Shown here: piece by piece, positions 1 to 64,000 of the stretch
Layout of the letters: each line of letters starts with the position of its first letter
Numbering within the stretch: the first letter of the stretch is position 1
Origin: an uncultured Dehalococcoidia bacterium
GTDB taxonomy: Bacteria; Chloroflexota; Dehalococcoidia; Lucifugimonadales; UBA1127
DNA: 64,000 nucleotides
Assembly (NCBI GenBank): GCA_951812285.1
Contig: OX638292.1
Coordinates: 1,097,008-1,161,007, forward strand
Direction of reading: 5' to 3'
Program-made: the position numbers and the translations under genes
Notes under the pieces: generated by a model
The model's input: only the letters and a program-made list of their open reading frames with translations
Database searches by the model: none
What the model was told of the DNA's origin: nothing

Positions 1-747
1 TACGAGAGCACCGGCGGCTTCACCATCCACGCCTACCTCTACAGCCCGCCCGACCGCTCGAAGAAGTACCCGGGCCTCGTGTACATCCACGGCGGACCGA
101 CGCTGCAATTCTTCGACGACCTCCAGCCGAACGTGCAGTACCTGGTCCAGCGCGGCTACGTCGTCCTGCTGCCCAACGTTCGCGGCAGCACGGGCTACGG
201 CAAGGCTTTCGAGGAGGCGAACGACAGGGACTGGGGCCGCGGCGACCTCGACGATGCCATCGCCGGGACCGAGTACATGAAGGGCCTGAGCTACGTCGAC
301 CCGGGCGCCATGGGAATCACGGGCCGCAGCTACGGCGGCATCCTGAGCATGTACGCGATCACCAACGCGCCCGACGCCTTCCAGGCAGCCGCGCCGATGT
401 CCGGCTACGGCGACTGGCCCTCGCTGCGCTGGGAGATGGAGCTCCGTCACCAGAAGATGCAGGCCCACGAGTTCGGCCCGCTCGAGGAGAACGAGGAACT
501 CTGGATTGAGCTGTCCTCGCAGTTCAAGATCGACCGCGTGACCGCGCCCACGATGATCATCTACGGCGAGGGCAAGGACCCGTGGTCGGACGCGTCGCGC
601 GCCTTCTGGTATGAGATGAAGCGGCAGTACAAGACGGTGCACCACAACGTCTACCACAACGACGGCTACTACGTGGACGCGCCCGCCAACGTGCGCCAGC
701 TCCTGATCGACGTGGCGGACTTCTTCGATCTGTACCTGAAGGGGTAG
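1..747 (+). CDS. S9 (prolyl-oligopeptidase) family peptidase, C-terminal part, truncated by the window edge
   Basis: The frame is open from base 1, so only the last 248 residues are seen. They form the alpha/beta-hydrolase catalytic domain of S9 serine peptidases, which release dipeptides or acylated residues from short peptides. The oxyanion region HGGPT is near residue 30 and the nucleophile elbow GRSYGG puts Ser at about residue 110. An Asp follows in GEGKDPW near residue 185. Where the family has catalytic His in a Y-x-x-E-G-H-G context, this protein reads YHNDGYY, so the His seems replaced by Tyr (codon 667-669). Other His residues lie just before it. The family call is firm; catalytic competence is uncertain. 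Confidence 0.88.
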   Translation, partial: YESTGGFTIHAYLYSPPDRSKKYPGLVYIHGGPTLQFFDDLQPNVQYLVQRGYVVLLPNVRGSTGYGKAFEEANDRDWGRGDLDDAIAGTEYMKGLSYVDPGAMGITGRSYGGILSMYAITNAPDAFQAAAPMSGYGDWPSLRWEMELRHQKMQAHEFGPLEENEELWIELSSQFKIDRVTAPTMIIYGEGKDPWSDASRAFWYEMKRQYKTVHHNVYHNDGYYVDAPANVRQLLIDVADFFDLYLKG

Positions 748-800
748 CAGGTCAGCCCTCTTGGCGAGGGCAGCCATACAACACGAGGAGATGCCGGAGC

Positions 801-992
801 ATGAAACTGGCCTGCGAGGGTTGCGACTGGACCACGGAACAGGACACGGCGGATGAGCTCCTCTCCGCCATGATGGCGCACGGCGAGAACGCGCACTCCG
901 AGATGTTCCAAGGCAAGAGCGCAGAAGAACTCGCGGCCATGAAGGGGATGATGGACGCCCACGTCCGTCAGATGATCATCGACCAGAACTAA
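801..992 (+). CDS. Small DUF1059-like putative metal-binding protein
   Basis: A 63-residue protein. It opens with MKLACEGCDW and continues with a His pair (MMAHGENAHSEM), which resembles the Cys-x2-Cys and His pattern of the DUF1059 family of small, probably metal-binding proteins. Function is unknown. An AGGAG-type ribosome-binding site lies 13-16 bases before ATG 801. It follows the S9 peptidase by 53 bases and may share its transcript. The family assignment rests on motif resemblance only. Confidence 0.7.
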   Translation: MKLACEGCDWTTEQDTADELLSAMMAHGENAHSEMFQGKSAEELAAMKGMMDAHVRQMIIDQN

Positions 993-1276
993 TTGGGTGC
1001 TTTCAAATGGGCTTTGGCGAGGGTGCGCCCGTCAACGTCTGGCAGTGGCTACTGGGCGTGACTGAGTTCTGTTGAATGGTTGTGAAGCGGGACTAGGACG
1101 AGGGGTTGGTGTTGGCCTGGGACTGCGGCTCTTGGGTATGTTGCTCATTGCCGGCGGCGCCGTTCTTAAGCTCAACCCGCCTCCCAAAGGCGACGCGGGG
1201 ATCTTCAAGCACAGGCGGTGCCACCCTTTTGCCTCGGCCCCTCTTGACTCGCACCCAACCCAGCCCCTCGCGGTAT

Positions 1277-1969
1277 TCAATCCGCATTGTCCCCTCCTGG
1301 CCCCAACTCCGTTTGGGCCTGTACGGGAATCATATCATATATGGTCTGGGCATCCCACACACGAACGCGGCTGAATTGCTGAGTGAAAGTTGGGTCTTCA
1401 ATGAAAGAATAGGCAAGGACTGTGCCAATCTCCTTGGGGACCGCAAATTCGTATGTATCCGAAACCCTCTCACCGGGTTCAATCACCAAATCCCCTTTGT
1501 CCCACTCACGAGAAACATAGGATAGGGTCGGCCAAGCTACGTCGTAGGCTTCACCCCCCAAGTCATCACTGAATAGCCTCTCGATCGCCTCGTCCGTCGT
1601 GGGAGCAATTTGCTGAAGCTGTACTGCCCCCTGCCGAGGAGCAACAACGACGCTTGAAGAGTTTAGTGCAGTCACCGTAACGGCAATATGCACATAGCTG
1701 TCCCCGATTACCCTGTGCGAGACCTCGTGAGTTATTGTCAGGTGCGGATGAAAGGTCCGTAGAAGGTGCAGGCGATAAAAGGCAAACCCACCGCCTACGA
1801 AGACGGCCGTGAGTGTGCCAACAGCCTGCACAATCGTGGCGGCCGTATTCCATTCGGCGCCACCCCAAGCGGTCACTGCCCACATGACGGCCAAGAGAGC
1901 CAGGACAAACAGGCCGCTTAGACTCACTAGCAACGCGATTTGACTTCCGGAACCTCTCCAAAAAGTCAC
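1277..1969 (-). CDS. Hypothetical membrane protein with two N-terminal transmembrane segments
   Basis: A 230-residue protein that I do not recognise. Two hydrophobic segments (about residues 10-34 and 42-64) precede a polar domain of about 165 residues rich in beta-strand-like sequence, so a membrane-anchored domain is likely. The start is GTG 1969, ten bases after the leuS stop, so it is probably the second gene of the leuS transcript and under the leuS T-box. Base composition is lower in GC than leuS, which may mean it was acquired or is less constrained. Confidence 0.6.
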   Translation of the reverse strand: MTFWRGSGSQIALLVSLSGLFVLALLAVMWAVTAWGGAEWNTAATIVQAVGTLTAVFVGGGFAFYRLHLLRTFHPHLTITHEVSHRVIGDSYVHIAVTVTALNSSSVVVAPRQGAVQLQQIAPTTDEAIERLFSDDLGGEAYDVAWPTLSYVSREWDKGDLVIEPGERVSDTYEFAVPKEIGTVLAYSFIEDPTFTQQFSRVRVWDAQTIYDMIPVQAQTELGPGGDNAD

Positions 1970-1979
1970 TGCTGCCGCC

Positions 1980-4457
1980 CTACCGCGTAACCAGATTCAG
2001 CAGTCGGCCGGGCACGTACACAGCCTTCGTGACTTCCTTGCCCTCCAGGTGTCGCTGCACGTTGGCCTGCGCCAGCGCGATCTCCTTCGCGTCGTCCTCG
2101 CCGAGATCCGGCGCGACCGGGAGCCGGTCGCGGACGCGGCCGTCCACCTGCACGACGAGCGTCACCGTCTCCTCCGCCGCCAGGTCGTCGTCCCACTCCG
2201 GGAACGACTGCAGGTGGACGCTGCGCCGCTCGCCCAGCTGCTCCCACAGCTCCTCGGACAGGTGCGGCGCGATGGGCGCCAGTAGCACAATCATGAACTT
2301 TCGTGCTTCGCTCCAGGCCCTGGCGCTTGCGGTGTTGTCCTCCCACACGCGCTGCATCAGGTTGGTCAGCTCCATCATCGCGGCGATGGCCGTGTTGAAC
2401 TTGAAGGCGTCCAGGTCCTGGTACACCTTGCGCATTGTCTGGTGCAGCTTGCGGCGAAGCTCCCGGCTGCCCTCCGAGTTGTCGGAACCGTTCAGCCCGG
2501 ACGGGTCGCGGCTCCAGATGTCCCACACGCGATTGAACCACCGCGCGATGCCGTTGATGCCGCCGTCGCTCCAGTCGCCGCCGCGGTCCCAGGGCCCCAC
2601 GAACATGAGGTACGTCCGCACAATGTCCGCGCCCAGCGTGGCGACGTACTCGTCGGGCGCCACGACGTTGCCGCGCGACTTACTCATCTTGGCCCCGTCC
2701 GCGATGATGTGGCCCTGGTTGTAGAGCCGCAGGAACGGCTCGTCGAAGTTGAGCAGCCCGACGTCCCGCAGCGCCTTGGTGAAGAACCGCGCGTACATCA
2801 GGTGCATCACCGCGTGTTCCGCGCCGCCCGTGTACTGGTCGACGGGCGCCCACGCATCGGCCTGCCCCGGGTTCCACGGCTCCCCGTCGTTCTTGGCGCT
2901 CAGGTAGCGCAGGAAGTACCACGACGAGTCGAAGAAGGTGTCCATCGTGTCCGTCTCGCGCTGTCCCGCGCCGCCGCACTGCGGGCACGCGACGTTGACG
3001 AACGCCTCGTTGCGCGCCAGCGGCGACTCGCCCGTCGGCCGGAAGTCGGCGTCCTCCGGCAGCAGCACCGGCAGCTCGTCCTCCGGCACGGGCACCGTGC
3101 CGCAGTTGGGGCAGTGGATGATCGGGATCGGCGTGCCCCAGTACCGCTGCCGCGAGACGAGCCAGTCGCGCAGCCGGTACGTCTGCGTCCGGACGCCGCC
3201 GCCGCGCGCCTCCAGGTACGCCGCGATGGCGTCCGCGCCCCGGTCATTCGTCATGCCGTTGAAGTCGCCGGAATTCACCATCGTGCCGGCCTCGGTGTAC
3301 GCGACCTCCAGCGTCTCCTCCCCCGTGGAGCCCGGCGGCGCGATCACCGTGACGATCGGCAGCCCAAACTTGGTCGCGAAATCGAAGTCGCGCTGGTCGT
3401 GGGCCGGAACGCCCATGACCGCGCCGGTTGCGTACCACGCGACGGCGTAGTCGGCCGTCCAGATGGGCACCTGCTGCCCGTTGGCCGGGTTGATGCAGTA
3501 TGTGCCCAGCGGCACGCCCGTCTTGTCGCGCTCCGTCGACATCCGCTCGATGTCCGACTTCGCCCGCGCCTCGGCCACGTACGCCTCGACGGTCGCGCGC
3601 TGCTCGGGCGTCGTGAGCGACTCCACCATCGGGTGCTCCGGCGCCAGCACCATGAACGTCACGCCGAAGAGCGTGTCGACGCGCGTCGTGAACACCGGCA
3701 GCGACTTCTCCTCCAGCCCCAGGTGCGAGATGTCGAAGACCACCTCGGCGCCCTCGCTTCGGCCGATCCAGTTGCGCTGCATCGTCAGGATGCGCTCCGG
3801 CCAGTCCGTGATCCCCGACGAGTCCAGTAGTTGGTCGGCGTAGTCGGTGATTTTCAGGAACCACTGGTCCAGCTCCCGCCGCGTGATCGGCGTTCCGCAT
3901 CGCTCGCACGCCCCGTCGAGCACCTGCTCGTTGGCCAGCACCGTCTGGCACGATGGGCACCAGACGGCGGGCGCGTGGGCGCGGTAGGCCAGTCCCGCCT
4001 TGTAGAACTGCAGGAAGAGCCACTGGTTCCACTTGTAGTACTCGGGCAGGCAGCAGACGATCTCCCGGTCCCAGTCGTACACCGTGCCCATCGAGCGGAG
4101 CTGCCCGCGCATCTTCTCGATGTTGCCCATCGTCCACTCGTGCGGGTGGACGCCCTGCCTGATGGCCGCGTTCTCCGCCGGCAGCCCGAATGCGTCGAAG
4201 CCCATGGGGTGCAGCACGTTGTAGCCCTGCATCCGCCGGAACCGAGCGTGCGCGTCCGACGGCGCCATCGCGTACCAGTGCCCGATGTGGACGTCGCCCG
4301 ACGGGTAGGGGTACATCGTAAGCTCGTACCACTTGGGCCGAGGGTCATCGTCCCGCACGGTGTGCAGGCCGTCGTCGGCCCACCGCCGCTGCCACTTCCG
4401 GTCGACGGAAACCGGGTCCCACCGTAGCTCCGACTGCCGAGTCCGCTGCTGCGCCAT
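1980..4457 (-). CDS. leuS: Leucyl-tRNA synthetase
   Basis: Class I synthetase that charges tRNA-Leu in the cytoplasm; 825 residues, the usual bacterial length. The HIGH signature appears as PYPSGDVHIGHWYA near residue 45 and the KMSKS loop as KMSKSRGN in the C-terminal half. A large CP1 editing domain lies between, and Cys pairs (CPSCQ/CERCG) suggest a zinc-binding module. The open frame runs further upstream, but ATG 4457 is preferred: it has an AAGGAG site, gives the normal length and begins MAQQRTRQ. Longer starts would run into the T-box terminator. Regulation is by the T-box leader at 4485-4790. Confidence 0.97.
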   Translation of the reverse strand: MAQQRTRQSELRWDPVSVDRKWQRRWADDGLHTVRDDDPRPKWYELTMYPYPSGDVHIGHWYAMAPSDAHARFRRMQGYNVLHPMGFDAFGLPAENAAIRQGVHPHEWTMGNIEKMRGQLRSMGTVYDWDREIVCCLPEYYKWNQWLFLQFYKAGLAYRAHAPAVWCPSCQTVLANEQVLDGACERCGTPITRRELDQWFLKITDYADQLLDSSGITDWPERILTMQRNWIGRSEGAEVVFDISHLGLEEKSLPVFTTRVDTLFGVTFMVLAPEHPMVESLTTPEQRATVEAYVAEARAKSDIERMSTERDKTGVPLGTYCINPANGQQVPIWTADYAVAWYATGAVMGVPAHDQRDFDFATKFGLPIVTVIAPPGSTGEETLEVAYTEAGTMVNSGDFNGMTNDRGADAIAAYLEARGGGVRTQTYRLRDWLVSRQRYWGTPIPIIHCPNCGTVPVPEDELPVLLPEDADFRPTGESPLARNEAFVNVACPQCGGAGQRETDTMDTFFDSSWYFLRYLSAKNDGEPWNPGQADAWAPVDQYTGGAEHAVMHLMYARFFTKALRDVGLLNFDEPFLRLYNQGHIIADGAKMSKSRGNVVAPDEYVATLGADIVRTYLMFVGPWDRGGDWSDGGINGIARWFNRVWDIWSRDPSGLNGSDNSEGSRELRRKLHQTMRKVYQDLDAFKFNTAIAAMMELTNLMQRVWEDNTASARAWSEARKFMIVLLAPIAPHLSEELWEQLGERRSVHLQSFPEWDDDLAAEETVTLVVQVDGRVRDRLPVAPDLGEDDAKEIALAQANVQRHLEGKEVTKAVYVPGRLLNLVTR

Positions 4458-4484
4458 ACTCTCCGTGTCTCCTTGCTCTCCAGC

Positions 4485-4790
4485 TAAACAAAACGCCCGT
4501 CCCCACAAAGGGACGGGCTGCCGATGCGCTCCACCCGCGGTACCACCCTGATTGCCCACGCACCCGCCAGGGTGCGCGACCGCTTGCCGGCGATAACGGC
4601 GCCACCGTCCAGCCTTGCGAGCCCTCCGCACCCGACTCGGCACACCGATTCGCCGGTCGGTCGAGGTTCTCGTTGGGGCCGCCGCTCAGGGGCGAGTTCG
4701 CGGGGCTGTCGCTGCCGGCCTTGCACCGTCCGCCGGCTCGCTGCTGCGACGCCTGTCGTTACTGCTCCCCGTCGTCGCGTTTGACTATTG
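4485..4790 (-). promoter_or_regulatory. T-box riboswitch leader of leuS (Leu specifier CUC)
   Basis: The conserved T-box element (AGGGTGGTACCGCGGG type) is on the minus strand at 4532-4550. It is followed by an intrinsic terminator with arms 4510-4518 and 4495-4503 and a T-rich tail. Upstream, an AGTA S-turn motif and a GAGAAC-CTC-GA context place a likely specifier codon CTC (Leu) at 4663-4665. T-boxes bind uncharged cognate tRNA and form an antiterminator. The Leu specifier directly upstream of leuS makes the assignment self-consistent. Stem I boundaries were judged by eye. Confidence 0.93.
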
Positions 4791-4796
4791 CATTAG

Positions 4797-4826
4797 AACG
4801 TAGCATCGGCCCGCCGAGGGTGTCAA
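4797..4826 (-). promoter_or_regulatory. Promoter of the leuS T-box transcript
   Basis: On the minus strand TTGACA (4826-4821) is separated by 18 bases from TACGTT (4802-4797). It is a sigma-70-like promoter just upstream of the T-box leader. Confidence 0.65.
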
Positions 4827-4905
4827 ACGAATCCGCCCCCTCTCCGGGCCGCGGAGAACCCGGCCGATTTCGTAGCCGCATACACAAACGGGCCCGAAAC
4901 GAATA

Positions 4906-4934
4906 TTGCAGCCCACCCGCCGTTCTGCTAAAAT
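4906..4934 (+). promoter_or_regulatory. Promoter of the nusA operon
   Basis: TTGCAG (4906-4911), a 17-base spacer and TAAAAT (4929-4934) form a good sigma-70-like promoter. The predicted transcript starts near 4941 and runs through the hairpin at 4968 before nusA. Confidence 0.7.
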
Positions 4935-4967
4935 CGTGCCCAAGAGCACATGCTCGATATACTTGTT

Positions 4968-4995
4968 AAAGTGGGCTCGCCCCACTTTTTTCTTT
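4968..4995 (+). terminator. Intrinsic terminator/attenuator inside the nusA leader
   Basis: AAAGTGGG (4968-4975) pairs with CCCACTTT (4981-4988) around a five-base loop, and the T-rich tail continues TTTCTTT to 4995. It lies between the nusA promoter and the nusA start, so it is positioned to stop leader transcripts. NusA itself stimulates termination at such hairpins, so feedback control is a reasonable inference. Confidence 0.75.
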
Positions 4996-5025
4996 GATAT
5001 GGGCCTGTAGGGGGAGGTCTTGGGA

Positions 5026-6639
<1,614 letters not shown>

Positions 6640-6733
6640 GTTCACCAATCGCAAGTCGAGGGCGCGCCCAACGAGGCGCTGCCCACAATTCGGACACCAA
6701 GGGGGGTGGATCCCGGAAGGGCAGGTGCAGACG

Positions 6734-7027
6734 ATGACGCCGAGACGCATTCCCATCCGGACCTGTTCCGGATGCGGCAGGAAGAGCGGGAAGCGGGACA
6801 TGGTGCGCATCGTCAGGCAACCGGACGGCGACGTCGCCGTCGACCCCACGGGCCGCGCGTCCGGCAGAGGCGCCTACCTGTGTGAGGACCCTGCCTGCTG
6901 GGAGTTGGGCCTCGGCCGCAACCGGCTGGAGCGCACGCTCAGGGTAACCATTCCGCCGGACCAACGTTCCGCCCTGCTGGCCTACGCAGGGGAACAGAGC
7001 GCTGACTGGGTAGGCGAGGAGGATTGA
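6734..7027 (+). CDS. ylxR: YlxR family RNA-binding protein (RnpM-like)
   Basis: A 97-residue member of the YlxR family, normally encoded between nusA and infB, as here. It shows [10 protein letters not shown] at the N-terminus and the family signature GRGAYLC near residue 47. Bacillus YlxR has been linked to RNase P modulation; the precise role in this organism is unknown. The frame is open much further upstream over the end of nusA. ATG 6734 gives the usual family length and has a GGAAGG-type site upstream. It ends one base before the infB ATG. Confidence 0.9.
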
Positions 7028-7028
7028 T

Positions 7029-8867
7029 ATGGCACGTAGATCGTTTAGACCAAACAGGCCAACACGGCGGCGCGGCCCCCGCAGGGGACCCGGCCCTGCC
7101 GCAATGACCCTTGACGCCCCGGACCTGAACACGGTCCTGGAGCTCCCGCCCGCCATCATGGTCAGCCAGTTGGCGGAGCGGATGCGCGCCAACCCCATCG
7201 ACATCATCAAGAACCTCATGCGCACTGGCGTCATGGCCACGGTCAACGAGGTCCTCGACTTCGAGACCGCGGCAACCGTCGCCACCACCATGGGCCACCG
7301 CGTGCGCAGGCTCGAGGACGTGTCCGTCGCTGACGTGGAGGACCCGCTCAAGCCGCCGGACAACGACCCCGAGGACCTCGAGCCCCGCGCTCCCGTCGTC
7401 ACCATTCTCGGCCACGTCGACCACGGCAAGACGACGCTGCTCGACGCCATCCGCAACACCAACGTCGTCGAGCGTGAGGTCGGCGGCATCACGCAGCACA
7501 TCGGCGCGTACCAGGTCGAGACCCACGACAACAAGCTGACCTTCCTGGACACCCCCGGCCACGAGGCCTTCACCGCCATGCGGGCCCGGGGCGCCCACGC
7601 CACCGACGTCGCCATCCTCGTCGTCGCGGCCGATGACGGCGTCATGCCGCAGACCACCGAGGCCGTCGACCACGCCAAGGCCGCCGGCGTCCCCATCGTC
7701 GTCGCCATCAACAAGATGGACCGCCCGGACGCCGACCCCGACCGCGTGAAGAGGCAGCTCGCAGAGCAGGGCCTGCTCCCAGAGGACTGGGGTGGCGAGA
7801 CCATCATGGTCCCCGTCTCCGCCAAGTCCGGTGACGGCCTGAATGACCTTCTCGACAACCTGCTCGTCGTCACAGAGGTGCAGGAGCTCAAGGCCAACCC
7901 CAACCGCGCCGCCAGCGGCGTTGTCGTCGAGGCCCAGCTCGACAAGAGCAAGGGTCCGCTCGCAACCGTGCTCGTGCAGCAGGGCACGCTGCACGTCGGC
8001 GACAACCTCGTCGTCGGCGACACCTTCGGCCGTGTCAAGGCCATGATCGCCGACACGGGCCGCCGCATCCGTGAGGCCGGCCCGTCGACCCCCGTCGAGG
8101 TCCTCGGCCTCTCGCAGCTGCCCCTGGCCGGCGACCCCTTCCTCGTCACCGCAGACGAGCGCACCGCGCGCAGTCTGATCGAGACCCGCAAGCGGCGGAG
8201 GGAGGCGCAGGCCGCCAGCGGCATGTCGATGGAAGAGGTCTCGTCCCGCATTCAGAGCGGTGAGATAAAGGAGCTGCTCATCATCCTGAAATGCGACGTG
8301 CAGGGCAGCATCGAGGCCGTCCGCAGCACAATCATGAAGTCCCGCATGGACGAGGTGACTGTGCGCATCCTCCACGCAGGGGCGGGGACCATCACCGAGA
8401 GCGACATTCTCCTCGCCAGCGCGTCCGACGCCATCGTGCTCGGCTTCAACACCCGCGTCGAGCCGGGCGCCCGGTCGCTCGCCGAGCAGAACCGCGTCCA
8501 GATCCGCCTGTACGACATCATCTACCAGCTCGCCGACGACGTTGAGAAGGCGCTTAAGGGCATGCTCACGCCCGAGGACCGCGAGGTCGTCGACGGCCAC
8601 GCCGAGGTTCGCGCCATCTTCAGCCTCGGCCGCCGCAACCGGATCGCCGGCTGCCACATCCTCGACGGCCGGTTTACCCGGAACGTGCAGGTCCGCATCT
8701 CCCGCAACGGCGAGCTGCTCCACACCGGCCCAATCGCCAGCCTGAAGCGCTTCAAGGACGATGTCCGGGAGGTCACCGCGGGCTTCGAGTGCGGCATCGG
8801 CGTCGACGGATTCCTGGAGTTTGAGGAAGGGGACACCCTGGAGGCATACCACATAGAGCGCGGCTAG
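7029..8867 (+). CDS. infB: Translation initiation factor IF-2
   Basis: GTPase that delivers initiator tRNA to the 30S subunit and promotes subunit joining. At 612 residues it is a short-form IF-2 with one IF2N-type helical segment (about 35-75) and almost no N-terminal extension. The G domain begins with GHVDHGKTT near residue 128, followed by DTPGHE and NKMD. Domains II-IV follow to the C-terminus. The start lies one base after the ylxR stop, so the genes are translationally linked. Confidence 0.97.
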
Positions 8868-8901
8868 GGAAATGCATCCAAGTAACAATCTAGGTGGTTA
8901 A

Positions 8902-9402
8902 ATGGCACAGAGCGCACCCAAGCCCAAGAAGAACAACCGGGTCGGCATTGCGGGGGAATACTTTGTAGCTGCGGAGTTGAACAGGCGCGGAGCCACCGCT
9001 GTCACGCTAACGACCAACATGCCTGAGGTGGACGTTGTGGCCACCGACCCTAGTCGCTCGCGCACTATTTACATCCAAGTCAAGACGAAAATGACAGGCA
9101 GAACAAAGCGAACTGGAAAACCAACTGGCAATTGGCACTCAAGGACTTGGGAAGGCAATAAATCTCCCAAGCCTGAACATTTTTGGGCATTCGTCTCCAT
9201 ACCACAAAGTCGCCAAGAACCTCCTAGTTATTGGATCGTGTCTGACGATTGGATGCGTGAAGACATTAAGAATAATCATGCAGCATGGTTACTTCACACT
9301 GGTGGGCGCAGACCGAGAGGGAGCAACTCCGATCACCACGGCATTTCTGAAGACCGGCTCAAAGGATGGGAAGACTCTTGGGACATCCTCGATATCTTCT
9401 AG
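8902..9402 (+). CDS. Putative PD-(D/E)XK-fold nuclease-like protein inserted between infB and rbfA
   Basis: A 166-residue protein. Residues 14-60 read as a nuclease-fold core: GIAGEYFVAAEL (Glu), then EVDVVATD (Asp), then YIQVKTK (Gln-x-Lys). This matches the E...D...(E/Q)xK pattern of PD-(D/E)XK and Holliday-junction-resolvase-like proteins. The rest is unrecognised and Trp-rich. Base composition is visibly more AT-rich than infB and rbfA on either side, which suggests insertion into the nusA-truB operon. There is no clear ribosome-binding site before ATG 8902. Substrate and function are unknown. Confidence 0.6.
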   Translation: MAQSAPKPKKNNRVGIAGEYFVAAELNRRGATAVTLTTNMPEVDVVATDPSRSRTIYIQVKTKMTGRTKRTGKPTGNWHSRTWEGNKSPKPEHFWAFVSIPQSRQEPPSYWIVSDDWMREDIKNNHAAWLLHTGGRRPRGSNSDHHGISEDRLKGWEDSWDILDIF

Positions 9403-9474
9403 GACTGCTCAGGACGGCAAGACGGCAGACGTCTGCTAACTTGGTTCCATCTACACCGTAGGGAGACCCCCGCC

Positions 9475-9846
9475 ATGAGCCGCCGTATGGGCCGCGTCAA
9501 TGAGCTTATTCGTGAGGAGCTGAGTTCGCTCCTGCTTCTCGAGTTGAAGGACCCTCGCGTCGCCGCGCTGACGACCGTGACCCACGTCGAGACCTCGCCT
9601 GACCTCGAGCACGCGCGGGTCTACGTCAGCGTTATGGGCTCGGAGCAGGAGCAGGCCGGCGCAATGAACGGTCTCCGCTCGGCGGAGGGCTTCCTGCGCC
9701 GGAGCCTCGCCGGCCGCGTGAAGATGCGCCGCGTGCCCGCGCTGACATTCGCGTTGGACACCTCCATGGAGGAGGGCGCCCAGATGCTGGAACTCATAGA
9801 CCGCGTCGCGGACGGCCACGGCGCGCATCAGGAACGGAGACTATGA
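9475..9846 (+). CDS. rbfA: 30S ribosome-binding factor A
   Basis: RbfA is a KH-type protein that binds the immature 30S subunit and assists 16S rRNA 5'-end maturation. It has 123 residues, the normal length. It begins MSRRMGRVNELIREELSSLL and carries the family region KDPRVAALTTVTHVETSPDL, followed by ARVYVSVMG. GGGAGA lies just upstream of ATG 9475. Its stop overlaps the truB start by four bases (ATGA). Confidence 0.93.
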   Translation: MSRRMGRVNELIREELSSLLLLELKDPRVAALTTVTHVETSPDLEHARVYVSVMGSEQEQAGAMNGLRSAEGFLRRSLAGRVKMRRVPALTFALDTSMEEGAQMLELIDRVADGHGAHQERRL

Positions 9847-10787
9847 CCGTCAACGGAGTGCTGAATCTCTACAAGCCCGCCGGTGAGACTTCCATGGACA
9901 TGGTCCGCATGATCAAGCGGCTCACCGGCCAGAAGAAGGTCGGCCACGGCGGCACCCTCGACCCCATCGCCAGCGGCGTCCTGCCCATCTGCTTCGGCCA
10001 GGCGACCCGCCTCATGGACCCCCTCGTCGATGGCGTGAAGCGCTACCACACCCGCGTCCGCCTCGGCGAGACGACCGACACCTACGACTCCGACGGCACG
10101 GTCACCGCCACCGCCGACGCCTCAAACGTCACCCGCGACGACGTCGAGGCCGCCCTCGATGCGTTCCGCGGCGTGATCCAGCAGGTTCCGCCCATGTACA
10201 GCGCCCTGAAGCAGGGCGGCGAGCGCCTCTACGACCTTGCCCGCGCCGGTTTCGACGTTGTGCGCGAGCCCCGTGAGGTCGTCGTCCACACCCTGACCCT
10301 CGAGGCCTACGAGCCGCCCGACGCCGTGCTCGACATCGTCTGCGGCCGCGGCGTCTACGTGCGCTCCATCGGCCACGACCTCGGCGTCGCCCTCGGCTGC
10401 GGCGGCCACATCGTCGAGCTCGAACGCCGGGGCGCAGGCCCCTTCACCTCGGACGACGCCGTCACGCCAGACCGATTCAAGGCAGCCGTGGAGGCCGGCG
10501 AATGGATGGACCTCGTCCACCCGCCGGACATCGTCGTGTCCAACCTGCCCGCCGGCACCGTCGCCGGCGCGCTCGAAACCTTCGTCAAGTCGGGCCGCTC
10601 CGTCGTCCTCGGCGGCCGCGAGGGCATGGACCCCCCGCAGCACGGCGAGCTCTGGCGCGTCTACGGCCACGACGGCCGCTTCATAGCCCTCGCCCGCTAC
10701 GACAAACCCACCGGCCAATGGCGCCCAGAAAAAGTCTTCGACGCCACCCAACAACCCACCCGCCACCGCACACCCTCCCGCCCCTAA
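9843..10787 (+). CDS. truB: tRNA pseudouridine(55) synthase
   Basis: TruB converts U55 in the tRNA T-loop to pseudouridine. The protein has 314 residues. KKVGHGGTLDPIASGVL near residue 33 contains the catalytic Asp, and later motifs include RYHTRVRLGETTDTYD and GRGVYVRSIGHDLG. A C-terminal PUA-like region follows. It starts in a four-base overlap with rbfA and is the last gene of the nusA operon. Confidence 0.95.
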   Translation: MTVNGVLNLYKPAGETSMDMVRMIKRLTGQKKVGHGGTLDPIASGVLPICFGQATRLMDPLVDGVKRYHTRVRLGETTDTYDSDGTVTATADASNVTRDDVEAALDAFRGVIQQVPPMYSALKQGGERLYDLARAGFDVVREPREVVVHTLTLEAYEPPDAVLDIVCGRGVYVRSIGHDLGVALGCGGHIVELERRGAGPFTSDDAVTPDRFKAAVEAGEWMDLVHPPDIVVSNLPAGTVAGALETFVKSGRSVVLGGREGMDPPQHGELWRVYGHDGRFIALARYDKPTGQWRPEKVFDATQQPTRHRTPSRP

Positions 10788-11328
10788 CCCAACGCCCACC
10801 CCCACCATAATCCCCGCCCCCACCGTCGTTCCCGCGAAAGCGGGAACCCAGGGCAGGGGCGGACGGGAGGGGCCGTCCCCCCTTCGCCCGTGCCATCACT
10901 CCTGAACCCCCCGCGCGCCGCCCCCAACCCTGACACCACCCCCTCGCGCAAAACCCACCGCCCCCGCTACCCTCACTCCATGACATACGCATCCAACCCC
11001 ATCCACCACACAGACCGGGCCCGCCCAACCACCGCAGCTCGCGAAAAAGCACACCAAAACTGCACCAAAACGCAGACTTTTGTAACTCGTAGGCGGCTCA
11101 TACAAGCTCGACACCCCCTGGGCGTGATCAATCGAGTCGTATCTGTAGAGGGCAGTTTCGTAGGGGACTCATTCTGCAGAACTTTACTTGGAGCGACTCG
11201 AATCGAATCGAATGAGGCCACCTGGACCCAGAGACCCCAACGGCCAACATTCCCCCACCCGATACTACAATTGCGCATATATGGCGGGACTGTGATAGAA
11301 TCCCCCAAACTCCTGGTAGGAGGACATA
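10788..11328 (+). other. Gene-free stretch with C-rich low complexity
   Basis: No convincing gene was seen. The first 200 bases are strongly C-rich and contain the inverted repeat at 10828-10847. From about 11050 the sequence becomes more AT-rich and includes a short tandem TCGAA-type repeat near 11198-11216. TAGAAT near 11294 could be a -10 element for the next gene, but no good -35 accompanies it. Confidence 0.5.
10828..10847. repeat. Perfect 8-bp inverted repeat with GAAA loop
   Basis: GTTCCCGC and GCGGGAAC flank a GAAA tetraloop. It has the look of dispersed palindromic (REP-like) repeats, but only one copy was noticed here, so its repetitive nature is unproven. No T-tract follows. Confidence 0.5.
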
Positions 11329-12303
11329 ATGCTGCCTGACATCTCCAAGGCAACGAACCCAAGGCGCCACCGCCGAGAGGGCCCCAACGCGGACACGGAA
11401 GGCGCCCAGGAGTTCCAGCGCCAGTACCCTATTGAAGCGCGGCGCTACAACTGGATCCAGAACCAGGTGCTGTGGCCCCTGCGCCACGCGGACGTCAACC
11501 CCATCAAGGTGGACCTGGGTACCCCCGAGGAGTTGACCGAGCACATCAAGAACTACGTCCTCGAGGTCGGCGCGGACGACGTCGGGATCGCGGATATGGA
11601 CCCCAACTTCGTGTTCCAGGACGCCGAAATGCCCGCCCACACCCGCGTCATCGCGTTCGGCGTCGCCATGAAGTACGACATGATGTCGGACATCGGCGCG
11701 AACTCCCAGCGTGAGGTGCACCGCGTCTACTTCAAGATGCTGGACATCGGCGTCCGCGTCGCCCAGTACATCGGCGCCTTCGGTTACAGCGCGACCGCCC
11801 ACCCCAACGGCGGCGAGCTCGCGCACATCCCCTTCTCCTACTTGGCCGGCCTCGGCGAGCTGGGCAAGCACGGCTCCCTGATTAGCCCGAAGTTCGGCTC
11901 CTCCTGGAGGCTGTCGCTGGTGTCGACCGACCTGCCTCTGCTGGTCGACGGCCCGCAGGACTACGGCATCGACGCCATGTGCGATCGCTGCAACGTCTGC
12001 ACCCGCTTCTGCCCGGGCGACGCCATCCACCCCGAGAAGAAGGAAGTGAACGGCGTCCTGCGGTTCCACGTCGACACCCCCGCCTGCGAGCCCTACTTCC
12101 AGCGCCTCTGGGGCTGCAAGATCTGCCTGATGGTCTGCCCCTTCAACGGCCGCAGCGTCTTCAAGGAGGGCTACCGCAACATCGCCAAGGACCTCGCGCA
12201 GGCCAAGGACTACAAGGGCTACCTGCCGATGCTGGCCGCAAACACACCCAACGCCGACAGCAACCTGGTCCTCTCCAAGTACATGAGCTCTGACGAGTCC
12301 TAG
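11329..12303 (+). CDS. Reductive-dehalogenase-like corrinoid/iron-sulfur protein without Tat signal
   Basis: A 324-residue protein with a reductive dehalogenase C-terminal half. LAGLGELGKHGSLISPKFG near residue 175 leads into STDLPL. CDRCNVCTRFCP (Cys-x2-Cys-x2-Cys-x3-Cys-Pro) and a second set, a Cys then CKICLMVCP, predict two 4Fe-4S clusters. The family removes halogens through a cobamide cofactor. There is no twin-arginine signal and no rdhB anchor gene nearby, so a cytoplasmic, non-respiratory role is more likely than organohalide respiration. The related QueG family (epoxyqueuosine reductase) is an alternative but fits the TDLPL context less well. A strong AGGAGG precedes ATG 11329. Confidence 0.78.
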   Translation: MLPDISKATNPRRHRREGPNADTEGAQEFQRQYPIEARRYNWIQNQVLWPLRHADVNPIKVDLGTPEELTEHIKNYVLEVGADDVGIADMDPNFVFQDAEMPAHTRVIAFGVAMKYDMMSDIGANSQREVHRVYFKMLDIGVRVAQYIGAFGYSATAHPNGGELAHIPFSYLAGLGELGKHGSLISPKFGSSWRLSLVSTDLPLLVDGPQDYGIDAMCDRCNVCTRFCPGDAIHPEKKEVNGVLRFHVDTPACEPYFQRLWGCKICLMVCPFNGRSVFKEGYRNIAKDLAQAKDYKGYLPMLAANTPNADSNLVLSKYMSSDES

Positions 12304-12324
12304 TTCGCTATCTCAGGCAACTGA

Positions 12325-12368
12325 GGTGGGGCAGCCTTGTGCCGCACTTGCGGCCGGGCTGCCCCACC
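12325..12368 (+). terminator. Terminator-like hairpin after the dehalogenase-like gene
   Basis: GGTGGGGCAGCC (12325-12336) and GGCTGCCCCACC (12357-12368) form a perfect 12-bp stem, with a smaller hairpin possible in the loop. The following TTCGTGTCT is only weakly T-rich. Confidence 0.6.
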
Positions 12369-12396
12369 TTCGTGTCTCCAAGGAGAGGACGCCAGC

Positions 12397-12816
12397 TTGA
12401 AGATCCCTCGCGTTCCCTTGGTGTCGGCGACGATAGCACATGCGTCCACATGGGCTATCGTCCTCTTCCTGCTGCTCGTGCCGGCCTACGAGGGCGAGTC
12501 CGTCGAGGCCACGCGCCCCGGCGAGGAGCCGGCGGAAGCCGTGCGGACTACGGAGACCTTTCTGGATGCCAACGGCCTCTACGGCCTGTTCGTCGTGCTG
12601 ACGCCGGTAGTGCTGACCGGCATTGCGGTGCTCGGCCAGTTTGTCTACCGCGAGCACGTGTTCCGGCGCATGGCCGCGATGTGGCTTCCCCTCATCGCAG
12701 TCCTGGCGCTCAGCTTCGCCGCGATATTCACCATCGGCGTGCTGTACGTGCCTGTGGCCATCGCGCTCTTCGTGGCAGCCCTTGCTGACCTCGCGCACCG
12801 GCCGGAGGAGGCGTGA
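12397..12816 (+). CDS. Hypothetical small integral membrane protein
   Basis: A 139-residue protein not assigned to a family. Hydrophobic segments are near residues 8-26, 57-77 and 90-130, the last long enough for two helices, so three to four membrane passes are likely. TTG 12397 is preferred because AAGGAGAGG lies eight bases upstream and the protein then begins MKIPRVPLVS. An upstream GTG would place part of the terminator hairpin inside the gene. It ends tail-to-tail with the glycosyltransferase without a gap. Confidence 0.65.
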   Translation: MKIPRVPLVSATIAHASTWAIVLFLLLVPAYEGESVEATRPGEEPAEAVRTTETFLDANGLYGLFVVLTPVVLTGIAVLGQFVYREHVFRRMAAMWLPLIAVLALSFAAIFTIGVLYVPVAIALFVAALADLAHRPEEA

Positions 12817-13536
12817 CTACCGTCCGCCCCAGTCCCGGCGGAATCGGAGCCGCCATGTGGCGCGGAATACCTCGAGGGTGGCCTGCGTCAGCCGCACCTT
12901 CGAGCCCTCGGGCTCATGCCGCCACGCAACCGGCGCTTCCGCCACCCGCAGCCCAAGCCGCCGGGCGGCGAGAAGCAGCTCCAGGTCCAGCGCCCACCCA
13001 GTCTCGGTCAGCAGCGGTAGCAGCGCGTCCAGCGCCTCGCGCCGAAGCGCCTTCGCGCCGCACTGCGGGTCGTGGACGCCGAGGCCAAGGAACCTGCGCG
13101 ACCACAACGGGGAGACGCCGCTGACCACGCGCCGCGCCCACGGCCTCGACTGCGGCTCCAGCGCCAGATCGTGCCTGCGCCAGCCTACGGCGATGTCGTG
13201 CTCGTCGAGGGCGTCCAGCAGCTTCCGCGTCTCGTCCGGCCCGACCATGTTGTCGGCGTCGACGAAGGCCACGCGGTCGCCTGCGGCCTCATGCAGTCCG
13301 GCGCGAACCGCCGCGCCCTTGCCCAGCACGGAGTCCTCGACGGTCCACCTGATGGCCGGGCACTCGGCGGCTGCCTCGTCCACCACGCGCTGCGTCTCGT
13401 CGGTGCACCCGTTGAGCGCCACGACGAGCTCCCAGCGGTCGCCGTAGTCGGCGTGGAAGGCAGCGGCGTAGGCACGGAGCGTAGGGCCAATGCGAGCTTC
13501 CTCGTTGTGGGCGGGAATGACGATGGAGAGGTCCAC
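12817..13536 (-). CDS. Family 2 glycosyltransferase (dolichyl-phosphate mannosyltransferase-like)
   Basis: A 239-residue GT-A fold enzyme expected to move a sugar from a nucleotide donor to a lipid carrier or other acceptor. VDLSIVIPAHNEE opens the nucleotide-binding fold, VLGKGAAVRAG follows, and FVDADN is the DxD-type metal site near residue 90. DPQCGAKALRR is typical of DPM1-like members. GTG 13536 (VDLS) is preferred over the TTG six codons earlier, as family members begin this way and GGGAGA is upstream. No transmembrane segments are seen. The acceptor is unknown. Confidence 0.85.
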   Translation of the reverse strand: MDLSIVIPAHNEEARIGPTLRAYAAAFHADYGDRWELVVALNGCTDETQRVVDEAAAECPAIRWTVEDSVLGKGAAVRAGLHEAAGDRVAFVDADNMVGPDETRKLLDALDEHDIAVGWRRHDLALEPQSRPWARRVVSGVSPLWSRRFLGLGVHDPQCGAKALRREALDALLPLLTETGWALDLELLLAARRLGLRVAEAPVAWRHEPEGSKVRLTQATLEVFRATWRLRFRRDWGGR

Positions 13537-13650
13537 GCGGCAGCATTCTCCCAAAGGGCGGGGTAATCTGGCCCTGTACGGCTATAATAGGGAAGGCTGG
13601 CCCCAGCGACAACCAAACAGGACTCTTCCAGAAAGAGCAAAGGAGGCGAT

Positions 13651-14637
13651 ATGCCGCAGGTCATGGTGACGGGCGCCGCCGGCTTCATCGGCAGCATTGT
13701 GGTGCAGGCGCTCCGGGACAGCGGCTACGACATCCTCGGCATCGACAACCTTGCAAGGGGCCACCGCGCCGCCATCGATGAGGGCATCACATTCTACCGC
13801 GTCAACGCCGGCGACTACGACGCTCTCGACCGCATCCTGCAGCAGTCGCCTGTTGACGCCGTTGTGCATCTTGCGGGTTATATTCAGGCCTCGGAGTCGA
13901 TGGCGGACCCCGGCCTCTACTACTCCAACAACGTCCGTGACGGCATCAGCCTGCTGGAGTGCATGCGCCGCAACGGCGTCACCAAGATGGTCTTCTCCTC
14001 CAGCGCCGCCGTGTACGGCGTCCCCCACAGCACACCGATCACGGAGGACCACGCCATCGCGCCGATCAGCCCCTACGGGCAGTCGAAGGCGTGGATGGAG
14101 TCCGTTCTGGAGTCCTACGCCAGGTCCCACGACCTGCAGACTGTGTCGCTCCGCTTCTTCAATGCCGCAGGGGCCGTCGGCCGGCTTGGGGAGGACCACC
14201 GGCCGGAAACCCACCTCATCCCCAACGCCATCCGCGTGGCGCTCAGGGTGGACCCGGAGCTGGCCCTCTTCGGCGACGACTACCCGACGCCCGACGGCAC
14301 CGCCATCCGCGACTACGTCCACGTCGCCGACATAGCGCGAGCACACGTCCTGTGCCTCGAGGCGCTCGGGGAGCTGCCGTCGCTTGCGTACAACGTCGGC
14401 ACGGGCAGGGGTTACTCAAACAAGGAGGTGGTGGACATGGTCGAGCGCGTCTCGCTGGAGTCCATCCCGACGCGCATCGAGCCGCGCCGCCCGGGCGACC
14501 CGCCGGAGCTCGTCGCCGACGCGACGGCCCTGCAGACCGACCTCGGCTGGACGCCGCAAATGTCGGCCCTCGACCAGATCGTCAAGGACGCCTTCCGCTG
14601 GCACCGCGACCACGAGCGAGGGTACCCGGGGAGTTAG
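13651..14637 (+). CDS. galE: NAD-dependent UDP-glucose 4-epimerase-like protein (extended SDR)
   Basis: A 328-residue extended short-chain dehydrogenase. The Rossmann motif GAAGFIGS is at residues 8-15, HLAGYIQASES follows, SSSAAVYG lies near residue 120 and YGQSKAWME supplies the catalytic Tyr and Lys. RFFNAAGA and RDYVHVADIARAH are diagnostic of UDP-glucose 4-epimerases, which interconvert UDP-glucose and UDP-galactose. AAAGGAGG precedes ATG 13651, and TATAAT at 13583-13588 may be its -10. Exact sugar specificity cannot be read from sequence. The adjacent glycosyltransferase suggests surface glycan work. Confidence 0.88.
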   Translation: MPQVMVTGAAGFIGSIVVQALRDSGYDILGIDNLARGHRAAIDEGITFYRVNAGDYDALDRILQQSPVDAVVHLAGYIQASESMADPGLYYSNNVRDGISLLECMRRNGVTKMVFSSSAAVYGVPHSTPITEDHAIAPISPYGQSKAWMESVLESYARSHDLQTVSLRFFNAAGAVGRLGEDHRPETHLIPNAIRVALRVDPELALFGDDYPTPDGTAIRDYVHVADIARAHVLCLEALGELPSLAYNVGTGRGYSNKEVVDMVERVSLESIPTRIEPRRPGDPPELVADATALQTDLGWTPQMSALDQIVKDAFRWHRDHERGYPGS

Positions 14638-14893
14638 CGTGGCCCGCCAAAGCTGCCGCTTCTTGCTTCCCCCCTCTTGACGGCGGGTGTAAGATTGGAA
14701 CTCACTTGCACTTTCAATCGTCACATAGAACATAGGGCTCCGGGCGGAGCGTCCCGAAATTGAGGGCGCGCGCCGCCACCCGGAGTTTCGACAGTAATCG
14801 TACACATCGTGTGGCTCTGGCCTCCGGCAAGGGCATTCGGTAGCGATTCCAGATCAGTGACCGTAGCCGAATTCGTCCATTGCGGAGGTCCTG
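14638..14893 (+). other. Gene-free stretch upstream of a small ORF
   Basis: About 250 bases of mixed composition with no gene, clear terminator or promoter. It ends in a GGAGG site that belongs to the small ORF at 14894. Confidence 0.4.
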
Positions 14894-15040
14894 ATGCAGT
14901 ACTTGGAAGTCATCCGGAATACGGACACCTTTGACTTACAGCGCAGGGAGATCATAGAGGACGCTATTCGCCTGGCCGTCATGCTCTACCGGTCCAACAA
15001 CCTGCCCAAGTGGTTCAAGACCGCGCAAGACCGCGACTAG
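14894..15040 (+). CDS. Small hypothetical protein (48 residues)
   Basis: ATG 14894 is preceded by GGAGG six bases upstream. The frame runs 48 codons to TAG 15038-15040. The peptide starts MQYLEVIRNTD, is charged and looks helical (REIIEDAIRLAVMLY), then ends in NNLPKWFKTAQDRD. No family is recognised. Support is the ribosome-binding site and protein-like composition only. It precedes the RNase II-type gene by 141 bases. Confidence 0.5.
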   Translation: MQYLEVIRNTDTFDLQRREIIEDAIRLAVMLYRSNNLPKWFKTAQDRD

Positions 15041-15181
15041 CGCCCCACGCCCTCGACACAGCGCGGCCCAGGCGTCGCGCTGTTCTCTTTTCCCTCGCCA
15101 CCCCCTCCGGGAAAGTCGGGTACCATGGACAGGTGACCGGCGACGGCCCTCCTCGGGGCGGCAGTCCCTCCAAAGGAGCCC

Positions 15182-17152
15182 ATGACCACACCGCATATCG
15201 CGCTCGTCCGCAAGAGCGGGCGCTTCATCCTCGCCCTTGTCCGCATCGCCGCCGACAACCGGCTGTGGGCCACCGCCTCCGACGGCAAGCCCTTCCGCAT
15301 GAGCCCGCAACAGCTCGTATGGGAGACCGCCATCACCGTCGCCGACAGCGACCTCCCCGCATGGCTCGCAGAAGCCGAACGCCTCTCCGCCAGTCTCGAC
15401 GCCGCCGAGGCCTGGGACCTCGTCGTCGAGGACGTGCCCGGCCTCTCGCTGGAGGACCTCGTCGGTCTAGTGTGCGAGCCGCCCTTCACCGACATACAGC
15501 AGGCCGCGCTCCTCCTCGGCATCTTCACTGCCGACGTGCAGCGCTTCACCCCGGAACCGCCGTCGCTACTCCCCCGCTCCCGCGACGACGTCGAGCGTCA
15601 GCTTGCGCGACGGGAGGAGCGTCAGCAGTCCGCTGCGGAAGAGACGCAGTTCACGGCGTGGCTCGCCGGGGACTCGGAGTCCGAGCTGACTGGTCGCCAA
15701 CAGCAGTGGCTTGAGACCCTCGTGCAGTTCGTGGAAGAGGGTGATACCTCCACCGCGGCCCGCGCCGCCAAGGGATGGCTGCGGCCGCTCGCCGGTGGAC
15801 CCGACCAGCGGCAAACCGCCTTTGATCTGCTCGTGGCGCGCGGGGTCCTGGACGCCGACGAGTTCCTCACCCTGCGACGCCTCCGTCAACCGACGTCGTT
15901 TACGGATGAAGAGCTGGCCGCCGCGAAGTCGGAAACCCTCGCGGGCCCGGACGTAGACAAGGGCAGGCACGACCTGACGCACCTGGACGTCTTCACCATC
16001 GATGAGGCCAGCACAGTAGACATCGACGACGGCTTGTCGCTGCGCGAGACCGAGGACGGCTACGAGGTTGGCGTACACATCGTGGACGCCGCGGCGCTCG
16101 TGCCGGTTGGCGGCACGCTGGACGATGCCGCGCGGGACCGCATGACGAGCCTCTACTTGCCCGAGGGCACGCTCCACATGCTCCCCCGCTCCCTCTCCGA
16201 GGAACGCGGCAGCCTCTCGGCGGGCAGCGACCGCCGTGCGGTGTCCCTGCTGACGCAGTGGAACCGCGAGCGCCAGCTACAGGGATGGGACCTCTGCCGG
16301 TCCACCGTGCGCAGCCGCAGGCGCTACACGTACTTCGAGGCCGACGACGCCCTAACTTCAGACACGGGCGAGGCGGGCGAAGGTTTGCGAGAGTTGCAGG
16401 CTATCGCGCAGTCGCTGCGGGCGGTGCGCCTTGAGGCGGGCGCGTTGGAGATGGAACGCCCGGAGGTCAAGGTTACGGTCGACGCTGAACGGAACGTGAC
16501 CGTGACCGTCACGCCCGTGCCCACGCCGGCGCGGCGCATGGTGGCGGAGTTCATGGTGCTCGCCAACCGGCTCTTCGGCGAGCGGCTGCGGGACTGCGGC
16601 GTGCCGGCGATCTACCGCACGCAGGAACCGGTGTCGCTGGAGGACGTGCCTGACACCAGCGTCGATGCCGTGCGCCAGTACCACATCCTGCGGCAGATCC
16701 GCCCGGCGCGCCTTACCACCACTCCCGCCCCCCACGCGCTCATCGGCGTCGAGCCCTACGTGCAGGCGACGTCACCCCTCCGCCGCTACCTTGACCTCGT
16801 GGTGCAACGGCAGTTGGCGGCTGAGCTGTCCGGCGAGGAACCGCCCTACGCGCTCGATGACCTGAAGTCGTTCATCGGCGAGGCCGACGCCACGCTCCGC
16901 GATCTCAACCGCGCCGAGGACGAACGCAAACGCCACTGGATGTTCAGGCACCTGGAAGGCCGCATTGGGGAAGCGTTTCCGGCCGTCGTGCTGGACGTGC
17001 GCGAACGGCAGAGCGTCGTGGAGTTGGAGACATTCCTCATTCGCAGCAACGTCTACCTGCCACCCTCGACGGTCCCGGGACAGACGGTGCGGCTGGAACT
17101 GCAGGTAGTGGACACCTGGCACGGGCAGGCAAGGTGGCGACACGCGGGATGA
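15182..17152 (+). CDS. RNase II/RNase R family exoribonuclease (RNB domain)
   Basis: A 656-residue 3'-5' exoribonuclease that degrades single-stranded RNA. The RNB domain begins around residue 270 with FTIDEASTVDIDDG, whose Asp residues bind catalytic Mg2+. It includes YLPEGTLHMLPRSLSEE and ends with ATSPLRRYLDLVVQRQL. The N-terminal 250 residues are divergent and resemble the winged-helix layout of cyanobacterial and plastid RNase II-type enzymes more than the two cold-shock domains of E. coli RNase R. A short S1-like tail ends the protein. AAAGGAG lies very close to ATG 15182. Confidence 0.88.
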   Translation: MTTPHIALVRKSGRFILALVRIAADNRLWATASDGKPFRMSPQQLVWETAITVADSDLPAWLAEAERLSASLDAAEAWDLVVEDVPGLSLEDLVGLVCEPPFTDIQQAALLLGIFTADVQRFTPEPPSLLPRSRDDVERQLARREERQQSAAEETQFTAWLAGDSESELTGRQQQWLETLVQFVEEGDTSTAARAAKGWLRPLAGGPDQRQTAFDLLVARGVLDADEFLTLRRLRQPTSFTDEELAAAKSETLAGPDVDKGRHDLTHLDVFTIDEASTVDIDDGLSLRETEDGYEVGVHIVDAAALVPVGGTLDDAARDRMTSLYLPEGTLHMLPRSLSEERGSLSAGSDRRAVSLLTQWNRERQLQGWDLCRSTVRSRRRYTYFEADDALTSDTGEAGEGLRELQAIAQSLRAVRLEAGALEMERPEVKVTVDAERNVTVTVTPVPTPARRMVAEFMVLANRLFGERLRDCGVPAIYRTQEPVSLEDVPDTSVDAVRQYHILRQIRPARLTTTPAPHALIGVEPYVQATSPLRRYLDLVVQRQLAAELSGEEPPYALDDLKSFIGEADATLRDLNRAEDERKRHWMFRHLEGRIGEAFPAVVLDVRERQSVVELETFLIRSNVYLPPSTVPGQTVRLELQVVDTWHGQARWRHAG

Positions 17153-17161
17153 CGCCGGGGT

Positions 17162-17485
17162 CTACGTCAATGTCCCGTGCACCGCGAGCCACACGCACGG
17201 CGGCTCTGCGCTTGTCGAGGCAACGCGATGGCGGGTGTGCGCTGGGATGAGGACATGGTCGCCCGCATTCAACGCCAAGAGTGAGTTGTCAGCATATTGC
17301 AAGACTGCCTCGCCCTGAATGAGCGCAACCCACTCGTCGCGGTCCTGATCGTACCACTCACCTTCAGGGGTCGACTGCCCACTGGACACGATGCGCTCGA
17401 TCTTCACGCCGGCGTCGGGAATCAGGTCGGAGAACAGCTCCTCCGGAGGCAGCTGATGCGGTAGATCGTAGAGGTTGAATGACAT
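17162..17485 (-). CDS. Cupin-domain protein
   Basis: A 107-residue single-domain cupin. EWVALIQGEAVLQYAD and the second motif AGDHVLIPAHTRHRV provide the conserved Gly and His positions of the double-stranded beta-helix that usually binds one metal ion. Small cupins of this kind are often called mannose-6-phosphate isomerase-like or ethanolamine-utilisation-like, but the substrate cannot be told. It lies 43 bases downstream of the DUF3179 gene on the same strand and may be cotranscribed. Confidence 0.8.
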   Translation of the reverse strand: MSFNLYDLPHQLPPEELFSDLIPDAGVKIERIVSSGQSTPEGEWYDQDRDEWVALIQGEAVLQYADNSLLALNAGDHVLIPAHTRHRVASTSAEPPCVWLAVHGTLT

Positions 17486-17528
17486 AACAGCCTCCGTAGA
17501 CGGACGTGTGCTTGACGCTTGCCTGGGA

Positions 17529-18860
17529 CTATGCCCCGTATACCGTCGTGTAGGGCTTGAAGACGGCCCACGCGAACCAGAAGTGGGTCCCGTGCACCAC
17601 CGGCTCCAGCCGCTTTCCCCCCAGCGGCCCGTCGACGGCCAGGCCGAGCAGCGTCCATCTGCTCCCAGTCTCCTCGTCGATGAAGTACTCGTCGACGGCG
17701 GTGAAGGTCAGCGGCATGCCGTCGACCTCGGGCCGGTACACGGCCGCCGCGCCGACGTCCCGGCCGTCAGCGACCCTCGCGTCGTCCAGCGCGGAGTTGG
17801 CCCCGAACTGGAAGAGCACGACCAGGTCCCGCCCGCCTACGGTGTGGTGTACGACGGGCTCATTCTCCAGCTCGGTCAGCGGGAAGGCGATTGCCTCGAT
17901 GCCCTCCTGCACCACGACGACGCGGTCCAGCGGACGCAGTCGTTTGTCCGGCTCGCCGAAGAACAGGAAGGGGTTTTGGCGGTCATAGAGTTCGTACGGG
18001 TTGCGACCGTACTGGCGGCTGTAGCCAGTGTCCCGCGAGAGCACGCGTCCGTCAGGGTAGGCCTCCTTGAAGTCCTCCCACGACACGAGGAATGACGGCA
18101 GGATTGTCAGCCTCTCGCCCAGCAGTTCGCCGATGATGGCTTCGCCCACAATCTGCTGCCACCACGACTCCGTCTGCCGGTCGTACATGATCATGTCGCT
18201 GTGCCGCAGCACGCCCGACACGCCAAAGTCCAGTGTCCGGTCGCCGAGGCGCCGGTCGAAGGTTATTGCCGAGTTGCAGAGCGGGCAGTACGTCACGGCC
18301 ACCGGCACGTCGCCGAATGAGTCGTTGACGATCTCATGCCAGATCAGGATCGCAAGCGGATACGCGCGTACCTCGCCGCCAACGTCGACCACGTGCACCT
18401 GCTCCTGTTCGCCGAGCCACTTGTCGCCGGCGGCAATGTCCTCGAATACCGGCTCGTCGATGGCCGGGATGCCATCTTTGCCAGGCCCGCCGGAGAATAT
18501 CTCACTCAGCGGTATGGACCGCTTGCTGAAGTCCGTCTGCCACCCGCTGGTGCTGAAGCGAGCGTTCTTGAGCTCCTCATCGCTGCCGAAGTCCGGCGTC
18601 GGCGTCACGGTCGGCCACGGCGTTTCGCCGGGAACGAGGGTCGCCGAGGGTGCGGGGTCGGACGACGCAGTCGACGATTGGGAGGACTCACCGGAATCCG
18701 GCCGCGCTGCCCCCGAACCGGCCTCTGCGCATGCGGCAGCAACCACGGCGAGGATGGTCAGCAGCAGGAGCCATCGCAGGGTGAAGCCGGCGGAGCGGCG
18801 AAAGAAAGAGGCGGGTCGTCGAGTCCTGGCATGGTCGGCAAACGTTTTCACGTACACCAC
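17529..18860 (-). CDS. DUF3179 domain lipoprotein
   Basis: A 443-residue exported protein. A hydrophobic segment (LRWLLLLTILAVVAAAC) ends in a lipobox-like AAAC near residue 44, followed by a Ser/Pro-rich linker, so it is probably tethered to the outer face of the membrane. The rest is a DUF3179 domain, shown by PAIDEPVFED, YPLAILIWHEIVND and VTYCPLCNSAI with its Cys pair. The function of DUF3179 is not known. The GTG start at 18860 is uncertain; the first residues before the signal segment look long and basic. Confidence 0.82.
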   Translation of the reverse strand: MVYVKTFADHARTRRPASFFRRSAGFTLRWLLLLTILAVVAAACAEAGSGAARPDSGESSQSSTASSDPAPSATLVPGETPWPTVTPTPDFGSDEELKNARFSTSGWQTDFSKRSIPLSEIFSGGPGKDGIPAIDEPVFEDIAAGDKWLGEQEQVHVVDVGGEVRAYPLAILIWHEIVNDSFGDVPVAVTYCPLCNSAITFDRRLGDRTLDFGVSGVLRHSDMIMYDRQTESWWQQIVGEAIIGELLGERLTILPSFLVSWEDFKEAYPDGRVLSRDTGYSRQYGRNPYELYDRQNPFLFFGEPDKRLRPLDRVVVVQEGIEAIAFPLTELENEPVVHHTVGGRDLVVLFQFGANSALDDARVADGRDVGAAAVYRPEVDGMPLTFTAVDEYFIDEETGSRWTLLGLAVDGPLGGKRLEPVVHGTHFWFAWAVFKPYTTVYGA

Positions 18861-18910
18861 TCAGAGGCGGTTTGCAGTCAGGGCTGTATTTCCAGCATAA
18901 CCCATGCGTG

Positions 18911-18939
18911 TTGACGATGGCGAACGCTTTCGCTACCAT
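18911..18939 (+). promoter_or_regulatory. Promoter of the tRNA-tuf cluster
   Basis: TTGACG (18911-18916), 17 bases, then TACCAT (18934-18939). Transcription would start about 40 bases before the first tRNA. Confidence 0.65.
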
Positions 18940-18985
18940 CAATTAGGTTGTGCAGCAGTGTGGGCCCATAGGGAGCCTCTTCCGT

Positions 18986-19057
18986 GCCCCAGTGGCGCAA
19001 TGGTAGCGCAGGCGACCTGTAATCGCCAGGTTATCGGTTCGAATCCGGTCTGGGGCT
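18986..19057 (+). tRNA. tRNA-Thr (UGU), with C at position 33
   Basis: All four arms pair. The acceptor is GCCCCAG/CTGGGGC, the D stem GCGC/GCGC, the anticodon stem GGCGA/TCGCC and the T stem ATCGG/CCGGT. The seven-base anticodon loop is CCTGTAA, giving anticodon TGT (Thr, ACA). Position 33 is C where U is almost universal. The discriminator is T, as in the tRNA-Thr(GGU) downstream. No CCA is encoded. The order Thr(UGU)-Tyr(GUA)-Thr(GGU)-tuf matches the classic tufB tRNA cluster. Confidence 0.9.
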
Positions 19058-19102
19058 GAGCCAATGCCACTCCACCCGAGGCTGGCTGTGCCTTGCGCAG
19101 GC

Positions 19103-19131
19103 TTGGCGATGGGTACCCGCGATGCTACACT
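19103..19131 (+). promoter_or_regulatory. Possible internal promoter before tRNA-Tyr
   Basis: TTGGCG (19103-19108), 17 bases, then TACACT (19126-19131), just upstream of tRNA-Tyr. Confidence 0.5.
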
Positions 19132-19142
19132 GATAGCCTCTG

Positions 19143-19227
19143 GGAGGGATGGCGGAGCGGCCAATCGCACCAGACTGTAAATCTGGCGCCCGGAAGGGCT
19201 TCGTAGGTTCGAATCCTACTCCCTCCA
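19143..19227 (+). tRNA. tRNA-Tyr (GUA)
   Basis: The acceptor stem GGAGGGA pairs with TCCCTCC and the discriminator is A. The anticodon loop is CTGTAAA (anticodon GTA). A long type-II variable arm (GCGCCCGGAAGGGCTTC region) is present as expected for bacterial tRNA-Tyr. The length is 85 bases. Confidence 0.95.
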
Positions 19228-19254
19228 GTCCAATTGCAAGGGAAACAAAGGCGG

Positions 19255-19326
19255 GCCCACATAGCTCAGAGGCAGAGCACGTTCTTGGTAAGAACGGGGT
19301 CGCCGGTTCGATTCCGGCTGTGGGCT
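19255..19326 (+). tRNA. tRNA-Thr (GGU)
   Basis: The acceptor GCCCACA/TGTGGGC pairs fully. The anticodon loop is TTGGTAA (anticodon GGT), with normal T33 and discriminator T. It sits 28 bases before the tuf start codon, so tuf mRNA is probably released by tRNA processing. Confidence 0.95.
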
Positions 19327-19354
19327 CCACAAAGCTGAGGAGGAGTTTTTCGTA

Positions 19355-20545
<1,191 letters not shown>

Positions 20546-20552
20546 GAGCGTC

Positions 20553-20717
20553 ATGGCAAAGAAAGGCGACCGGAACGCCATCACCTTCCAGTGTACGGAT
20601 TGCCGGGAGCGCAACTATCACAGTCAGAAGAACCGCCGGAATGACCCGCAGCGGCTGGAGCGACGCAAGTATTGCAGCCGCTGCCGGAGTCACACCCTCC
20701 ACCGTGAGGTTCGGTAG
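20553..20717 (+). CDS. rpmG: 50S ribosomal protein L33
   Basis: A 54-residue protein starting [21 protein letters not shown] and CSRC form the zinc-ribbon type of L33 (the Cys-containing, zinc-binding form). The [15 protein letters not shown] region is typical of the family. It lies between tuf and secE, a common position. The start is seven bases after the tuf stop, with AGGAG upstream. Confidence 0.95.
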
Positions 20718-20722
20718 GCGTA

Positions 20723-20968
20723 ATGGCGCGGCAAAACGTCCGCAGGCCGTCCCTGCAGCAGAGCATGAGCTCCGCCGCACAGCGGGGCATGTTCCGCATG
20801 GGCTTCTTTGGAGAGGTCTACGCCGAGCTCCGTAAGGCTGAGTGGCCCACTCGCCAGGAGGCCACAAGGCTCACAGGCGTGGTCATTGCGGTGGCCGGCC
20901 TGATTGGCGCAATCCTCGGACTCTTGGACTTCCTCTTCAGCATACTGGCTCGAAACACATTGTCCTAG
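20723..20968 (+). CDS. secE: Preprotein translocase subunit SecE
   Basis: An 81-residue short SecE, with one predicted membrane helix (about residues 50-75) and the amphipathic motif YAELRKAEWPTRQEATRLT before it, which contacts SecY. SecE stabilises the SecYEG protein-export channel. Its place between rpmG and nusG is the usual one. Confidence 0.93.
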   Translation: MARQNVRRPSLQQSMSSAAQRGMFRMGFFGEVYAELRKAEWPTRQEATRLTGVVIAVAGLIGAILGLLDFLFSILARNTLS

Positions 20969-20992
20969 GGCCTTGGTGGAAGGAAGGACACA

Positions 20993-21592
20993 ATGACTAC
21001 GCATGAGAACGTAGACCAGATGGTGGAAGACACCCAGGCCACGCCAGAAGAGGGGCATTGGTACATCGTCCACTGCTACTCCGGCATGGAGGACCGCGTC
21101 AAGAAGAACCTTGAACAGCGCATCGCCACCATGGATGTGCGGAACAAGATCTTCGAGGTCATCGTGCCCACGGAAGAGGTGGTGGAGATTAAGGACGGGC
21201 GCCGGAGCCCCAAGCGGGAGCGGCTGTTCCCGGGCTACGTGCTCGTCCGGCTCAACATGGACGACCAGAGCTGGTACGTCGTGCGGAACACGCCCGGCAT
21301 CACCGGCTTCATCTCCGCTGACGAGGAGGGCGAGCGTAAGGCCCGCCCGGTCCCGCTGACGGAGAAAGAGGTCTTCAACATCTTCAAGCGCATGGAAGAC
21401 GCGCAACCGCGCGCCAAGGTTGGGCTCGCCAAGGGCCAGAGCGTCAAGGTGGTCGACGGACCGTTCAGTGAGTTCATCGGCGTCGTGGACGAGGTCATGG
21501 CCGACAAGGGCAAGGTGCGGGTGCTCGTGTCCTTCTTCGGACGCGAGACGCCGGTGGAGCTCGACTTCCTGCAGGCGGAACGCATCGGCTAA
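20993..21592 (+). CDS. nusG: Transcription antitermination protein NusG
   Basis: A 199-residue NusG that couples RNA polymerase to ribosomes or Rho. The NGN domain begins at WYIVHCYSGMEDRVKKNL and includes RLFPGYVLVRLNMDD. The C-terminal KOW domain is QSVKVVDGPFSEFIGVVDE. GGAAGGA precedes ATG 20993. Confidence 0.96.
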   Translation: MTTHENVDQMVEDTQATPEEGHWYIVHCYSGMEDRVKKNLEQRIATMDVRNKIFEVIVPTEEVVEIKDGRRSPKRERLFPGYVLVRLNMDDQSWYVVRNTPGITGFISADEEGERKARPVPLTEKEVFNIFKRMEDAQPRAKVGLAKGQSVKVVDGPFSEFIGVVDEVMADKGKVRVLVSFFGRETPVELDFLQAERIG

Positions 21593-21675
21593 CGGCCAAA
21601 GGGCACGGATACCGGGCGCCTGTTCGCCCCGAGAGCACTCAGAGGGCGGCTGGCGCTCGATTTTGAGAGGCATTC

Positions 21676-22104
21676 ATGGCAAAGAAGGTCAGGGCAATCG
21701 TAAAGCTCCAGATCCCGGCGGGGGAGGCGACCCCCGCGCCGCCGGTCGGTCCGGCGCTGGGTCAGCACGGGGTCAACATCATGGGCTTCGTCAAGGAGTA
21801 CAACGCCAAGACGGCCAACCAGAAGGGCAACATCGTCCCCGTCGCCATCACGGTGTTCGAGGACCGTTCCTTCGCGTTCGTAACCAAGACCTCGCCCGCA
21901 TCGGACCAGCTCCGGCGCGCAGCCGGCATCGAGAGCGGCAGCTCCGCACCCCGTCGCGAGCGAGCCGGCACGGTGACGCTGAGCCAGGTGCGCGACATCG
22001 CCCGCAACAAGCTGGAGGACCTCAACTCTCAGGACGTCGAGGCGGCAGTCGAGATGATCAAGGGGACCGCCCGCAGCATGGGCATTGAAGTGGTGGAGGG
22101 CTAG
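21676..22104 (+). CDS. rplK: 50S ribosomal protein L11
   Basis: A 142-residue protein of the GTPase-associated centre. The N-terminus [20 protein letters not shown] with [17 protein letters not shown] is diagnostic. Its stop abuts the rplA ATG directly. Confidence 0.97.
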
Positions 22105-22839
22105 ATGACTACTCAGGCAAGCACTCGCTCCCGCGGCAAGCGCCACGACGACGCCATTAAGCGGCGCGAACACCTCCACCCCTACCCGCCGGCGGAGGCC
22201 ATCAAGATCCTGAAGGAGATGGCCCCAGCCAAGTTCGACGAGACGGTGGAGTTGCATATCAAGACCAACGCAGACCCGCGGCACGCGGACCAGCTCATCC
22301 GCAGCGTGACGCAGCTGCCGCACGGCACGGGCAAGTCCCAGCGCGTAGTGGCATTTGTCCAGGGCGAGGCGGAGACGATCGCCCGCGAGGCCGGCGCGGA
22401 CTTCATTGGCGACGCCGACCTCATCCGTAAGATCGAGCAGGAAGGCTGGGTAGACTTCGAGGTTTCCATTGCGACGCCGGAGATGATGGGGCAGATTGGG
22501 CGCCTCGGCCGGGTCCTTGGCCGGCGCGGCCTCATGCCCAACCCGCGCACCGGCACCGTCGTGCAGCCGCAGGACATCCCCCGGGCCATCCGCGAGGCCA
22601 AGGGCGGCCGCGTCGAGTTCCGCATGGACCGCTCCGCGAACCTGCACATGCCCATCGGCAAGCTCAGCTTCGACGATGATGCGCTGCTGCAGAACCTTGC
22701 GGCGGCCGTGCTGGCCGTTACTGAAGCCCGGCCCGAGGGGGTCAAGGGCAACCTCTACAAGACCATGCACCTGACTTCCACCATGGGCCCCAGCCTCCGC
22801 CTGAACGTCCAGGAGACGCAGGCGCTGCAGGTGGAGTAG
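22105..22839 (+). CDS. rplA: 50S ribosomal protein L1
   Basis: A 244-residue L1-stalk protein that binds 23S rRNA. The family motif appears as GRLGRVLGRRGLMPNPRTGT, followed by EFRMDRSANLHMPIGK. In many bacteria L1 represses its own rplKA mRNA; no mRNA mimic was identified here. It starts immediately after the rplK stop. Confidence 0.97.
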   Translation: MTTQASTRSRGKRHDDAIKRREHLHPYPPAEAIKILKEMAPAKFDETVELHIKTNADPRHADQLIRSVTQLPHGTGKSQRVVAFVQGEAETIAREAGADFIGDADLIRKIEQEGWVDFEVSIATPEMMGQIGRLGRVLGRRGLMPNPRTGTVVQPQDIPRAIREAKGGRVEFRMDRSANLHMPIGKLSFDDDALLQNLAAAVLAVTEARPEGVKGNLYKTMHLTSTMGPSLRLNVQETQALQVE

Positions 22840-22850
22840 TCGAGGCGGGC

Positions 22851-22879
22851 TGGCATAGCCCCGGGCATTCCGTTACAAT
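22851..22879 (+). promoter_or_regulatory. Candidate promoter for the L10 leader
   Basis: TACAAT (22874-22879) is a good -10. TGGCAT (22851-22856), 17 bases upstream, is a weak -35. Confidence 0.45.
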
Positions 22880-22881
22880 TG

Positions 22882-22997
22882 CAAAGTCGCCGAAGACCGT
22901 GGGTCGCCGAGAGGCGTAATGGCGGAGCCCCCCACGCAGGTGGTGTAAAGCGCGCGATGCCGCGATGCGCCCCGGTCTTTGGCCGGGGTTTTATTTT
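22882..22997 (+). ncRNA. Ribosomal protein L10 leader (rplJ leader) with terminator hairpin
   Basis: The leader before rplJ contains a structured GC-rich stretch ending in an intrinsic terminator (CCCCGG 22970-22975, CCGGGG 22983-22988, then TTTTATTTT). L10 leaders bind the L10-L12 complex and repress rplJL expression. Identification rests on position, on the GTGGGTCGCCGAGAGGCG-type segment and on the terminator, not on a covariance search. Confidence 0.75.
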
Positions 22998-23016
22998 GGC
23001 AATGGGAGTGTGAACG

Positions 23017-23571
23017 TTGCCGTCACAGAAGAACGTCGAGACGCTGACCGATCTGAAGGAGCGGCTGGCCGATAGTGATTTCCTCATCAGCACCAGCTTC
23101 ACCGGCCTGAACGTCGCGGCAATGAACGAATTCCGGCGCAAGCTCCAGGGGCAGGGTCTCGAGTACCGCGTCGTCAAGAATACCCTCGCGACCCTGGCAG
23201 CGGAGGAGCTTGGCACCCCGCAGGTGGCCCAGCTATTGACGGGCCCCACGGGCCTCATCATGGGCAAGGGCGACCCGGCCGAGGCCGCCAAGCTGCTGAC
23301 CGAGCACATCCGCGCCAGCCGAATCACCATGCCGGTCAACGGCGCGATGGTCGACGGCCAAGTGCTCAGTTCGCAGCAGGTGAACGCGCTGGCAACCATG
23401 CCGCCGCGGCCCGTCATCATGGCGCAGCTCATGGGACAGATCGCCGGCGTGGCCCAGCGGCTAGCCCGCTCTTTGAACGGCCCGGCGCAGGGGCTCGCGA
23501 TGACGCTGAACGGCCCGGGCAGGGGCGTTGCCACTGTGCTGCAGCGGAACGCAGAGAAGCAAACAAGCTAA
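23017..23571 (+). CDS. rplJ: 50S ribosomal protein L10
   Basis: A 184-residue base of the L7/L12 stalk. Typical features are VETLTDLKERLADSDFLISTSFTGL, MNEFRRKLQ, YRVVKNTLA and a C-terminal L12-binding helix. The start is TTG 23017 (protein begins MPSQKNVE), with GGGAG upstream. No in-frame ATG fits the family N-terminus. The L10 leader precedes it. Confidence 0.95.
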   Translation: MPSQKNVETLTDLKERLADSDFLISTSFTGLNVAAMNEFRRKLQGQGLEYRVVKNTLATLAAEELGTPQVAQLLTGPTGLIMGKGDPAEAAKLLTEHIRASRITMPVNGAMVDGQVLSSQQVNALATMPPRPVIMAQLMGQIAGVAQRLARSLNGPAQGLAMTLNGPGRGVATVLQRNAEKQTS

Positions 23572-23598
23572 CGGCAGAAACAAAGAGGAGGAAGGGTA

Positions 23599-23982
23599 AT
23601 GACCAAGGAAGAGATACTGGACGGCATCTTGGGCCTGTCGTTGATGGACGCCGCCTGGGTGGTCAAGGAGCTTGAGGACAAGCTGGGCGTCAGCGCAGCC
23701 ATGCCGGTCGCCGCGGCCGTCGCCGCCGCGCCTGCAGCCGCCGCTGAGGCCGCCGCGCCCGAGGACGAGCAGACCGAGTTCACCGTGACCCTGACGGACA
23801 TTGGCGCCAACAAGGTCAACGTCATCAAGGCCGTCCGCGAGGTCACCACGCTGGGCCTGAAGGAAGCCAAGGACCTCGTCGAAGCCGCTCCGCAGGCCGT
23901 CCGTGAGGGCGTGTCCAAGGAAGAGGCGGACGAAGTCAAGGCCAAGATCGAGGCTGCGGGAGCACAGGTCACCGTCTCGTAG
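23599..23982 (+). CDS. rplL: 50S ribosomal protein L7/L12
   Basis: A 127-residue protein. The N-terminal dimerisation segment [29 protein letters not shown] is joined by an Ala-rich hinge (about 35-55) to the factor-binding domain with [35 protein letters not shown] precedes ATG 23599. rpoB, which often follows, is not here. Confidence 0.97.
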
Positions 23983-24092
23983 GTTCGCAACGACGTCAAC
24001 CCGCAATTCGCCCTCGCGCGATTAAGGCCATGGGCCTCGAAGCGGGGGCGAGCGGGCTACACAGCGCGATTTCGCGCGAAAGGCGGTAGCAA

Positions 24093-24353
24093 CTGAGCCG
24101 CCGTAAGGACAAAGAACGATTTTTTGCAAACCGCCGACAGAACCCCGACTACAAGGGGTTTCGTGGCTACGCAAGTGACCCGACGCGGGCGGGGAACACG
24201 CCCCTTGTGTCGGTGAACTGTTCCGTGTGCGGTAAGAAACGCAACGTGCCGGTTGGGATAGCGGAGGAGCAGGGAGAGGGCTACGTGTGCATGACGTGCC
24301 AGGACGAGCAAGCGGCCGCAGAGGCAGCTGAAGCATCGCCCCAGGCGCCATAG
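24093..24353 (+). CDS. Small zinc-ribbon protein, apparently starting at CTG
   Basis: The frame from CTG 24093 to TAG 24353 encodes 86 residues. It is basic at first (SRRKDKERFFANRRQNPDY), then has CSVCGKK and YVCMTCQ, a two-knuckle zinc ribbon, and an acidic Ala-rich tail. An in-frame TAG lies two codons before the CTG, and no ATG, GTG or TTG occurs before the zinc ribbon begins near codon 45. An AAAGGCGGT sequence sits five bases before the CTG. The options are CTG initiation, a shorter protein starting at a GTG inside the frame, or a sequencing error. It lies between rplL and radC; the function is unknown. Confidence 0.6.
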   Translation: MSRRKDKERFFANRRQNPDYKGFRGYASDPTRAGNTPLVSVNCSVCGKKRNVPVGIAEEQGEGYVCMTCQDEQAAAEAAEASPQAP

Positions 24354-24385
24354 ACGAAACACCATAAGAGGGAGGACAACCTGCG

Positions 24386-25099
24386 ATGTCAGAGGTATCG
24401 CCTCCCTCCGAGTACCTCGGCAGGATCCATGACCTCCCCGCTGAGGAGCGGCCCCGCGAGCGGCTTCGCGACCAGGGGCCCGGCGCCCTCAGCAGCCACG
24501 AGCTCCTAGCGATCCTCCTCCGCACGGGCACAAGGGGCGAGGACGTCTTCACGCTCTCCAAGCGCCTTCTCGCCATGCGGCAGGGGCTCTCGGGCCTTGC
24601 ACAGACCAGCTTCGGCGAGCTCATGCTGCAGCACGGGCTCGGCCCGGCAAAGGCCGCCGAGGTGATGGCGGCGATGGAACTCGGCAAGCGCATCGCTTCG
24701 TTGCCCAGCGACGCCCGGGCGCGAGTCTCCTCGTCGGCGGACGTCGCGCACCTGCTGTTGCCAGAAATGATGTGGCTGAACAAGGAGAGCCTTCGCGTCC
24801 TGCTGCTGAACACGCGGAACTACGTCATGGGAATCCGGGAGGTCTACAACGGTACGGTAAACTCCGCCGATGTCCGCGTATCAGAGGTGTTCCAGGACGC
24901 CGTACGGGAGAACTGCAAGTCGGTCATCGTCGTGCACAATCACCCGTCCGGCGACCCGACGCCAAGCCGAGAGGACGTGCAGGTCACGGGCAAGTTGCTG
25001 GAAGCGGGTAAACTGCTGGACATCGAGCTCTTGGACCACATAGTCCTCGCCCGCGACGGCTACGTGAGCCTCAAGGAACGGCGGCTCGGGTTCCCCTAG
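24386..25099 (+). CDS. radC: RadC family JAMM-domain protein
   Basis: A 237-residue protein. An N-terminal helix-hairpin-helix-like region (RLRDQGPGALSSHELLAILLRTG) precedes the JAB/MPN domain with VHNHPSGDPTPSREDVQVT, the zinc-binding HxH...S...D signature, and a final DHIVLARDGYVSLKE. The old link of RadC to DNA repair is not well supported; its biochemical role is unsettled. GGGAGG precedes ATG 24386. Confidence 0.93.
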   Translation: MSEVSPPSEYLGRIHDLPAEERPRERLRDQGPGALSSHELLAILLRTGTRGEDVFTLSKRLLAMRQGLSGLAQTSFGELMLQHGLGPAKAAEVMAAMELGKRIASLPSDARARVSSSADVAHLLLPEMMWLNKESLRVLLLNTRNYVMGIREVYNGTVNSADVRVSEVFQDAVRENCKSVIVVHNHPSGDPTPSREDVQVTGKLLEAGKLLDIELLDHIVLARDGYVSLKERRLGFP

Positions 25100-25105
25100 G
25101 ACCCA

Positions 25106-26452
25106 GTGTCGGCCAATACAAGCCCGCCTCACGGGGCAGAAAGCAGGCGCGTACCCTTGAGCACGGGACCCCAGGACCGACCGGGACACCGCAGGTACTA
25201 CGGCTGGGTCATTGTCTGGGTCACCGTGCTATCGGCCATCGCCTCGGCCGTGGTCATCAACCCGACAATCGGCGTGTTCGTCAAGCCGATGGCCGAGGAC
25301 TTTGGCTGGAACCGCTCCGTCATCGCGGGCGCGGTGGCGATCGGCACCGTCGGCGGCGGTGGTGTCGCCCTTATCGTCGGCCCCGTCATCGACCGCTTCG
25401 GCGCGAAATGGGTGCTGTTCACTGCCTTCCTCATCGTGGGCGGCCTCTTTGTCGCATGGAGTGGCGTCACCACCCTCTGGCAGTTCTACGCGGTCATCAT
25501 CATCGCCCGGCTGCTCCTGCAAGGCGTAATCAACCTCACGAACCAGACGGTGCTTGCTAAGTGGTTCGTCCGCCTGCGGGGCCGCGCCCTGGCCTACGGC
25601 AATCTTGGACAGCGGCTCGGACAGGGCGTCGTGCCCGTGATGACGCAGCTCATCATCGGCGGTGCCGGCTGGCGATGGGCCGCGGCGTCACTCGGCATCT
25701 TCGCGTGGGGACTGACGCTCATCCCAGTGCTCTTATGGATGCGCAGGCAGCCGGAGGACATGGGGCTCCGACCGGACGGCGACGCTCCCGAGCGGGAGTC
25801 GCCCGCTTCGACTGACGACACACGGCAGCGCCCACGGACGGGCGAAGTCCACTTCACCCTGCGGGAGGCGCTGCGGACGCGGACGTTCTACATCCTGCTG
25901 GCAGTCCTGTGCATCACCAGCTTCGTCAACACGGGCATCAACTTCAACTTCATCCCCTACATGAGCGACCAGGGCCTTTCCCAGAGCGAGATCGCCGTCG
26001 TATTGCTGGTGTGGTCGCTCATCGGCATACCCGCCGCACTTGCCGCCGGGCTCCTCGTCGAGCGCATCTCCGCGCAGGTGGTGCTCGCCGGGTTTCAGCT
26101 CGGGATGATCGTAGGCACGCTGTTCCTTATCTACCTCAACAACACAACAACCGGCATGGCGTTTGCGGTGGTGCAGGGCGTGTCGTTTGGGGGTTCATTG
26201 CTCGCGCAGCAAGTAATCCTCGCCGACTACTACGGCTCGCGGCACCTTGGCGCAATCCGTGGCGCGGTGCTGCCGTGGCAGATGGCCACGAATGCCATCG
26301 GCCCTCTCGCCGCCACACTCGTGTTCGATACGCAAGGAAGCTACGCCATCATTTTCTGGGCGTACGTCGCCATGCAGGGAGTCGTGTTTCTCGCGCTGCT
26401 GGCGGCGCCAAAGCCGCGCCACCATACAACGGCTGAGGCTATCGATAGCTAG
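25106..26452 (+). CDS. MFS transporter
   Basis: A 448-residue major facilitator with about 12 hydrophobic segments and a central hydrophilic loop near residue 225 (PDGDAPERESPAST). RYYGWVIVWVTVLSAIASAVVINPTIGVFVKPM resembles monocarboxylate/oxalate-formate antiporter-type members. The substrate is unknown. GTG 25106 is one possible start; a TTG about 17 codons later is equally possible and no ribosome-binding site decides. It overlaps the convergent dehydrogenase gene by four bases at the stop codons. Confidence 0.85.
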   Translation: MSANTSPPHGAESRRVPLSTGPQDRPGHRRYYGWVIVWVTVLSAIASAVVINPTIGVFVKPMAEDFGWNRSVIAGAVAIGTVGGGGVALIVGPVIDRFGAKWVLFTAFLIVGGLFVAWSGVTTLWQFYAVIIIARLLLQGVINLTNQTVLAKWFVRLRGRALAYGNLGQRLGQGVVPVMTQLIIGGAGWRWAAASLGIFAWGLTLIPVLLWMRRQPEDMGLRPDGDAPERESPASTDDTRQRPRTGEVHFTLREALRTRTFYILLAVLCITSFVNTGINFNFIPYMSDQGLSQSEIAVVLLVWSLIGIPAALAAGLLVERISAQVVLAGFQLGMIVGTLFLIYLNNTTTGMAFAVVQGVSFGGSLLAQQVILADYYGSRHLGAIRGAVLPWQMATNAIGPLAATLVFDTQGSYAIIFWAYVAMQGVVFLALLAAPKPRHHTTAEAIDS

Positions 26453-27324
26453 CCAGCCTGGCCTCCGGCCTGAGAGGCCTGCGCTGCGATGATGCGCGCA
26501 GCCACGTCCGACGCCGAAGGGGTCCCGTCAGTGTCCATCTCCAGCGAGCCGAGCCACCGCATGCGCTCGTAGGCCGCGCGGTGGATGCTCCCGTCGAATC
26601 CCAGCGCATCGAGCATCCTCGCGACCTCCGGCATCTCCTCCGCCCGGCGGTAGGCGCGCTTCGGGTTGTCTGGCACAAAGCGATCAACAAACTCGATCAC
26701 GCCTGCCATCGCGCGTGAATACTGCTCCATCACGGTGTCGGCCACGCCGAGCGCCTCCGCGGCTAGCAGGATGTCCAGCGCCAGAGTAGAAACCCCTTTG
26801 GTCATGCCCGCGTGGCACAGCTTCGCGCCGGACGCTTGGCCTACGATGGGACCCAACACCACCGTAGGTATGCCGTACTCCCGCAACGAAGCCACTTCCT
26901 CGGCACGTGAACCCGATAGGTAGAAGCTTGCTCCGCCGAGGTTGCGTGGGCCGCCGACAATGCCACCGTCGACGACGTCCATGGCGTCCGCACTGTCTTC
27001 GGCAATCGCCTGCACCGTGACCGGCGCGATGGCGTTGAACTCACCGAACAGCGTGCGCACGCCCACGCGCCGCGCCGCGTCCGCTACCTCGGCCGCGACC
27101 ACAGGCGCGGTGTCCGAGGCGAGCACCGAGAGGATAAGGTCCGACAGCCGCACCACCTCATCGATGGAGCCTACGTCGCTGACGCCCGCCGCCTCGGCAC
27201 GAGCACGGGTTGCTTCGCTTCGGCCCTCCAGGGTAGTTACCACCTGCGTGTGCGTCGACAGGGTCCGCGCGATAGCGCTCCCCATTTCGCCGATGCCCAG
27301 CAATCCGATTGTGTCAAAGCTCAT
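26449..27324 (-). CDS. NAD(P)-binding 6-phosphogluconate/3-hydroxyisobutyrate dehydrogenase-like protein with DUF1932-type C-terminus
   Basis: A 291-residue protein. The Rossmann motif GLLGIGEMGSAIA is at the N-terminus. VDGGIVGG near residue 117 and GAKLCHAGMTKG with Lys near residue 175 match the catalytic region of beta-hydroxyacid dehydrogenases. The C-terminal helices resemble DUF1932. It should oxidise a hydroxyacid with NAD(P), but the substrate is unknown. Its start overlaps the end of the upstream gene by 11 bases, and it ends the hydrolase-monooxygenase-dehydrogenase transcript. Confidence 0.85.
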   Translation of the reverse strand: MSFDTIGLLGIGEMGSAIARTLSTHTQVVTTLEGRSEATRARAEAAGVSDVGSIDEVVRLSDLILSVLASDTAPVVAAEVADAARRVGVRTLFGEFNAIAPVTVQAIAEDSADAMDVVDGGIVGGPRNLGGASFYLSGSRAEEVASLREYGIPTVVLGPIVGQASGAKLCHAGMTKGVSTLALDILLAAEALGVADTVMEQYSRAMAGVIEFVDRFVPDNPKRAYRRAEEMPEVARMLDALGFDGSIHRAAYERMRWLGSLEMDTDGTPSASDVAARIIAAQASQAGGQAG

Positions 27325-27700
27325 GCTGTTCTCCCTGCCGCGTCAGTCGTTCTGTCGCTTCCTCCCAGGATACGTCCGGCCCTTCGGCTTTCCATCGAAC
27401 GAAACTCGAGCGAGCCCGGTCGGCGATTGTGTCAAACACAAGGAGCGCCTCATTATGAGAACCCGTTCTCACAAATGCGTCTATCGACTCGTCATCTGCC
27501 CAGACCGAGATTGTAGAGAAGCGAAGGCGCAGGAAGTCTGCGCGTAGCTTGTGTCGCAGCAGTCCGGGCGTCTCCTTGAGCTGCTGCACTATTTGCCCGT
27601 TTGTTCTGAAGAATTGAAGGAGTTGCCGCCAGTTCCGCAGCTGCAAACGCGTAGCGACCACCGTCACCTGCAGAGCCACGCCTTCAGGCATCTTGCTCAT
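27314..27700 (-). CDS. Small antibiotic-biosynthesis-monooxygenase-like / DUF3291-like protein
   Basis: A 128-residue protein. RNWRQLLQFFRTNGQIVQQLKETPGLLRHKLRAD followed by FSTISVWADDESIDAFVRTGSHNEAL has the layout of small dimeric ferredoxin-like-fold (ABM-type) proteins. Members include monooxygenases and heme-binding proteins; no catalytic assignment can be made. It starts inside the four-base ATGA overlap with the hydrolase gene, so translation is coupled. Confidence 0.6.
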   Translation of the reverse strand: MSKMPEGVALQVTVVATRLQLRNWRQLLQFFRTNGQIVQQLKETPGLLRHKLRADFLRLRFSTISVWADDESIDAFVRTGSHNEALLVFDTIADRARSSFVRWKAEGPDVSWEEATERLTRQGEQHEL

Positions 27701-28539
27701 GGCGAGGGAGTCCCTTCCAGGAACGCTGTCACTTCAGTGTTGAACCGCTCCGCCTCCTCCATGTGCGGCCAGTGGCCGGCGTTAGGGAAGAAGAGGAAAC
27801 GCGCATCAGGGGCAGCCTCAGCCGCCGCGTAGGCATGCCGCGGTGGGAATACAGGGTCGAGGGCACCCCAAACGATCATCAGCGGCATTTGAAGGTCTTG
27901 CAAGCTGTCCAGCAAACGATACCGGCGCTTCATGCCAAAGATGTCGACGCCCTGGCGAAGCGATTTCAGCACCGCGTCCCGGCCACCGGGAAGCGACCTC
28001 GTGCGCACCAGCTCCTGAAAGAGCTCTTCCGGGTACTTCTTCCGCGGGCCGAAGACCAGCCGCATCATTGCCTTCGCGCTGCGGTGCGTCGGCCCCTCCA
28101 TGATCTCGCCAAGCAATGGGAGCGACATCACCCGCAGGTAACCGGCGATCTCCCGGCCGAATCCCGCTGTGTTGATGAGCACCAGGTGCGACACGCGCTC
28201 AGGGTGACTCAGGCCGGTGAGCAGCGCGATCAGGCCACCCATCGAGCTCCCCGCCAGTGCGGCCGTCGGAGCGTCGATGGCGTCAAGGAACCCGAGGATG
28301 AAGGATACGCCGGCGTCCGTGTTGTAGTCGACCCCGAGCTTCACGCTGTCCCCGTGGCCGGGAATATCCGGTGCGTATACGGAGAACCGCTCAGAAAGCG
28401 GCCCGATATTCTCTTCCCATGTGATGCAGGATGCCCCAAGTCCGTGGAGAAAGACGATGGGCGTCCCCGATCCGGCGGCGGCATAGTGAATGTCCATGCC
28501 ATCCACGGATACGTGCTCGTGTCGCACGGTGGTAGTCAT
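27697..28539 (-). CDS. Alpha/beta hydrolase
   Basis: A 280-residue soluble hydrolase of the C-C bond hydrolase/esterase type. The oxyanion motif is FLHGLGAS, the nucleophile elbow AGSSMGG (Ser), the acid WGALDPVFP (Asp) and the base NAGHWPHME (His), all in the expected order. ATG 28539 (MTTTVRHEH) with AAAGGCGAG upstream is chosen; the longer frame has no fold-like sequence before it. It is first gene of the three-gene minus-strand unit, next to two MFS carriers, which suggests uptake and breakdown of an organic acid or ester. Confidence 0.9.
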   Translation of the reverse strand: MTTTVRHEHVSVDGMDIHYAAAGSGTPIVFLHGLGASCITWEENIGPLSERFSVYAPDIPGHGDSVKLGVDYNTDAGVSFILGFLDAIDAPTAALAGSSMGGLIALLTGLSHPERVSHLVLINTAGFGREIAGYLRVMSLPLLGEIMEGPTHRSAKAMMRLVFGPRKKYPEELFQELVRTRSLPGGRDAVLKSLRQGVDIFGMKRRYRLLDSLQDLQMPLMIVWGALDPVFPPRHAYAAAEAAPDARFLFFPNAGHWPHMEEAERFNTEVTAFLEGTPSP

Positions 28540-28561
28540 CGCACTCGCCTTTGAGTGGAGG

Positions 28562-29908
28562 TTACGAATCACTGCGCTGAGGCCCCGTCGACGCCGTGGG
28601 GATGGGAGGGCGTCGGCAGCTATAGTACAGCAGCCCGGAAATGCCGTACAACAACATGAAGACGAAGAGGACTGCTCCGTAACCCGATGCTTCCGAGATC
28701 CATCCCGCAACAACAGGGCCGGAAGCAGCAAAGGGAGTCGTGCCCATGCTGAGCATCCCCCAGAGCCGCGCGTAGTGGCTATTCCCGAAGTATTCGCCCA
28801 GGATGGCACGGTTCAAGGCATGCGCCCCCTGCCCAATGCCAAAGAGGACGATGAAGACGTACACCAACGGCAACTCATTCAGCAACAACAGGAACAGCGA
28901 CAACGCCTCCAGTCCGACGATGATCCCCATGACCTTGCGCCGCTGAAAGAGGTCGCTGATGTAGCCCCCGGACAGCGCCCCGACGACACCCATGGCGGCC
29001 AGAATGCCGACAAGAAACCCCGCCTCAACGCCCGTATACCCGTACCGCTCCTGAAGCATCGGCGACATGTGCAGCACCATGCCCGCCTGGCTCATCTGCC
29101 GCAGCGCCAGCGCTCCCATGAAGAACCAGAACGCGGGCGCTTTGAACGCCTGCTTGATGGTGAAGTTCCTGCCGGGCATCTCGACCAAGGCGTGCGGCTT
29201 TCCATCGACCTGCCGGGCATCCAGCGTCGCCGTCGGAGCGACCGGTGGCTCCGGTGAGTCGCCGTCGGGCAGTAAGCCCAAGTCCTGCGGCCGGGTCCGG
29301 ATGATCTTGGTGACAGGCATGACCAGCACGAAGATGGCGATTCCGGTCACCACAGCGCCGGTCTCCCAGCCCCATCGCGCGATGATGAACGCGAGCATCG
29401 GCGCAAGGATCACGCCGCCCATCGCCTGCGACGCCATTCCGATCCCCATCGCGCGGCCCTTCTTGCGATTGAACCAGTTGTTGATCGTCGCCCAGTTCGG
29501 GGCGAAACCGCCGATGTTCGCCCCAAGGGACACCATGAACGTCCATGTCACCACAAACAGCAGCAAGTTCCGGGCAAAGAGGCCAAAACAGATCATTCCC
29601 AGACCCATGAGGAACATGCCCGTGATAATCGGCGGCCGGGGCCCGAAGCGGTCAATGAAGTATCCGACAATCGGCGCGAGCACCGTGTTCTCCGCCCGCG
29701 CCAGCGCGATCGCCAGGGACGCGACGGTCCGGCTGATGCCCAGCGCCTGCGACACGGGATTGAAGAAGACCGTCGCGCCGTAGTTGGTGACGCCTGAAGA
29801 GAAGCCCATGACGAGGCAGCTGGCCGCGAGAATGTACCAGCCGTGGAATACTCCGCGGCGTCTGCCGCCCTCGTGGGCTATGGGTTGTGGTGAGTCGCTG
29901 ATTGCCAT
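28562..29908 (-). CDS. MFS transporter (oxalate/formate antiporter-like)
   Basis: A 448-residue major facilitator with about 12 membrane segments. [32 protein letters not shown] at the N-terminus and a central loop ([15 protein letters not shown]) around residue 215 resemble the carrier at 25106. ATG 29908 (MAISDSPQ) gives the natural family N-terminus; the longer frame overlaps the divergent selenoprotein-candidate promoter region. It sits 22 bases upstream of the hydrolase gene and is probably in the same transcript. The substrate is unknown. Confidence 0.87.
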
Positions 29909-30050
29909 TGCACCGCCACTATTGCGCTCATGGGCGCAACCTACTGAGCATACCTGCATACATGGGCCCCAGCAAGCCGAAGACCCTGGGATGCACTCTG
30001 TGACGATGTGGTGCACAATGAAGTTGGCGCACACGCCACGGGAGAATGAC

Positions 30051-31544
30051 ATGGCAGAAGCAACGGCAGGGGCAATTCACGCACCTGAGTTCCCGGACGG
30101 GCTGGAATGGCTCAACACTGATGCCCCTATCCGGCTGGTGGACCTGAAGGGCAAGCTGGTGCTCCTGGACTTCTGGACCTTCTGCTGAGTCAACTGCATG
30201 CACATACTCCCGCAGTTGCGGAAGCTGGAAGAGGCCTACCCCGAGGAGATCGTAGTGCTGGGCGTCCACTCCGCCAAGTTCCCCGCGGAGAAGGAGACCG
30301 ACTCCGTCCGGCAGGCCATCCTCCGCTACGACATCCGGCACCCCGTCGTGAACGACCGCGACTTCCAGGTCTGGCAGCGCTATGCCGCCCGCGCATGGCC
30401 CTCCCTCTTCATCGTCGACCCAGAGGGTAAGGTGCTCGGCAAGCACGAGGGCGAGTATCGCTTTGAGGACCTCGACAATTTCCTGCAGCCCCTCATAGCG
30501 GCCTACGACATCAAGGGCCTCATCCAGCGCAGTCCGACGACATGGACGTTGGAGCGCGACAAGCAGGCCGCTGAGAACGCCCTTGCCTTTCCCGGCAAGC
30601 TGCTCGCCGACGAGGCCAGCAACCACCTCTTCATCGCCGACTCCGGCCACCACCGCATCGTCGTAGCCACGCTCGACGGCGAGGTGCAGGACGTGATCGG
30701 CGACGGCGAACCCGGCCTGAGAGACGGCGATTACACCAGCGCACAGTTCAATGACCCGCAGGGCATGGCGCTCGACGGCGACATCCTCTACATCGCAGAC
30801 AAGGAAAACCACGCCCTGCGCAAGGTAGACCTCAGAGCGCGGAGCGTGCAGACCATTTCCGGCACGGGCCAGGCTGCTACGAGTTTCATGCCTCCCGGAC
30901 CGGCTGCCGGCATGCCTTTGCGTTCGCCGTGGGACGTGACCGTGCTGAACGGCACGCTCTACATCGCGATGGCCGGCACGCACCAGCTATGGGCGATGAA
31001 CCTCGCAGCCAGCACCATCGGTCCGTTCGCGGGCAGCGGCCGCGAGGGCCTCAGCGACGGCCCACTGGGACAGTCGTGGTTAGCGCAGCCAACGGGCATT
31101 ACCCACGACGGCGAGGGCCGCCTCTACTTCGCGGACAGCGAGACGAGCGCGGTACGGACGGCCTCCGCTAACCTGGACGGCGTCGTGGAGACGCTCGTTG
31201 GTATAGACCTCTTCGACTACGGTGACCGCGACGGCATTGGCCAGCGCGTGCTGCTCCAGCACGTGCAGGGCGTCTGCTTCAGCAAGGGCGCCCTCTACAT
31301 TGCGGATACCTACAACAGCAAGATCAAGCGGGTGGACCCCAGCACTAAGGAAACGACGACGCTCTTCGGCGGTCCTGAGTCGGGTTTCTTGGATGGGATA
31401 TGGGGAGAAGCCAGACTGAACGAACCATCAGGGGTGTCCTGCGCAAACGGGACGCTGTACATCGCGGACACCAACAACCACGCGATCCGCGTCGCGGACC
31501 TCGGCACCGGGCAAGTGACGACGCTGGAATTGCAGGGTCTGTAA
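30051..31544 (+). CDS. Thioredoxin-domain NHL-repeat protein (NHLRC2-like), candidate selenoprotein with in-frame TGA at codon 46
   Basis: The frame from ATG 30051 (GGGAG upstream) is continuous to TAA 31544 except for TGA at 30186-30188. Read as selenocysteine, it gives [15 protein letters not shown], where NHLRC2-type relatives have CCINC. Sec would replace the first Cys of the CxxC redox pair (U46, C49). Residues 1-165 form the thioredoxin-like domain ([18 protein letters not shown]-like motif, [13 protein letters not shown]). NHL-type repeats fill the rest ([44 protein letters not shown]). A hairpin with a G-containing loop 26 bases after the TGA is a possible SECIS. A frameshift-free nonsense mutation is the alternative. 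The physiological role is unknown. Confidence 0.85.
30186..30226 (+). promoter_or_regulatory. Candidate bacterial SECIS element after the in-frame TGA
   Basis: After TGA 30186-30188, CCGC (30210-30213) pairs with GCGG (30218-30221) around loop AGTT. The stem extends by CT/AG pairs beyond one mismatch. Loop distance (26 bases) and a G in the first two loop positions fit the bacterial SECIS pattern. An alternative CAACTGC/GCAGTTG pairing also exists. Confidence 0.5.
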
Positions 31545-31617
31545 AGGGACTTCAGCGATATGTGCCAATTGCAACCTTTTATTGTTGTGTACAACTGAGT
31601 CTTGCCTTGGTAAGCTG

Positions 31618-31941
31618 ATGGCATCAAGAGGCTATGGAGAGTCCGAATTGGCCACAACGCACCCGGCGCCTCTACAAAAGGAAGGTCTCCATCAGGTCCT
31701 ACAGTTCTACGTCACCAAGGAAGACTTGGCCAGCATGGAGACTCGTTTGGTCAAAGCCATCGGCGAGGCCAAGGCCGACATCCTGAAGACTATCATCCTG
31801 TTAATGCTGGCGGGCATTGCCACCACCGTAACCGTCACGGCTAGGATACTCGCAACAGCCATTCAACTTTTCGGCCAACAAAATCACACCTCGCGGAATG
31901 CTCCTTCGTTCCAAGCTGGTCTGGAAGTGCCCTCCCGTTGA
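31618..31941 (+). CDS. Hypothetical membrane-anchored coiled-coil-like protein
   Basis: A 107-residue protein from ATG 31618 (MASRGYGESEL). YVTKEDLASMETRLVKAIGEAKADI forms a helical, probably coiled-coil segment leading into one membrane helix (ILKTIILLMLAGIATTVTV). This layout is seen in many small uncharacterised DUF1640-like proteins. Composition is AT-richer than the neighbours. No function can be assigned. Confidence 0.5.
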   Translation: MASRGYGESELATTHPAPLQKEGLHQVLQFYVTKEDLASMETRLVKAIGEAKADILKTIILLMLAGIATTVTVTARILATAIQLFGQQNHTSRNAPSFQAGLEVPSR

Positions 31942-32007
31942 CAGCTTCGACCCCTCTGGCTACCATACAGATACTGCATCGGGCAGGTCATGTTTGGAGG
32001 AGAAGTT

Positions 32008-32358
32008 ATGCCAGAGGCGGTAGCCCCACTGACTATCCACATCACGGAACGCGCAGCAAAGAAGGTTGCCCACTTCGCTGAGAAGGACGGCAAGGGCGAG
32101 GAATTCGGCCTTCGAGTAGGTGTGAAAGGCGGAGGTTGCTCCGGCCTCACGTACACCCTCTCCGTCGAAGCCGGCCCTCAGGACGAAGACAAGATCATTG
32201 AGGACAATGGCATCCGGCTGTTCGTTCCCAAGAAGAGCTTCGTCTTCCTTGCGGGCACAGAGTTGGACTATTCGGACGGGTTGAACGGCAAGGGGTTCAC
32301 CTTCGTCAACCCCAATGCCAAGAGCACCTGCGGCTGCGGGACCAGCTTCTCCGTCTAG
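32008..32358 (+). CDS. IscA/HesB-type iron-sulfur cluster assembly protein
   Basis: A 116-residue A-type carrier that passes Fe-S clusters to apoproteins. The three conserved Cys are in VKGGGCSGLTY and STCGCGTSF. TITERAAKKV-like helix (IHITERAAKKVAHF) begins the domain. ATG 32008 follows GGAGGAG at the proper distance, so it is preferred to the upstream ATG. It precedes a YgfZ-like gene that also acts in Fe-S protein maintenance. ErpA versus IscA cannot be resolved. Confidence 0.92.
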   Translation: MPEAVAPLTIHITERAAKKVAHFAEKDGKGEEFGLRVGVKGGGCSGLTYTLSVEAGPQDEDKIIEDNGIRLFVPKKSFVFLAGTELDYSDGLNGKGFTFVNPNAKSTCGCGTSFSV

Positions 32359-32434
32359 CCCAGACACGACACAAACAGGGCCGCTTGTCCATGCCCCGCA
32401 GGACGGCGGCCTTTGTATATCCGAGGGAGAGGGA

Positions 32435-33514
32435 ATGCAGCGGACGCCACTCCACGAGGCCCAGGAAAGGCTCGGCGCGACGTTTCGAGACGTGGCCGGT
32501 TGGGCCGTCGCCGCCGGCTTTGGCGACACGGCCGGCGAGTATGACGCCGCGCTCTCGACCGCAGCCATCGCCGACGCCTCCCACCGCGGGCGCATTGTCG
32601 CACGCGGTAGCGACACCCTCGACCTGCTGAACCGGCTCAGCACCAACCTCGTCGACCCGCTCCTCGATGGCGCGGGCCAGACCACCGTCATCACCACCGG
32701 CAAGGGCCGCGTTCTCGACTGGATCACCGTTCTCCCCTGGGGCGACCGCTTCATGCTGTTCACCTCGCCGGAACGCCGGACAGAGGTGGCCGAGTGGATC
32801 GACATGTTCACCTTCGATGAAGACACCACGCTGGAGGACGTCACGGAAACCACCGGTATGGTCTCCATCCTCGGTCCGTCCGCAGACGCCCTTGTCGGGC
32901 AGATTCTCGACATCGCGGTTGCCAGCCTCCCCCGCCTCGGCGCTGTCACCGCGTCCTGGCAAGGCGGCGAGGCGCTCGTCGTGAGGACATCGTCGGCTGG
33001 CCAATTCGGCTTCGACATCGTCGTCCCTGCCGAGTTCGCCGTAGCGCTTTGGAACGCCGCGTTCGACCTCGGCGCGACGCCGATCGGCCGCCACGCACTG
33101 GAGGCGCTGCGCATCCACGCCCGCGTGCCGCGATGGGGCGCCGAATTCACAGACGACAACAACCCGCTCGAGGCGGGCCTCATCAACGAGGTCTCGTGGA
33201 CCAAGGGCTGTTACACGGGCCAAGAGGTTGTCGCGCGGCTGTACAATTACCACCGGATACAGCGTTTCATGGTCGCCGTCGAGCTGCCGGACGACGCGGA
33301 GTATCCGCCCGGCGTCGTCCTGATGGCAGACGGGTCATCCGTGGGACGCGTGACGAGCGTCTCGCCAATCGCGAGAGACGGCGTCCATGAGGCGCTCGCG
33401 TCGGTCCGCTCTGTCCACGCGGCGGTCGGCAACACGCTGCACGTCGGCGAGAGCGGCCCGGCAGTCCGGATCACATGGGCTCCGGAGGAAGCACAACAGG
33501 GCGCGGCTGCGTAG
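32435..33514 (+). CDS. YgfZ/GcvT-fold folate-binding protein
   Basis: A 359-residue GcvT-fold protein. WTKGCYTGQEVVARL near residue 262 is the YgfZ signature (KGCYTGQE), which separates it from true aminomethyltransferase. YgfZ family members bind folate and help keep certain Fe-S enzymes active. ATG 32435 with GAGGGAGAGGG upstream is chosen. The gene follows the IscA-type gene by 76 bases, consistent with a shared Fe-S role, while the true gcvT is elsewhere at 42934. Confidence 0.88.
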   Translation: MQRTPLHEAQERLGATFRDVAGWAVAAGFGDTAGEYDAALSTAAIADASHRGRIVARGSDTLDLLNRLSTNLVDPLLDGAGQTTVITTGKGRVLDWITVLPWGDRFMLFTSPERRTEVAEWIDMFTFDEDTTLEDVTETTGMVSILGPSADALVGQILDIAVASLPRLGAVTASWQGGEALVVRTSSAGQFGFDIVVPAEFAVALWNAAFDLGATPIGRHALEALRIHARVPRWGAEFTDDNNPLEAGLINEVSWTKGCYTGQEVVARLYNYHRIQRFMVAVELPDDAEYPPGVVLMADGSSVGRVTSVSPIARDGVHEALASVRSVHAAVGNTLHVGESGPAVRITWAPEEAQQGAAA

Positions 33515-33541
33515 CCGCGACATAACTATTGGAGGGCTGGC

Positions 33542-35869
33542 ATGGCATCCAACGGACACGGCAACGGCAACTACTCCAACGGCTACAGCGTGGTGGGCAC
33601 CCGGCCCGTGCGCCATGACGGCGTCGACAAGGTCACCGGCAACGCCCGCTTCAGCGCCGACGTAAACATGCCGGGCCTGCTCTTCGGCAAGGTTCTGCGC
33701 AGCCCACACAGCCACGCTGTCATCAAGTCCATCGACACCACCCGTGCCGAGGCCTACCCTGGCGTTCGCGCCGTCATGACGGCCAAGGACCTCCCTCAGC
33801 TCTCTGGCCTCGTTGAGGACCTCGTCGAGGGCTCCCTCCACAACTTCCGTTTCCTCAGCAACAACGTCATGGCGCTCGACAAGGCGCTCTACAAGGGCCA
33901 CGCCGTCGCCGCCGTCGCCGCCACGAGCGCGGCCGCCGCGGAGCAGGCCCTCGAGCTGATTGACGTCGACTACGAGGTGCTCCCTGCCGTCACCGACGCC
34001 CGGGAGGCGATGAAGCCCGGCGCGCCCATCCTACACCCGCGGCTCGAGACGATGGAGACAGCCTACATCCGGGCCGGCGGCTATCGCTCCGAGGGCGAGG
34101 AGGGCGAGCAGACCAACGTCGCTAACCGCTTCGAGTTCAGCATGGGCGATCTCGAAGCGGGATTCGCTGAGGCCGACGCAATCGTCGAGCGCGAGGTTCA
34201 CACGTCGCCCGTGCACCAGGGCTACATCGAGCCCCATGCCGCGACCGCCCACTGGGGCCCAGATGGCAAGCTCACGATCTGGTCAAGCAGCCAGGGACAT
34301 TTCATGGTGCGTGAGCAGACCTCCCGCCTCCTGAACATCCCAATCTCCAGCGTAAAGGCCATTCCAATGGAAATTGGCGGCGGGTTTGGTGGCAAGCTGT
34401 TGGTGTACCTCGAGCCTGTTGCCGCCATCCTGTCCCGCAAGGCCGGCCACCCGGTCAAGCTGCAGATGAACCGCGCCGAAGTCCTCGAGGCCACGGGTCC
34501 CACCGCCGGGGCGCACATTCGCGTGAAGATGGGCGCCACCCGCGAGGGCAAGATCACGGCTGCCGAGGCCAACCTCGTCTATGAGGCAGGCGCCTTTCCC
34601 GGCTCGCCGGTGTCCGGCGGCTGCCAGTGCATGTTCTCGCCCTACGTCATCCCCAACGGCTACATCGAGGGCATAGATGTCGTCGTGAACCGCCCCAAGA
34701 GCGCCGCCTACCGGGCGCCGGGCGTCCCGGCCGCAGCCTTTGCCGTCGAGACCGTCGTTGACGAGCTCTGCCAGAAGATCGGCATGGACCCGCTGCAGTT
34801 CCGTCTCATCAACGCCGCACACGAGGGTGAGCGTCGACTGACGGGCCCCGCCTTCGGCAGCGTCGGCATGGCCGACACGGTTGCCGCTGTGCAGGCCCAC
34901 GACCACTACAACACCCCGCTCGAGGGCAAGTGGCGCGGCCGCGGCGTCGCGGCGGGCTTCTGGGGCAACGGCACTGGCCCGTCGACCGCGACCGCCAGCG
35001 TCAACCCCGACGGCACAGTGAGCCTCGTCGAGGGCTCCCCGGACATCGGCGGGACCCGCGCCTCGGCGGCCATGCACGTCGCGGAAATGTTGGGCATTCC
35101 GGCCGAAGACATCAAGCCAACCATCGGCGACACCGACTCCATCGGCTACACCTCGAACACCGGAGGCAGCTCCGTCACATTCAAGACCGGCTGGGCCTGC
35201 TACACCGCCGCGGAGGATATCAAGCAGCAGATGATCGCCCGCGCCGCCAGGACGTGGGACGTTTCCGAGGAGGACGTGCTTTACGAGGGCGGGGTGCTGA
35301 AGCACCGCACGGACAATGCGCTTACCAAGACCTTCAAGGAGATGGCGGCGCAGTTGAACGCCACCGGCGGCCCCATCACAGGCAAAGCCTCCGTGAACCC
35401 GCGCGGCCAAGGCGCCACTTTCGCCGTCCACGTCGTCGACGTCGAGGTTGACCCCGAGACGGGGAAGGTGGAGGTCCTGCGATACACGGCCGCGCAGGAC
35501 GTGGGCCAGCCCATTCACCCCAGCTATGTCGAGGGCCAGATCCAGGGCGGCGTCGTGCAGGGAATCGGCTGGGCGTTGAACGAGGAGTACTTCCTTGACG
35601 CCGAGGGGCGCATGGTCAACTCCAGCTTCCTCGACTACCGGATGCCCATCGCGCTGGACGTACCGCTGGTCGAAACGCTGCTTGTGACCGTGCCCAGCCC
35701 CGGCCACCCATACGGCGCTCGCGGCGTCGGCGAGGTGCCCATCGTACCGCCGCCGGCCGCGGTTGCGAACGCCATCCACAACGCCATCGGCGTGCGCATG
35801 CCGGACCTGCCGATGTCGCCGTGGAAGGTGCAGAAGGCCATCGCGGAGAGTGGCGCGGCCGTCGCCTAG
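33542..35869 (+). CDS. Xanthine dehydrogenase/CO dehydrogenase family molybdopterin-binding subunit
   Basis: A 775-residue large subunit of a molybdenum hydroxylase. The N-terminal domain begins VGTRPVRHDGVDKVTGNARF. GGGFGGKL near residue 280 and SAAYRAPGVPAAAFAVE near residue 383 are cofactor motifs. GARGVGEVPIVPPPAAVANAI near the C-terminus carries the catalytic Glu. The loop AYRAPG differs from the AYxCSFR loop of aerobic CO dehydrogenase, so CO oxidation is unlikely and a hydroxylase of aldehydes or aromatic or heterocyclic compounds is more probable. The usual FAD and 2Fe-2S subunit genes are not adjacent. AGGAGG-like GGAGGG precedes ATG 33542. Confidence 0.93.
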   Translation: MASNGHGNGNYSNGYSVVGTRPVRHDGVDKVTGNARFSADVNMPGLLFGKVLRSPHSHAVIKSIDTTRAEAYPGVRAVMTAKDLPQLSGLVEDLVEGSLHNFRFLSNNVMALDKALYKGHAVAAVAATSAAAAEQALELIDVDYEVLPAVTDAREAMKPGAPILHPRLETMETAYIRAGGYRSEGEEGEQTNVANRFEFSMGDLEAGFAEADAIVEREVHTSPVHQGYIEPHAATAHWGPDGKLTIWSSSQGHFMVREQTSRLLNIPISSVKAIPMEIGGGFGGKLLVYLEPVAAILSRKAGHPVKLQMNRAEVLEATGPTAGAHIRVKMGATREGKITAAEANLVYEAGAFPGSPVSGGCQCMFSPYVIPNGYIEGIDVVVNRPKSAAYRAPGVPAAAFAVETVVDELCQKIGMDPLQFRLINAAHEGERRLTGPAFGSVGMADTVAAVQAHDHYNTPLEGKWRGRGVAAGFWGNGTGPSTATASVNPDGTVSLVEGSPDIGGTRASAAMHVAEMLGIPAEDIKPTIGDTDSIGYTSNTGGSSVTFKTGWACYTAAEDIKQQMIARAARTWDVSEEDVLYEGGVLKHRTDNALTKTFKEMAAQLNATGGPITGKASVNPRGQGATFAVHVVDVEVDPETGKVEVLRYTAAQDVGQPIHPSYVEGQIQGGVVQGIGWALNEEYFLDAEGRMVNSSFLDYRMPIALDVPLVETLLVTVPSPGHPYGARGVGEVPIVPPPAAVANAIHNAIGVRMPDLPMSPWKVQKAIAESGAAVA

Positions 35870-36636
35870 AGTGTCAGCGACATCCCGCCGTCAACGACAA
35901 GCACCTGCCCGCGGATCATCGCGGCCGCGTCGCTGCACAGGAACGCTACGGCCTTGGCGAGGTCCTCCGCCGTCAGCAGCTCACCTCCGGGCGTCTTTGA
36001 CCGGGCGCTGGCCAACATATCATCGCGATTGGGAAAGTGCTGGAGCGCGTCCGTCTGCACGTAGCCGCCAGAGACCGCGTTCACTGTGACACCCCGCGGC
36101 GCAAGCTCGACGGCCATGTAGCGCGTCAGCGCCTCCAGGGCCGCCTTCGAAACGCCCACCGACGTGTAGTTGGGGAAGACCCGTCCCGCGCCGAGGCTGC
36201 TAATGTTCACGACGCGACCGCCCTCGCTCATCAGCGGGACGGCCTCCTTGGTGCACAGCCACGGAGCTTTCGTGTTGATGTTCAGAGTCCAGTCCCAGTG
36301 CTTCTCCTCGAGCTCCAATCCCGGCCGGTTCACGCCCGAGGCGGCGTTGTTGATGAGGAAGTCCAGCCGCCCAAACTTGTCGCGGACGGCGTTCATGAGC
36401 TTTCGCACCTGCGCCGGCTCGGCGAGATGCGCCGCAACTCGGATGCACTGCACGCCGAGCCTCTCGATCTCCTGCTGTGCCAATCTCGCCTCCGCGTGGT
36501 TGCGGAAGTAGTTGATGGCGATATCTGCGCCCAGGGTGGCGAGCTCCCGAGCGATGACGCGGCCGATGCCCCGTGATGCGCCGGTGACGAGCGCAACTCG
36601 CCCCTTGAAGGGCTTATAGCTTTCAGGGGAGGTCAA
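35866..36636 (-). CDS. fabL: Enoyl-[acyl-carrier-protein] reductase III (FabL-like SDR)
   Basis: A 256-residue short-chain dehydrogenase. TGASRGIGR binds NADPH and LINNAASGVNRPGLELEEKHWDWTLNIN, YTSVGVSKAALEALTRYMAVEL and NAVSGGYVQTDALQHFPNR are FabL hallmarks known from Bacillus, where it reduces enoyl-ACP in fatty-acid elongation. It overlaps the convergent molybdenum hydroxylase stop by four bases and lies seven bases after fabG in a plsX-fabG-fabL operon, which supports the role. Confidence 0.85.
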   Translation of the reverse strand: MTSPESYKPFKGRVALVTGASRGIGRVIARELATLGADIAINYFRNHAEARLAQQEIERLGVQCIRVAAHLAEPAQVRKLMNAVRDKFGRLDFLINNAASGVNRPGLELEEKHWDWTLNINTKAPWLCTKEAVPLMSEGGRVVNISSLGAGRVFPNYTSVGVSKAALEALTRYMAVELAPRGVTVNAVSGGYVQTDALQHFPNRDDMLASARSKTPGGELLTAEDLAKAVAFLCSDAAAMIRGQVLVVDGGMSLTL

Positions 36637-36643
36637 GGCGGTC

Positions 36644-37390
36644 CTAGGAGATCACAAGGCCGCCATCGACGGCGATGGCCTGCCCGGTGACGTAGCTGGC
36701 GGCGTCGGAGGCGAGGAAGCCCACCATGCCGGCGATCTCTTCCGGCTGCCCAAAGCGTCCAATGGGCACCCGTTCCATGATGTACTGCTTGAGCTCCTGC
36801 GGCAGGTCCTCGACGATGTCAGTCTCGACGTAGCCCGGCGCAACGCAGTTGACGGTGACATTCCTTGACGCGACTTCCTTTGCCACGCTCTGCGTGAAAC
36901 CGACGAGCCCCGCCTTTGCAGCCGCGTAATTCGCCTGCCCCTGGTTCCCGCGGAGGCCCACCACGGAGCCGATGTTGATGACCCTGCCCCACCGGGCGCG
37001 CACCATCGTGCGGATGCCGGCCCTCGTGCAAAGGAAGACGCTGCGAAGATCCAGGTTGACCACGCTGTCCCAGTCGTCGTCAGACATGCGCATCAGGAGC
37101 GAGTCCTTGATGATGCCCGCGTTGTTGACCAGCACCTCTACGGGGCCGAAGGCCTCGGCCGCCTGCGTGAACAGCCGCTCCACGTCTTCTGTCTTGGTCA
37201 CGTCGCCCTGCAGCGCCACCGCCTGAGTGCCTGCTTCAGCGACGCGTTGCACCACCTCATCGGCTGCGTCGGCGTTGCTGACATAGTTCACGACGATGCG
37301 CATGCCCTGCGAGGCGAGCTGAAGCGCTATCGCCCTGCCAATACCACGAGAACCACCGGTAATCAGGGCTACCCGGCCGTCTGCAGACAA
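36644..37390 (-). CDS. fabG: 3-oxoacyl-[acyl-carrier-protein] reductase
   Basis: A 248-residue NADPH-dependent SDR that reduces 3-oxoacyl-ACP. TGGSRGIGRAIA is at residues 10-22, NNAG at about 88, then GSVVGLRGNQGQANYAAAKAGLVGFT with the catalytic Ser, Tyr and Lys. NCVAPGYVETDIVEDLP and the final SYVTGQAIAVDGGLVIS are typical FabG. It lies 18 bases downstream of plsX. Confidence 0.95.
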   Translation of the reverse strand: MSADGRVALITGGSRGIGRAIALQLASQGMRIVVNYVSNADAADEVVQRVAEAGTQAVALQGDVTKTEDVERLFTQAAEAFGPVEVLVNNAGIIKDSLLMRMSDDDWDSVVNLDLRSVFLCTRAGIRTMVRARWGRVINIGSVVGLRGNQGQANYAAAKAGLVGFTQSVAKEVASRNVTVNCVAPGYVETDIVEDLPQELKQYIMERVPIGRFGQPEEIAGMVGFLASDAASYVTGQAIAVDGGLVIS

Positions 37391-37408
37391 GCTGTTCTCC
37401 AGTCTTCC

Positions 37409-38437
37409 CTACCCCGCGGTACGCGCCCGCAGAGAGTTCAGTTCCTCTTCCATCTTTTCGGCGAGGCCGGTCTCGCAAACACGGGCCGCTGTACCAACCG
37501 CTCGAGCGATGCCGTCGGCTTTCGCACGGCCGTGTCCAACTATGACGTTCCCCTTGATACCGAAGAGCGGCCCGCCGCCGTTGTACTCGATCTGGTTCAG
37601 CAGGTAGTACACGTCCTGGCCTACGGCGGCCGCGTCGGCCTCGGATAGATGCGACGCCAACCGGCCAGTGACGAAACGGGCAAGGTCCTCCCCAAGCCCC
37701 TCGAATGTCTTGAGCAGGATGTTGCCGACGAAGCCGTCACAGACCACTACGTCCGCCTTGTCGCTGCCAAGGTCGTGGCCCTCGAGGTTGCCGACGAAAT
37801 TCAGCCCGCTGGCCTGAAAGAGGGGGAACGCTTCCTTGGACTGCCTGTTCCCTTTGCCCTCCTCCGTCCCCACGCTCAGAATGCCAACCCGCGGGTCCGT
37901 CACCTCAAGGTATGTGCGGCTGAATGCGACGCCCAGCGCGGCGAAGTCGACCAGCTGGGACGGACGGCAGTCAATGCTGCTGCCAAGCTCCATGAAGACT
38001 GTCGTGGGCGCGTAGCCGAGGATCGGCCCGCCGAGCGCCGGACGCTCGAGGCCCTCCATCATGCCAAGCAGCAGTGCGCTGGCTGCCATCGCCGCGCCGG
38101 TGGACCCCATGGTGACGAAGGCGTCGGCGATGCCTTCCTTCACCAAGCCGACGCCGACCACGGCGGATGCCCTCGGCTTGGCGCGCAGTGCCTGAAGCGG
38201 CGATTCGCTGTCCAGGATCACGCCATCGGAGGGGATGAGCTTTATGGGCAATCGATCGCCGCCCTGCCGCTCCAGCTCCGGCTGCACCGCTTCGGCGTCG
38301 CCTACGAGCAGCACGGCCACGCGCCCTCGTCCCTCGGCCACGGCGGCCACAGCGCCCGCTACGGTCTCGGGCGGCCCGTAGTCGCCTCCCATCGCATCGA
38401 GCGCAATACGCAGGGGTTGTCCAGGTGAATTCGTCAT
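37409..38437 (-). CDS. plsX: Phosphate acyltransferase PlsX
   Basis: A 342-residue enzyme making acyl-phosphate from acyl-ACP for phospholipid synthesis. LRIALDAMGGDYGPPETVAGA at the start and PTTVFMELGSSIDCRPSQLVDFA, VLSVGTEEGKGN-like and GHDLGSDKADVVVCDGFVGN segments are diagnostic. ATG 38437 is preferred (GAGGAG upstream, normal length). It heads the plsX-fabG-fabL operon. Confidence 0.95.
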   Translation of the reverse strand: MTNSPGQPLRIALDAMGGDYGPPETVAGAVAAVAEGRGRVAVLLVGDAEAVQPELERQGGDRLPIKLIPSDGVILDSESPLQALRAKPRASAVVGVGLVKEGIADAFVTMGSTGAAMAASALLLGMMEGLERPALGGPILGYAPTTVFMELGSSIDCRPSQLVDFAALGVAFSRTYLEVTDPRVGILSVGTEEGKGNRQSKEAFPLFQASGLNFVGNLEGHDLGSDKADVVVCDGFVGNILLKTFEGLGEDLARFVTGRLASHLSEADAAAVGQDVYYLLNQIEYNGGGPLFGIKGNVIVGHGRAKADGIARAVGTAARVCETGLAEKMEEELNSLRARTAG

Positions 38438-38549
38438 CGGCTCCTCGAGCAGCAGGCGGCCCTGCCAAGTCAATGATGCGCGGATTATACGAAGGGGTGG
38501 TCTGGAAAAGCAAGAAGGGCGTCCTTTGCACCCCACCCTAGCAACACGG

Positions 38550-38582
38550 GGCGGCGCATGCGCGGTAGGCGCATGCGCCGCC
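38550..38582. repeat. Perfect 14-bp inverted repeat, probable hairpin
   Basis: GGCGGCGCATGCGC (38550-38563) and its reverse complement (38569-38582) flank a five-base loop. It lies between the secreted-protein gene and plsX, both on the minus strand. No T-tract follows on that strand, so it may be a non-canonical terminator, a protein site or a dispersed repeat. Confidence 0.6.
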
Positions 38583-38632
38583 TCAATCAGGCGATGGGCC
38601 CCTTACGATGGTTCGATAGCCTCTGCTTAGGC

Positions 38633-39379
38633 TCAGGTTATTCGCTCGCCCTCGACCCGAAAGACGCCGGACAGCCCGTAGAAGCGACGCGGGGTCTCGG
38701 CGCTGTCGTAGCAGTGATCGGACAGTCCGATCCCGTGGCCTGGGAAAGCAAGCTGTGCCTTGATGATGGTCTCGCCCGACTTAAGCGTCCCTCCGAGGGG
38801 CCTGTCCGCGGCTGTGCCGTCCGCGAGCGTGCCGGTGAAGATGTATTCGTCAGGTGCGAAGTCAATCACCGTGCCGTCCGGGAGGCTGCCAGGGTCAGTA
38901 GTGGTCCAGTCGCCGTCGTAGAAGTCCTTGTAGTCGTCGGCGACCCAGTTCCCGTTGGCCCAGTAGACGGGGATGCCCGCGCCAAATACGTCCGGGTTGG
39001 TGTGAGTGTTGTCCCGTGCATCGACGTCAGGGGTGCTGCCCAGCACACGGAATTGGTCCGCGTACGCCGCCAAGGCGCCACCGGCATCATGGACGTCGTC
39101 CCGCACGAAGTGATTGTAGTGTGCAATGTCCGCGGACAAGGCATCGTGCGTTGCGCAGGTGACGACCAAGAGCCGGAACATGTCGCCGTTGTCGAGCCCC
39201 TCCGGCGTGAATTCCCAGTCTATCGGCACGGTGACCACGTCTACCGGGCTCTGTCCCGGCGGATGGAAGTGGTCTTCATCATGGGCGAGGACTGAGGAAG
39301 AGAATACTGCCAAGAACACCAGCGCCATAATGAGAGCCGCCGGAAAGAAGATGGTTTGCCGGAACGCTATGTAGCGCAT
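38633..39379 (-). CDS. Hypothetical secreted protein
   Basis: A 248-residue protein with a clear signal peptide (hydrophobic FFPAALIMALVFLAVFSSSVLA, cleavage probably after the final Ala). The mature part starts with His-rich HDEDHFHPP. IDWEFTPEGLDNGDMFRLLVVT followed by ALSADIAHYNHFV matches a domain I associate with repeated surface or secreted proteins in environmental bacteria, without a known function. Two Cys may form a disulfide. It has its own upstream gap and is probably transcribed alone. Confidence 0.7.
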   Translation of the reverse strand: MRYIAFRQTIFFPAALIMALVFLAVFSSSVLAHDEDHFHPPGQSPVDVVTVPIDWEFTPEGLDNGDMFRLLVVTCATHDALSADIAHYNHFVRDDVHDAGGALAAYADQFRVLGSTPDVDARDNTHTNPDVFGAGIPVYWANGNWVADDYKDFYDGDWTTTDPGSLPDGTVIDFAPDEYIFTGTLADGTAADRPLGGTLKSGETIIKAQLAFPGHGIGLSDHCYDSAETPRRFYGLSGVFRVEGERIT

Positions 39380-39785
39380 CTCTGTGCCTCCTCCCGTTGT
39401 GTCTTTTGCATCTCTTAATGATTACAACGTACCGGTACTAACGTAGTTAGGGTAAGCGCATTACATCCACTTGTTTCCCTTTGGTGGCTTCTACAAAGGA
39501 TTGCATCCTGGCAACAGGCAGATGCCCTGAGTCTCCTCACTGCTTTGCTTTCCCTATTCGGAGAAGCTGGAGGCGTCATGTCACCACTCGCTCAGTCGCA
39601 TTTCAGCTGCCGAGGGTATCGCCAAGACGCATCAGAGCCCTTTCCCGATGTGGCCCACATCTCCTCTCGAATGGGAATGATGCCCTCTCATCGTAGGATT
39701 GGCGGCATGAGAGTTGTGCAAAAAGGGGGACCAGCGAAAGCGAGTCTGAGAGAAGGTGTTCCAGATGTAGGATGCGCGCAGCGTC
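39380..39785 (-). other. Gene-free stretch between two minus-strand genes
   Basis: About 400 bases with no convincing gene. Short open frames on the plus strand have poor composition. The composition is AT-richer near 39415-39480, where the promoter of the secreted-protein gene probably lies, but no confident -35/-10 pair was found. Confidence 0.4.
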
Positions 39786-41069
39786 CTACGCCGAGGCCCG
39801 CTCCAGCGCTTGCTGCGTTGTGACGCCGACGATGCGGATCTGGCGCAGCAGCAGCACGGACAGCGCCACCACCGCGACGACACCGCCGCCTAGCGCCACG
39901 GCGAATTGCGGGCTCACCCAGTCTGCCACGAGGCCTGCCTGCAACGCGCCCAGCGGCAGCATGCTCCAGGTGAGGCTGAAAATGCTGAACACGCGGCCTC
40001 GGAGCTGGTCAGGCACAAGGGCTTGCAGCGAGGTCTGGACCATCACCATGTAGAAGGTGGTCGCCGCACCGCCGATGAAGAGTACAAACAGGGAGAGCAG
40101 GTAGTTGGTCGACGCCGCGAACACCATGACCGTCGCGCCGAAAACCACCGCGCCGCCAACGAGCCACAGCCCCTTGTTGCGCGACTTGCTCATGGCCGCA
40201 GCCACCAGCGCCATGACGATGGCGCCGACGCCGGCAACCGCGTGCATCTGCCCGAGGCCCTCAGGACCGACGTTCAGGATGTCCGTCGCGAAGATTGGCA
40301 TCAGGATGACAAATGACATGCCGAAAAAGCTGTTGAGGAACGACAACCCAATGAGCACAGCAAACACCTGGTTCTTGACCACGTACCCAATGCCCTCGAT
40401 CAGGTTTTGGACCATGCTGCCGCGGGTCGCACGGGGAATGGGCGGCACGCGCACCATCATCATCGCAACGGCCATCAGAACGAAGCCCGCAACCGCCAGG
40501 AAGAGCGCCGCCCCGGCTCCCGGCCCCGCGATTAGCGCTCCGGCGACTAGCGGGCCCACAACGCGAGTCCCCTGCCACACGATGGAGTTGAGGGCGACGG
40601 CGTTCATCAAGTCCTTCCGCGCGATGAGGTGCGGGTACAGCGCCTGCCGAGAGGGGTTGTCGAACGCCTGCGCCCCGGCGATGAAGAATGAAATGAACAG
40701 CAGGTTCCAGAGGGTGGCCATTTCCATCGCCACAAGCGCACCCATTACCGCCAGCAGCACGGCGATGGTGATCGACACCAGGATGATGAGCAGCCGCTGG
40801 TCGAATCGGTCCGCAATGACGCCGCCGTAGAGGTTGAGGAGCACTGTGGGCACCGCCGTCACGCCGCCGAGGTATGCCAGCGCTTTGGGGTCGCCGGTGA
40901 TGTCCCAGATCAGCCAACCCTGGATGACCAGGAGCATCTGGAAGCCGGTTACGGAGAAGAGGAGGCCGGTGAAGTAGAGGCGGTAGTTGCGGTGCTGCAG
41001 CGCAGATACAGCGGTGGCGAGACGCTCTTTGAGGGTGGGTTTCCGTTCAAGCGTGGTCTGGACTTCCAT
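39786..41069 (-). CDS. MFS exporter (EntS-like, MFS_3 type)
   Basis: A 427-residue membrane protein with about 12 hydrophobic segments. It begins with a cytoplasmic helix then ALQHRNYRLYFTGLLFSVTGFQM, the typical start of the MFS_3 group that includes the enterobactin exporter EntS. VIADRFDQRLLIILVS is the loop 2-3 region and NPSRQALYPHLIARKDLMNAVALNS a family signature. It probably exports a small molecule; the substrate is unknown. ATG 41069 follows a gap of 41 bases from plsC. Confidence 0.88.
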   Translation of the reverse strand: MEVQTTLERKPTLKERLATAVSALQHRNYRLYFTGLLFSVTGFQMLLVIQGWLIWDITGDPKALAYLGGVTAVPTVLLNLYGGVIADRFDQRLLIILVSITIAVLLAVMGALVAMEMATLWNLLFISFFIAGAQAFDNPSRQALYPHLIARKDLMNAVALNSIVWQGTRVVGPLVAGALIAGPGAGAALFLAVAGFVLMAVAMMMVRVPPIPRATRGSMVQNLIEGIGYVVKNQVFAVLIGLSFLNSFFGMSFVILMPIFATDILNVGPEGLGQMHAVAGVGAIVMALVAAAMSKSRNKGLWLVGGAVVFGATVMVFAASTNYLLSLFVLFIGGAATTFYMVMVQTSLQALVPDQLRGRVFSIFSLTWSMLPLGALQAGLVADWVSPQFAVALGGGVVAVVALSVLLLRQIRIVGVTTQQALERASA

Positions 41070-41110
41070 CTATGCTGTCTCGCGCCAACGCCCGGTGGGT
41101 TTAGGGCCGG

Positions 41111-41785
41111 CTAGGAGGCTGCCGCGTCCGGTCCTGGCTGGGCGTTTCTCCCGTAGACGCCATGATAGCGTTCAGGAAGGCAGGCCGCAATGCGCAACAT
41201 AACGCTGTCCATGAATTCCTTGAGCTGCTTGGGCTCCAGCCTGCCCTTCACGTCGGGCAGCGTGAACGGTTCGCCGATGGTGACACTGATGTTCCCCGTC
41301 GGCACGGCGACGCGCCAGATGGGCCCGACATTCTCCGACCCTGCGATACCGACCGGGAGGATTGGCGTCTGCGTCTTGACCGCCATCAGCGCGACGCCCG
41401 GAATGCCTTCGCGCATGCCGCCCTCCCGGTTCCGGTGCGACTCCGGGAAGACGACGACGGCGCGGTCCTCGCGCAGCAGCTTGCGCATCCACAGCAGTGC
41501 CTCAATGTCCTTGCCCTGCTCCTCCGGATTCAGCGCATACGCCCCGTACGCCCGCAGAAACGTTCCGATGAGCGGCTTGAACAGCCCCCGTTTGGCGATG
41601 AAGTTCAGCCGCCTCGGCAGGCTGGCGCCCAGCAGCGGCGGGTCCAGATTGCTCATGTGGTTGGCCGCCACCAGGAGCGGCCCGGTCATCGGCACGTTCT
41701 CCCTGCCGGTGACGGACCAGTTCGCGAATAGCCGAAGCGCTCCGCGCATCATCGCGTTGGATACGGCGTACGTCCTGTCAGGCAT
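41111..41785 (-). CDS. plsC: 1-acyl-sn-glycerol-3-phosphate acyltransferase (PlsC family)
   Basis: A 224-residue acyltransferase that adds the second acyl chain in phosphatidic acid synthesis. The HX4D catalytic motif is NHMSNLD near residue 42, and FPESHRNREGGM replaces the usual FPEGTRS substrate-binding block. GIAGSENVGPIWR and VTIGEPFTLP follow. Its start overlaps the end of cmk by eight bases, a common cmk-plsC arrangement. Confidence 0.92.
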   Translation of the reverse strand: MPDRTYAVSNAMMRGALRLFANWSVTGRENVPMTGPLLVAANHMSNLDPPLLGASLPRRLNFIAKRGLFKPLIGTFLRAYGAYALNPEEQGKDIEALLWMRKLLREDRAVVVFPESHRNREGGMREGIPGVALMAVKTQTPILPVGIAGSENVGPIWRVAVPTGNISVTIGEPFTLPDVKGRLEPKQLKEFMDSVMLRIAACLPERYHGVYGRNAQPGPDAAAS

Positions 41786-42458
41786 TCCCGCTCCGCTCCG
41801 CTGCCAGATTCAATACCCTCTCCACGACCTGCTCAATCGTAAGGCTGTCCGTGTCGATGACCACCGCGTCCTCCGCCGGCCGCAGCGGCGACGCCTCCCG
41901 GTTCGAGTCGATGTGGTCGCGCGACCTGAGCGCCTCCTCTACCGCCTCTAGCGAAGTCTCCTTGTTGGTGCCCAACCGCTCCGCGTGGCGGCGCTTGGCC
42001 CGCTCCTCCACGCTTGCCTGCAGGTACGCCTTCACGTCTGCGTCCGCCAGCACCACCGTCCCAATGTCGCGCCCCACCATGACGATGGCGCCCACCGCCG
42101 CGACGGCCTGCTGCTTCTCGACCAGCACGTGCCGCACGCCCGCGACGGCTGCCACCCGCGACACTGCGCCCTCGACCTCCGGGCCGCGCAGCTCATCGGT
42201 CACGTCCTCGCCGTCCAACAGCACCCGCGTGCCCTCCGGCGCGTCGCCCAGCGACAGCTCAGACGCGATCGCGCAGGCAGTGAGAGCAACGTCGTCAGCA
42301 AGGAGAGCACCGCCGCGTAGTGCGGCGAGGGTGACCGCCCGGTACATGGCGCCGCTGTCAAGAAATCGAAACCCAAGCGCGTCGGCGACGCGCCGCCCAA
42401 CAACGGTTTTGCCGGATGCCACGGGTCCGTCAATCGCGATCGTGGTGACCGTTGGCAC
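41778..42458 (-). CDS. cmk: Cytidylate kinase
   Basis: A 226-residue (d)CMP kinase. The P-loop is IDGPVASGKTVVGRRVA at residues 8-24, followed by FRFLDSGAMYRAVTLAAL. MVGRDIGTVVLADADVKAYLQAS and RSRDHIDSNREASPLRPAEDAVVIDTD complete the family pattern. It lies upstream of plsC with overlap. Confidence 0.96.
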   Translation of the reverse strand: MPTVTTIAIDGPVASGKTVVGRRVADALGFRFLDSGAMYRAVTLAALRGGALLADDVALTACAIASELSLGDAPEGTRVLLDGEDVTDELRGPEVEGAVSRVAAVAGVRHVLVEKQQAVAAVGAIVMVGRDIGTVVLADADVKAYLQASVEERAKRRHAERLGTNKETSLEAVEEALRSRDHIDSNREASPLRPAEDAVVIDTDSLTIEQVVERVLNLAAERSGNA

Positions 42459-42502
42459 CGTACCTCTTTCGCGTGAAAGTGAGGGCTGCCGGGACGTCGT
42501 TC

Positions 42503-42778
42503 CTATTGCTCGGCGTCCTCCAGTTGCGCCTTAACATCGTTGTAGTCCAGCGTGATCATTCGGATGAACACGTTCCAGGTCGCTACGGCGCTGACGCCCA
42601 CGATGAACGCGAACCAGATGGTGAGGCTCCAGCGCAACTCGTCCCGGCCGATGTTCGCGTCGATGACGGCCGGGATGGCGCCGAAGCTAACAAGAATTGC
42701 AAGGTTGACTATGGTAAATCTGATTGGGCATCCAGGGCTGTCATGCAGCCAGCGGTGTAGCCTGTAGCGCCAGCTCAC
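42503..42778 (-). CDS. Small hypothetical membrane protein
   Basis: A 91-residue protein with two membrane helices (about 22-42 and 53-75) and an acidic C-terminus (KAQLEDAEQ). GTG 42778 is chosen because AAGGAGG lies just upstream and the peptide then begins VSWRYRLHRWLHDS. No family is recognised. It sits 44 bases upstream of cmk and may lead that operon. Confidence 0.6.
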   Translation of the reverse strand: MSWRYRLHRWLHDSPGCPIRFTIVNLAILVSFGAIPAVIDANIGRDELRWSLTIWFAFIVGVSAVATWNVFIRMITLDYNDVKAQLEDAEQ

Positions 42779-42876
42779 GGGTCCTCCTTGCAGCTGTTTC
42801 GCCGGAAACAGACCATCTCTAGCGAAACAGGATAGCGGACGAGGCGCACGCGGGCAAGCGGACGCAATGGGCCTCA

Positions 42877-42906
42877 TTGACACGTCCTTTTGCCGCTTCA
42901 TACGAT
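42877..42906 (+). promoter_or_regulatory. Promoter of the glycine cleavage operon
   Basis: A consensus TTGACA (42877-42882), 18 bases, then TACGAT (42901-42906). The leader to the gcvT start is only about 20 bases, too short for a glycine riboswitch. Confidence 0.75.
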
Positions 42907-42933
42907 GGAAGTAACAATTAATTGGAGCACGCC

Positions 42934-44073
42934 GTGACCTCCGACTCCGCCCCGCTGCTGCGCACCGCCCTCTACGATAGCCACGTCGCCGTGGGTGGAC
43001 GGATGGTCCCCTTCGCCGGGTGGGAGATGCCGGTCCAGTACCAGGGGGTCATCGCCGAGGTCAAGGCCGTCCGCAGCGACGTCGGCATCTTCGACGTTTC
43101 CCACATGGGCCGGCTCAACGTCTACGGCTCCGGCGCGGCTTCTTTCATGGACAGCCTCGTCACCTTTAGCGTCAAGACGCTCGCAACGGGGAGGGCGCGA
43201 TACGGCTTCATCCTCTCCGACAGCGGCGGCATTCTCGACGACGTCATCCTCTACCACACCCAGTTCGACGACGGGAGCGATCTGCTCCGCCTCGTATGCA
43301 ACGCCTCCAACCGCTTTGCCGTCATAGGCTGGATGGACCAGAACGCAGCAGCCTTCCCGGGCGTCACCTTCAACGACCACACCTATGAGACCGCCCTCAT
43401 CGCCATTCAGGGACCCCGCGCTCTGCAAGTTGTGGACGGGCTGTGCATCGACGACCCGAAACCGTCGACGCTGCGGCCCTTTGCTGCGGACACGTTCCCC
43501 TTCGACCTCGGCGACGACGTGCACGCCGAGGGCTTCGTCGGCCGCACTGGGTACACGGGAGAGGACGGCGTCGAGATCGCCATCGACGCAGCACACGCAC
43601 CCCGTTTGTGGGAGGCGCTCCTCGCGGCCGGAGCGGCGCCCTGCGGCCTTGGCGCCCGCGACGTCCTCCGCCTTGAGGCCGGCCTGCGCCTCCACGGCTC
43701 GGACATGGATCTGACGACAACGCCGCTTGAGGCCGCCCTCGAGCGCTTTGTCAACATGGACAAGGGCATCTTCCACGGCCGCGACGCCCTCGAGTTGCAG
43801 GAGGAGGACGGCCTTCGCCGCCGCTTCGTGGGGTTCCGGCTGCTCGGCGGCGGCGTGCCGCGCCACGGCTGCGCCATCCTCCACGAGGGGCAGTTTATCG
43901 GTGAAGTGACCAGCGGCACATACTCGCCAATTCTTGACACTGGTATTGCCATGGGATACGTTCCAGCTGACCACTCTGCACCGGGCCAAACGGTACAGAT
44001 CGACCTGCGGGGACGGCCCGTTGAGGCGGAAGTTGCGGAGCTTCCATTCTACCGGCGTCCCAAAACCAGCTAG
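42934..44073 (+). CDS. gcvT: Glycine cleavage system T protein (aminomethyltransferase)
   Basis: A 379-residue T protein that takes the aminomethyl group from H protein and makes methylene-tetrahydrofolate. [57 protein letters not shown] and [21 protein letters not shown] are diagnostic. GTG 42934 is preferred over TTG 42922, since TTGGAGCAC then serves as the ribosome-binding site, in the same form as before gcvH. First gene of gcvT-H-PA-PB. Confidence 0.96.
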
Positions 44074-44085
44074 TTGGAGCACACC

Positions 44086-44472
44086 ATGACTGAGCACCCC
44101 AGCGAGTTGCGCTACACCATCGAGCACGAGTGGGTGCGCGTCGAAGGCGACGGCAACGCAACCATCGGCGTGACGTTCTTCGCGCAGGACCAGCTTGGCG
44201 ACGTTGTCTACATCGTCCTGCCTGCCGTCGGTTCCACGCTTCAGGCGGGGGCCAGGATGGGCGAGATTGAGTCGGTCAAGTCAGTCTCCGACCTCTTCGT
44301 CCCCGTGAGTGGCGAGGTTCTCGAGACTAACCAGGACGTCCTCGACCACCCGGAGCGCGTCAATGAGGACCCGCACGGGGCAGGGTGGATGCTGCGCGTT
44401 CGGATGTCCGACCCGTCGGAAGTCGACCGGCTGCTCACCAACGAGCAGTACGACAGCGCGATCGCAAGCTAG
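44086..44472 (+). CDS. gcvH: Glycine cleavage system H protein
   Basis: A 128-residue lipoyl carrier that shuttles the aminomethyl group between P and T proteins. The lipoylated Lys is in GEIESVKSVSDLF. LRYTIEHEWVRVEGDGNATIGVT and GAGWMLRVRMSDPSEVDRLL are typical. ATG 44086 is used (GGAG seven bases upstream). It starts 12 bases after gcvT. Confidence 0.97.
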   Translation: MTEHPSELRYTIEHEWVRVEGDGNATIGVTFFAQDQLGDVVYIVLPAVGSTLQAGARMGEIESVKSVSDLFVPVSGEVLETNQDVLDHPERVNEDPHGAGWMLRVRMSDPSEVDRLLTNEQYDSAIAS

Positions 44473-44486
44473 GGCGCAGGGCGGAG

Positions 44487-45821
44487 ATGACTACTCCTTT
44501 CCCGCATTCTTACCTCCCGCACACTGAAGCGCAGCGGCGGGAGATGATGGCCGCTATCGGCGTCTCTTCCGCCGATGAGCTCTTCGCCGACATCCCTGAC
44601 GCCTTCCGCAACCCGGACATTGCCCTGCCGCCCGCGCTGACAGAGCTCGAGCTCCTCCTGGAGATCGGCGGGCTTGCCAAGCGCAATGCCGTCCCCGGCG
44701 AGGTCCCGTGCTTCGTGGGTGGCGGCGTTTATCGCCACTTCATCCCAAGCGTCGTCGGCGCGATGATTTCTCGCGGGGAGTTCCTCACCTCGTACACGCC
44801 ATACCAACCCGAGGTGAGCCAAGGCACCCTCCAGGCAACCTACGAGTACCAGAGCATGATCTGCGAGATCACCGGCATGGAGGCTGCCAACGCCGGCATG
44901 TACGACGGCGCCAGCTCCCTCGCCGAGGCCGCGCTCATGGCCTGCCGCGTCACGGGCCGCCATAGCGTGGTTGTTCACGACACCGTGAACCCCCGCTATC
45001 GGGCCGTTGTCGACACGTACCTCCTACCCCAGGGCGTCGAAGTTACCACGGTTGCGCCCGGCAGCGAGTCCATCTCGGATACGACGGCATGCGTGTTGGC
45101 GCAGTACCCGGACTACTTCGGCGCGGTCTACGACCTCGGCCCTCTCGCCGATGCCGCCCATGAGGCCGGCGCTCTGTTTGTCGTCAGCGCCGACCCGGTC
45201 GCCCTCGGCATGTTCCGCGCGCCCGGCGAGTTCGGTGCGGACATCGTCACAGGGGAGACGCAGCCCATCGGCGTCAACATGAGCTTTGGCGGCCCATTCG
45301 TCGGCTACTTCGCCTGCCGCATGTCGCATATCCGGCAAATGCCGGGGCGCATCGCCGGGCGAACTGTTGACCACGAGGGCCGCGTCGGCTACGCGCTCAC
45401 GCTCCAGACCCGCGAGCAGCACATTCGGCGCGAGCGCGCGACATCCAACATCTGCACCTCCGAGGCCCTCATCGCGACGGGGACGGCGGTCTGCCTCGCC
45501 GCCCTCGGTCCCGGCGGGCTGCGCCGTATGGCAGAGCTCAGCTACCAGAAGGCACACCACGCCGCCGCGGGGATTGCGGCGCTAGAGGGCTACGAGGTCG
45601 TGGACTACGGCCCCTGGTTCAACGAGTTTGTCGTCAAGTGCCCGCTCAGTGGGAGGGAGACCAACACCGCGTTGTGGCGGCACGGCATCATCGGCGGCCT
45701 AGACGTCAGTGACGTTGTTAAGAATGGCCTGTTGCTCAGCGTCACGGAGATGAACACTCGCCACGAGATCGATGCCCTTGTGTCTGCGCTCGGCGCCATC
45801 GCTGGGGAGGACGCGCGATGA
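44487..45821 (+). CDS. gcvPA: Glycine dehydrogenase (decarboxylating) subunit 1
   Basis: A 444-residue N-terminal half of the split P protein. FPHSYLPHTEAQRREMMAAIGV, FVGGGVYRHFIPSVVGAMISRGEFLTSYTPYQPEVSQGTLQ and MYDGASSLAEAALMA match GcvPA of two-subunit systems. ATG 44487 has GCGGAG directly upstream. It ends in a four-base ATGA overlap with gcvPB, consistent with equimolar subunit synthesis. Confidence 0.96.
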   Translation: MTTPFPHSYLPHTEAQRREMMAAIGVSSADELFADIPDAFRNPDIALPPALTELELLLEIGGLAKRNAVPGEVPCFVGGGVYRHFIPSVVGAMISRGEFLTSYTPYQPEVSQGTLQATYEYQSMICEITGMEAANAGMYDGASSLAEAALMACRVTGRHSVVVHDTVNPRYRAVVDTYLLPQGVEVTTVAPGSESISDTTACVLAQYPDYFGAVYDLGPLADAAHEAGALFVVSADPVALGMFRAPGEFGADIVTGETQPIGVNMSFGGPFVGYFACRMSHIRQMPGRIAGRTVDHEGRVGYALTLQTREQHIRRERATSNICTSEALIATGTAVCLAALGPGGLRRMAELSYQKAHHAAAGIAALEGYEVVDYGPWFNEFVVKCPLSGRETNTALWRHGIIGGLDVSDVVKNGLLLSVTEMNTRHEIDALVSALGAIAGEDAR

Positions 45822-47293
45822 CGACACACGACATCTCCGCCCAGCGCGCTCACCAGACACTGTGGGACCTTTCCGCTCCGGGCCGCTCCGGCATCCGGCT
45901 CCCCGAGTCGGACGTCCCCAAGCAGCCGATGCCGGACGCTTCGCTCCTCCGCGAGGATCTGCGGCTGCCGGAGGTCTCGGAGTTGGATGTCGTACGGCAC
46001 TACACGCGGCTGGCGCAGAAAAACTTCTCCGTGGACACCAATTTCTACCCGCTCGGCTCGTGCACGATGAAGTACAACCCCAAGATCAATGACATGGTCG
46101 CGTCGCAGCCCGGGTTCTCCGGCATCCACCCATTGCAACCGGAGGAAACCGTGCAGGGCGCGCTGGAGCTCATGTACCGGCTGCAGCGGGACCTGCAGGC
46201 CATCACGGGCATGCCCGCCGGCTCCCTCGCCCCCCTGGCGGGCGCGCACGGCGAGCTCGCGGGCGTCCTGATGATCAAGGCCTACCACGAGGCCAATGGC
46301 GAGCCCGACCGCAAGGTCATGCTAATCCCGGACAGCGCCCACGGCACCAACCCGGCGTCGGCATCGATGGGCGGCTTTGAGGTGGTCACGCTCCCCTCCG
46401 ACAGCAACGGCAGCCTGGACCTCGCGGCTGTCGAAGCCGCGGCCAACGACCGACTCGCCGGCCTCATGATCACGATCCCCAACACCCTCGGCCTCTTCAA
46501 CCCCAACATTGCGCGCATCTGCGAGATCGTGCACGGAGCGGGCGGCCTCGTCTACGGCGACGGCGCCAACATGAACGCACTGCTGGGCCGCGCACGGCCC
46601 TATGACCTCGGATTTGACGTCGTGCACCTGAACCTGCACAAGACGACGAGCACGCCCCACGGCGGCGGCGGCCCAGGCGCGGGCCCGGTCTGCGTCGGCG
46701 AGCGCCTTGCCCCCTACCTACCCTCCCCCGTCGTCGAGATGGTGGAAGACGCCGAGCGGGCGCGGTACCGCTTCGCTACGCCGGCGAACTCTATCGGCAC
46801 GATGTCCGCCGGCCACGGCAACTTCGGCGTGCTAGTGCGCTCGTACACCTACCTGCGCGCCCTCGGCGCGGACGGACTGCGACAGGCCAGCGGCGACGCC
46901 GTGCTGAACGCCAACTACCTCCGCCGCAAGCTCGAGCACGTCTACCGCGTCGCTGTCGACCGCACCTGCATGCACGAGGTGGTCTTTACAGGAAGGCCGC
47001 AGCGCGAGAAGGGTGTGAAGGCGCTCGACATATCCAAGCGCATGATCGACTACGGTGTACACCCGCCCACGATGTACTTCCCGCTCATCGTAGAAGAGGC
47101 GCTCATGGTCGAGCCGACGGAGACGGAGAGCAAGGAGACGCTCGACGCCTTCATCGAGGTGATGATCGCCATAGCCCGTGAGGTCGAGGAGTCACCGGAG
47201 CTTCTGCACGAGGCCCCGCATGTCACCCCCGTCGGCCGTCTAGACGAGGCCCGCGCCGCGAGGCAGCCGGACCTGCGGTGGCAGGCGCCGTAG
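45818..47293 (+). CDS. gcvPB: Glycine dehydrogenase (decarboxylating) subunit 2
   Basis: A 491-residue catalytic half of split P protein, which decarboxylates glycine with pyridoxal phosphate. The PLP Lys lies in HLNLHKTTSTPHGGGGPG. FYPLGSCTMKYNPKIND, HGTNPASASMGGF and DGANMNALLG are family motifs. Lipoamide dehydrogenase (L protein) is not nearby, as is common. Confidence 0.97.
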   Translation: MTTHDISAQRAHQTLWDLSAPGRSGIRLPESDVPKQPMPDASLLREDLRLPEVSELDVVRHYTRLAQKNFSVDTNFYPLGSCTMKYNPKINDMVASQPGFSGIHPLQPEETVQGALELMYRLQRDLQAITGMPAGSLAPLAGAHGELAGVLMIKAYHEANGEPDRKVMLIPDSAHGTNPASASMGGFEVVTLPSDSNGSLDLAAVEAAANDRLAGLMITIPNTLGLFNPNIARICEIVHGAGGLVYGDGANMNALLGRARPYDLGFDVVHLNLHKTTSTPHGGGGPGAGPVCVGERLAPYLPSPVVEMVEDAERARYRFATPANSIGTMSAGHGNFGVLVRSYTYLRALGADGLRQASGDAVLNANYLRRKLEHVYRVAVDRTCMHEVVFTGRPQREKGVKALDISKRMIDYGVHPPTMYFPLIVEEALMVEPTETESKETLDAFIEVMIAIAREVEESPELLHEAPHVTPVGRLDEARAARQPDLRWQAP

Positions 47294-47309
47294 AGGCGCT
47301 CGCATTCAT

Positions 47310-47339
47310 TGACACCCCGCAAACCCCGACCCTAGAATG
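47310..47339 (+). promoter_or_regulatory. Promoter of tRNA-Gly
   Basis: Consensus TTGACA (47310-47315), 18 bases, TAGAAT (47334-47339). Transcription would begin a few bases before the tRNA. Confidence 0.75.
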
Positions 47340-47349
47340 AGAATCCATC

Positions 47350-47421
47350 GCGGGCGTAGCTCAGTGGTAGAGCCCTTGCTTCCCAAGCAAGTTGTCGTGG
47401 GTTCGACTCCCATCGCCCGCT
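47350..47421 (+). tRNA. tRNA-Gly (CCC)
   Basis: The acceptor GCGGGCG/CGCCCGC, anticodon stem CTTGC/GCAAG and loop TTCCCAA (anticodon CCC, Gly GGG codon) all fit. The D arm is GCTC/GAGC with an AGTGGTA loop. The discriminator is T; CCA is not encoded. It lies 57 bases after gcvPB. Confidence 0.95.
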
Positions 47422-47450
47422 CCACCTTAGAAAAGCTCGTGCATGGCACA

Positions 47451-47482
47451 AAAACCCCGCACATTCGTGCGGGGTTTTCATT
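47451..47482. terminator. Bidirectional intrinsic terminator
   Basis: AAAACCCCGCAC (47451-47462) pairs with GTGCGGGGTTTT (47467-47478) around ATTC. The T-run ends tRNA-Gly transcripts on the plus strand, and the A-run lets the same hairpin end cysH transcripts on the minus strand. Confidence 0.88.
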
Positions 47483-47504
47483 TATGCGGAATGTAAGCCT
47501 GCTC

Positions 47505-48293
47505 CTACCCCCCGGGCGCGAGATTCTTGAGGATGCTCAGAAAACCCGGCTTCTTCTCCACGACCGGCGCCTCGAAGTGCAGGCCGCACTCCGTCTTGTC
47601 GAAGTCGGCCCAACGGCCGGCCCTTGGGTCCTCGCCGATCTGCACGGGGCGCGTGCAGTGCGTGCAGCCGAGGCTCGGGTAGCCCTGGTCGTTGAGCGGG
47701 TTGTAGGGCACATCGTGCTCGGCGAGGTAGGCGCGCGTCTGCGTCTCGTCCCACGCCGCGAGGGCATTCACCTTCACCAGCCCGAACTTGGCGTCCCACT
47801 CCACGATGGCCACTTCCTTGCGCGTCGACGACTGGTCGCGGCGGATGCCCGTGATCCATGCGTCGAAGCTCTCGAGCGCGCGGGCCGTCGGCTCCACCTT
47901 GCGCAGGTCGCAGCACAGGTTCGGGTCGCGGGACCAGAGGGCGTCGCCGTACTGCGCGGCTTGCTCGAGCGGCGTCAGCGCCGACTTGAACGCCAGCGGC
48001 TCGATGCCGTACCGCTCGGCGACAAGGTCACGGAGGGCGTACGTCTCCGGGAAAAGGAAGTCCGTGTCCGCGTAGAAGACAGGGACCGAGCGGTCCAGCT
48101 TGAGGGTCATATCGAGCAGCGCCATGCCGCTCACACCGCCGAAGCTACATGCCAGTGTGACCTTGCCGGGGAATTGCTCCAGCGCCCACGCCAGGATCTC
48201 CTCCGGCGACGCGGCCTCCAGCCGCTTGTTGGCGGCCTCAAGCTCCTCATCGGTCCACTGTCTCTTCTGCGGCTCCAAGGTCAGATTCTGCAA
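47505..48293 (-). CDS. cysH: Phosphoadenylyl-/adenylyl-sulfate reductase
   Basis: A 262-residue assimilatory enzyme that reduces activated sulfate to sulfite on the way to cysteine. CSFGGVSGMALLDM is the nucleotide-binding loop. CCDLRKVEP and the later GCTHCTRPV supply the CC...CxxC set that binds a 4Fe-4S cluster, typical of enzymes using adenylyl sulfate (APS). ECGLHF near the C-terminus holds the catalytic Cys. TTG 48293 is the start, with AGGAG eight bases upstream. It is preceded by a polycysteine leader peptide and a terminator. Confidence 0.93.
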   Translation of the reverse strand: MQNLTLEPQKRQWTDEELEAANKRLEAASPEEILAWALEQFPGKVTLACSFGGVSGMALLDMTLKLDRSVPVFYADTDFLFPETYALRDLVAERYGIEPLAFKSALTPLEQAAQYGDALWSRDPNLCCDLRKVEPTARALESFDAWITGIRRDQSSTRKEVAIVEWDAKFGLVKVNALAAWDETQTRAYLAEHDVPYNPLNDQGYPSLGCTHCTRPVQIGEDPRAGRWADFDKTECGLHFEAPVVEKKPGFLSILKNLAPGG

Positions 48294-48328
48294 GTGTCCT
48301 TCTCCTCTTACTCCGTGGTGCGATGCAC

Positions 48329-48364
48329 AAAAAAATCGCCCTAGCTCATCCGCCGGGCGATTGC
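48329..48364 (-). terminator. Attenuator terminator in the cysH leader
   Basis: On the minus strand ATCGCCC (48361-48355) pairs with GGGCGAT (48341-48335), followed by seven T (48335-48329). It lies 36 bases before the cysH start. The 5' arm and loop overlap a segment complementary to the leader-peptide sequence. Confidence 0.85.
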
Positions 48365-48392
48365 GTGGTCTCTGCGTGCGTTCTTCGTAGTC

Positions 48393-48464
48393 CTAGCCGC
48401 TCAGACCCTCCATCCCGGCGGAAGCGGGCATACAACAGCAACAACACACGCAGCTGTTCGTCAC
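48393..48464 (-). CDS. Polycysteine leader peptide of cysH (23 residues)
   Basis: From GTG 48464 the minus strand encodes MTNSCVCCCCCMPASAGMEG and ends LSG-stop at 48393. It has five consecutive Cys codons (48446-48432) plus one earlier, six in 23 residues. Four of the five run codons are TGT, whereas cysH itself uses TGC at its CC pair. A second in-frame GTG at 48449 could also be the start. No strong ribosome-binding site is seen. The composition and the terminator downstream argue for a ribosome-stalling sensor of cysteinyl-tRNA. Confidence 0.75.
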   Translation of the reverse strand: MTNSCVCCCCCMPASAGMEGLSG

Positions 48465-48489
48465 TATCGCTATCTGCCGGTTGCGGGAC

Positions 48490-48519
48490 ATAATGCTATT
48501 GATCCTCCTGACTTGTGAA
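48490..48519 (-). promoter_or_regulatory. Candidate promoter of the cysH leader
   Basis: TTCACA (48519-48514), 18 bases, CATTAT (48495-48490) on the minus strand. The start of transcription would be near 48483, about 19 bases before the leader GTG. Confidence 0.4.
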
Positions 48520-48927
48520 GAAGCATACAAACTCGATCAAGGTCTGTCAACACTCAATTCCGAATACCAAGAATCCTTGCGGCCGCTTCCGCGCGCGCGG
48601 ATAATGGCCTCGCGATTGAAGGAGATGCGTTCGATGCTTGCAGTGGTCCAGCGGCACAAGCTCGGCGGCGATGAGCATGTGCTGCCTGTCCTACTCGAAG
48701 CCTATCCCGTCGACACCGTCGGCCAGCTTCATTACTTTCTCGTATTCTGGTGCCAGGCCGGCCGGGAGGCGATGACTGCCGGCATGGGCGAGGAGCTCGT
48801 CGGCGACATGCTCGCCCTGCTCACCGAGTACGGCATCGACCCCGACCGCTGCCGCCTCGAGGAGTCGGACGGCGACGAGGATCCCAGCATTGGCCCGCCG
48901 CCAGACTGGTTCAACCGCAAGGACTAA
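48493..48927 (+). CDS. Hypothetical protein
   Basis: A 144-residue protein, mostly helical, that I do not recognise. It begins MLLILLTCEEAYKLDQ and has the acidic C-terminal stretch LEESDGDEDPSIGPPPDWF. Codon use in the second half is typical of the genome. TTG 48481 or ATG 48493 could be the start, and no ribosome-binding site decides. It is divergent from cysH and convergent with the JAMM protease gene. Confidence 0.55.
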   Translation: MLLILLTCEEAYKLDQGLSTLNSEYQESLRPLPRARIMASRLKEMRSMLAVVQRHKLGGDEHVLPVLLEAYPVDTVGQLHYFLVFWCQAGREAMTAGMGEELVGDMLALLTEYGIDPDRCRLEESDGDEDPSIGPPPDWFNRKD

Positions 48928-48942
48928 CCGCCCGTCTCCGCG

Positions 48943-49428
48943 CTATCCCTCTCCCGCGAAGTGCGCGATCTCCACGAACGTCCGCGCGTCGTCTGACCAA
49001 TCGAACAGCTTGGCCTCCACCACGCGCTCCGCATCTATGCCCACCACTAGCTGCTGCACGGGAAACATCTTGCCGTCGCCCCACGGATTGGACGCGTTCT
49101 CGATGTCCACGTTCGAGAGGTACGACCGGCCGTTTGGGTGCGAGTGGTAGATGATCCGCGGCGGCTCGTCCGAGTCTATCCCCTGGTTGAAGGCCAGCAC
49201 ATCCTCCCTGCTGAAGACGTACGCCGTCTCCTCGCCGCGCATCGACGCCGTCGGGTGGATCCCCTGCGACTGCGCGTTGCGGCAGGGACGCGCAGTCGTT
49301 ACGGCATCGCCGCCCAAAGGGCCAGCCAGCCAGCCGCAGCACTCGGCGGGGAAGGACTCGCGGGCATGCGCGTACACCTGGCGCAGGATTTCCTGCGGGA
49401 TCAGCAGGGGAGCGGGGGTGTCAGGCAT
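48943..49428 (-). CDS. JAB1/MPN (JAMM) zinc metalloprotease, Mec-like
   Basis: A 161-residue single-domain JAMM protein. ESFPAECCGWLAG supplies the N-terminal Glu and YHSHPNGRSYLSNVD the HxH...S...D zinc ligands, so it should be an active isopeptidase. Bacterial relatives include Mec, which releases cysteine from the CysO carrier, and proteases that process ubiquitin-like sulfur carriers. The nearby cysH suggests a sulfur role, but no MoaD-like carrier or CysM gene is in the window. ATG 49428 has GAGGAG upstream. Confidence 0.85.
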   Translation of the reverse strand: MPDTPAPLLIPQEILRQVYAHARESFPAECCGWLAGPLGGDAVTTARPCRNAQSQGIHPTASMRGEETAYVFSREDVLAFNQGIDSDEPPRIIYHSHPNGRSYLSNVDIENASNPWGDGKMFPVQQLVVGIDAERVVEAKLFDWSDDARTFVEIAHFAGEG

Positions 49429-49599
49429 GCGGAACTCCTCACTTTGGTGCCTTTCACCATAGGAGTTGCGGCGCACGCAGGCAAGAGGACACTTCCAATT
49501 TCATTGGCAGGAGCTAACCCAGCGCAGAGCCCTTCCGTTCCTTACCTTGAACGCGTTCTGGTGAATCGCAAATCAGGGATGTGAAACCGGGGGGAAGCA

Positions 49600-50928
49600 A
49601 TGAAACGATTTCTGGGGATAGGGGCCATGGTCCTCGCCTTGGCCCTCATTGTGCCCGCCGCCATTCTCGCGTTTTCGTCCGTGCAGGACGACAGGCATAC
49701 CGTGAGCACGGCGGCCAACACGAATGACGGGTCCTCCGACTCGACAAGCACGGAAGAAGGAAGCGACCCGAAGCCCTGGGTCGGCCTCTACGTCATGGAG
49801 ATCACAGAGCGGCTCGCCGAGAATCTCGACATCGACGCGGAAGACGGCGTTGCCGTGGTCAAGGTAGTTGAGGACGGGCCCGCAGACGACGCGGGCATCG
49901 AGCAGGGCGACATTATCGTGTCCGTCGGCGACAGCGACATCTCCACCGTGTCAGACGTCCGCGACGCCGTGGGCGCGGCCTCAGTCGGCGACACTCTCGC
50001 GTTCACCCTCGAGCGCGACGGGAGTGAGTCCACCTACAGCGTCACTGTCGGCGAACGTCCAGCGGCCAAGAAGGGCCGCGGTTCTATGCACCGAGGCAAG
50101 TCCGGCACTGTGGGCGCGTCAGGCGTTGGTGCGGTCATAGCCTCGCTCAACGCCGACCTCGCCGAGAAGCTTGAGATCGAGACCGAGGAGGGCGTGGTCA
50201 TTGTGAAGGTGGCCGCGGACGGCCCGGCGGACGACGCCGGCCTGCAGTCGGCTGACGTCATCGTCAGCGTCGACGGCGACACCGTCGAGTCCGTCTCGGA
50301 CGTGGTTATGGCCGTGCGTGACGCCGAAGGGGGAGACACCCTCACGTTCGTAGTGGATCGTGAGGGCGAATCGAGCAACCTGTCGCTCGATGTGACCGTC
50401 GAGGAAGGACACGGCCTGCGCGGCGCGAGCCTGAACCTGCGTGGGCTCGGCAACATCAAGGGCCTCCTCTCCGGCGACGAGGACGGCCCGGTCAACATCA
50501 CAGTCAGCAAAGTCACTGTTTCGTCGATCGGCGACGACTCCGTGACGCTCACGCCCACCGAGGACGGCAACGACGACATCACCGCCTCGGTCACGGACGA
50601 CTCCTTCATATTCAAGGAAGGCGAGAAGGCCGAGCTCAGCGACCTCGCCGTTGACGACGAGGGGTACGCGGTCGTCATCGACAGCGATCTCTCCATTCTC
50701 CTCATCGGCTCACTCGACGACATTGGCCGTGGATACGGACGATTCAGCCGCTTCGGTGGTGGCAATGGGGATGGCGACGGCGCAACGTCGCGCGGCTTCG
50801 GCCGCGGATTCGGTGGCGGCGTCCTCACCCTGCCCCCTGGATTCTCCGGCGGGCGCGATTTCCTCGGTCCGCTGGACGGGTTGCAGGGAACGCTGGTGCA
50901 ACCGCAGGTGGGTGAAACTACCACCTGA
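49600..50928 (+). CDS. Exported protein with two PDZ domains
   Basis: A 442-residue protein. A signal peptide or membrane anchor (FLGIGAMVLALALIVPAAILAF) is followed by a Ser/Thr-rich linker. The two PDZ domains lie around residues 60-150 (VVEDGPADDAGIEQGDIIVSVGD) and 175-270 (VAADGPADDAGLQSADVIVSVDG). A beta-rich region and a Gly/Arg/Phe-rich tail follow. No protease domain is present, so it is not HtrA itself; it may be a scaffold or envelope protein. The two PDZ copies are clearly an internal duplication. Confidence 0.85.
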   Translation: MKRFLGIGAMVLALALIVPAAILAFSSVQDDRHTVSTAANTNDGSSDSTSTEEGSDPKPWVGLYVMEITERLAENLDIDAEDGVAVVKVVEDGPADDAGIEQGDIIVSVGDSDISTVSDVRDAVGAASVGDTLAFTLERDGSESTYSVTVGERPAAKKGRGSMHRGKSGTVGASGVGAVIASLNADLAEKLEIETEEGVVIVKVAADGPADDAGLQSADVIVSVDGDTVESVSDVVMAVRDAEGGDTLTFVVDREGESSNLSLDVTVEEGHGLRGASLNLRGLGNIKGLLSGDEDGPVNITVSKVTVSSIGDDSVTLTPTEDGNDDITASVTDDSFIFKEGEKAELSDLAVDDEGYAVVIDSDLSILLIGSLDDIGRGYGRFSRFGGGNGDGDGATSRGFGRGFGGGVLTLPPGFSGGRDFLGPLDGLQGTLVQPQVGETTT

Positions 50929-50957
50929 CCGATCACGTGCGAAGGCCCCTCCTTCTC

Positions 50958-50987
50958 AAGGGAGGCCGGCAAATGCCGGCCTCCCTT
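50958..50987 (+). terminator. Terminator hairpin after the PDZ gene
   Basis: AAGGGAGGCCGGC (50958-50970) pairs with GCCGGCCTCCCTT (50975-50987) around AAAT. The tail is only moderately T-rich. Confidence 0.7.
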
Positions 50988-51218
50988 GTAGGTTTGTCAC
51001 TCGGGCGCCTTTCCCGCTGCAAAGCCCAGCAAGGGTGCGCGACAAGTTGTGGAACCGATTGAACGGAAGAAGGGTCTATGTTTATCGACTCGGATTCTGC
51101 GTTGCGTTCGGCCCAAGCGGCACTGCTGGACTCATTTGCGTTCAAGAAAGGAACGGAGCGTGGCTTGCAAGTCGTGCAGTAGCTATTTGTGTGATGCAGC
51201 TGCCAAATCACTTAGGGC

Positions 51219-53027
51219 GTGCAATCCGGGAGGACAACAAACAGGAGGAGCAATGGTCAGAAAGCGCGTGTTCCTAATCATTGCGGCGATGAGGAGGAGA
51301 CAACAACCTCCGAGCCCGCGGCCGCTCCGGCCGAACCCGCGGTGACGGGCCAGGAGCCCACCGGCGGCGCACTCTCGTCGGACACGTCAACCTCGACGGC
51401 CTCAGCTGAACCGACCCCAACTGCCGAGCCCGCCATGACCGACTCGGGAACGACGAACGCGATGGCGATGGTCGAGCCCAAGGTCGACCGCGTAGTGTTC
51501 GCCCAGCGGACGCCTGGCACGGAAGGCTGGGACCCCAACTTCGACTTCAGCTCGCCGCCGAGCGTCCAGGTCCGGCCGCTCTACGAGTACCTCGTAGCGG
51601 TCAACCCGACTACTGGCGCCTTCGAGCCCATGCTCGCCTCGGAGTGGAGCATCGAGCCTGACGGGCTTGGTATTCGCTACAAGCTCCGCGAGGGCGTCCA
51701 GTTCCATTACGACTGGGGCGAGTTCAGCGCCAAGGACGTGGTTCACACCCAGTGGAGCATGTCCCGTGAGGACTCCCTCCACAGCTCATCCGGCATGTTC
51801 CGGAACGTCGTGGATGAAATTGAGGTGGTCAACGACCACGAGCTGGTATTCCGCTTGAACACCGCCAACCCCAACATTCCCAACGCCATCAGCCAGCTGC
51901 AGGGCGGCTGGGAGATCTCCAGCAAGGACCACTACGACGCTGACGGTCAGCCCACGCTCGACATGCCTCCCACTGCCGGCACGGGCCCCTACCAGTACCA
52001 GGCCCGTGAGCAGGGCCTGCAGGCACTCTATGAGCGGCTCCCCTTCGACAACTGGCGCATAGATGTGGACTTCCCAGAGCTTGAGCTGCGCTGGATGGAC
52101 GAGGCATCGACACGCCTTGCAGCATTGATCGCAGGTGAGGTGCACATTGCGCCGATCACCGCGGACCAGGAAGCCACCGCCATCACCGAGGGCATGCAGA
52201 TGGTGCAGGGCAACGTGCCCGGCTTCCGCACCTTCTTCAACTTCCAGGGTTCCTGGTTTACGGAGCACGGCAATCCCGATAGCGGCCGGCTGTTCCCGGA
52301 CAGCCCCCTGCTCAACCAGAACGTCCGCGCCGCACTCAGCAAGGCCATCAACCGTGAAGAGCTGAACGCGGCCTTCTTCGGCGGTGAGGCGCAGAAGGCC
52401 CACTCCGCCCACTTCCACCCGACGCGCCTCGGCTGGAACGACGCCTGGGAGCAGAACTTCGCTGAGAAGTACGACTACGACCCGGCGGCGGCCGCAGCCC
52501 TTCTGGCTGAAGCCGGCTACAACGCCGACAACCCGTTGGAGACCAACCTGCACCTGATTAACCTGACCACGTATGCTGGTTCAGAGGACCTGATTGAGTC
52601 CGTGCAGGGCTACTATCAGGAAATCGGGGTGAAGGCAAACCTCGTCATTCTCGACGCAGCGAGCCGTAACGCGCAGGCTCGCGCTCACGAGTTTGACAAC
52701 CATATTGGTCTGGTTTCCACGTCCTCAGACCTGCTGCTGGCGGGCCGCGTCTACATGACGTCGCGACACCCCACCGCGGGCAACTACCAGGACCCGCGCA
52801 TCAACGACGCCTACGCCGCGGCAGCCTCCACTCTCGACCCGGTGGTGCAGGACCAAGCCATGCGAACCATGGGCGACCTGGTTTTCGAAGTCAACCAGGC
52901 CATCCCGCTCTTCTGGGTACCCACCAAGATCGCCATTAACCCGGACATCGTGAGCGGCTACACGTTCTCGGGCAACATCTCCGGCAACTGGACGCACTAC
53001 GACAGGATCACCGCCACGCCGAAGTAA
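51219..53027 (+). CDS. Oligopeptide/dipeptide ABC transporter substrate-binding protein, signal peptide disrupted
   Basis: The body is a family 5 solute-binding protein (PNFDFSSPPSVQVRPLYEYL; ...GWEISSKDHYD; NLHLINLTTYAGSEDLIES), close in sequence to the gene at 53476. The body frame runs back to GTG 51219 but encodes no signal peptide; it only contains NHCGDEEE, where CGDEEE looks like a lipoprotein Cys and mature start. ATG 51253, with a strong AGGAGGAG, begins MVRKRVFLIIAA in a different frame. Together these look like a lipoprotein signal sequence that has lost its hydrophobic core by a deletion that also shifted the frame. The body is intact; export is doubtful unless this is a sequence error. 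Confidence 0.82.
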   Translation: MQSGRTTNRRSNGQKARVPNHCGDEEETTTSEPAAAPAEPAVTGQEPTGGALSSDTSTSTASAEPTPTAEPAMTDSGTTNAMAMVEPKVDRVVFAQRTPGTEGWDPNFDFSSPPSVQVRPLYEYLVAVNPTTGAFEPMLASEWSIEPDGLGIRYKLREGVQFHYDWGEFSAKDVVHTQWSMSREDSLHSSSGMFRNVVDEIEVVNDHELVFRLNTANPNIPNAISQLQGGWEISSKDHYDADGQPTLDMPPTAGTGPYQYQAREQGLQALYERLPFDNWRIDVDFPELELRWMDEASTRLAALIAGEVHIAPITADQEATAITEGMQMVQGNVPGFRTFFNFQGSWFTEHGNPDSGRLFPDSPLLNQNVRAALSKAINREELNAAFFGGEAQKAHSAHFHPTRLGWNDAWEQNFAEKYDYDPAAAAALLAEAGYNADNPLETNLHLINLTTYAGSEDLIESVQGYYQEIGVKANLVILDAASRNAQARAHEFDNHIGLVSTSSDLLLAGRVYMTSRHPTAGNYQDPRINDAYAAAASTLDPVVQDQAMRTMGDLVFEVNQAIPLFWVPTKIAINPDIVSGYTFSGNISGNWTHYDRITATPK

Positions 53028-53050
53028 CCGCTGAATCCAGAGAGCCCTGA

Positions 53051-53086
53051 CGCCCCCGGGGGTACGCCTCCGGGGGCGTTTCTCTT
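53051..53086 (+). terminator. Intrinsic terminator after the first substrate-binding gene
   Basis: CGCCCCCGG (53051-53059) pairs with CCGGGGGCG (53070-53078), followed by TTTCTCTTT. Nearly the same hairpin follows the paralogue at 55309. Confidence 0.88.
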
Positions 53087-53475
53087 TCTGCCCGCACCCT
53101 GGCACAACCTCTTTGCGCTGCCTCCCTCGCGGCCGACGACCAAGACTACGCGACAGTCTTTCGCAGCGCGGTGTCCGCCCTCCTATTCGATTCACGCGAC
53201 GATAATGGCCGCGCATTCGGAGGCGAGGCCATGAAGGCGCCTCAAATGGCCATTACACGTCAGAAGCGCCGGTGTGAAATTCCGGTACAATGTCGCAAGA
53301 ACACAGGCACACGAACCGTCCTTCCTCACTATATGACCCCACAATAGTCTTCATGCGATTATAGACAGTTCGTCTTGCGTTGCTGCACAATGGACGGAGC
53401 AAACGCGGCTAATGGAGGTGGCAGCTCCTTGTGCCGCATTCCCCAAAAGGGTGGATTGTTGAAAGGGAGGACGAA
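53087..53475 (+). other. Gene-free stretch before the second substrate-binding gene
   Basis: About 390 bases. No protein-like frame was seen. The composition becomes AT-richer from about 53330, where the promoter of the next gene probably lies. GGGAGG at 53465-53470 belongs to that gene. Confidence 0.4.
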
Positions 53476-55287
53476 ATGGCAACTCATCGGCTCCTCAGAT
53501 GGGGCGTAGTAGGCGCGGCTTTGGTTGCCGCAATGTTGGCGTTGGCTGCCTGCGGCAGCGATGCAGACACATCCACCTCCACTGCTCCTACCTCCACTGG
53601 TTCCTCGGCCGCACCCCAGCAACCACAGGCGCCTGCCGAGCCAGACCAACCCTCGGGCGTCACGGCCGCCGTAGGGGCCCCGCAGGCGCCGGATGCGCCT
53701 CAGGATCCCGTCGTAATTACGCCCCCAAGTATGGTGGAGCCCACTGTCGACCAAGTGGTCATTGCTTTCCCTGCTCCTTCCACCGAAGGGAACGACCCGA
53801 ACTTCGACTTCAGTTCGCCACCTAGCGTGCAGCTTCGGCCCATGTATGAGTATCTGGTTGGTGTGAACCCGGAGACTGGCGTCTTTGAGCCGCAGCTAGC
53901 CGAGACATGGTCCGTCGAGCCGGACGGTTTCGGCCTTCGTTACAAGCTTCGCGAGGGCGTCGAATTCCACAATGGTTGGGGCACCGTATCAACTGCGGAC
54001 GTTCAGCATGCGCATTGGAGCATCTCGCGGGATGATTCTCTCCACGGCTTGGCAGCCCAGTTCCGCCGGGAGATTACTGAGATTCAACCGATCAACGATC
54101 TGGAATTCGTAATCCGACTTAACAAGGCCAACCCCGGCAACTTCAACGGTATCTCCCAGCTCATTGGTGGTTGGGAAATCTCAAGCAAGACTATGTACGA
54201 CGAAGTCGGTCAGCCGACGCTCGCGGAACAGCCAATCGCCGGAACCGGGCCCTACAAGTTCTCGTCTCGGCAGCAGGGGCAGTACGTGCGGTTTGAGCGG
54301 GCCTTCAACCCTCACTGGCGCGTTACCCCGGACTTCCCTGAATTGGAGATCCGTTGGACCTCAGAAGCTTCGACCAGACTGGCTGCGCTGCTCACGGGAG
54401 AGATACACCTGACCCCTATTCCTTCTGACCTGGAAGCGCAGGTAATTGGCTCGGGTGGACGCCTGCTCAGCGGCAACGTCCCTGGTTTCCGCACCTTTTT
54501 CAACTTCCAGGGATCATGGTGGATCGACCATGGCGACCCGACTTCTGGACGCAAATTCCCGGACAGCCCCTTGCTCAACCAGAATGTGCGCAAGGCTTTG
54601 AGCAAAGCCATCGACCGCGCCGCACTCAACGAGGCCTTCTTTGGCAACGAGGCGGAGCAGGGAGTCCACAGCCACTTCCACCCCAGCCGTCTCGGCTGGA
54701 ACCCGGCTTGGGTTGACAGGTTCGACGCCGAATACGGGTACGACCCCGAGGGCGCTCGCGCGGCCTTGGCCGAAGCCGGTTACAACGACAATAACCCCTT
54801 GGAAACGAACCTTCACCTGATTAACCTGACGACGTACGCGGGATCTCTCGACCTGATCGAATCCGTGGCCGGCTTCTACTCAGATGTTGGCGTGAAGGCA
54901 AACCTAATCACCATGGACCCGGCTACCAGAAGCGCCAGGCAGCGCGCGCACGAGTTTGACAACCACATCGGCCTCGTGTCGACGTCGTCGGACATCTTCC
55001 TCGCCTCCCGGGTATACATGACGTCGTCGCACCCGGTGGCAGGCAACTATCAGGATGCCGAGATCAACGGGTACTACACGGAAGCCACGTCGACGCTGAG
55101 CCTGGAGGGTCAGGACGCCGCGCTTCGCAAGTTGGGTGACCGTTCCTTCGGTCTCAACCAGTCAATCCCGCTGTTCTGGATCCCAGCGAAAATCGCAATT
55201 GACCCCAACGTCGTTGCGGACTACGTTTTCCCTGGCAACATTTCCGGCACCTGGACGCACATGTATAACATTCGGGCAGCCCAGTAG
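53476..55287 (+). CDS. Oligopeptide/dipeptide ABC transporter substrate-binding lipoprotein
   Basis: A 603-residue extracytoplasmic family 5 solute-binding protein. A complete lipoprotein signal is present (LRWGVVGAALVAAMLALAAC, Cys at residue 24), then a Ser/Thr/Pro linker of about 60 residues and the binding domain with DFSSPPSVQLRPMYEYLVGV and NLHLINLTTYAGSLDLIES. It should capture peptides or similar solutes for an ABC importer, whose permease and ATPase genes are not in this window. ATG 53476 follows GGGAGG. It is a tandem paralogue of the gene before it. Confidence 0.93.
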   Translation: MATHRLLRWGVVGAALVAAMLALAACGSDADTSTSTAPTSTGSSAAPQQPQAPAEPDQPSGVTAAVGAPQAPDAPQDPVVITPPSMVEPTVDQVVIAFPAPSTEGNDPNFDFSSPPSVQLRPMYEYLVGVNPETGVFEPQLAETWSVEPDGFGLRYKLREGVEFHNGWGTVSTADVQHAHWSISRDDSLHGLAAQFRREITEIQPINDLEFVIRLNKANPGNFNGISQLIGGWEISSKTMYDEVGQPTLAEQPIAGTGPYKFSSRQQGQYVRFERAFNPHWRVTPDFPELEIRWTSEASTRLAALLTGEIHLTPIPSDLEAQVIGSGGRLLSGNVPGFRTFFNFQGSWWIDHGDPTSGRKFPDSPLLNQNVRKALSKAIDRAALNEAFFGNEAEQGVHSHFHPSRLGWNPAWVDRFDAEYGYDPEGARAALAEAGYNDNNPLETNLHLINLTTYAGSLDLIESVAGFYSDVGVKANLITMDPATRSARQRAHEFDNHIGLVSTSSDIFLASRVYMTSSHPVAGNYQDAEINGYYTEATSTLSLEGQDAALRKLGDRSFGLNQSIPLFWIPAKIAIDPNVVADYVFPGNISGTWTHMYNIRAAQ

Positions 55288-55308
55288 CCCACCTTCACGG
55301 AACATTGA

Positions 55309-55343
55309 CGCCCCCGGAGGTTCGCATCCGGGGGCGTCTTTTT
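55309..55343 (+). terminator. Intrinsic terminator after the second substrate-binding gene
   Basis: CGCCCCCGGA (55309-55318) pairs with TCCGGGGGCG (55327-55336), followed by TCTTTTT. It closely matches the terminator at 53051. Confidence 0.92.
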
Positions 55344-55779
55344 GCTTCCCGGTGCTCTGAAACGGCGGCATTGCGGTGACTAACTTGCGATTGCTACCCT
55401 TTCGTCATGGAAGGCAGACTACGGTATCCATATCGACGTGAGGGCGCCAACATGCTCGATGGCTTGGCGATAGTCTCCACGTCCCTCTTTCGGCGAGCCG
55501 CAACTCTCGGCCGTAAGCGTAGGGATTGTTTCGTCAGAAGCTCTAATGCCTTGTAGCTGAAGTGAATCACAACAGATACAAAACAAACAGGGATAAATTC
55601 ATTAACGGCTGTTGCTTACAGCAGCCTATGGGTTTGAATGATCGTCTGCCCTCATCCCTGCAGGAAGACTCCTGGAGTTTGTGCGCCTTACCGTCAAATT
55701 GACGGAGATCTCCTTGCCCGTGTATGCTCGCGCACAACTGGCAAGCTTCCCCGAAATGAGAAGACGGAGAGGGAGAGAG
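55344..55779 (+). other. Gene-free stretch upstream of the Rieske oxygenase
   Basis: About 430 bases, AT-richer than average between 55550 and 55640. No protein-like frame and no confident promoter pair. GGGAGAGAG before 55780 is the ribosome-binding site of the next gene. Confidence 0.4.
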
Positions 55780-57045
55780 ATGCTCACCAAGGAAGAAAAC
55801 CGGTACATGACCGAGACCGGCCCCGGCACGCCGATGGGCGATTTCATGCGCCGCTTCTGGCACCCCGTGCTGCTCTCAGAAGAGCTGCCCGAGCCGGACT
55901 GCCCCCCTAAGCGCACCAAGATTCTGAGCGAGGATCTCGTCGCCTTCCGCGACACCAACGGCAACGTCGGCCTCGTTGACAACTACTGCCCGCACCGCCG
56001 CGCAAGCCTCTTCTTCGGCCGCAACGAGGAGGCCGGCCTTCGCTGCGTGTACCATGGCTGGAAGTTCGATGTGAGCGGCGACTGCGTCGACATGCCATCG
56101 GAACCCGCCGAGTCCAACTTCAAGGACAAGGTCAAGATCAAGGCTTACCCCTGCCGTGAGGGCGCAGGCATGGTCTGGGCATACATGGGCCCGCCGGAGC
56201 TGCAGCCCGAGATGCCCAAGCTCGAGTACCTCGACATGCCCGAGGACCAGTACGTGTCCACCAAGGTAATGTACGAGTCCAACTACGTGCAGGTCATCGA
56301 GGGAGAGATCGACACGGTCCACGCTTCCATCCTCCACAGCAACCTCGACTCCCTCTCCAAGTCAAACTCCGCGACTACAATCGGCGGGCGCTACTCCTAC
56401 CGCGACCGGCCCGCGCGGTTCTTCGTCGAGGACACGGACAGCGGCATCCTCATCGGCGCGCGCCGCAACGCCGAGGAAGACAGCTACTACTGGCGCATCT
56501 CGCGCTTCCTCTACCCCTACATCACCATGATCCCGCGCGAGCCGCAGGGTTCGGCGAGATCTGGCCTCATCGTCCCTATTGACGACGAGAACTGCTGGTT
56601 CTTCTGGGTGCGCTGGAACCCGTTCCGCCCGCTGGAGGAGGAAGAGATCCGCACCTACGAGCTCATGAAGGCGAGCCTGGCGCCCGTCACCTACCTCGGT
56701 CAGGCCAACAAGCGCAATGACTACATGATCGACCGCGAGATGCAGAAGACGGTGAACTACACCGGCATCCCGCAGAACAACGCCCGTGCGCAGGACGCCG
56801 CCATGACGGACAGCATGGGCACCATCGTCGACCGCTCTCACGAGCACCTCGGCACGACGGACATGGCCATCATCCGCATGCGTCGCCGCCTCGTGCAGGG
56901 CGCGCGGGAGCTGGAGGAAGGCATCGAGCCCTACGCTGCAGGCCACCCAGAGGTCTTCGCGGTCCGCTCCGGTGGCGCGGTCCTGCCCCGCGACATTTAC
57001 TTCACTGAAGACCCGTCCGTGCAGGCCGACATCTTCGTCCAATAG
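55780..57045 (+). CDS. Rieske non-heme iron oxygenase, large subunit type (phthalate-dioxygenase-like)
   Basis: A 421-residue oxygenase. The Rieske 2Fe-2S centre is formed by YCPHRRAS (Cys, His) near residue 68 and CVYHGWKFD (Cys, His) near residue 88. The catalytic iron site has EGEIDTVHASILH, with the bridging Asp and the two His. C-terminal features match the phthalate 4,5-dioxygenase/LigXa group, which hydroxylates or demethylates aromatic acids. The substrate is unknown, and no reductase gene is beside it. ATG 55780 is chosen by the GAGAGAG site and family N-terminus. Confidence 0.92.
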   Translation: MLTKEENRYMTETGPGTPMGDFMRRFWHPVLLSEELPEPDCPPKRTKILSEDLVAFRDTNGNVGLVDNYCPHRRASLFFGRNEEAGLRCVYHGWKFDVSGDCVDMPSEPAESNFKDKVKIKAYPCREGAGMVWAYMGPPELQPEMPKLEYLDMPEDQYVSTKVMYESNYVQVIEGEIDTVHASILHSNLDSLSKSNSATTIGGRYSYRDRPARFFVEDTDSGILIGARRNAEEDSYYWRISRFLYPYITMIPREPQGSARSGLIVPIDDENCWFFWVRWNPFRPLEEEEIRTYELMKASLAPVTYLGQANKRNDYMIDREMQKTVNYTGIPQNNARAQDAAMTDSMGTIVDRSHEHLGTTDMAIIRMRRRLVQGARELEEGIEPYAAGHPEVFAVRSGGAVLPRDIYFTEDPSVQADIFVQ

Positions 57046-57067
57046 CCAGTAGACGCCCGACATAACG

Positions 57068-57108
57068 AGAGGCCCCGACGCGGTTGCCGCACCGGGGCCT
57101 CTTCATTC
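57068..57108. terminator. Terminator hairpin between the Rieske gene and cimA
   Basis: AGAGGCCCCG (57068-57077) pairs with CGGGGCCTCT (57093-57102), with an inner GCGG/CCGC stem, followed by TCATTCCT. It lies between convergent genes and may serve both. Confidence 0.7.
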
Positions 57109-57136
57109 CTCGATCATGCCACCCAGACTGTGGATG

Positions 57137-58744
57137 CTACGCCGCTGCGGCCCGCCGCTGCTCGAGAAGCCACCACTCCAAGCTGTCCTGCAGCGCCATC
57201 CAAGACGCCTCGATGATGTTCGCCGAGCAGCCCATCGTGTGCCATGTGCCCTCGCCGTCCGTCGACTCCACGAGGACCCGCACCATCGCGCCGGTGCCCG
57301 CGCCCTGGTCGACGACGCGCACCTTGTAGTCGAGCAGCCGCACGGCCTCCAGCTCCGGGTAGAACAGGAGCAGCCCTTTGCGGGCCGCGCCATCCATCGC
57401 GTTCACTGGGCCATTGCCGCTTGCCGCTGTGTGGACAACCTCGCCGCCCACCTGCACCTTCACTGTCGCCTCGCACGCTACGCTGTCGGCGTCGACGCCA
57501 GCCGGCCGGCGGTGCTTCTCCACGATGACCATGAAGTCGACAAGGTCGAAGGGCGGCTCATAGTCGGGCATAGACCGCCGCACCAGCATCTCGAAGGACA
57601 CCTCTGCGCCCTCGTACTGGAAACCACGGTTCTCCTGCTCCTTGATGACGGCGAGTAGGTCGCGCACGACGCGGTCGTCGGCGTCCCGCGGCGAGGCATA
57701 GATGCCCATCGACACCAACTTCTGGATGACGTTGCTGCGCCCAGCCAGCTCAGACACCAGGATGTGGTTGGTGTTGCCCACCAGCTCAGGCGCCACGTGC
57801 TGATAGCTCTCCTCGAACTTCGCGACAGCGGAAGCGTGCAGACCCGCCTTGTGCGTGAACGCGCTCGCGCCAACAAAGGGCTGGTACGGGTTCGGCGTGC
57901 GGTTCACAATCTCGCTGACGAAGAGTGAGACCTCCGCCATGCTCCGGAGTTGCTCCTCCGACACGCACTCATACCCCATCTTTAGCTGCAGGTCGCCGAT
58001 GACGGATAGGAGGTTGGCGTTCCCGCACCGCTCGCCATAGCCGTTCACCGTGCCCTGCACCTGCGTCGCGCCGGCCATCACCCCCGCGAGGGCGTTCGCA
58101 ACCGCCACGTCGCCATCGTTGTGCGGATGAATGGCGAGCGCCGCCTCCGGCACCTCCTCGCGCACCCGCGCCACGATAGCCGCCACCTCGTGCGGCAGCG
58201 CGCCGCCGTTGGTGTCGCACAGCACGACGGTGTCGGCCCCGGCATCCGAGGCGGCTTGCACACACTGGAGGGCGTACTCCGGGTTTGCCTTGAATCCGTC
58301 AAAGAAGTGCTCGGCGTCCAGCAGCACGGTCTTCCCGTGGCCCTTGAAGAACGCCACGCTGTCGGCGATCATCGCCAGGTTTTCTTCCAGGTTTGTCTCC
58401 AATACGTGGGTGACGTGCATGTCCCACGTCTTACCGACCATCGTGACGACGGGCGTGTTGGCGTCCAGCGCGTGACGCAGCGTCGCGTCCGTCTCCGCCG
58501 ATCCGTTGGCACGCCGGGTGCTGCAGAATGCCGCGAGTTTTGCGTGCCTCAATTCCAGCGACTGCGCTTGCAAGAAGAATTCGGCGTCCTTGGGGTTGGC
58601 TCCAGGCCAGCCGCCCTCAATGAAGTCGATGCCCATCTCATCCAATTTCCGGGCGATCTTCAACTTGTCCTCGACAGACAGCGACACGCCTTCCTGCTGC
58701 GTCCCGTCGCGCAGTGTGGTGTCATAGATCTCTATCTTCGCCAT
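57137..58744 (-). CDS. cimA: (R)-citramalate synthase
   Basis: A 535-residue enzyme of the isopropylmalate/citramalate synthase family. IYDTTLRDGTQQEGVSLSVEDKLKIARKLDEMGIDFIEGGWPGANPKD is the CimA-type N-terminus. CDTNGGALPHEV, AIHPHNDGDVAVANALAG and GYGERCGNANL give the metal and substrate sites. The C-terminal 150 residues form a LeuA-type dimer regulatory domain. It condenses pyruvate and acetyl-CoA for isoleucine synthesis; a homocitrate or isopropylmalate role cannot be fully excluded. ATG 58744 is preferred, GGGGAAA upstream. It is controlled by the T-box at 58791-59037. Confidence 0.92.
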   Translation of the reverse strand: MAKIEIYDTTLRDGTQQEGVSLSVEDKLKIARKLDEMGIDFIEGGWPGANPKDAEFFLQAQSLELRHAKLAAFCSTRRANGSAETDATLRHALDANTPVVTMVGKTWDMHVTHVLETNLEENLAMIADSVAFFKGHGKTVLLDAEHFFDGFKANPEYALQCVQAASDAGADTVVLCDTNGGALPHEVAAIVARVREEVPEAALAIHPHNDGDVAVANALAGVMAGATQVQGTVNGYGERCGNANLLSVIGDLQLKMGYECVSEEQLRSMAEVSLFVSEIVNRTPNPYQPFVGASAFTHKAGLHASAVAKFEESYQHVAPELVGNTNHILVSELAGRSNVIQKLVSMGIYASPRDADDRVVRDLLAVIKEQENRGFQYEGAEVSFEMLVRRSMPDYEPPFDLVDFMVIVEKHRRPAGVDADSVACEATVKVQVGGEVVHTAASGNGPVNAMDGAARKGLLLFYPELEAVRLLDYKVRVVDQGAGTGAMVRVLVESTDGEGTWHTMGCSANIIEASWMALQDSLEWWLLEQRRAAAA

Positions 58745-58790
58745 GCGTTTTCCCCTGCTCGGCGCCCCTGGCGCCAGTTTGCTGCACACA

Positions 58791-59037
58791 ACAAAAAACC
58801 CGTCCCACCAAGGGACGGGCTCTCACCCGCGGTACCACCCTTATTCCTCCCGGTGCGGGAGACACTTGGAGGGCGCCATCACGCCCCTTCCCGGTAACGG
58901 CGGGAGGCCGTTGCACCTACTGCCAGGTTCAGCGCAATGCTCGGGAGGGATTTTCGACGGGCGCCCACCTGTCCGCTCTCACCGTACCGGACTCGCTGAA
59001 GGCTGCATCCCCGGCTACTCGTCTCCGTCAACGCACA
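58791..59037 (-). promoter_or_regulatory. T-box riboswitch leader of cimA (apparent Leu specifier CUG)
   Basis: The T-box element (AAGGGTGGTACCGCGGGTG) is on the minus strand at 58842-58824. Its terminator has arms CCCGTCCC (58819-58812) and GGGACGGG (58806-58799) with a T6 tail. An AGTA motif in GACGAGTAGCC starts Stem I. In the same position as the leuS specifier, GCTGAAC is followed by CTG (58926-58924), a Leu codon. No Ile codon is in that position. Placement of the specifier is by analogy with the leuS leader. Confidence 0.88.
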
Positions 59038-59040
59038 ATC

Positions 59041-59069
59041 AGGCTAGCACGTGTGTACGGCATGGTCAA
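59041..59069 (-). promoter_or_regulatory. Promoter of the cimA T-box transcript
   Basis: TTGACC (59069-59064), 17 bases, TAGCCT (59046-59041) on the minus strand, directly before the T-box. Confidence 0.6.
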
Positions 59070-59163
59070 GAAAGCACGCAATGAGCGCAAGCCTGGCATT
59101 CCGGGCTGGCATTCGCGCGCACTCGCTGTGCGATAATGCGACGAACCCCGGCAGAGGTGCTCC

Positions 59164-61626
59164 GTGACCCTGAAGCGCGCCCCAACATTCGCCCAACGAT
59201 TGCGGGATTTCCGGCGAGTCCTGCAGCTTGAAGCGCGTCGCGGCTATGCCGACCGCGCCGTCGTGGGCGGCCTTGGGCGCTTCCTCGACCGATGGCGAGC
59301 CGAGCTCACGGAAGAGGAGGCCGATTCCCTGCCCCCAACCCTCACTACCGCCCTCGCGCAACGGCGCTACCACGACCTTTCGCCGGAGTTGCGCGAGCGC
59401 TGGGTCCACGAGGCCCTCACGGCGCTCGACGACTACGCCGTCGCCTCGGAGCCGACGCCAAAGGAGCGAGCTCCCCGCGCCGTGCCACCGCGAAGAATCA
59501 CGCCGCCACCCGCCTCTCCAACGCTCGAATCACCGCCGACGATCGTTCGGGGCGTGGGCTCTGGCATCGCGGCCAAACTGGAAAACCTCGGCATTACCAC
59601 CGTGAGCGGCCTGTTGCGCCACTACCCGTCACGGCACCTCTCAGTAACCAGTGTTGCCGAGCTGGACAGCGCGCAGGAGACCGCCATCATCGGCACCATC
59701 TGGAGCGTCAACCGTCGGGGCTACGGCCGCGGCCAGCAGATGCAGGCCACGGAGGCGGTCGTTGGTGACGCCAGTGGCAACATCCAGGTCGTCTGGTTCA
59801 ACCAGCCGTACGTGGCCCGGTACGTCAGCAGTGGAGACAGAATCCTGATCAGCGGGTATTTTCGCGCCTATCGCGGCAGGCCCACGTTGGAGGCCAACAG
59901 CTTCGAGGTACTCCAGGATGACGCCGACCCGCTCCCGCCAAACAGCCTCGTGCCCGTGTATCCCGCCACAAAGGGGCTCACGCAGCGAACACTCCGAAAG
60001 ATCATCGGTAACGCCCTTGATGCCTGGCTTCCACGCTTGGCCGAGCTACTGCCGGACGGTGTCCGTGAGCGACAACGATTGCTGCCCCTCCCGACGGCCC
60101 TCGGCACATACCATCAGCCAGCATCGGCTGATTCCAAGACTGAGGCGCGCCGCCGTCTCGCATTCGACGAGATGATCGTGCGGCAACTCTTTCTGTTGGC
60201 ACGCAAGCACAACTGGCAGGAGGCGCCCGCTGTCCGGCTGCCCATGCACGTCGACATTCTCAAGTCCTACGTCAACGCGCTACCATTCAAGCTCACCCGC
60301 GCCCAGCGGCGCGTGCTGCGCGAGACGTTGGACGACATCGCTGAGGCGAAGCCTGCCCATCGCCTCGTGGAGGGCGACGTCGGAAGCGGCAAGACAGTCG
60401 TCGCCCTCGGTGCGATGCTGAACGCGGCTGCCCACGGGTACCAGGCCGCCATGATGGCTCCCACTGAGCTCCTGGCAGAGCAGCACTTTCAGACCATTTC
60501 AACGCTGCTCAAGGGGTTCCAGCGGCCCATTAGCGCGCCGAACCGCCTCGCGCTCTACATCGACCCCCTGCCTCGCCCGGTGGTCGTAGGCCTGCTCCTC
60601 GGCAGCCATTCGCAGCGGGAGAAGGCGGCCCTGCGGCGGGAGGCTCGCGACGGTGGCGTCGATATCCTCGTTGGCACACACGCGTTGCTGCAGGAGGCCA
60701 CTGCCATTCCCAATCTCGCCCTTGCCGTGGTCGACGAGGAGCATCGCTTTGGCGTCGCACAGCGCAGCGCACTGATCGGGAAGGGTGGGCTGCGCCCGCA
60801 CCTCATCAGCATGAGCGCGACACCCATCCCACGAAGCCTTTCGCTCACGGTGTATGGAGACCTCGACATCTCCACCATCGACGAACTCCCGCCCGGCCGT
60901 ACGCCCAACAAGACCCGCTGGCTCAAGCCGGGCCAGCGGGATCAAGCGGTCCGGTTCATCCGGAAGGAGGTCCGCGAGGGCCATCAGGCCTTCGTAGTTT
61001 GCCCTATCATCGAGGAGTCAGAGTCGCTGCAGGTCAGCGCGGCGGTGGAAGAACACCAGCGGCTTTCGGAGGAAGTGTTCCCGCATCTGCGCGTGGGCCT
61101 GTTGCACGGCCGCATGTCCCTGCCAGAGAAGAACGCCGCCATGGACAGCTTCCGCGACGGCGACCTAGACATTCTCGTCTCCACGCCCGTGGTTGAGGTT
61201 GGGGTGGACATCCCCAACGCGACCGTGATGATGGTTGAGGCTGCCGACCGCTTCGGCCTCTCCGCGCTGCACCAGCTTCGCGGACGCGTCGGCCGGGGTG
61301 AGGCGCCCGGATACTGCATCCTCATGGCCGACGATGACAGTGATGCCGCTAGCGCACGGCTCAAGATCCTCGAGGAGGAGACCGACGGATTTCGTGTCGC
61401 CGAGGCTGACCTGCGCCTGCGTGGCCCCGGGGAACTCGCGGGCACGCGCCAGAGCGGCTTGCCGGACCTGCGGCTCGCGGACCTGCACGACGTCGAGCTC
61501 GTCACCGCCTCGCGCGACGAGGCCAACGCCATCCTCGAACGCGACCCCCTGCTGCAACTCGAAGAGCACCGCCTCCTCGCGGACGCCGTGGAGAAACTGA
61601 CCGCGCGCATCGCCGAGCAATGGTAA
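59164..61626 (+). CDS. recG: ATP-dependent DNA helicase RecG
   Basis: An 820-residue helicase that remodels stalled forks and Holliday junctions. The wedge/OB domain (about 115-310) starts with VRGVGSGIAAKLENLGI. The Walker A is GDVGSGKT near residue 405, DEEH near 524, and the second RecA lobe has LHGRMSLPEKNAAM and ATPVVEVGVDIPNAT-like TPVVEVGVDIPNAT and QLRGRVGRGE. The N-terminal 110 residues are an extension seen in some RecG proteins. GTG 59164 is the likely start. Confidence 0.96.
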   Translation: MTLKRAPTFAQRLRDFRRVLQLEARRGYADRAVVGGLGRFLDRWRAELTEEEADSLPPTLTTALAQRRYHDLSPELRERWVHEALTALDDYAVASEPTPKERAPRAVPPRRITPPPASPTLESPPTIVRGVGSGIAAKLENLGITTVSGLLRHYPSRHLSVTSVAELDSAQETAIIGTIWSVNRRGYGRGQQMQATEAVVGDASGNIQVVWFNQPYVARYVSSGDRILISGYFRAYRGRPTLEANSFEVLQDDADPLPPNSLVPVYPATKGLTQRTLRKIIGNALDAWLPRLAELLPDGVRERQRLLPLPTALGTYHQPASADSKTEARRRLAFDEMIVRQLFLLARKHNWQEAPAVRLPMHVDILKSYVNALPFKLTRAQRRVLRETLDDIAEAKPAHRLVEGDVGSGKTVVALGAMLNAAAHGYQAAMMAPTELLAEQHFQTISTLLKGFQRPISAPNRLALYIDPLPRPVVVGLLLGSHSQREKAALRREARDGGVDILVGTHALLQEATAIPNLALAVVDEEHRFGVAQRSALIGKGGLRPHLISMSATPIPRSLSLTVYGDLDISTIDELPPGRTPNKTRWLKPGQRDQAVRFIRKEVREGHQAFVVCPIIEESESLQVSAAVEEHQRLSEEVFPHLRVGLLHGRMSLPEKNAAMDSFRDGDLDILVSTPVVEVGVDIPNATVMMVEAADRFGLSALHQLRGRVGRGEAPGYCILMADDDSDAASARLKILEEETDGFRVAEADLRLRGPGELAGTRQSGLPDLRLADLHDVELVTASRDEANAILERDPLLQLEEHRLLADAVEKLTARIAEQW

Positions 61627-61748
61627 CGGCGCGCGAGTTTTCCCTAAACTTCGGCGTTGCGGTATACTTTAGGCACTTGGCATGCTGGTAAGGCGTGCCC
61701 ACTTTTTTCCTGCGGTGGGGTCCTTCTCGCCGCAAAGCGTGAGTGATT

Positions 61749-63410
61749 ATGCACGTTCGTGACCTTGTTGCGGCCCGCGTAACTGAGGCCCTCAACAAAG
61801 CGCAGACTGCGCAGTCCCTGCCCACTGTCCCGGCGCCCGGCAGCATAGTCGAACGCCCCCAGAACCCTGAGCATGGCGATTTCGCCAGCAGCGCTCCGCT
61901 CAAACTCGCCCGCACCATGCGCATGGCCCCCATGGACATCGCGCAGGCGTTGGCGGACTGCATCGCCACCGACCGCGAGATCGCGACTGTCGAGATTGCG
62001 CCGCCCGGCTTCATCAACTTCACCCTCTCGCCCGAGTGGCTGCAGCAACAGGTCGAGACGATCCTCGAGGCGGGCGACACCTTCGGCTCCACGGACACCG
62101 GTGCGGGCAAGCGGGTGCAGGTAGAGTTCGTCAGCGTCAACCCAACGGGGCCCGTCCACGTCGGGCACGCTCGCGGAGCGGTCATCGGCAGCGTCCTCGC
62201 GTCGAGCCTCGCCGCCGCAGGTTTCGAGGTCTCCCGTGAGTACTATCTCAACGACGCCGGCAGCCAGATCGACCTCTTCCACCAGTCGCTGTACGCCCGC
62301 TACGCCCAGGCTCTTGGTAAGGACAAGGAGCTGCCCGCCGGAGGGTACCAGGGCGACTACATGACGGAGCTTGGCGCGGAACTTGCGCAGACCCACGGAG
62401 ACGCCTTCCTGCAACAGCCCGAGGACGAGGGGGTCCGGGCAATTGGCGCGATCGGCATCGAGCGCATGATCGCTAACATCCGGGACGACCTCGCAGCCCT
62501 CCGCGTCGAGTTCGACGTGTGGTTCAGCGAGCAGAGTCTCTTCGAGGGCTCGGACTACGACACGTCCATGCGGATGCTCCGCGAGGGCGGCCACGTGACG
62601 GAGCGCGAAGGAGCGACGTGGTTCATCTCCACCGCACTCGGCGAGGACAAGGACAACGTCCTCATCCGTTCAAACGGCCTACCCACCTACTTTGCCTCGG
62701 ACGCGGCCTACCACTTCAACAAGTTCATGGTGCGCGTCTTTGACCGCGTGACGGACATCTGGGGCGCAGACCACCAAGGGCATGTGAACCGCGTCAAGGC
62801 TGTCGTGGGCGCCCTCGGCGTGGACCCGGACCGGCTCAACATCATCATTGGGCAGATGGTCGCGCTGAAACGCGGCGGCGAGTCGGTCCGCGCGTCCAAG
62901 CGTACCGGCGACATCATCACCCTGCGCGAACTCGTGGACGAAGTTGGCCCGGACGCATGCCGCTACTTCTTCCTGTCGCGATCGGCCGAGGCCCAGATGG
63001 AGTTTGACCTGGAGCTTGCCACCAAGGAGTCCCAGGAAAACCCCGTCTACTATCTGCAGTACGCCCACGCCCGAATTGCCGGGATCCTTCGCAATGCGGG
63101 GGAGCAGGGGCTCGACTTTGCTGAGGGCGACGTGCACCTGCTCCGCGAGCCCGAGGAGCTGGCGCTGGTCCGCCAACTCCTTCTGCTGCCCGAGATCATC
63201 GAGACCATCGCTGAGACGATGGAGCCCCACCGCCTACCCCATTACACGCTGGAGCTTGCCACCGCCTTCCACTGGTTCTATGACCGCTGCCGCGTCATCT
63301 CTGACGACGAGGCCCTGACAAAGGCGCGGCTCAAGTTGGTGGAGGCCTCACGCATCGGTCTGGCGCGGTGCCTGTCGCTTATGGGCATGGCCGCGCCGGA
63401 ACAGATGTAG
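61749..63410 (+). CDS. argS: Arginyl-tRNA synthetase
   Basis: A 553-residue class I synthetase. The HIGH motif is GPVHVGHARG near residue 135. The KMSKS site is degenerate (RASKRTGD), as is usual for ArgRS. An N-terminal Add-1 domain and a C-terminal DALR anticodon-binding domain (HYTLELATAFHWFYDRCRV...) are present. ATG 61749 is preferred over GTG 61743. No good ribosome-binding site is visible. No T-box was found in its leader. Confidence 0.96.
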   Translation: MHVRDLVAARVTEALNKAQTAQSLPTVPAPGSIVERPQNPEHGDFASSAPLKLARTMRMAPMDIAQALADCIATDREIATVEIAPPGFINFTLSPEWLQQQVETILEAGDTFGSTDTGAGKRVQVEFVSVNPTGPVHVGHARGAVIGSVLASSLAAAGFEVSREYYLNDAGSQIDLFHQSLYARYAQALGKDKELPAGGYQGDYMTELGAELAQTHGDAFLQQPEDEGVRAIGAIGIERMIANIRDDLAALRVEFDVWFSEQSLFEGSDYDTSMRMLREGGHVTEREGATWFISTALGEDKDNVLIRSNGLPTYFASDAAYHFNKFMVRVFDRVTDIWGADHQGHVNRVKAVVGALGVDPDRLNIIIGQMVALKRGGESVRASKRTGDIITLRELVDEVGPDACRYFFLSRSAEAQMEFDLELATKESQENPVYYLQYAHARIAGILRNAGEQGLDFAEGDVHLLREPEELALVRQLLLLPEIIETIAETMEPHRLPHYTLELATAFHWFYDRCRVISDDEALTKARLKLVEASRIGLARCLSLMGMAAPEQM

Positions 63411-63437
63411 CGCCATGCCATTCTGCCGAGCCACCGA

Positions 63438-63968
63438 ATGATCAGCCGTCAACCTCCGGAAGCGCCTCTGCGCGCCGGCCTGCTCAGCGGCGGCATCGCT
63501 GCGATTGCTGCGGCGCTCTTGTCACTGCCGCTGGAGTCTCCACACGACGGATTGCTGAACAGCGCCAGTGTCGTTGTCGCAGCGCTTGCCGCCGGCGCCG
63601 TTGCCGGGTTGGCCTGGAAGCGCATCCCCGAGGGCCAGTCCCGTACCCTTCGCTTTGTCGCTCTCATTGTGCTGGGCTTTGCACTCGTCGCGGGGGCGTC
63701 GGCGTTGGCGCAGACTCAACTGGAGCGATCAGTATCTTTCGGGCTGCCGATTGCTGCGCTGGCGGCGGTCATCATCGGCGGGGGTGTGCCGCTGCTAGCC
63801 GACAAGGGCCGGGCGCTGCCGTGGTGGCTGGCGCTGGCGGCGGTCGTGGTTGCGCTGGCCGTGGGCATCGCGCTGGCGGGTCAGGGCGACCAGGAGAGCG
63901 GGGAGCTGGAATTGCCGCCTCGCACTGCTGACTTTCAGGCCCACTGGAACGTTACCCTACACGGATAA
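63438..63968 (+). CDS. Hypothetical membrane protein
   Basis: A 176-residue protein with four probable membrane helices (about 12-30, 43-60, 70-90, 97-145 as one or two) and a polar C-terminal tail (LPPRTADFQAHWNVTLHG). Ala/Gly/Val-rich. No family is recognised. It follows argS by 27 bases and may be cotranscribed. The last 32 bases of the window hold nothing I can assign. Confidence 0.6.
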   Translation: MISRQPPEAPLRAGLLSGGIAAIAAALLSLPLESPHDGLLNSASVVVAALAAGAVAGLAWKRIPEGQSRTLRFVALIVLGFALVAGASALAQTQLERSVSFGLPIAALAAVIIGGGVPLLADKGRALPWWLALAAVVVALAVGIALAGQGDQESGELELPPRTADFQAHWNVTLHG

Positions 63969-64000
63969 CCATGCGGCCGGACCTCGGCCAGTACGCAAGA

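Follow-up and report, generated by a model that had tools for sequence, protein, structure and literature searches.

Polycysteine leader ORFs are said to have been described in Mycobacterium by Canestrari in 2020 (doi 10.1111/mmi.14498). In Actinobacteria, cysteine leaders preceding cys genes lack conserved terminators (PMC1262725), and the mycobacterial polycysteine leaders, which respond to cysteine, have been described as regulating translation (PMC9031893). In Rhodobacterales, a tandem-Cys leader followed by an intrinsic terminator, the uORFC-8-2 motif, has been predicted upstream of cysS (PMC8632094). More generally, leader-peptide systems were known only from Proteobacteria and Actinobacteria before a survey published in 2010 added Firmicutes (PMC2965389). 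A literature search, with most subscription papers outside its coverage, retrieved no cysteine attenuator described for Chloroflexota, in line with a preliminary description of the present locus, according to which no polycysteine leader is known to have been reported in this phylum.

The locus lies in a stretch of 64,000 nucleotides (hereafter, the window), corresponding to positions 1097008-1161007 of C1, the single contig of genome G000 (2.86 Mb). The nearest named relatives of its cysH are from MAGs labelled Chloroflexota and Dehalococcoidia, in accordance with the phylum given in the preliminary description. The product of this gene makes the sulfur precursor of cysteine, which suits control by cysteine. 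As judged from its sequence features, the 5' leader of cysH is very probably a ribosome-mediated transcription attenuator sensing charged tRNA-Cys.

Anatomy of the cysH leader

The preliminary description had reported a Cys run, a stop codon, a terminator and complementary segments, all of which were recovered at the same positions when the sequence was re-read (Table 1). The leader ORF indeed ends at 48393 (TAG, 48395-48393) and contains five consecutive Cys codons (TGT TGT TGC TGT TGT, 48446-48432), which are part of a longer CVCCCCC segment. Its proposed length of 23 codons did not hold: the ORF likely has 32 codons, since a promoter match and an AGGAGG precede ATG 48491, whereas the 23-codon start is an internal GTG without Shine-Dalgarno sequence. 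The AGGAGG is also found in a close relative (L003). From the position of the promoter match, transcription would start at about 48515, so that about 24 nt, the AGGAGG among them, would precede the ATG and the ORF would not be leaderless.

Table 1. Features of the cysH leader region, in window coordinates.
Feature	Position	Strand	Remarks
Sigma-70-type promoter match, TTGACA-17-TATGCT	48522..48550	-	10/12 match; shuffling expects 0.1 per region
Shine-Dalgarno-like AGGAGG for leader ORF	48504..48509	-	12 nt from ATG, longer than typical
Predicted leader peptide ORF, MSRNRQIAIVTNSCVCCCCCMPASAGMEGLSG*	48393..48491	-	32 codons, ATG 48491
Cys codon run, TGC GTG TGT TGT TGC TGT TGT (CVCCCCC)	48432..48452	-	Candidate sensor
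Antiterminator 5' arm, GCCCGCTTCCGCCGGG	48414..48429	-	Directly 3' of Cys codons; partner 48357-48338
Candidate protector arm, CGCACGCAG	48372..48380	-	Partner is the start of the Cys run, 48453-48445 (pairing 1)
Intrinsic terminator hairpin, AATCGCCCGGCGGATGAGCTAGGGCGATT	48334..48362	-	-16.3 kcal/mol; conserved in all same-genus loci
Terminator U-tract, TTTTTTT (U7)	48329..48335	-	First two Ts overlap stem end
cysH, phosphoadenylyl-sulfate reductase (putative regulated gene)	47505..48293	-	NF002537, E=1.7e-79, 267 bits, cut-off 154

The intrinsic terminator reported just before cysH was confirmed, the stem arms (AATCGCCCGGC...GCTAGGGCGATT) being followed by Ts. Located between the leader ORF and the structural gene, this hairpin is conserved throughout the genus and in the majority of families with a leader, and its 5' arm and loop double as the 3' arm of an antiterminator. 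The start codon of cysH is TTG, with GAGGAGAAGGA upstream. Search with the Rfam covariance models revealed no family at gathering score at the locus, and only one sub-threshold chance match nearby, within cysH.

Collectively, these elements suggest the following mechanism. After transcription initiation, RNA polymerase would be followed by a ribosome translating the leader. When cysteine is short, the ribosome would stall within CVCCCCC, at codons that are mostly TGT, leaving the downstream GCCCGCTTCCGCCGGG free to pair with the terminator 5' arm and loop, and cysH would be transcribed. When cysteine is sufficient, the ribosome would run through the Cys codons and either cover GCCCGCTTCCGCCGGG or let the RNA refold, possibly through pairing 1. 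With this arm covered or otherwise paired, the terminator would form and transcription would end before cysH.

Regarding the genomic setting, a tRNA-Gly (CCC) is encoded just downstream of cysH on the plus strand (47350-47424), and translation across it yields a spurious long ORF (47337-48344). Far from cysH, near 2496490-2498280 of the contig (L157), cysC is followed by sat; inspection by eye and by scan found no Cys leader at this cysC-sat operon. A covariance model of the leader had no other full-length strong match in G000.

Recurrence of the leader among relatives

A survey for cysH gave 47 carriers among 117 relatives, 189 among 393 genomes of the class and 105 among 301 genomes of the phylum. 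Upstream regions were then read at 53 loci within the order, at 81 further loci elsewhere in the class and at 64 elsewhere in the phylum. A scripted detector, requiring a start codon, a Cys motif and a stop codon followed by a hairpin of <= -10 kcal/mol at a T-run, retrieved with its strict motif 18 of the 53 cysH upstream regions of the order, none of the 53 reverse strands and none of 265 dinucleotide shuffles. With the loose motif, which includes the CxC type, 26 of 53 regions were positive, against one of 53 reverse strands and one of 265 dinucleotide shuffles. Outside the order, positives amounted to 1/81 with the strict motif (family f47) and 3/81 with the loose one in the rest of the class, and to 2/64 in the rest of the phylum (family f133). 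In total, leaders carrying a CxC, CxCC or CCC motif were assigned to 32 loci from 13 families; since their leaders have no motif other than the CxC type, ten of these loci were included by visual inspection, and the strict count is independent of them. About half of the cysH loci of the order are devoid of the element and, among those read, many closely follow an upstream gene.

A lack of Cys run or terminator in close relatives had been put forward as an observation that would refute the attenuator. In fact, all five genomes of the genus that were examined carry both, as do leaders in 12 other families, 11 of them from the same order. Within the genus (L001-L004), the Cys run and the MPASAG segment of the leader peptide are conserved. 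The arrangement recurs in so many relatives that it appears to be a genuine gene switch of the classical type.

This recurrence bears on the possibility that a Cys-codon run stands by chance next to an unrelated terminator ending an upstream transcript. Taken alone, the DNA pattern of the Cys run (TGYNNNTGYTGYTGYTGY) is no rarity in G000, with 6 sites versus 5 for a reversed-pattern control, and it was rejected as evidence by itself, as it performs no better than this control; the evidence for the run comes from its position and conservation, not from its rarity. Coincidence is contradicted both by the presence of the arrangement upstream of cysH in 13 families, the controls giving zero or close to zero, and by the cognate antiterminator pairing across families described below. 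Furthermore, the leader region is preceded by a divergent ORF (plus strand) and, therefore, no upstream transcript needs ending at the terminator. Such a chance origin is scarcely credible.

It could also be proposed that the Cys-rich peptide is itself functional, for example as a small metal- or thiol-binding protein, with the terminator ending its own transcript. Its high cysteine density, with 6 of 32 residues being cysteine in a CVCCCCC context, is what this proposal would expect, but the peptides are little alike across families apart from the Cys motif. The features that recur are rather codon choice and RNA complementarity, with a position tied to cysH, which makes a role of the peptide itself highly improbable. 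As to codon choice, the preference for TGT claimed for the leader is real: leader Cys codons comprise 81 TGT and 37 TGC (69% TGT), versus 38 TGT and 186 TGC (17%) in the ORFs of the window. With a single Cys anticodon, TGT has to be decoded through wobble, which may sharpen stalling.

Several variants of the arrangement were encountered. In the loci L015, L016, L025 and L029, the start codon of the leader ORF lies 7-9 nt after a -10-like hexamer, a spacing which suggests that these ORFs are leaderless or nearly so. In another genome of the genus (G002), the native cysH (L228, contig G002:C46, leader match at 1162-1286) is an in-frame internal-deletion remnant of about 60 codons. This site retains the Cys leader and terminator; the leader-terminator pairing is down to 6 bp and -13.2 kcal/mol, versus -19 to -24 kcal/mol, and the terminator stem is intact. 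The same genome also has a divergent cysH at another site (L018), preceded by a CCCC leader and terminator of its own. This single case is what would be expected if selection on the antiterminator depended on cysH.

In another class of the phylum, family f133 (L176-L180, L186-L188) has leaders of 8-9 Cys codons before cysH, e.g., GCTCCCCDCTCACIRGVVV. Being mostly without U-tract, these leaders are possibly a translational or Rho-type variant. In family f145 (L181, L182, L183 and L185), a SAM-I riboswitch (RF00162, 79-85 bits) and a terminator directly precede cysH. We tentatively consider, with somewhat more doubt than confidence, that cysteine-leader control of cysH is old and recurrent in Chloroflexota, being of the terminator type in one order of Dehalococcoidia, taking the form of a mostly U-tract-less polycysteine leader in a family of another class, and having given way to SAM-I riboswitch control in a third group. 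If true, this phylum would show several sensing systems on one gene.

Predicted antiterminator, candidate protector stem and modelled ribosome positions

The exact complementarity between TCCGCCGGG (48422-48414) and CCCGGCGGA (48357-48349), from which an antiterminator had been proposed, was verified, and a 9-nt exact complement arises in only 8 of 1000 mononucleotide shuffles of the leader tail. Its length had been underestimated, since the pairing involves 16 nt of the leader and uses both terminator arms. The duplex formed by GCCCGCTTCCGCCGGG and its partner reaches -26.7 kcal/mol, while the terminator alone amounts to -16.3 kcal/mol, and this pairing is the minimum-free-energy fold of the window leader.

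The specificity of this pairing was assessed by a permutation test on the 32 leader-bearing loci of the 13 families, using one locus per family. The segment of 45 nt following the Cys codons pairs better with the terminator 5' arm of its own locus than with the arms from other families (z ~ -4, p at most 0.004 in all resamplings), in contrast to a control segment of the same length taken upstream of the Cys run (z -0.14). Against dinucleotide shuffles, the antiterminator pairing gave a family-mean z of -1.27 (s.e. 0.26, 13 families). There is little antiterminator signal in four families (f3, f16, f30 and f6). The arm sequences vary by family (e.g., CCGCCGGG, GGGGUUCG, GGGGCGG) and complementarity is maintained, which amounts to covariation at the family level. 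Within the genus (L001-L004), 15-16 of 16 antiterminator pairs are retained, a count which adds little because nearly all pairs are invariant. The logic initially proposed, in which stalling on the Cys codons would lead to antitermination, is thus supported, as it fits the conserved pairing of the post-Cys segment with the terminator 5' arm.

A dispersed palindrome, CCCGGCNTCCGCCGGGATGG, similar to 48428-48410 of the window, resembles the antiterminator arm. With at most one mismatch, 72 copies occur in G000, 19 in G004, one in G001 and none in G002 and G003. A recent insertion of this palindrome as the source of the arm was rejected as unlikely, because the arm is also present in members of the genus without palindrome copies.

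The cognate pairing also bears on whether the polycysteine leader acts at translation or through Rho, as in mycobacterial cys operons, with the hairpin being secondary. Such a mode of action would be consistent with the published actinobacterial cases without terminators (PMC1262725), with the M. smegmatis case, described as affecting translation of downstream genes (PMC9031893), and with the mostly U-tract-less leaders of 8-9 Cys codons of family f133. In the lineage of the window, however, the hairpin has a U7 tract, is conserved and has a 5' arm that specifically matches the leader, which makes this possibility improbable.

The third pairing expected for an attenuator is less clear. The two segments proposed for pairing 1, CTGCGTGTG and CGCACGCAG, are present, and the start of the Cys run pairs well with its partner in L001-L003, all from one genus. 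As a candidate protector, this pairing is less marked beyond these loci: L004 lacks two outer pairs and retains seven weak ones, two of them through double-sided changes, and no significant cognate signal emerges when all families are taken together (z -0.8, p ~0.2), with strong cases in several of them. For a protector hairpin formed locally, 3' of the Cys run, the signal was similarly weak (family-mean z -0.41, s.e. 0.22).

The effect of the ribosome was modelled in L001-L004. Placed at the first Cys codon, it brings the terminator probability to ~0 and, at the last Cys codon, to ~0.94 (L004: 0.44). With the ribosome at the stop codon, values of 0.33, 0.91, 0.96 and 0.22 were obtained, the first being that of the window's sequence; in this position, with a footprint assumed to end at ~48412, the ribosome may leave the antiterminator arm just uncovered. 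Only in the genus of the window does equilibrium folding under ribosome masks clearly separate stalled from released states. In most other families, it favours the terminator in most or all ribosome positions and, therefore, the switch in those families would have to be kinetic. Masking on truncated transcripts was set aside, because its outcome is skewed by how much RNA is masked.

Comparison with known systems

If correct, this assignment would add Chloroflexota to the groups with leader-peptide transcription attenuation, and sulfate reduction in these mostly uncultured bacteria is predicted to be tuned to cysteine via the ribosome. The leaders, which are short and testable, are supplied from many families. 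With the classical trp, his, leu and ilv attenuators of Proteobacteria and Actinobacteria, the locus shares a leader ORF in which codons for the pathway product abound, an antiterminator and a terminator sharing an arm, and an adjoining structural gene. It differs from them in that the amino acid is cysteine, the gene cysH and the phylum Chloroflexota, with no clear conservation of the third (protector) stem.

As is predicted for the window leader, the SAM-I riboswitch (RF00162) of family f145 controls cysH with a terminator, but it senses S-adenosylmethionine, involves no leader peptide and is absent from the window locus. The uORFC-8-2 motif (PMC8632094) also has tandem Cys codons followed by an intrinsic terminator, and the same logic has been proposed. 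It differs in the gene, the cysteinyl-tRNA synthetase gene cysS, in belonging to another phylum and in having two Cys codons, whereas here a long run precedes cysH in Chloroflexota.

The actinobacterial polycysteine leaders (PMC1262725) share with the present ones a short uORF with contiguous Cys codons, located before sulfur-assimilation genes and, as judged by the distance from -10 to ATG, several of the Chloroflexota leaders look leaderless or nearly so, like their actinobacterial counterparts. While the actinobacterial cases have no conserved terminator and have been described as translational or possibly Rho-dependent, an intrinsic terminator is found here together with a matching antiterminator. 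The locus would be a cysteine attenuator of the classical kind, equipped with an intrinsic terminator and acting on a sulfate-assimilation gene, in contrast to the published actinobacterial cases without such a terminator.
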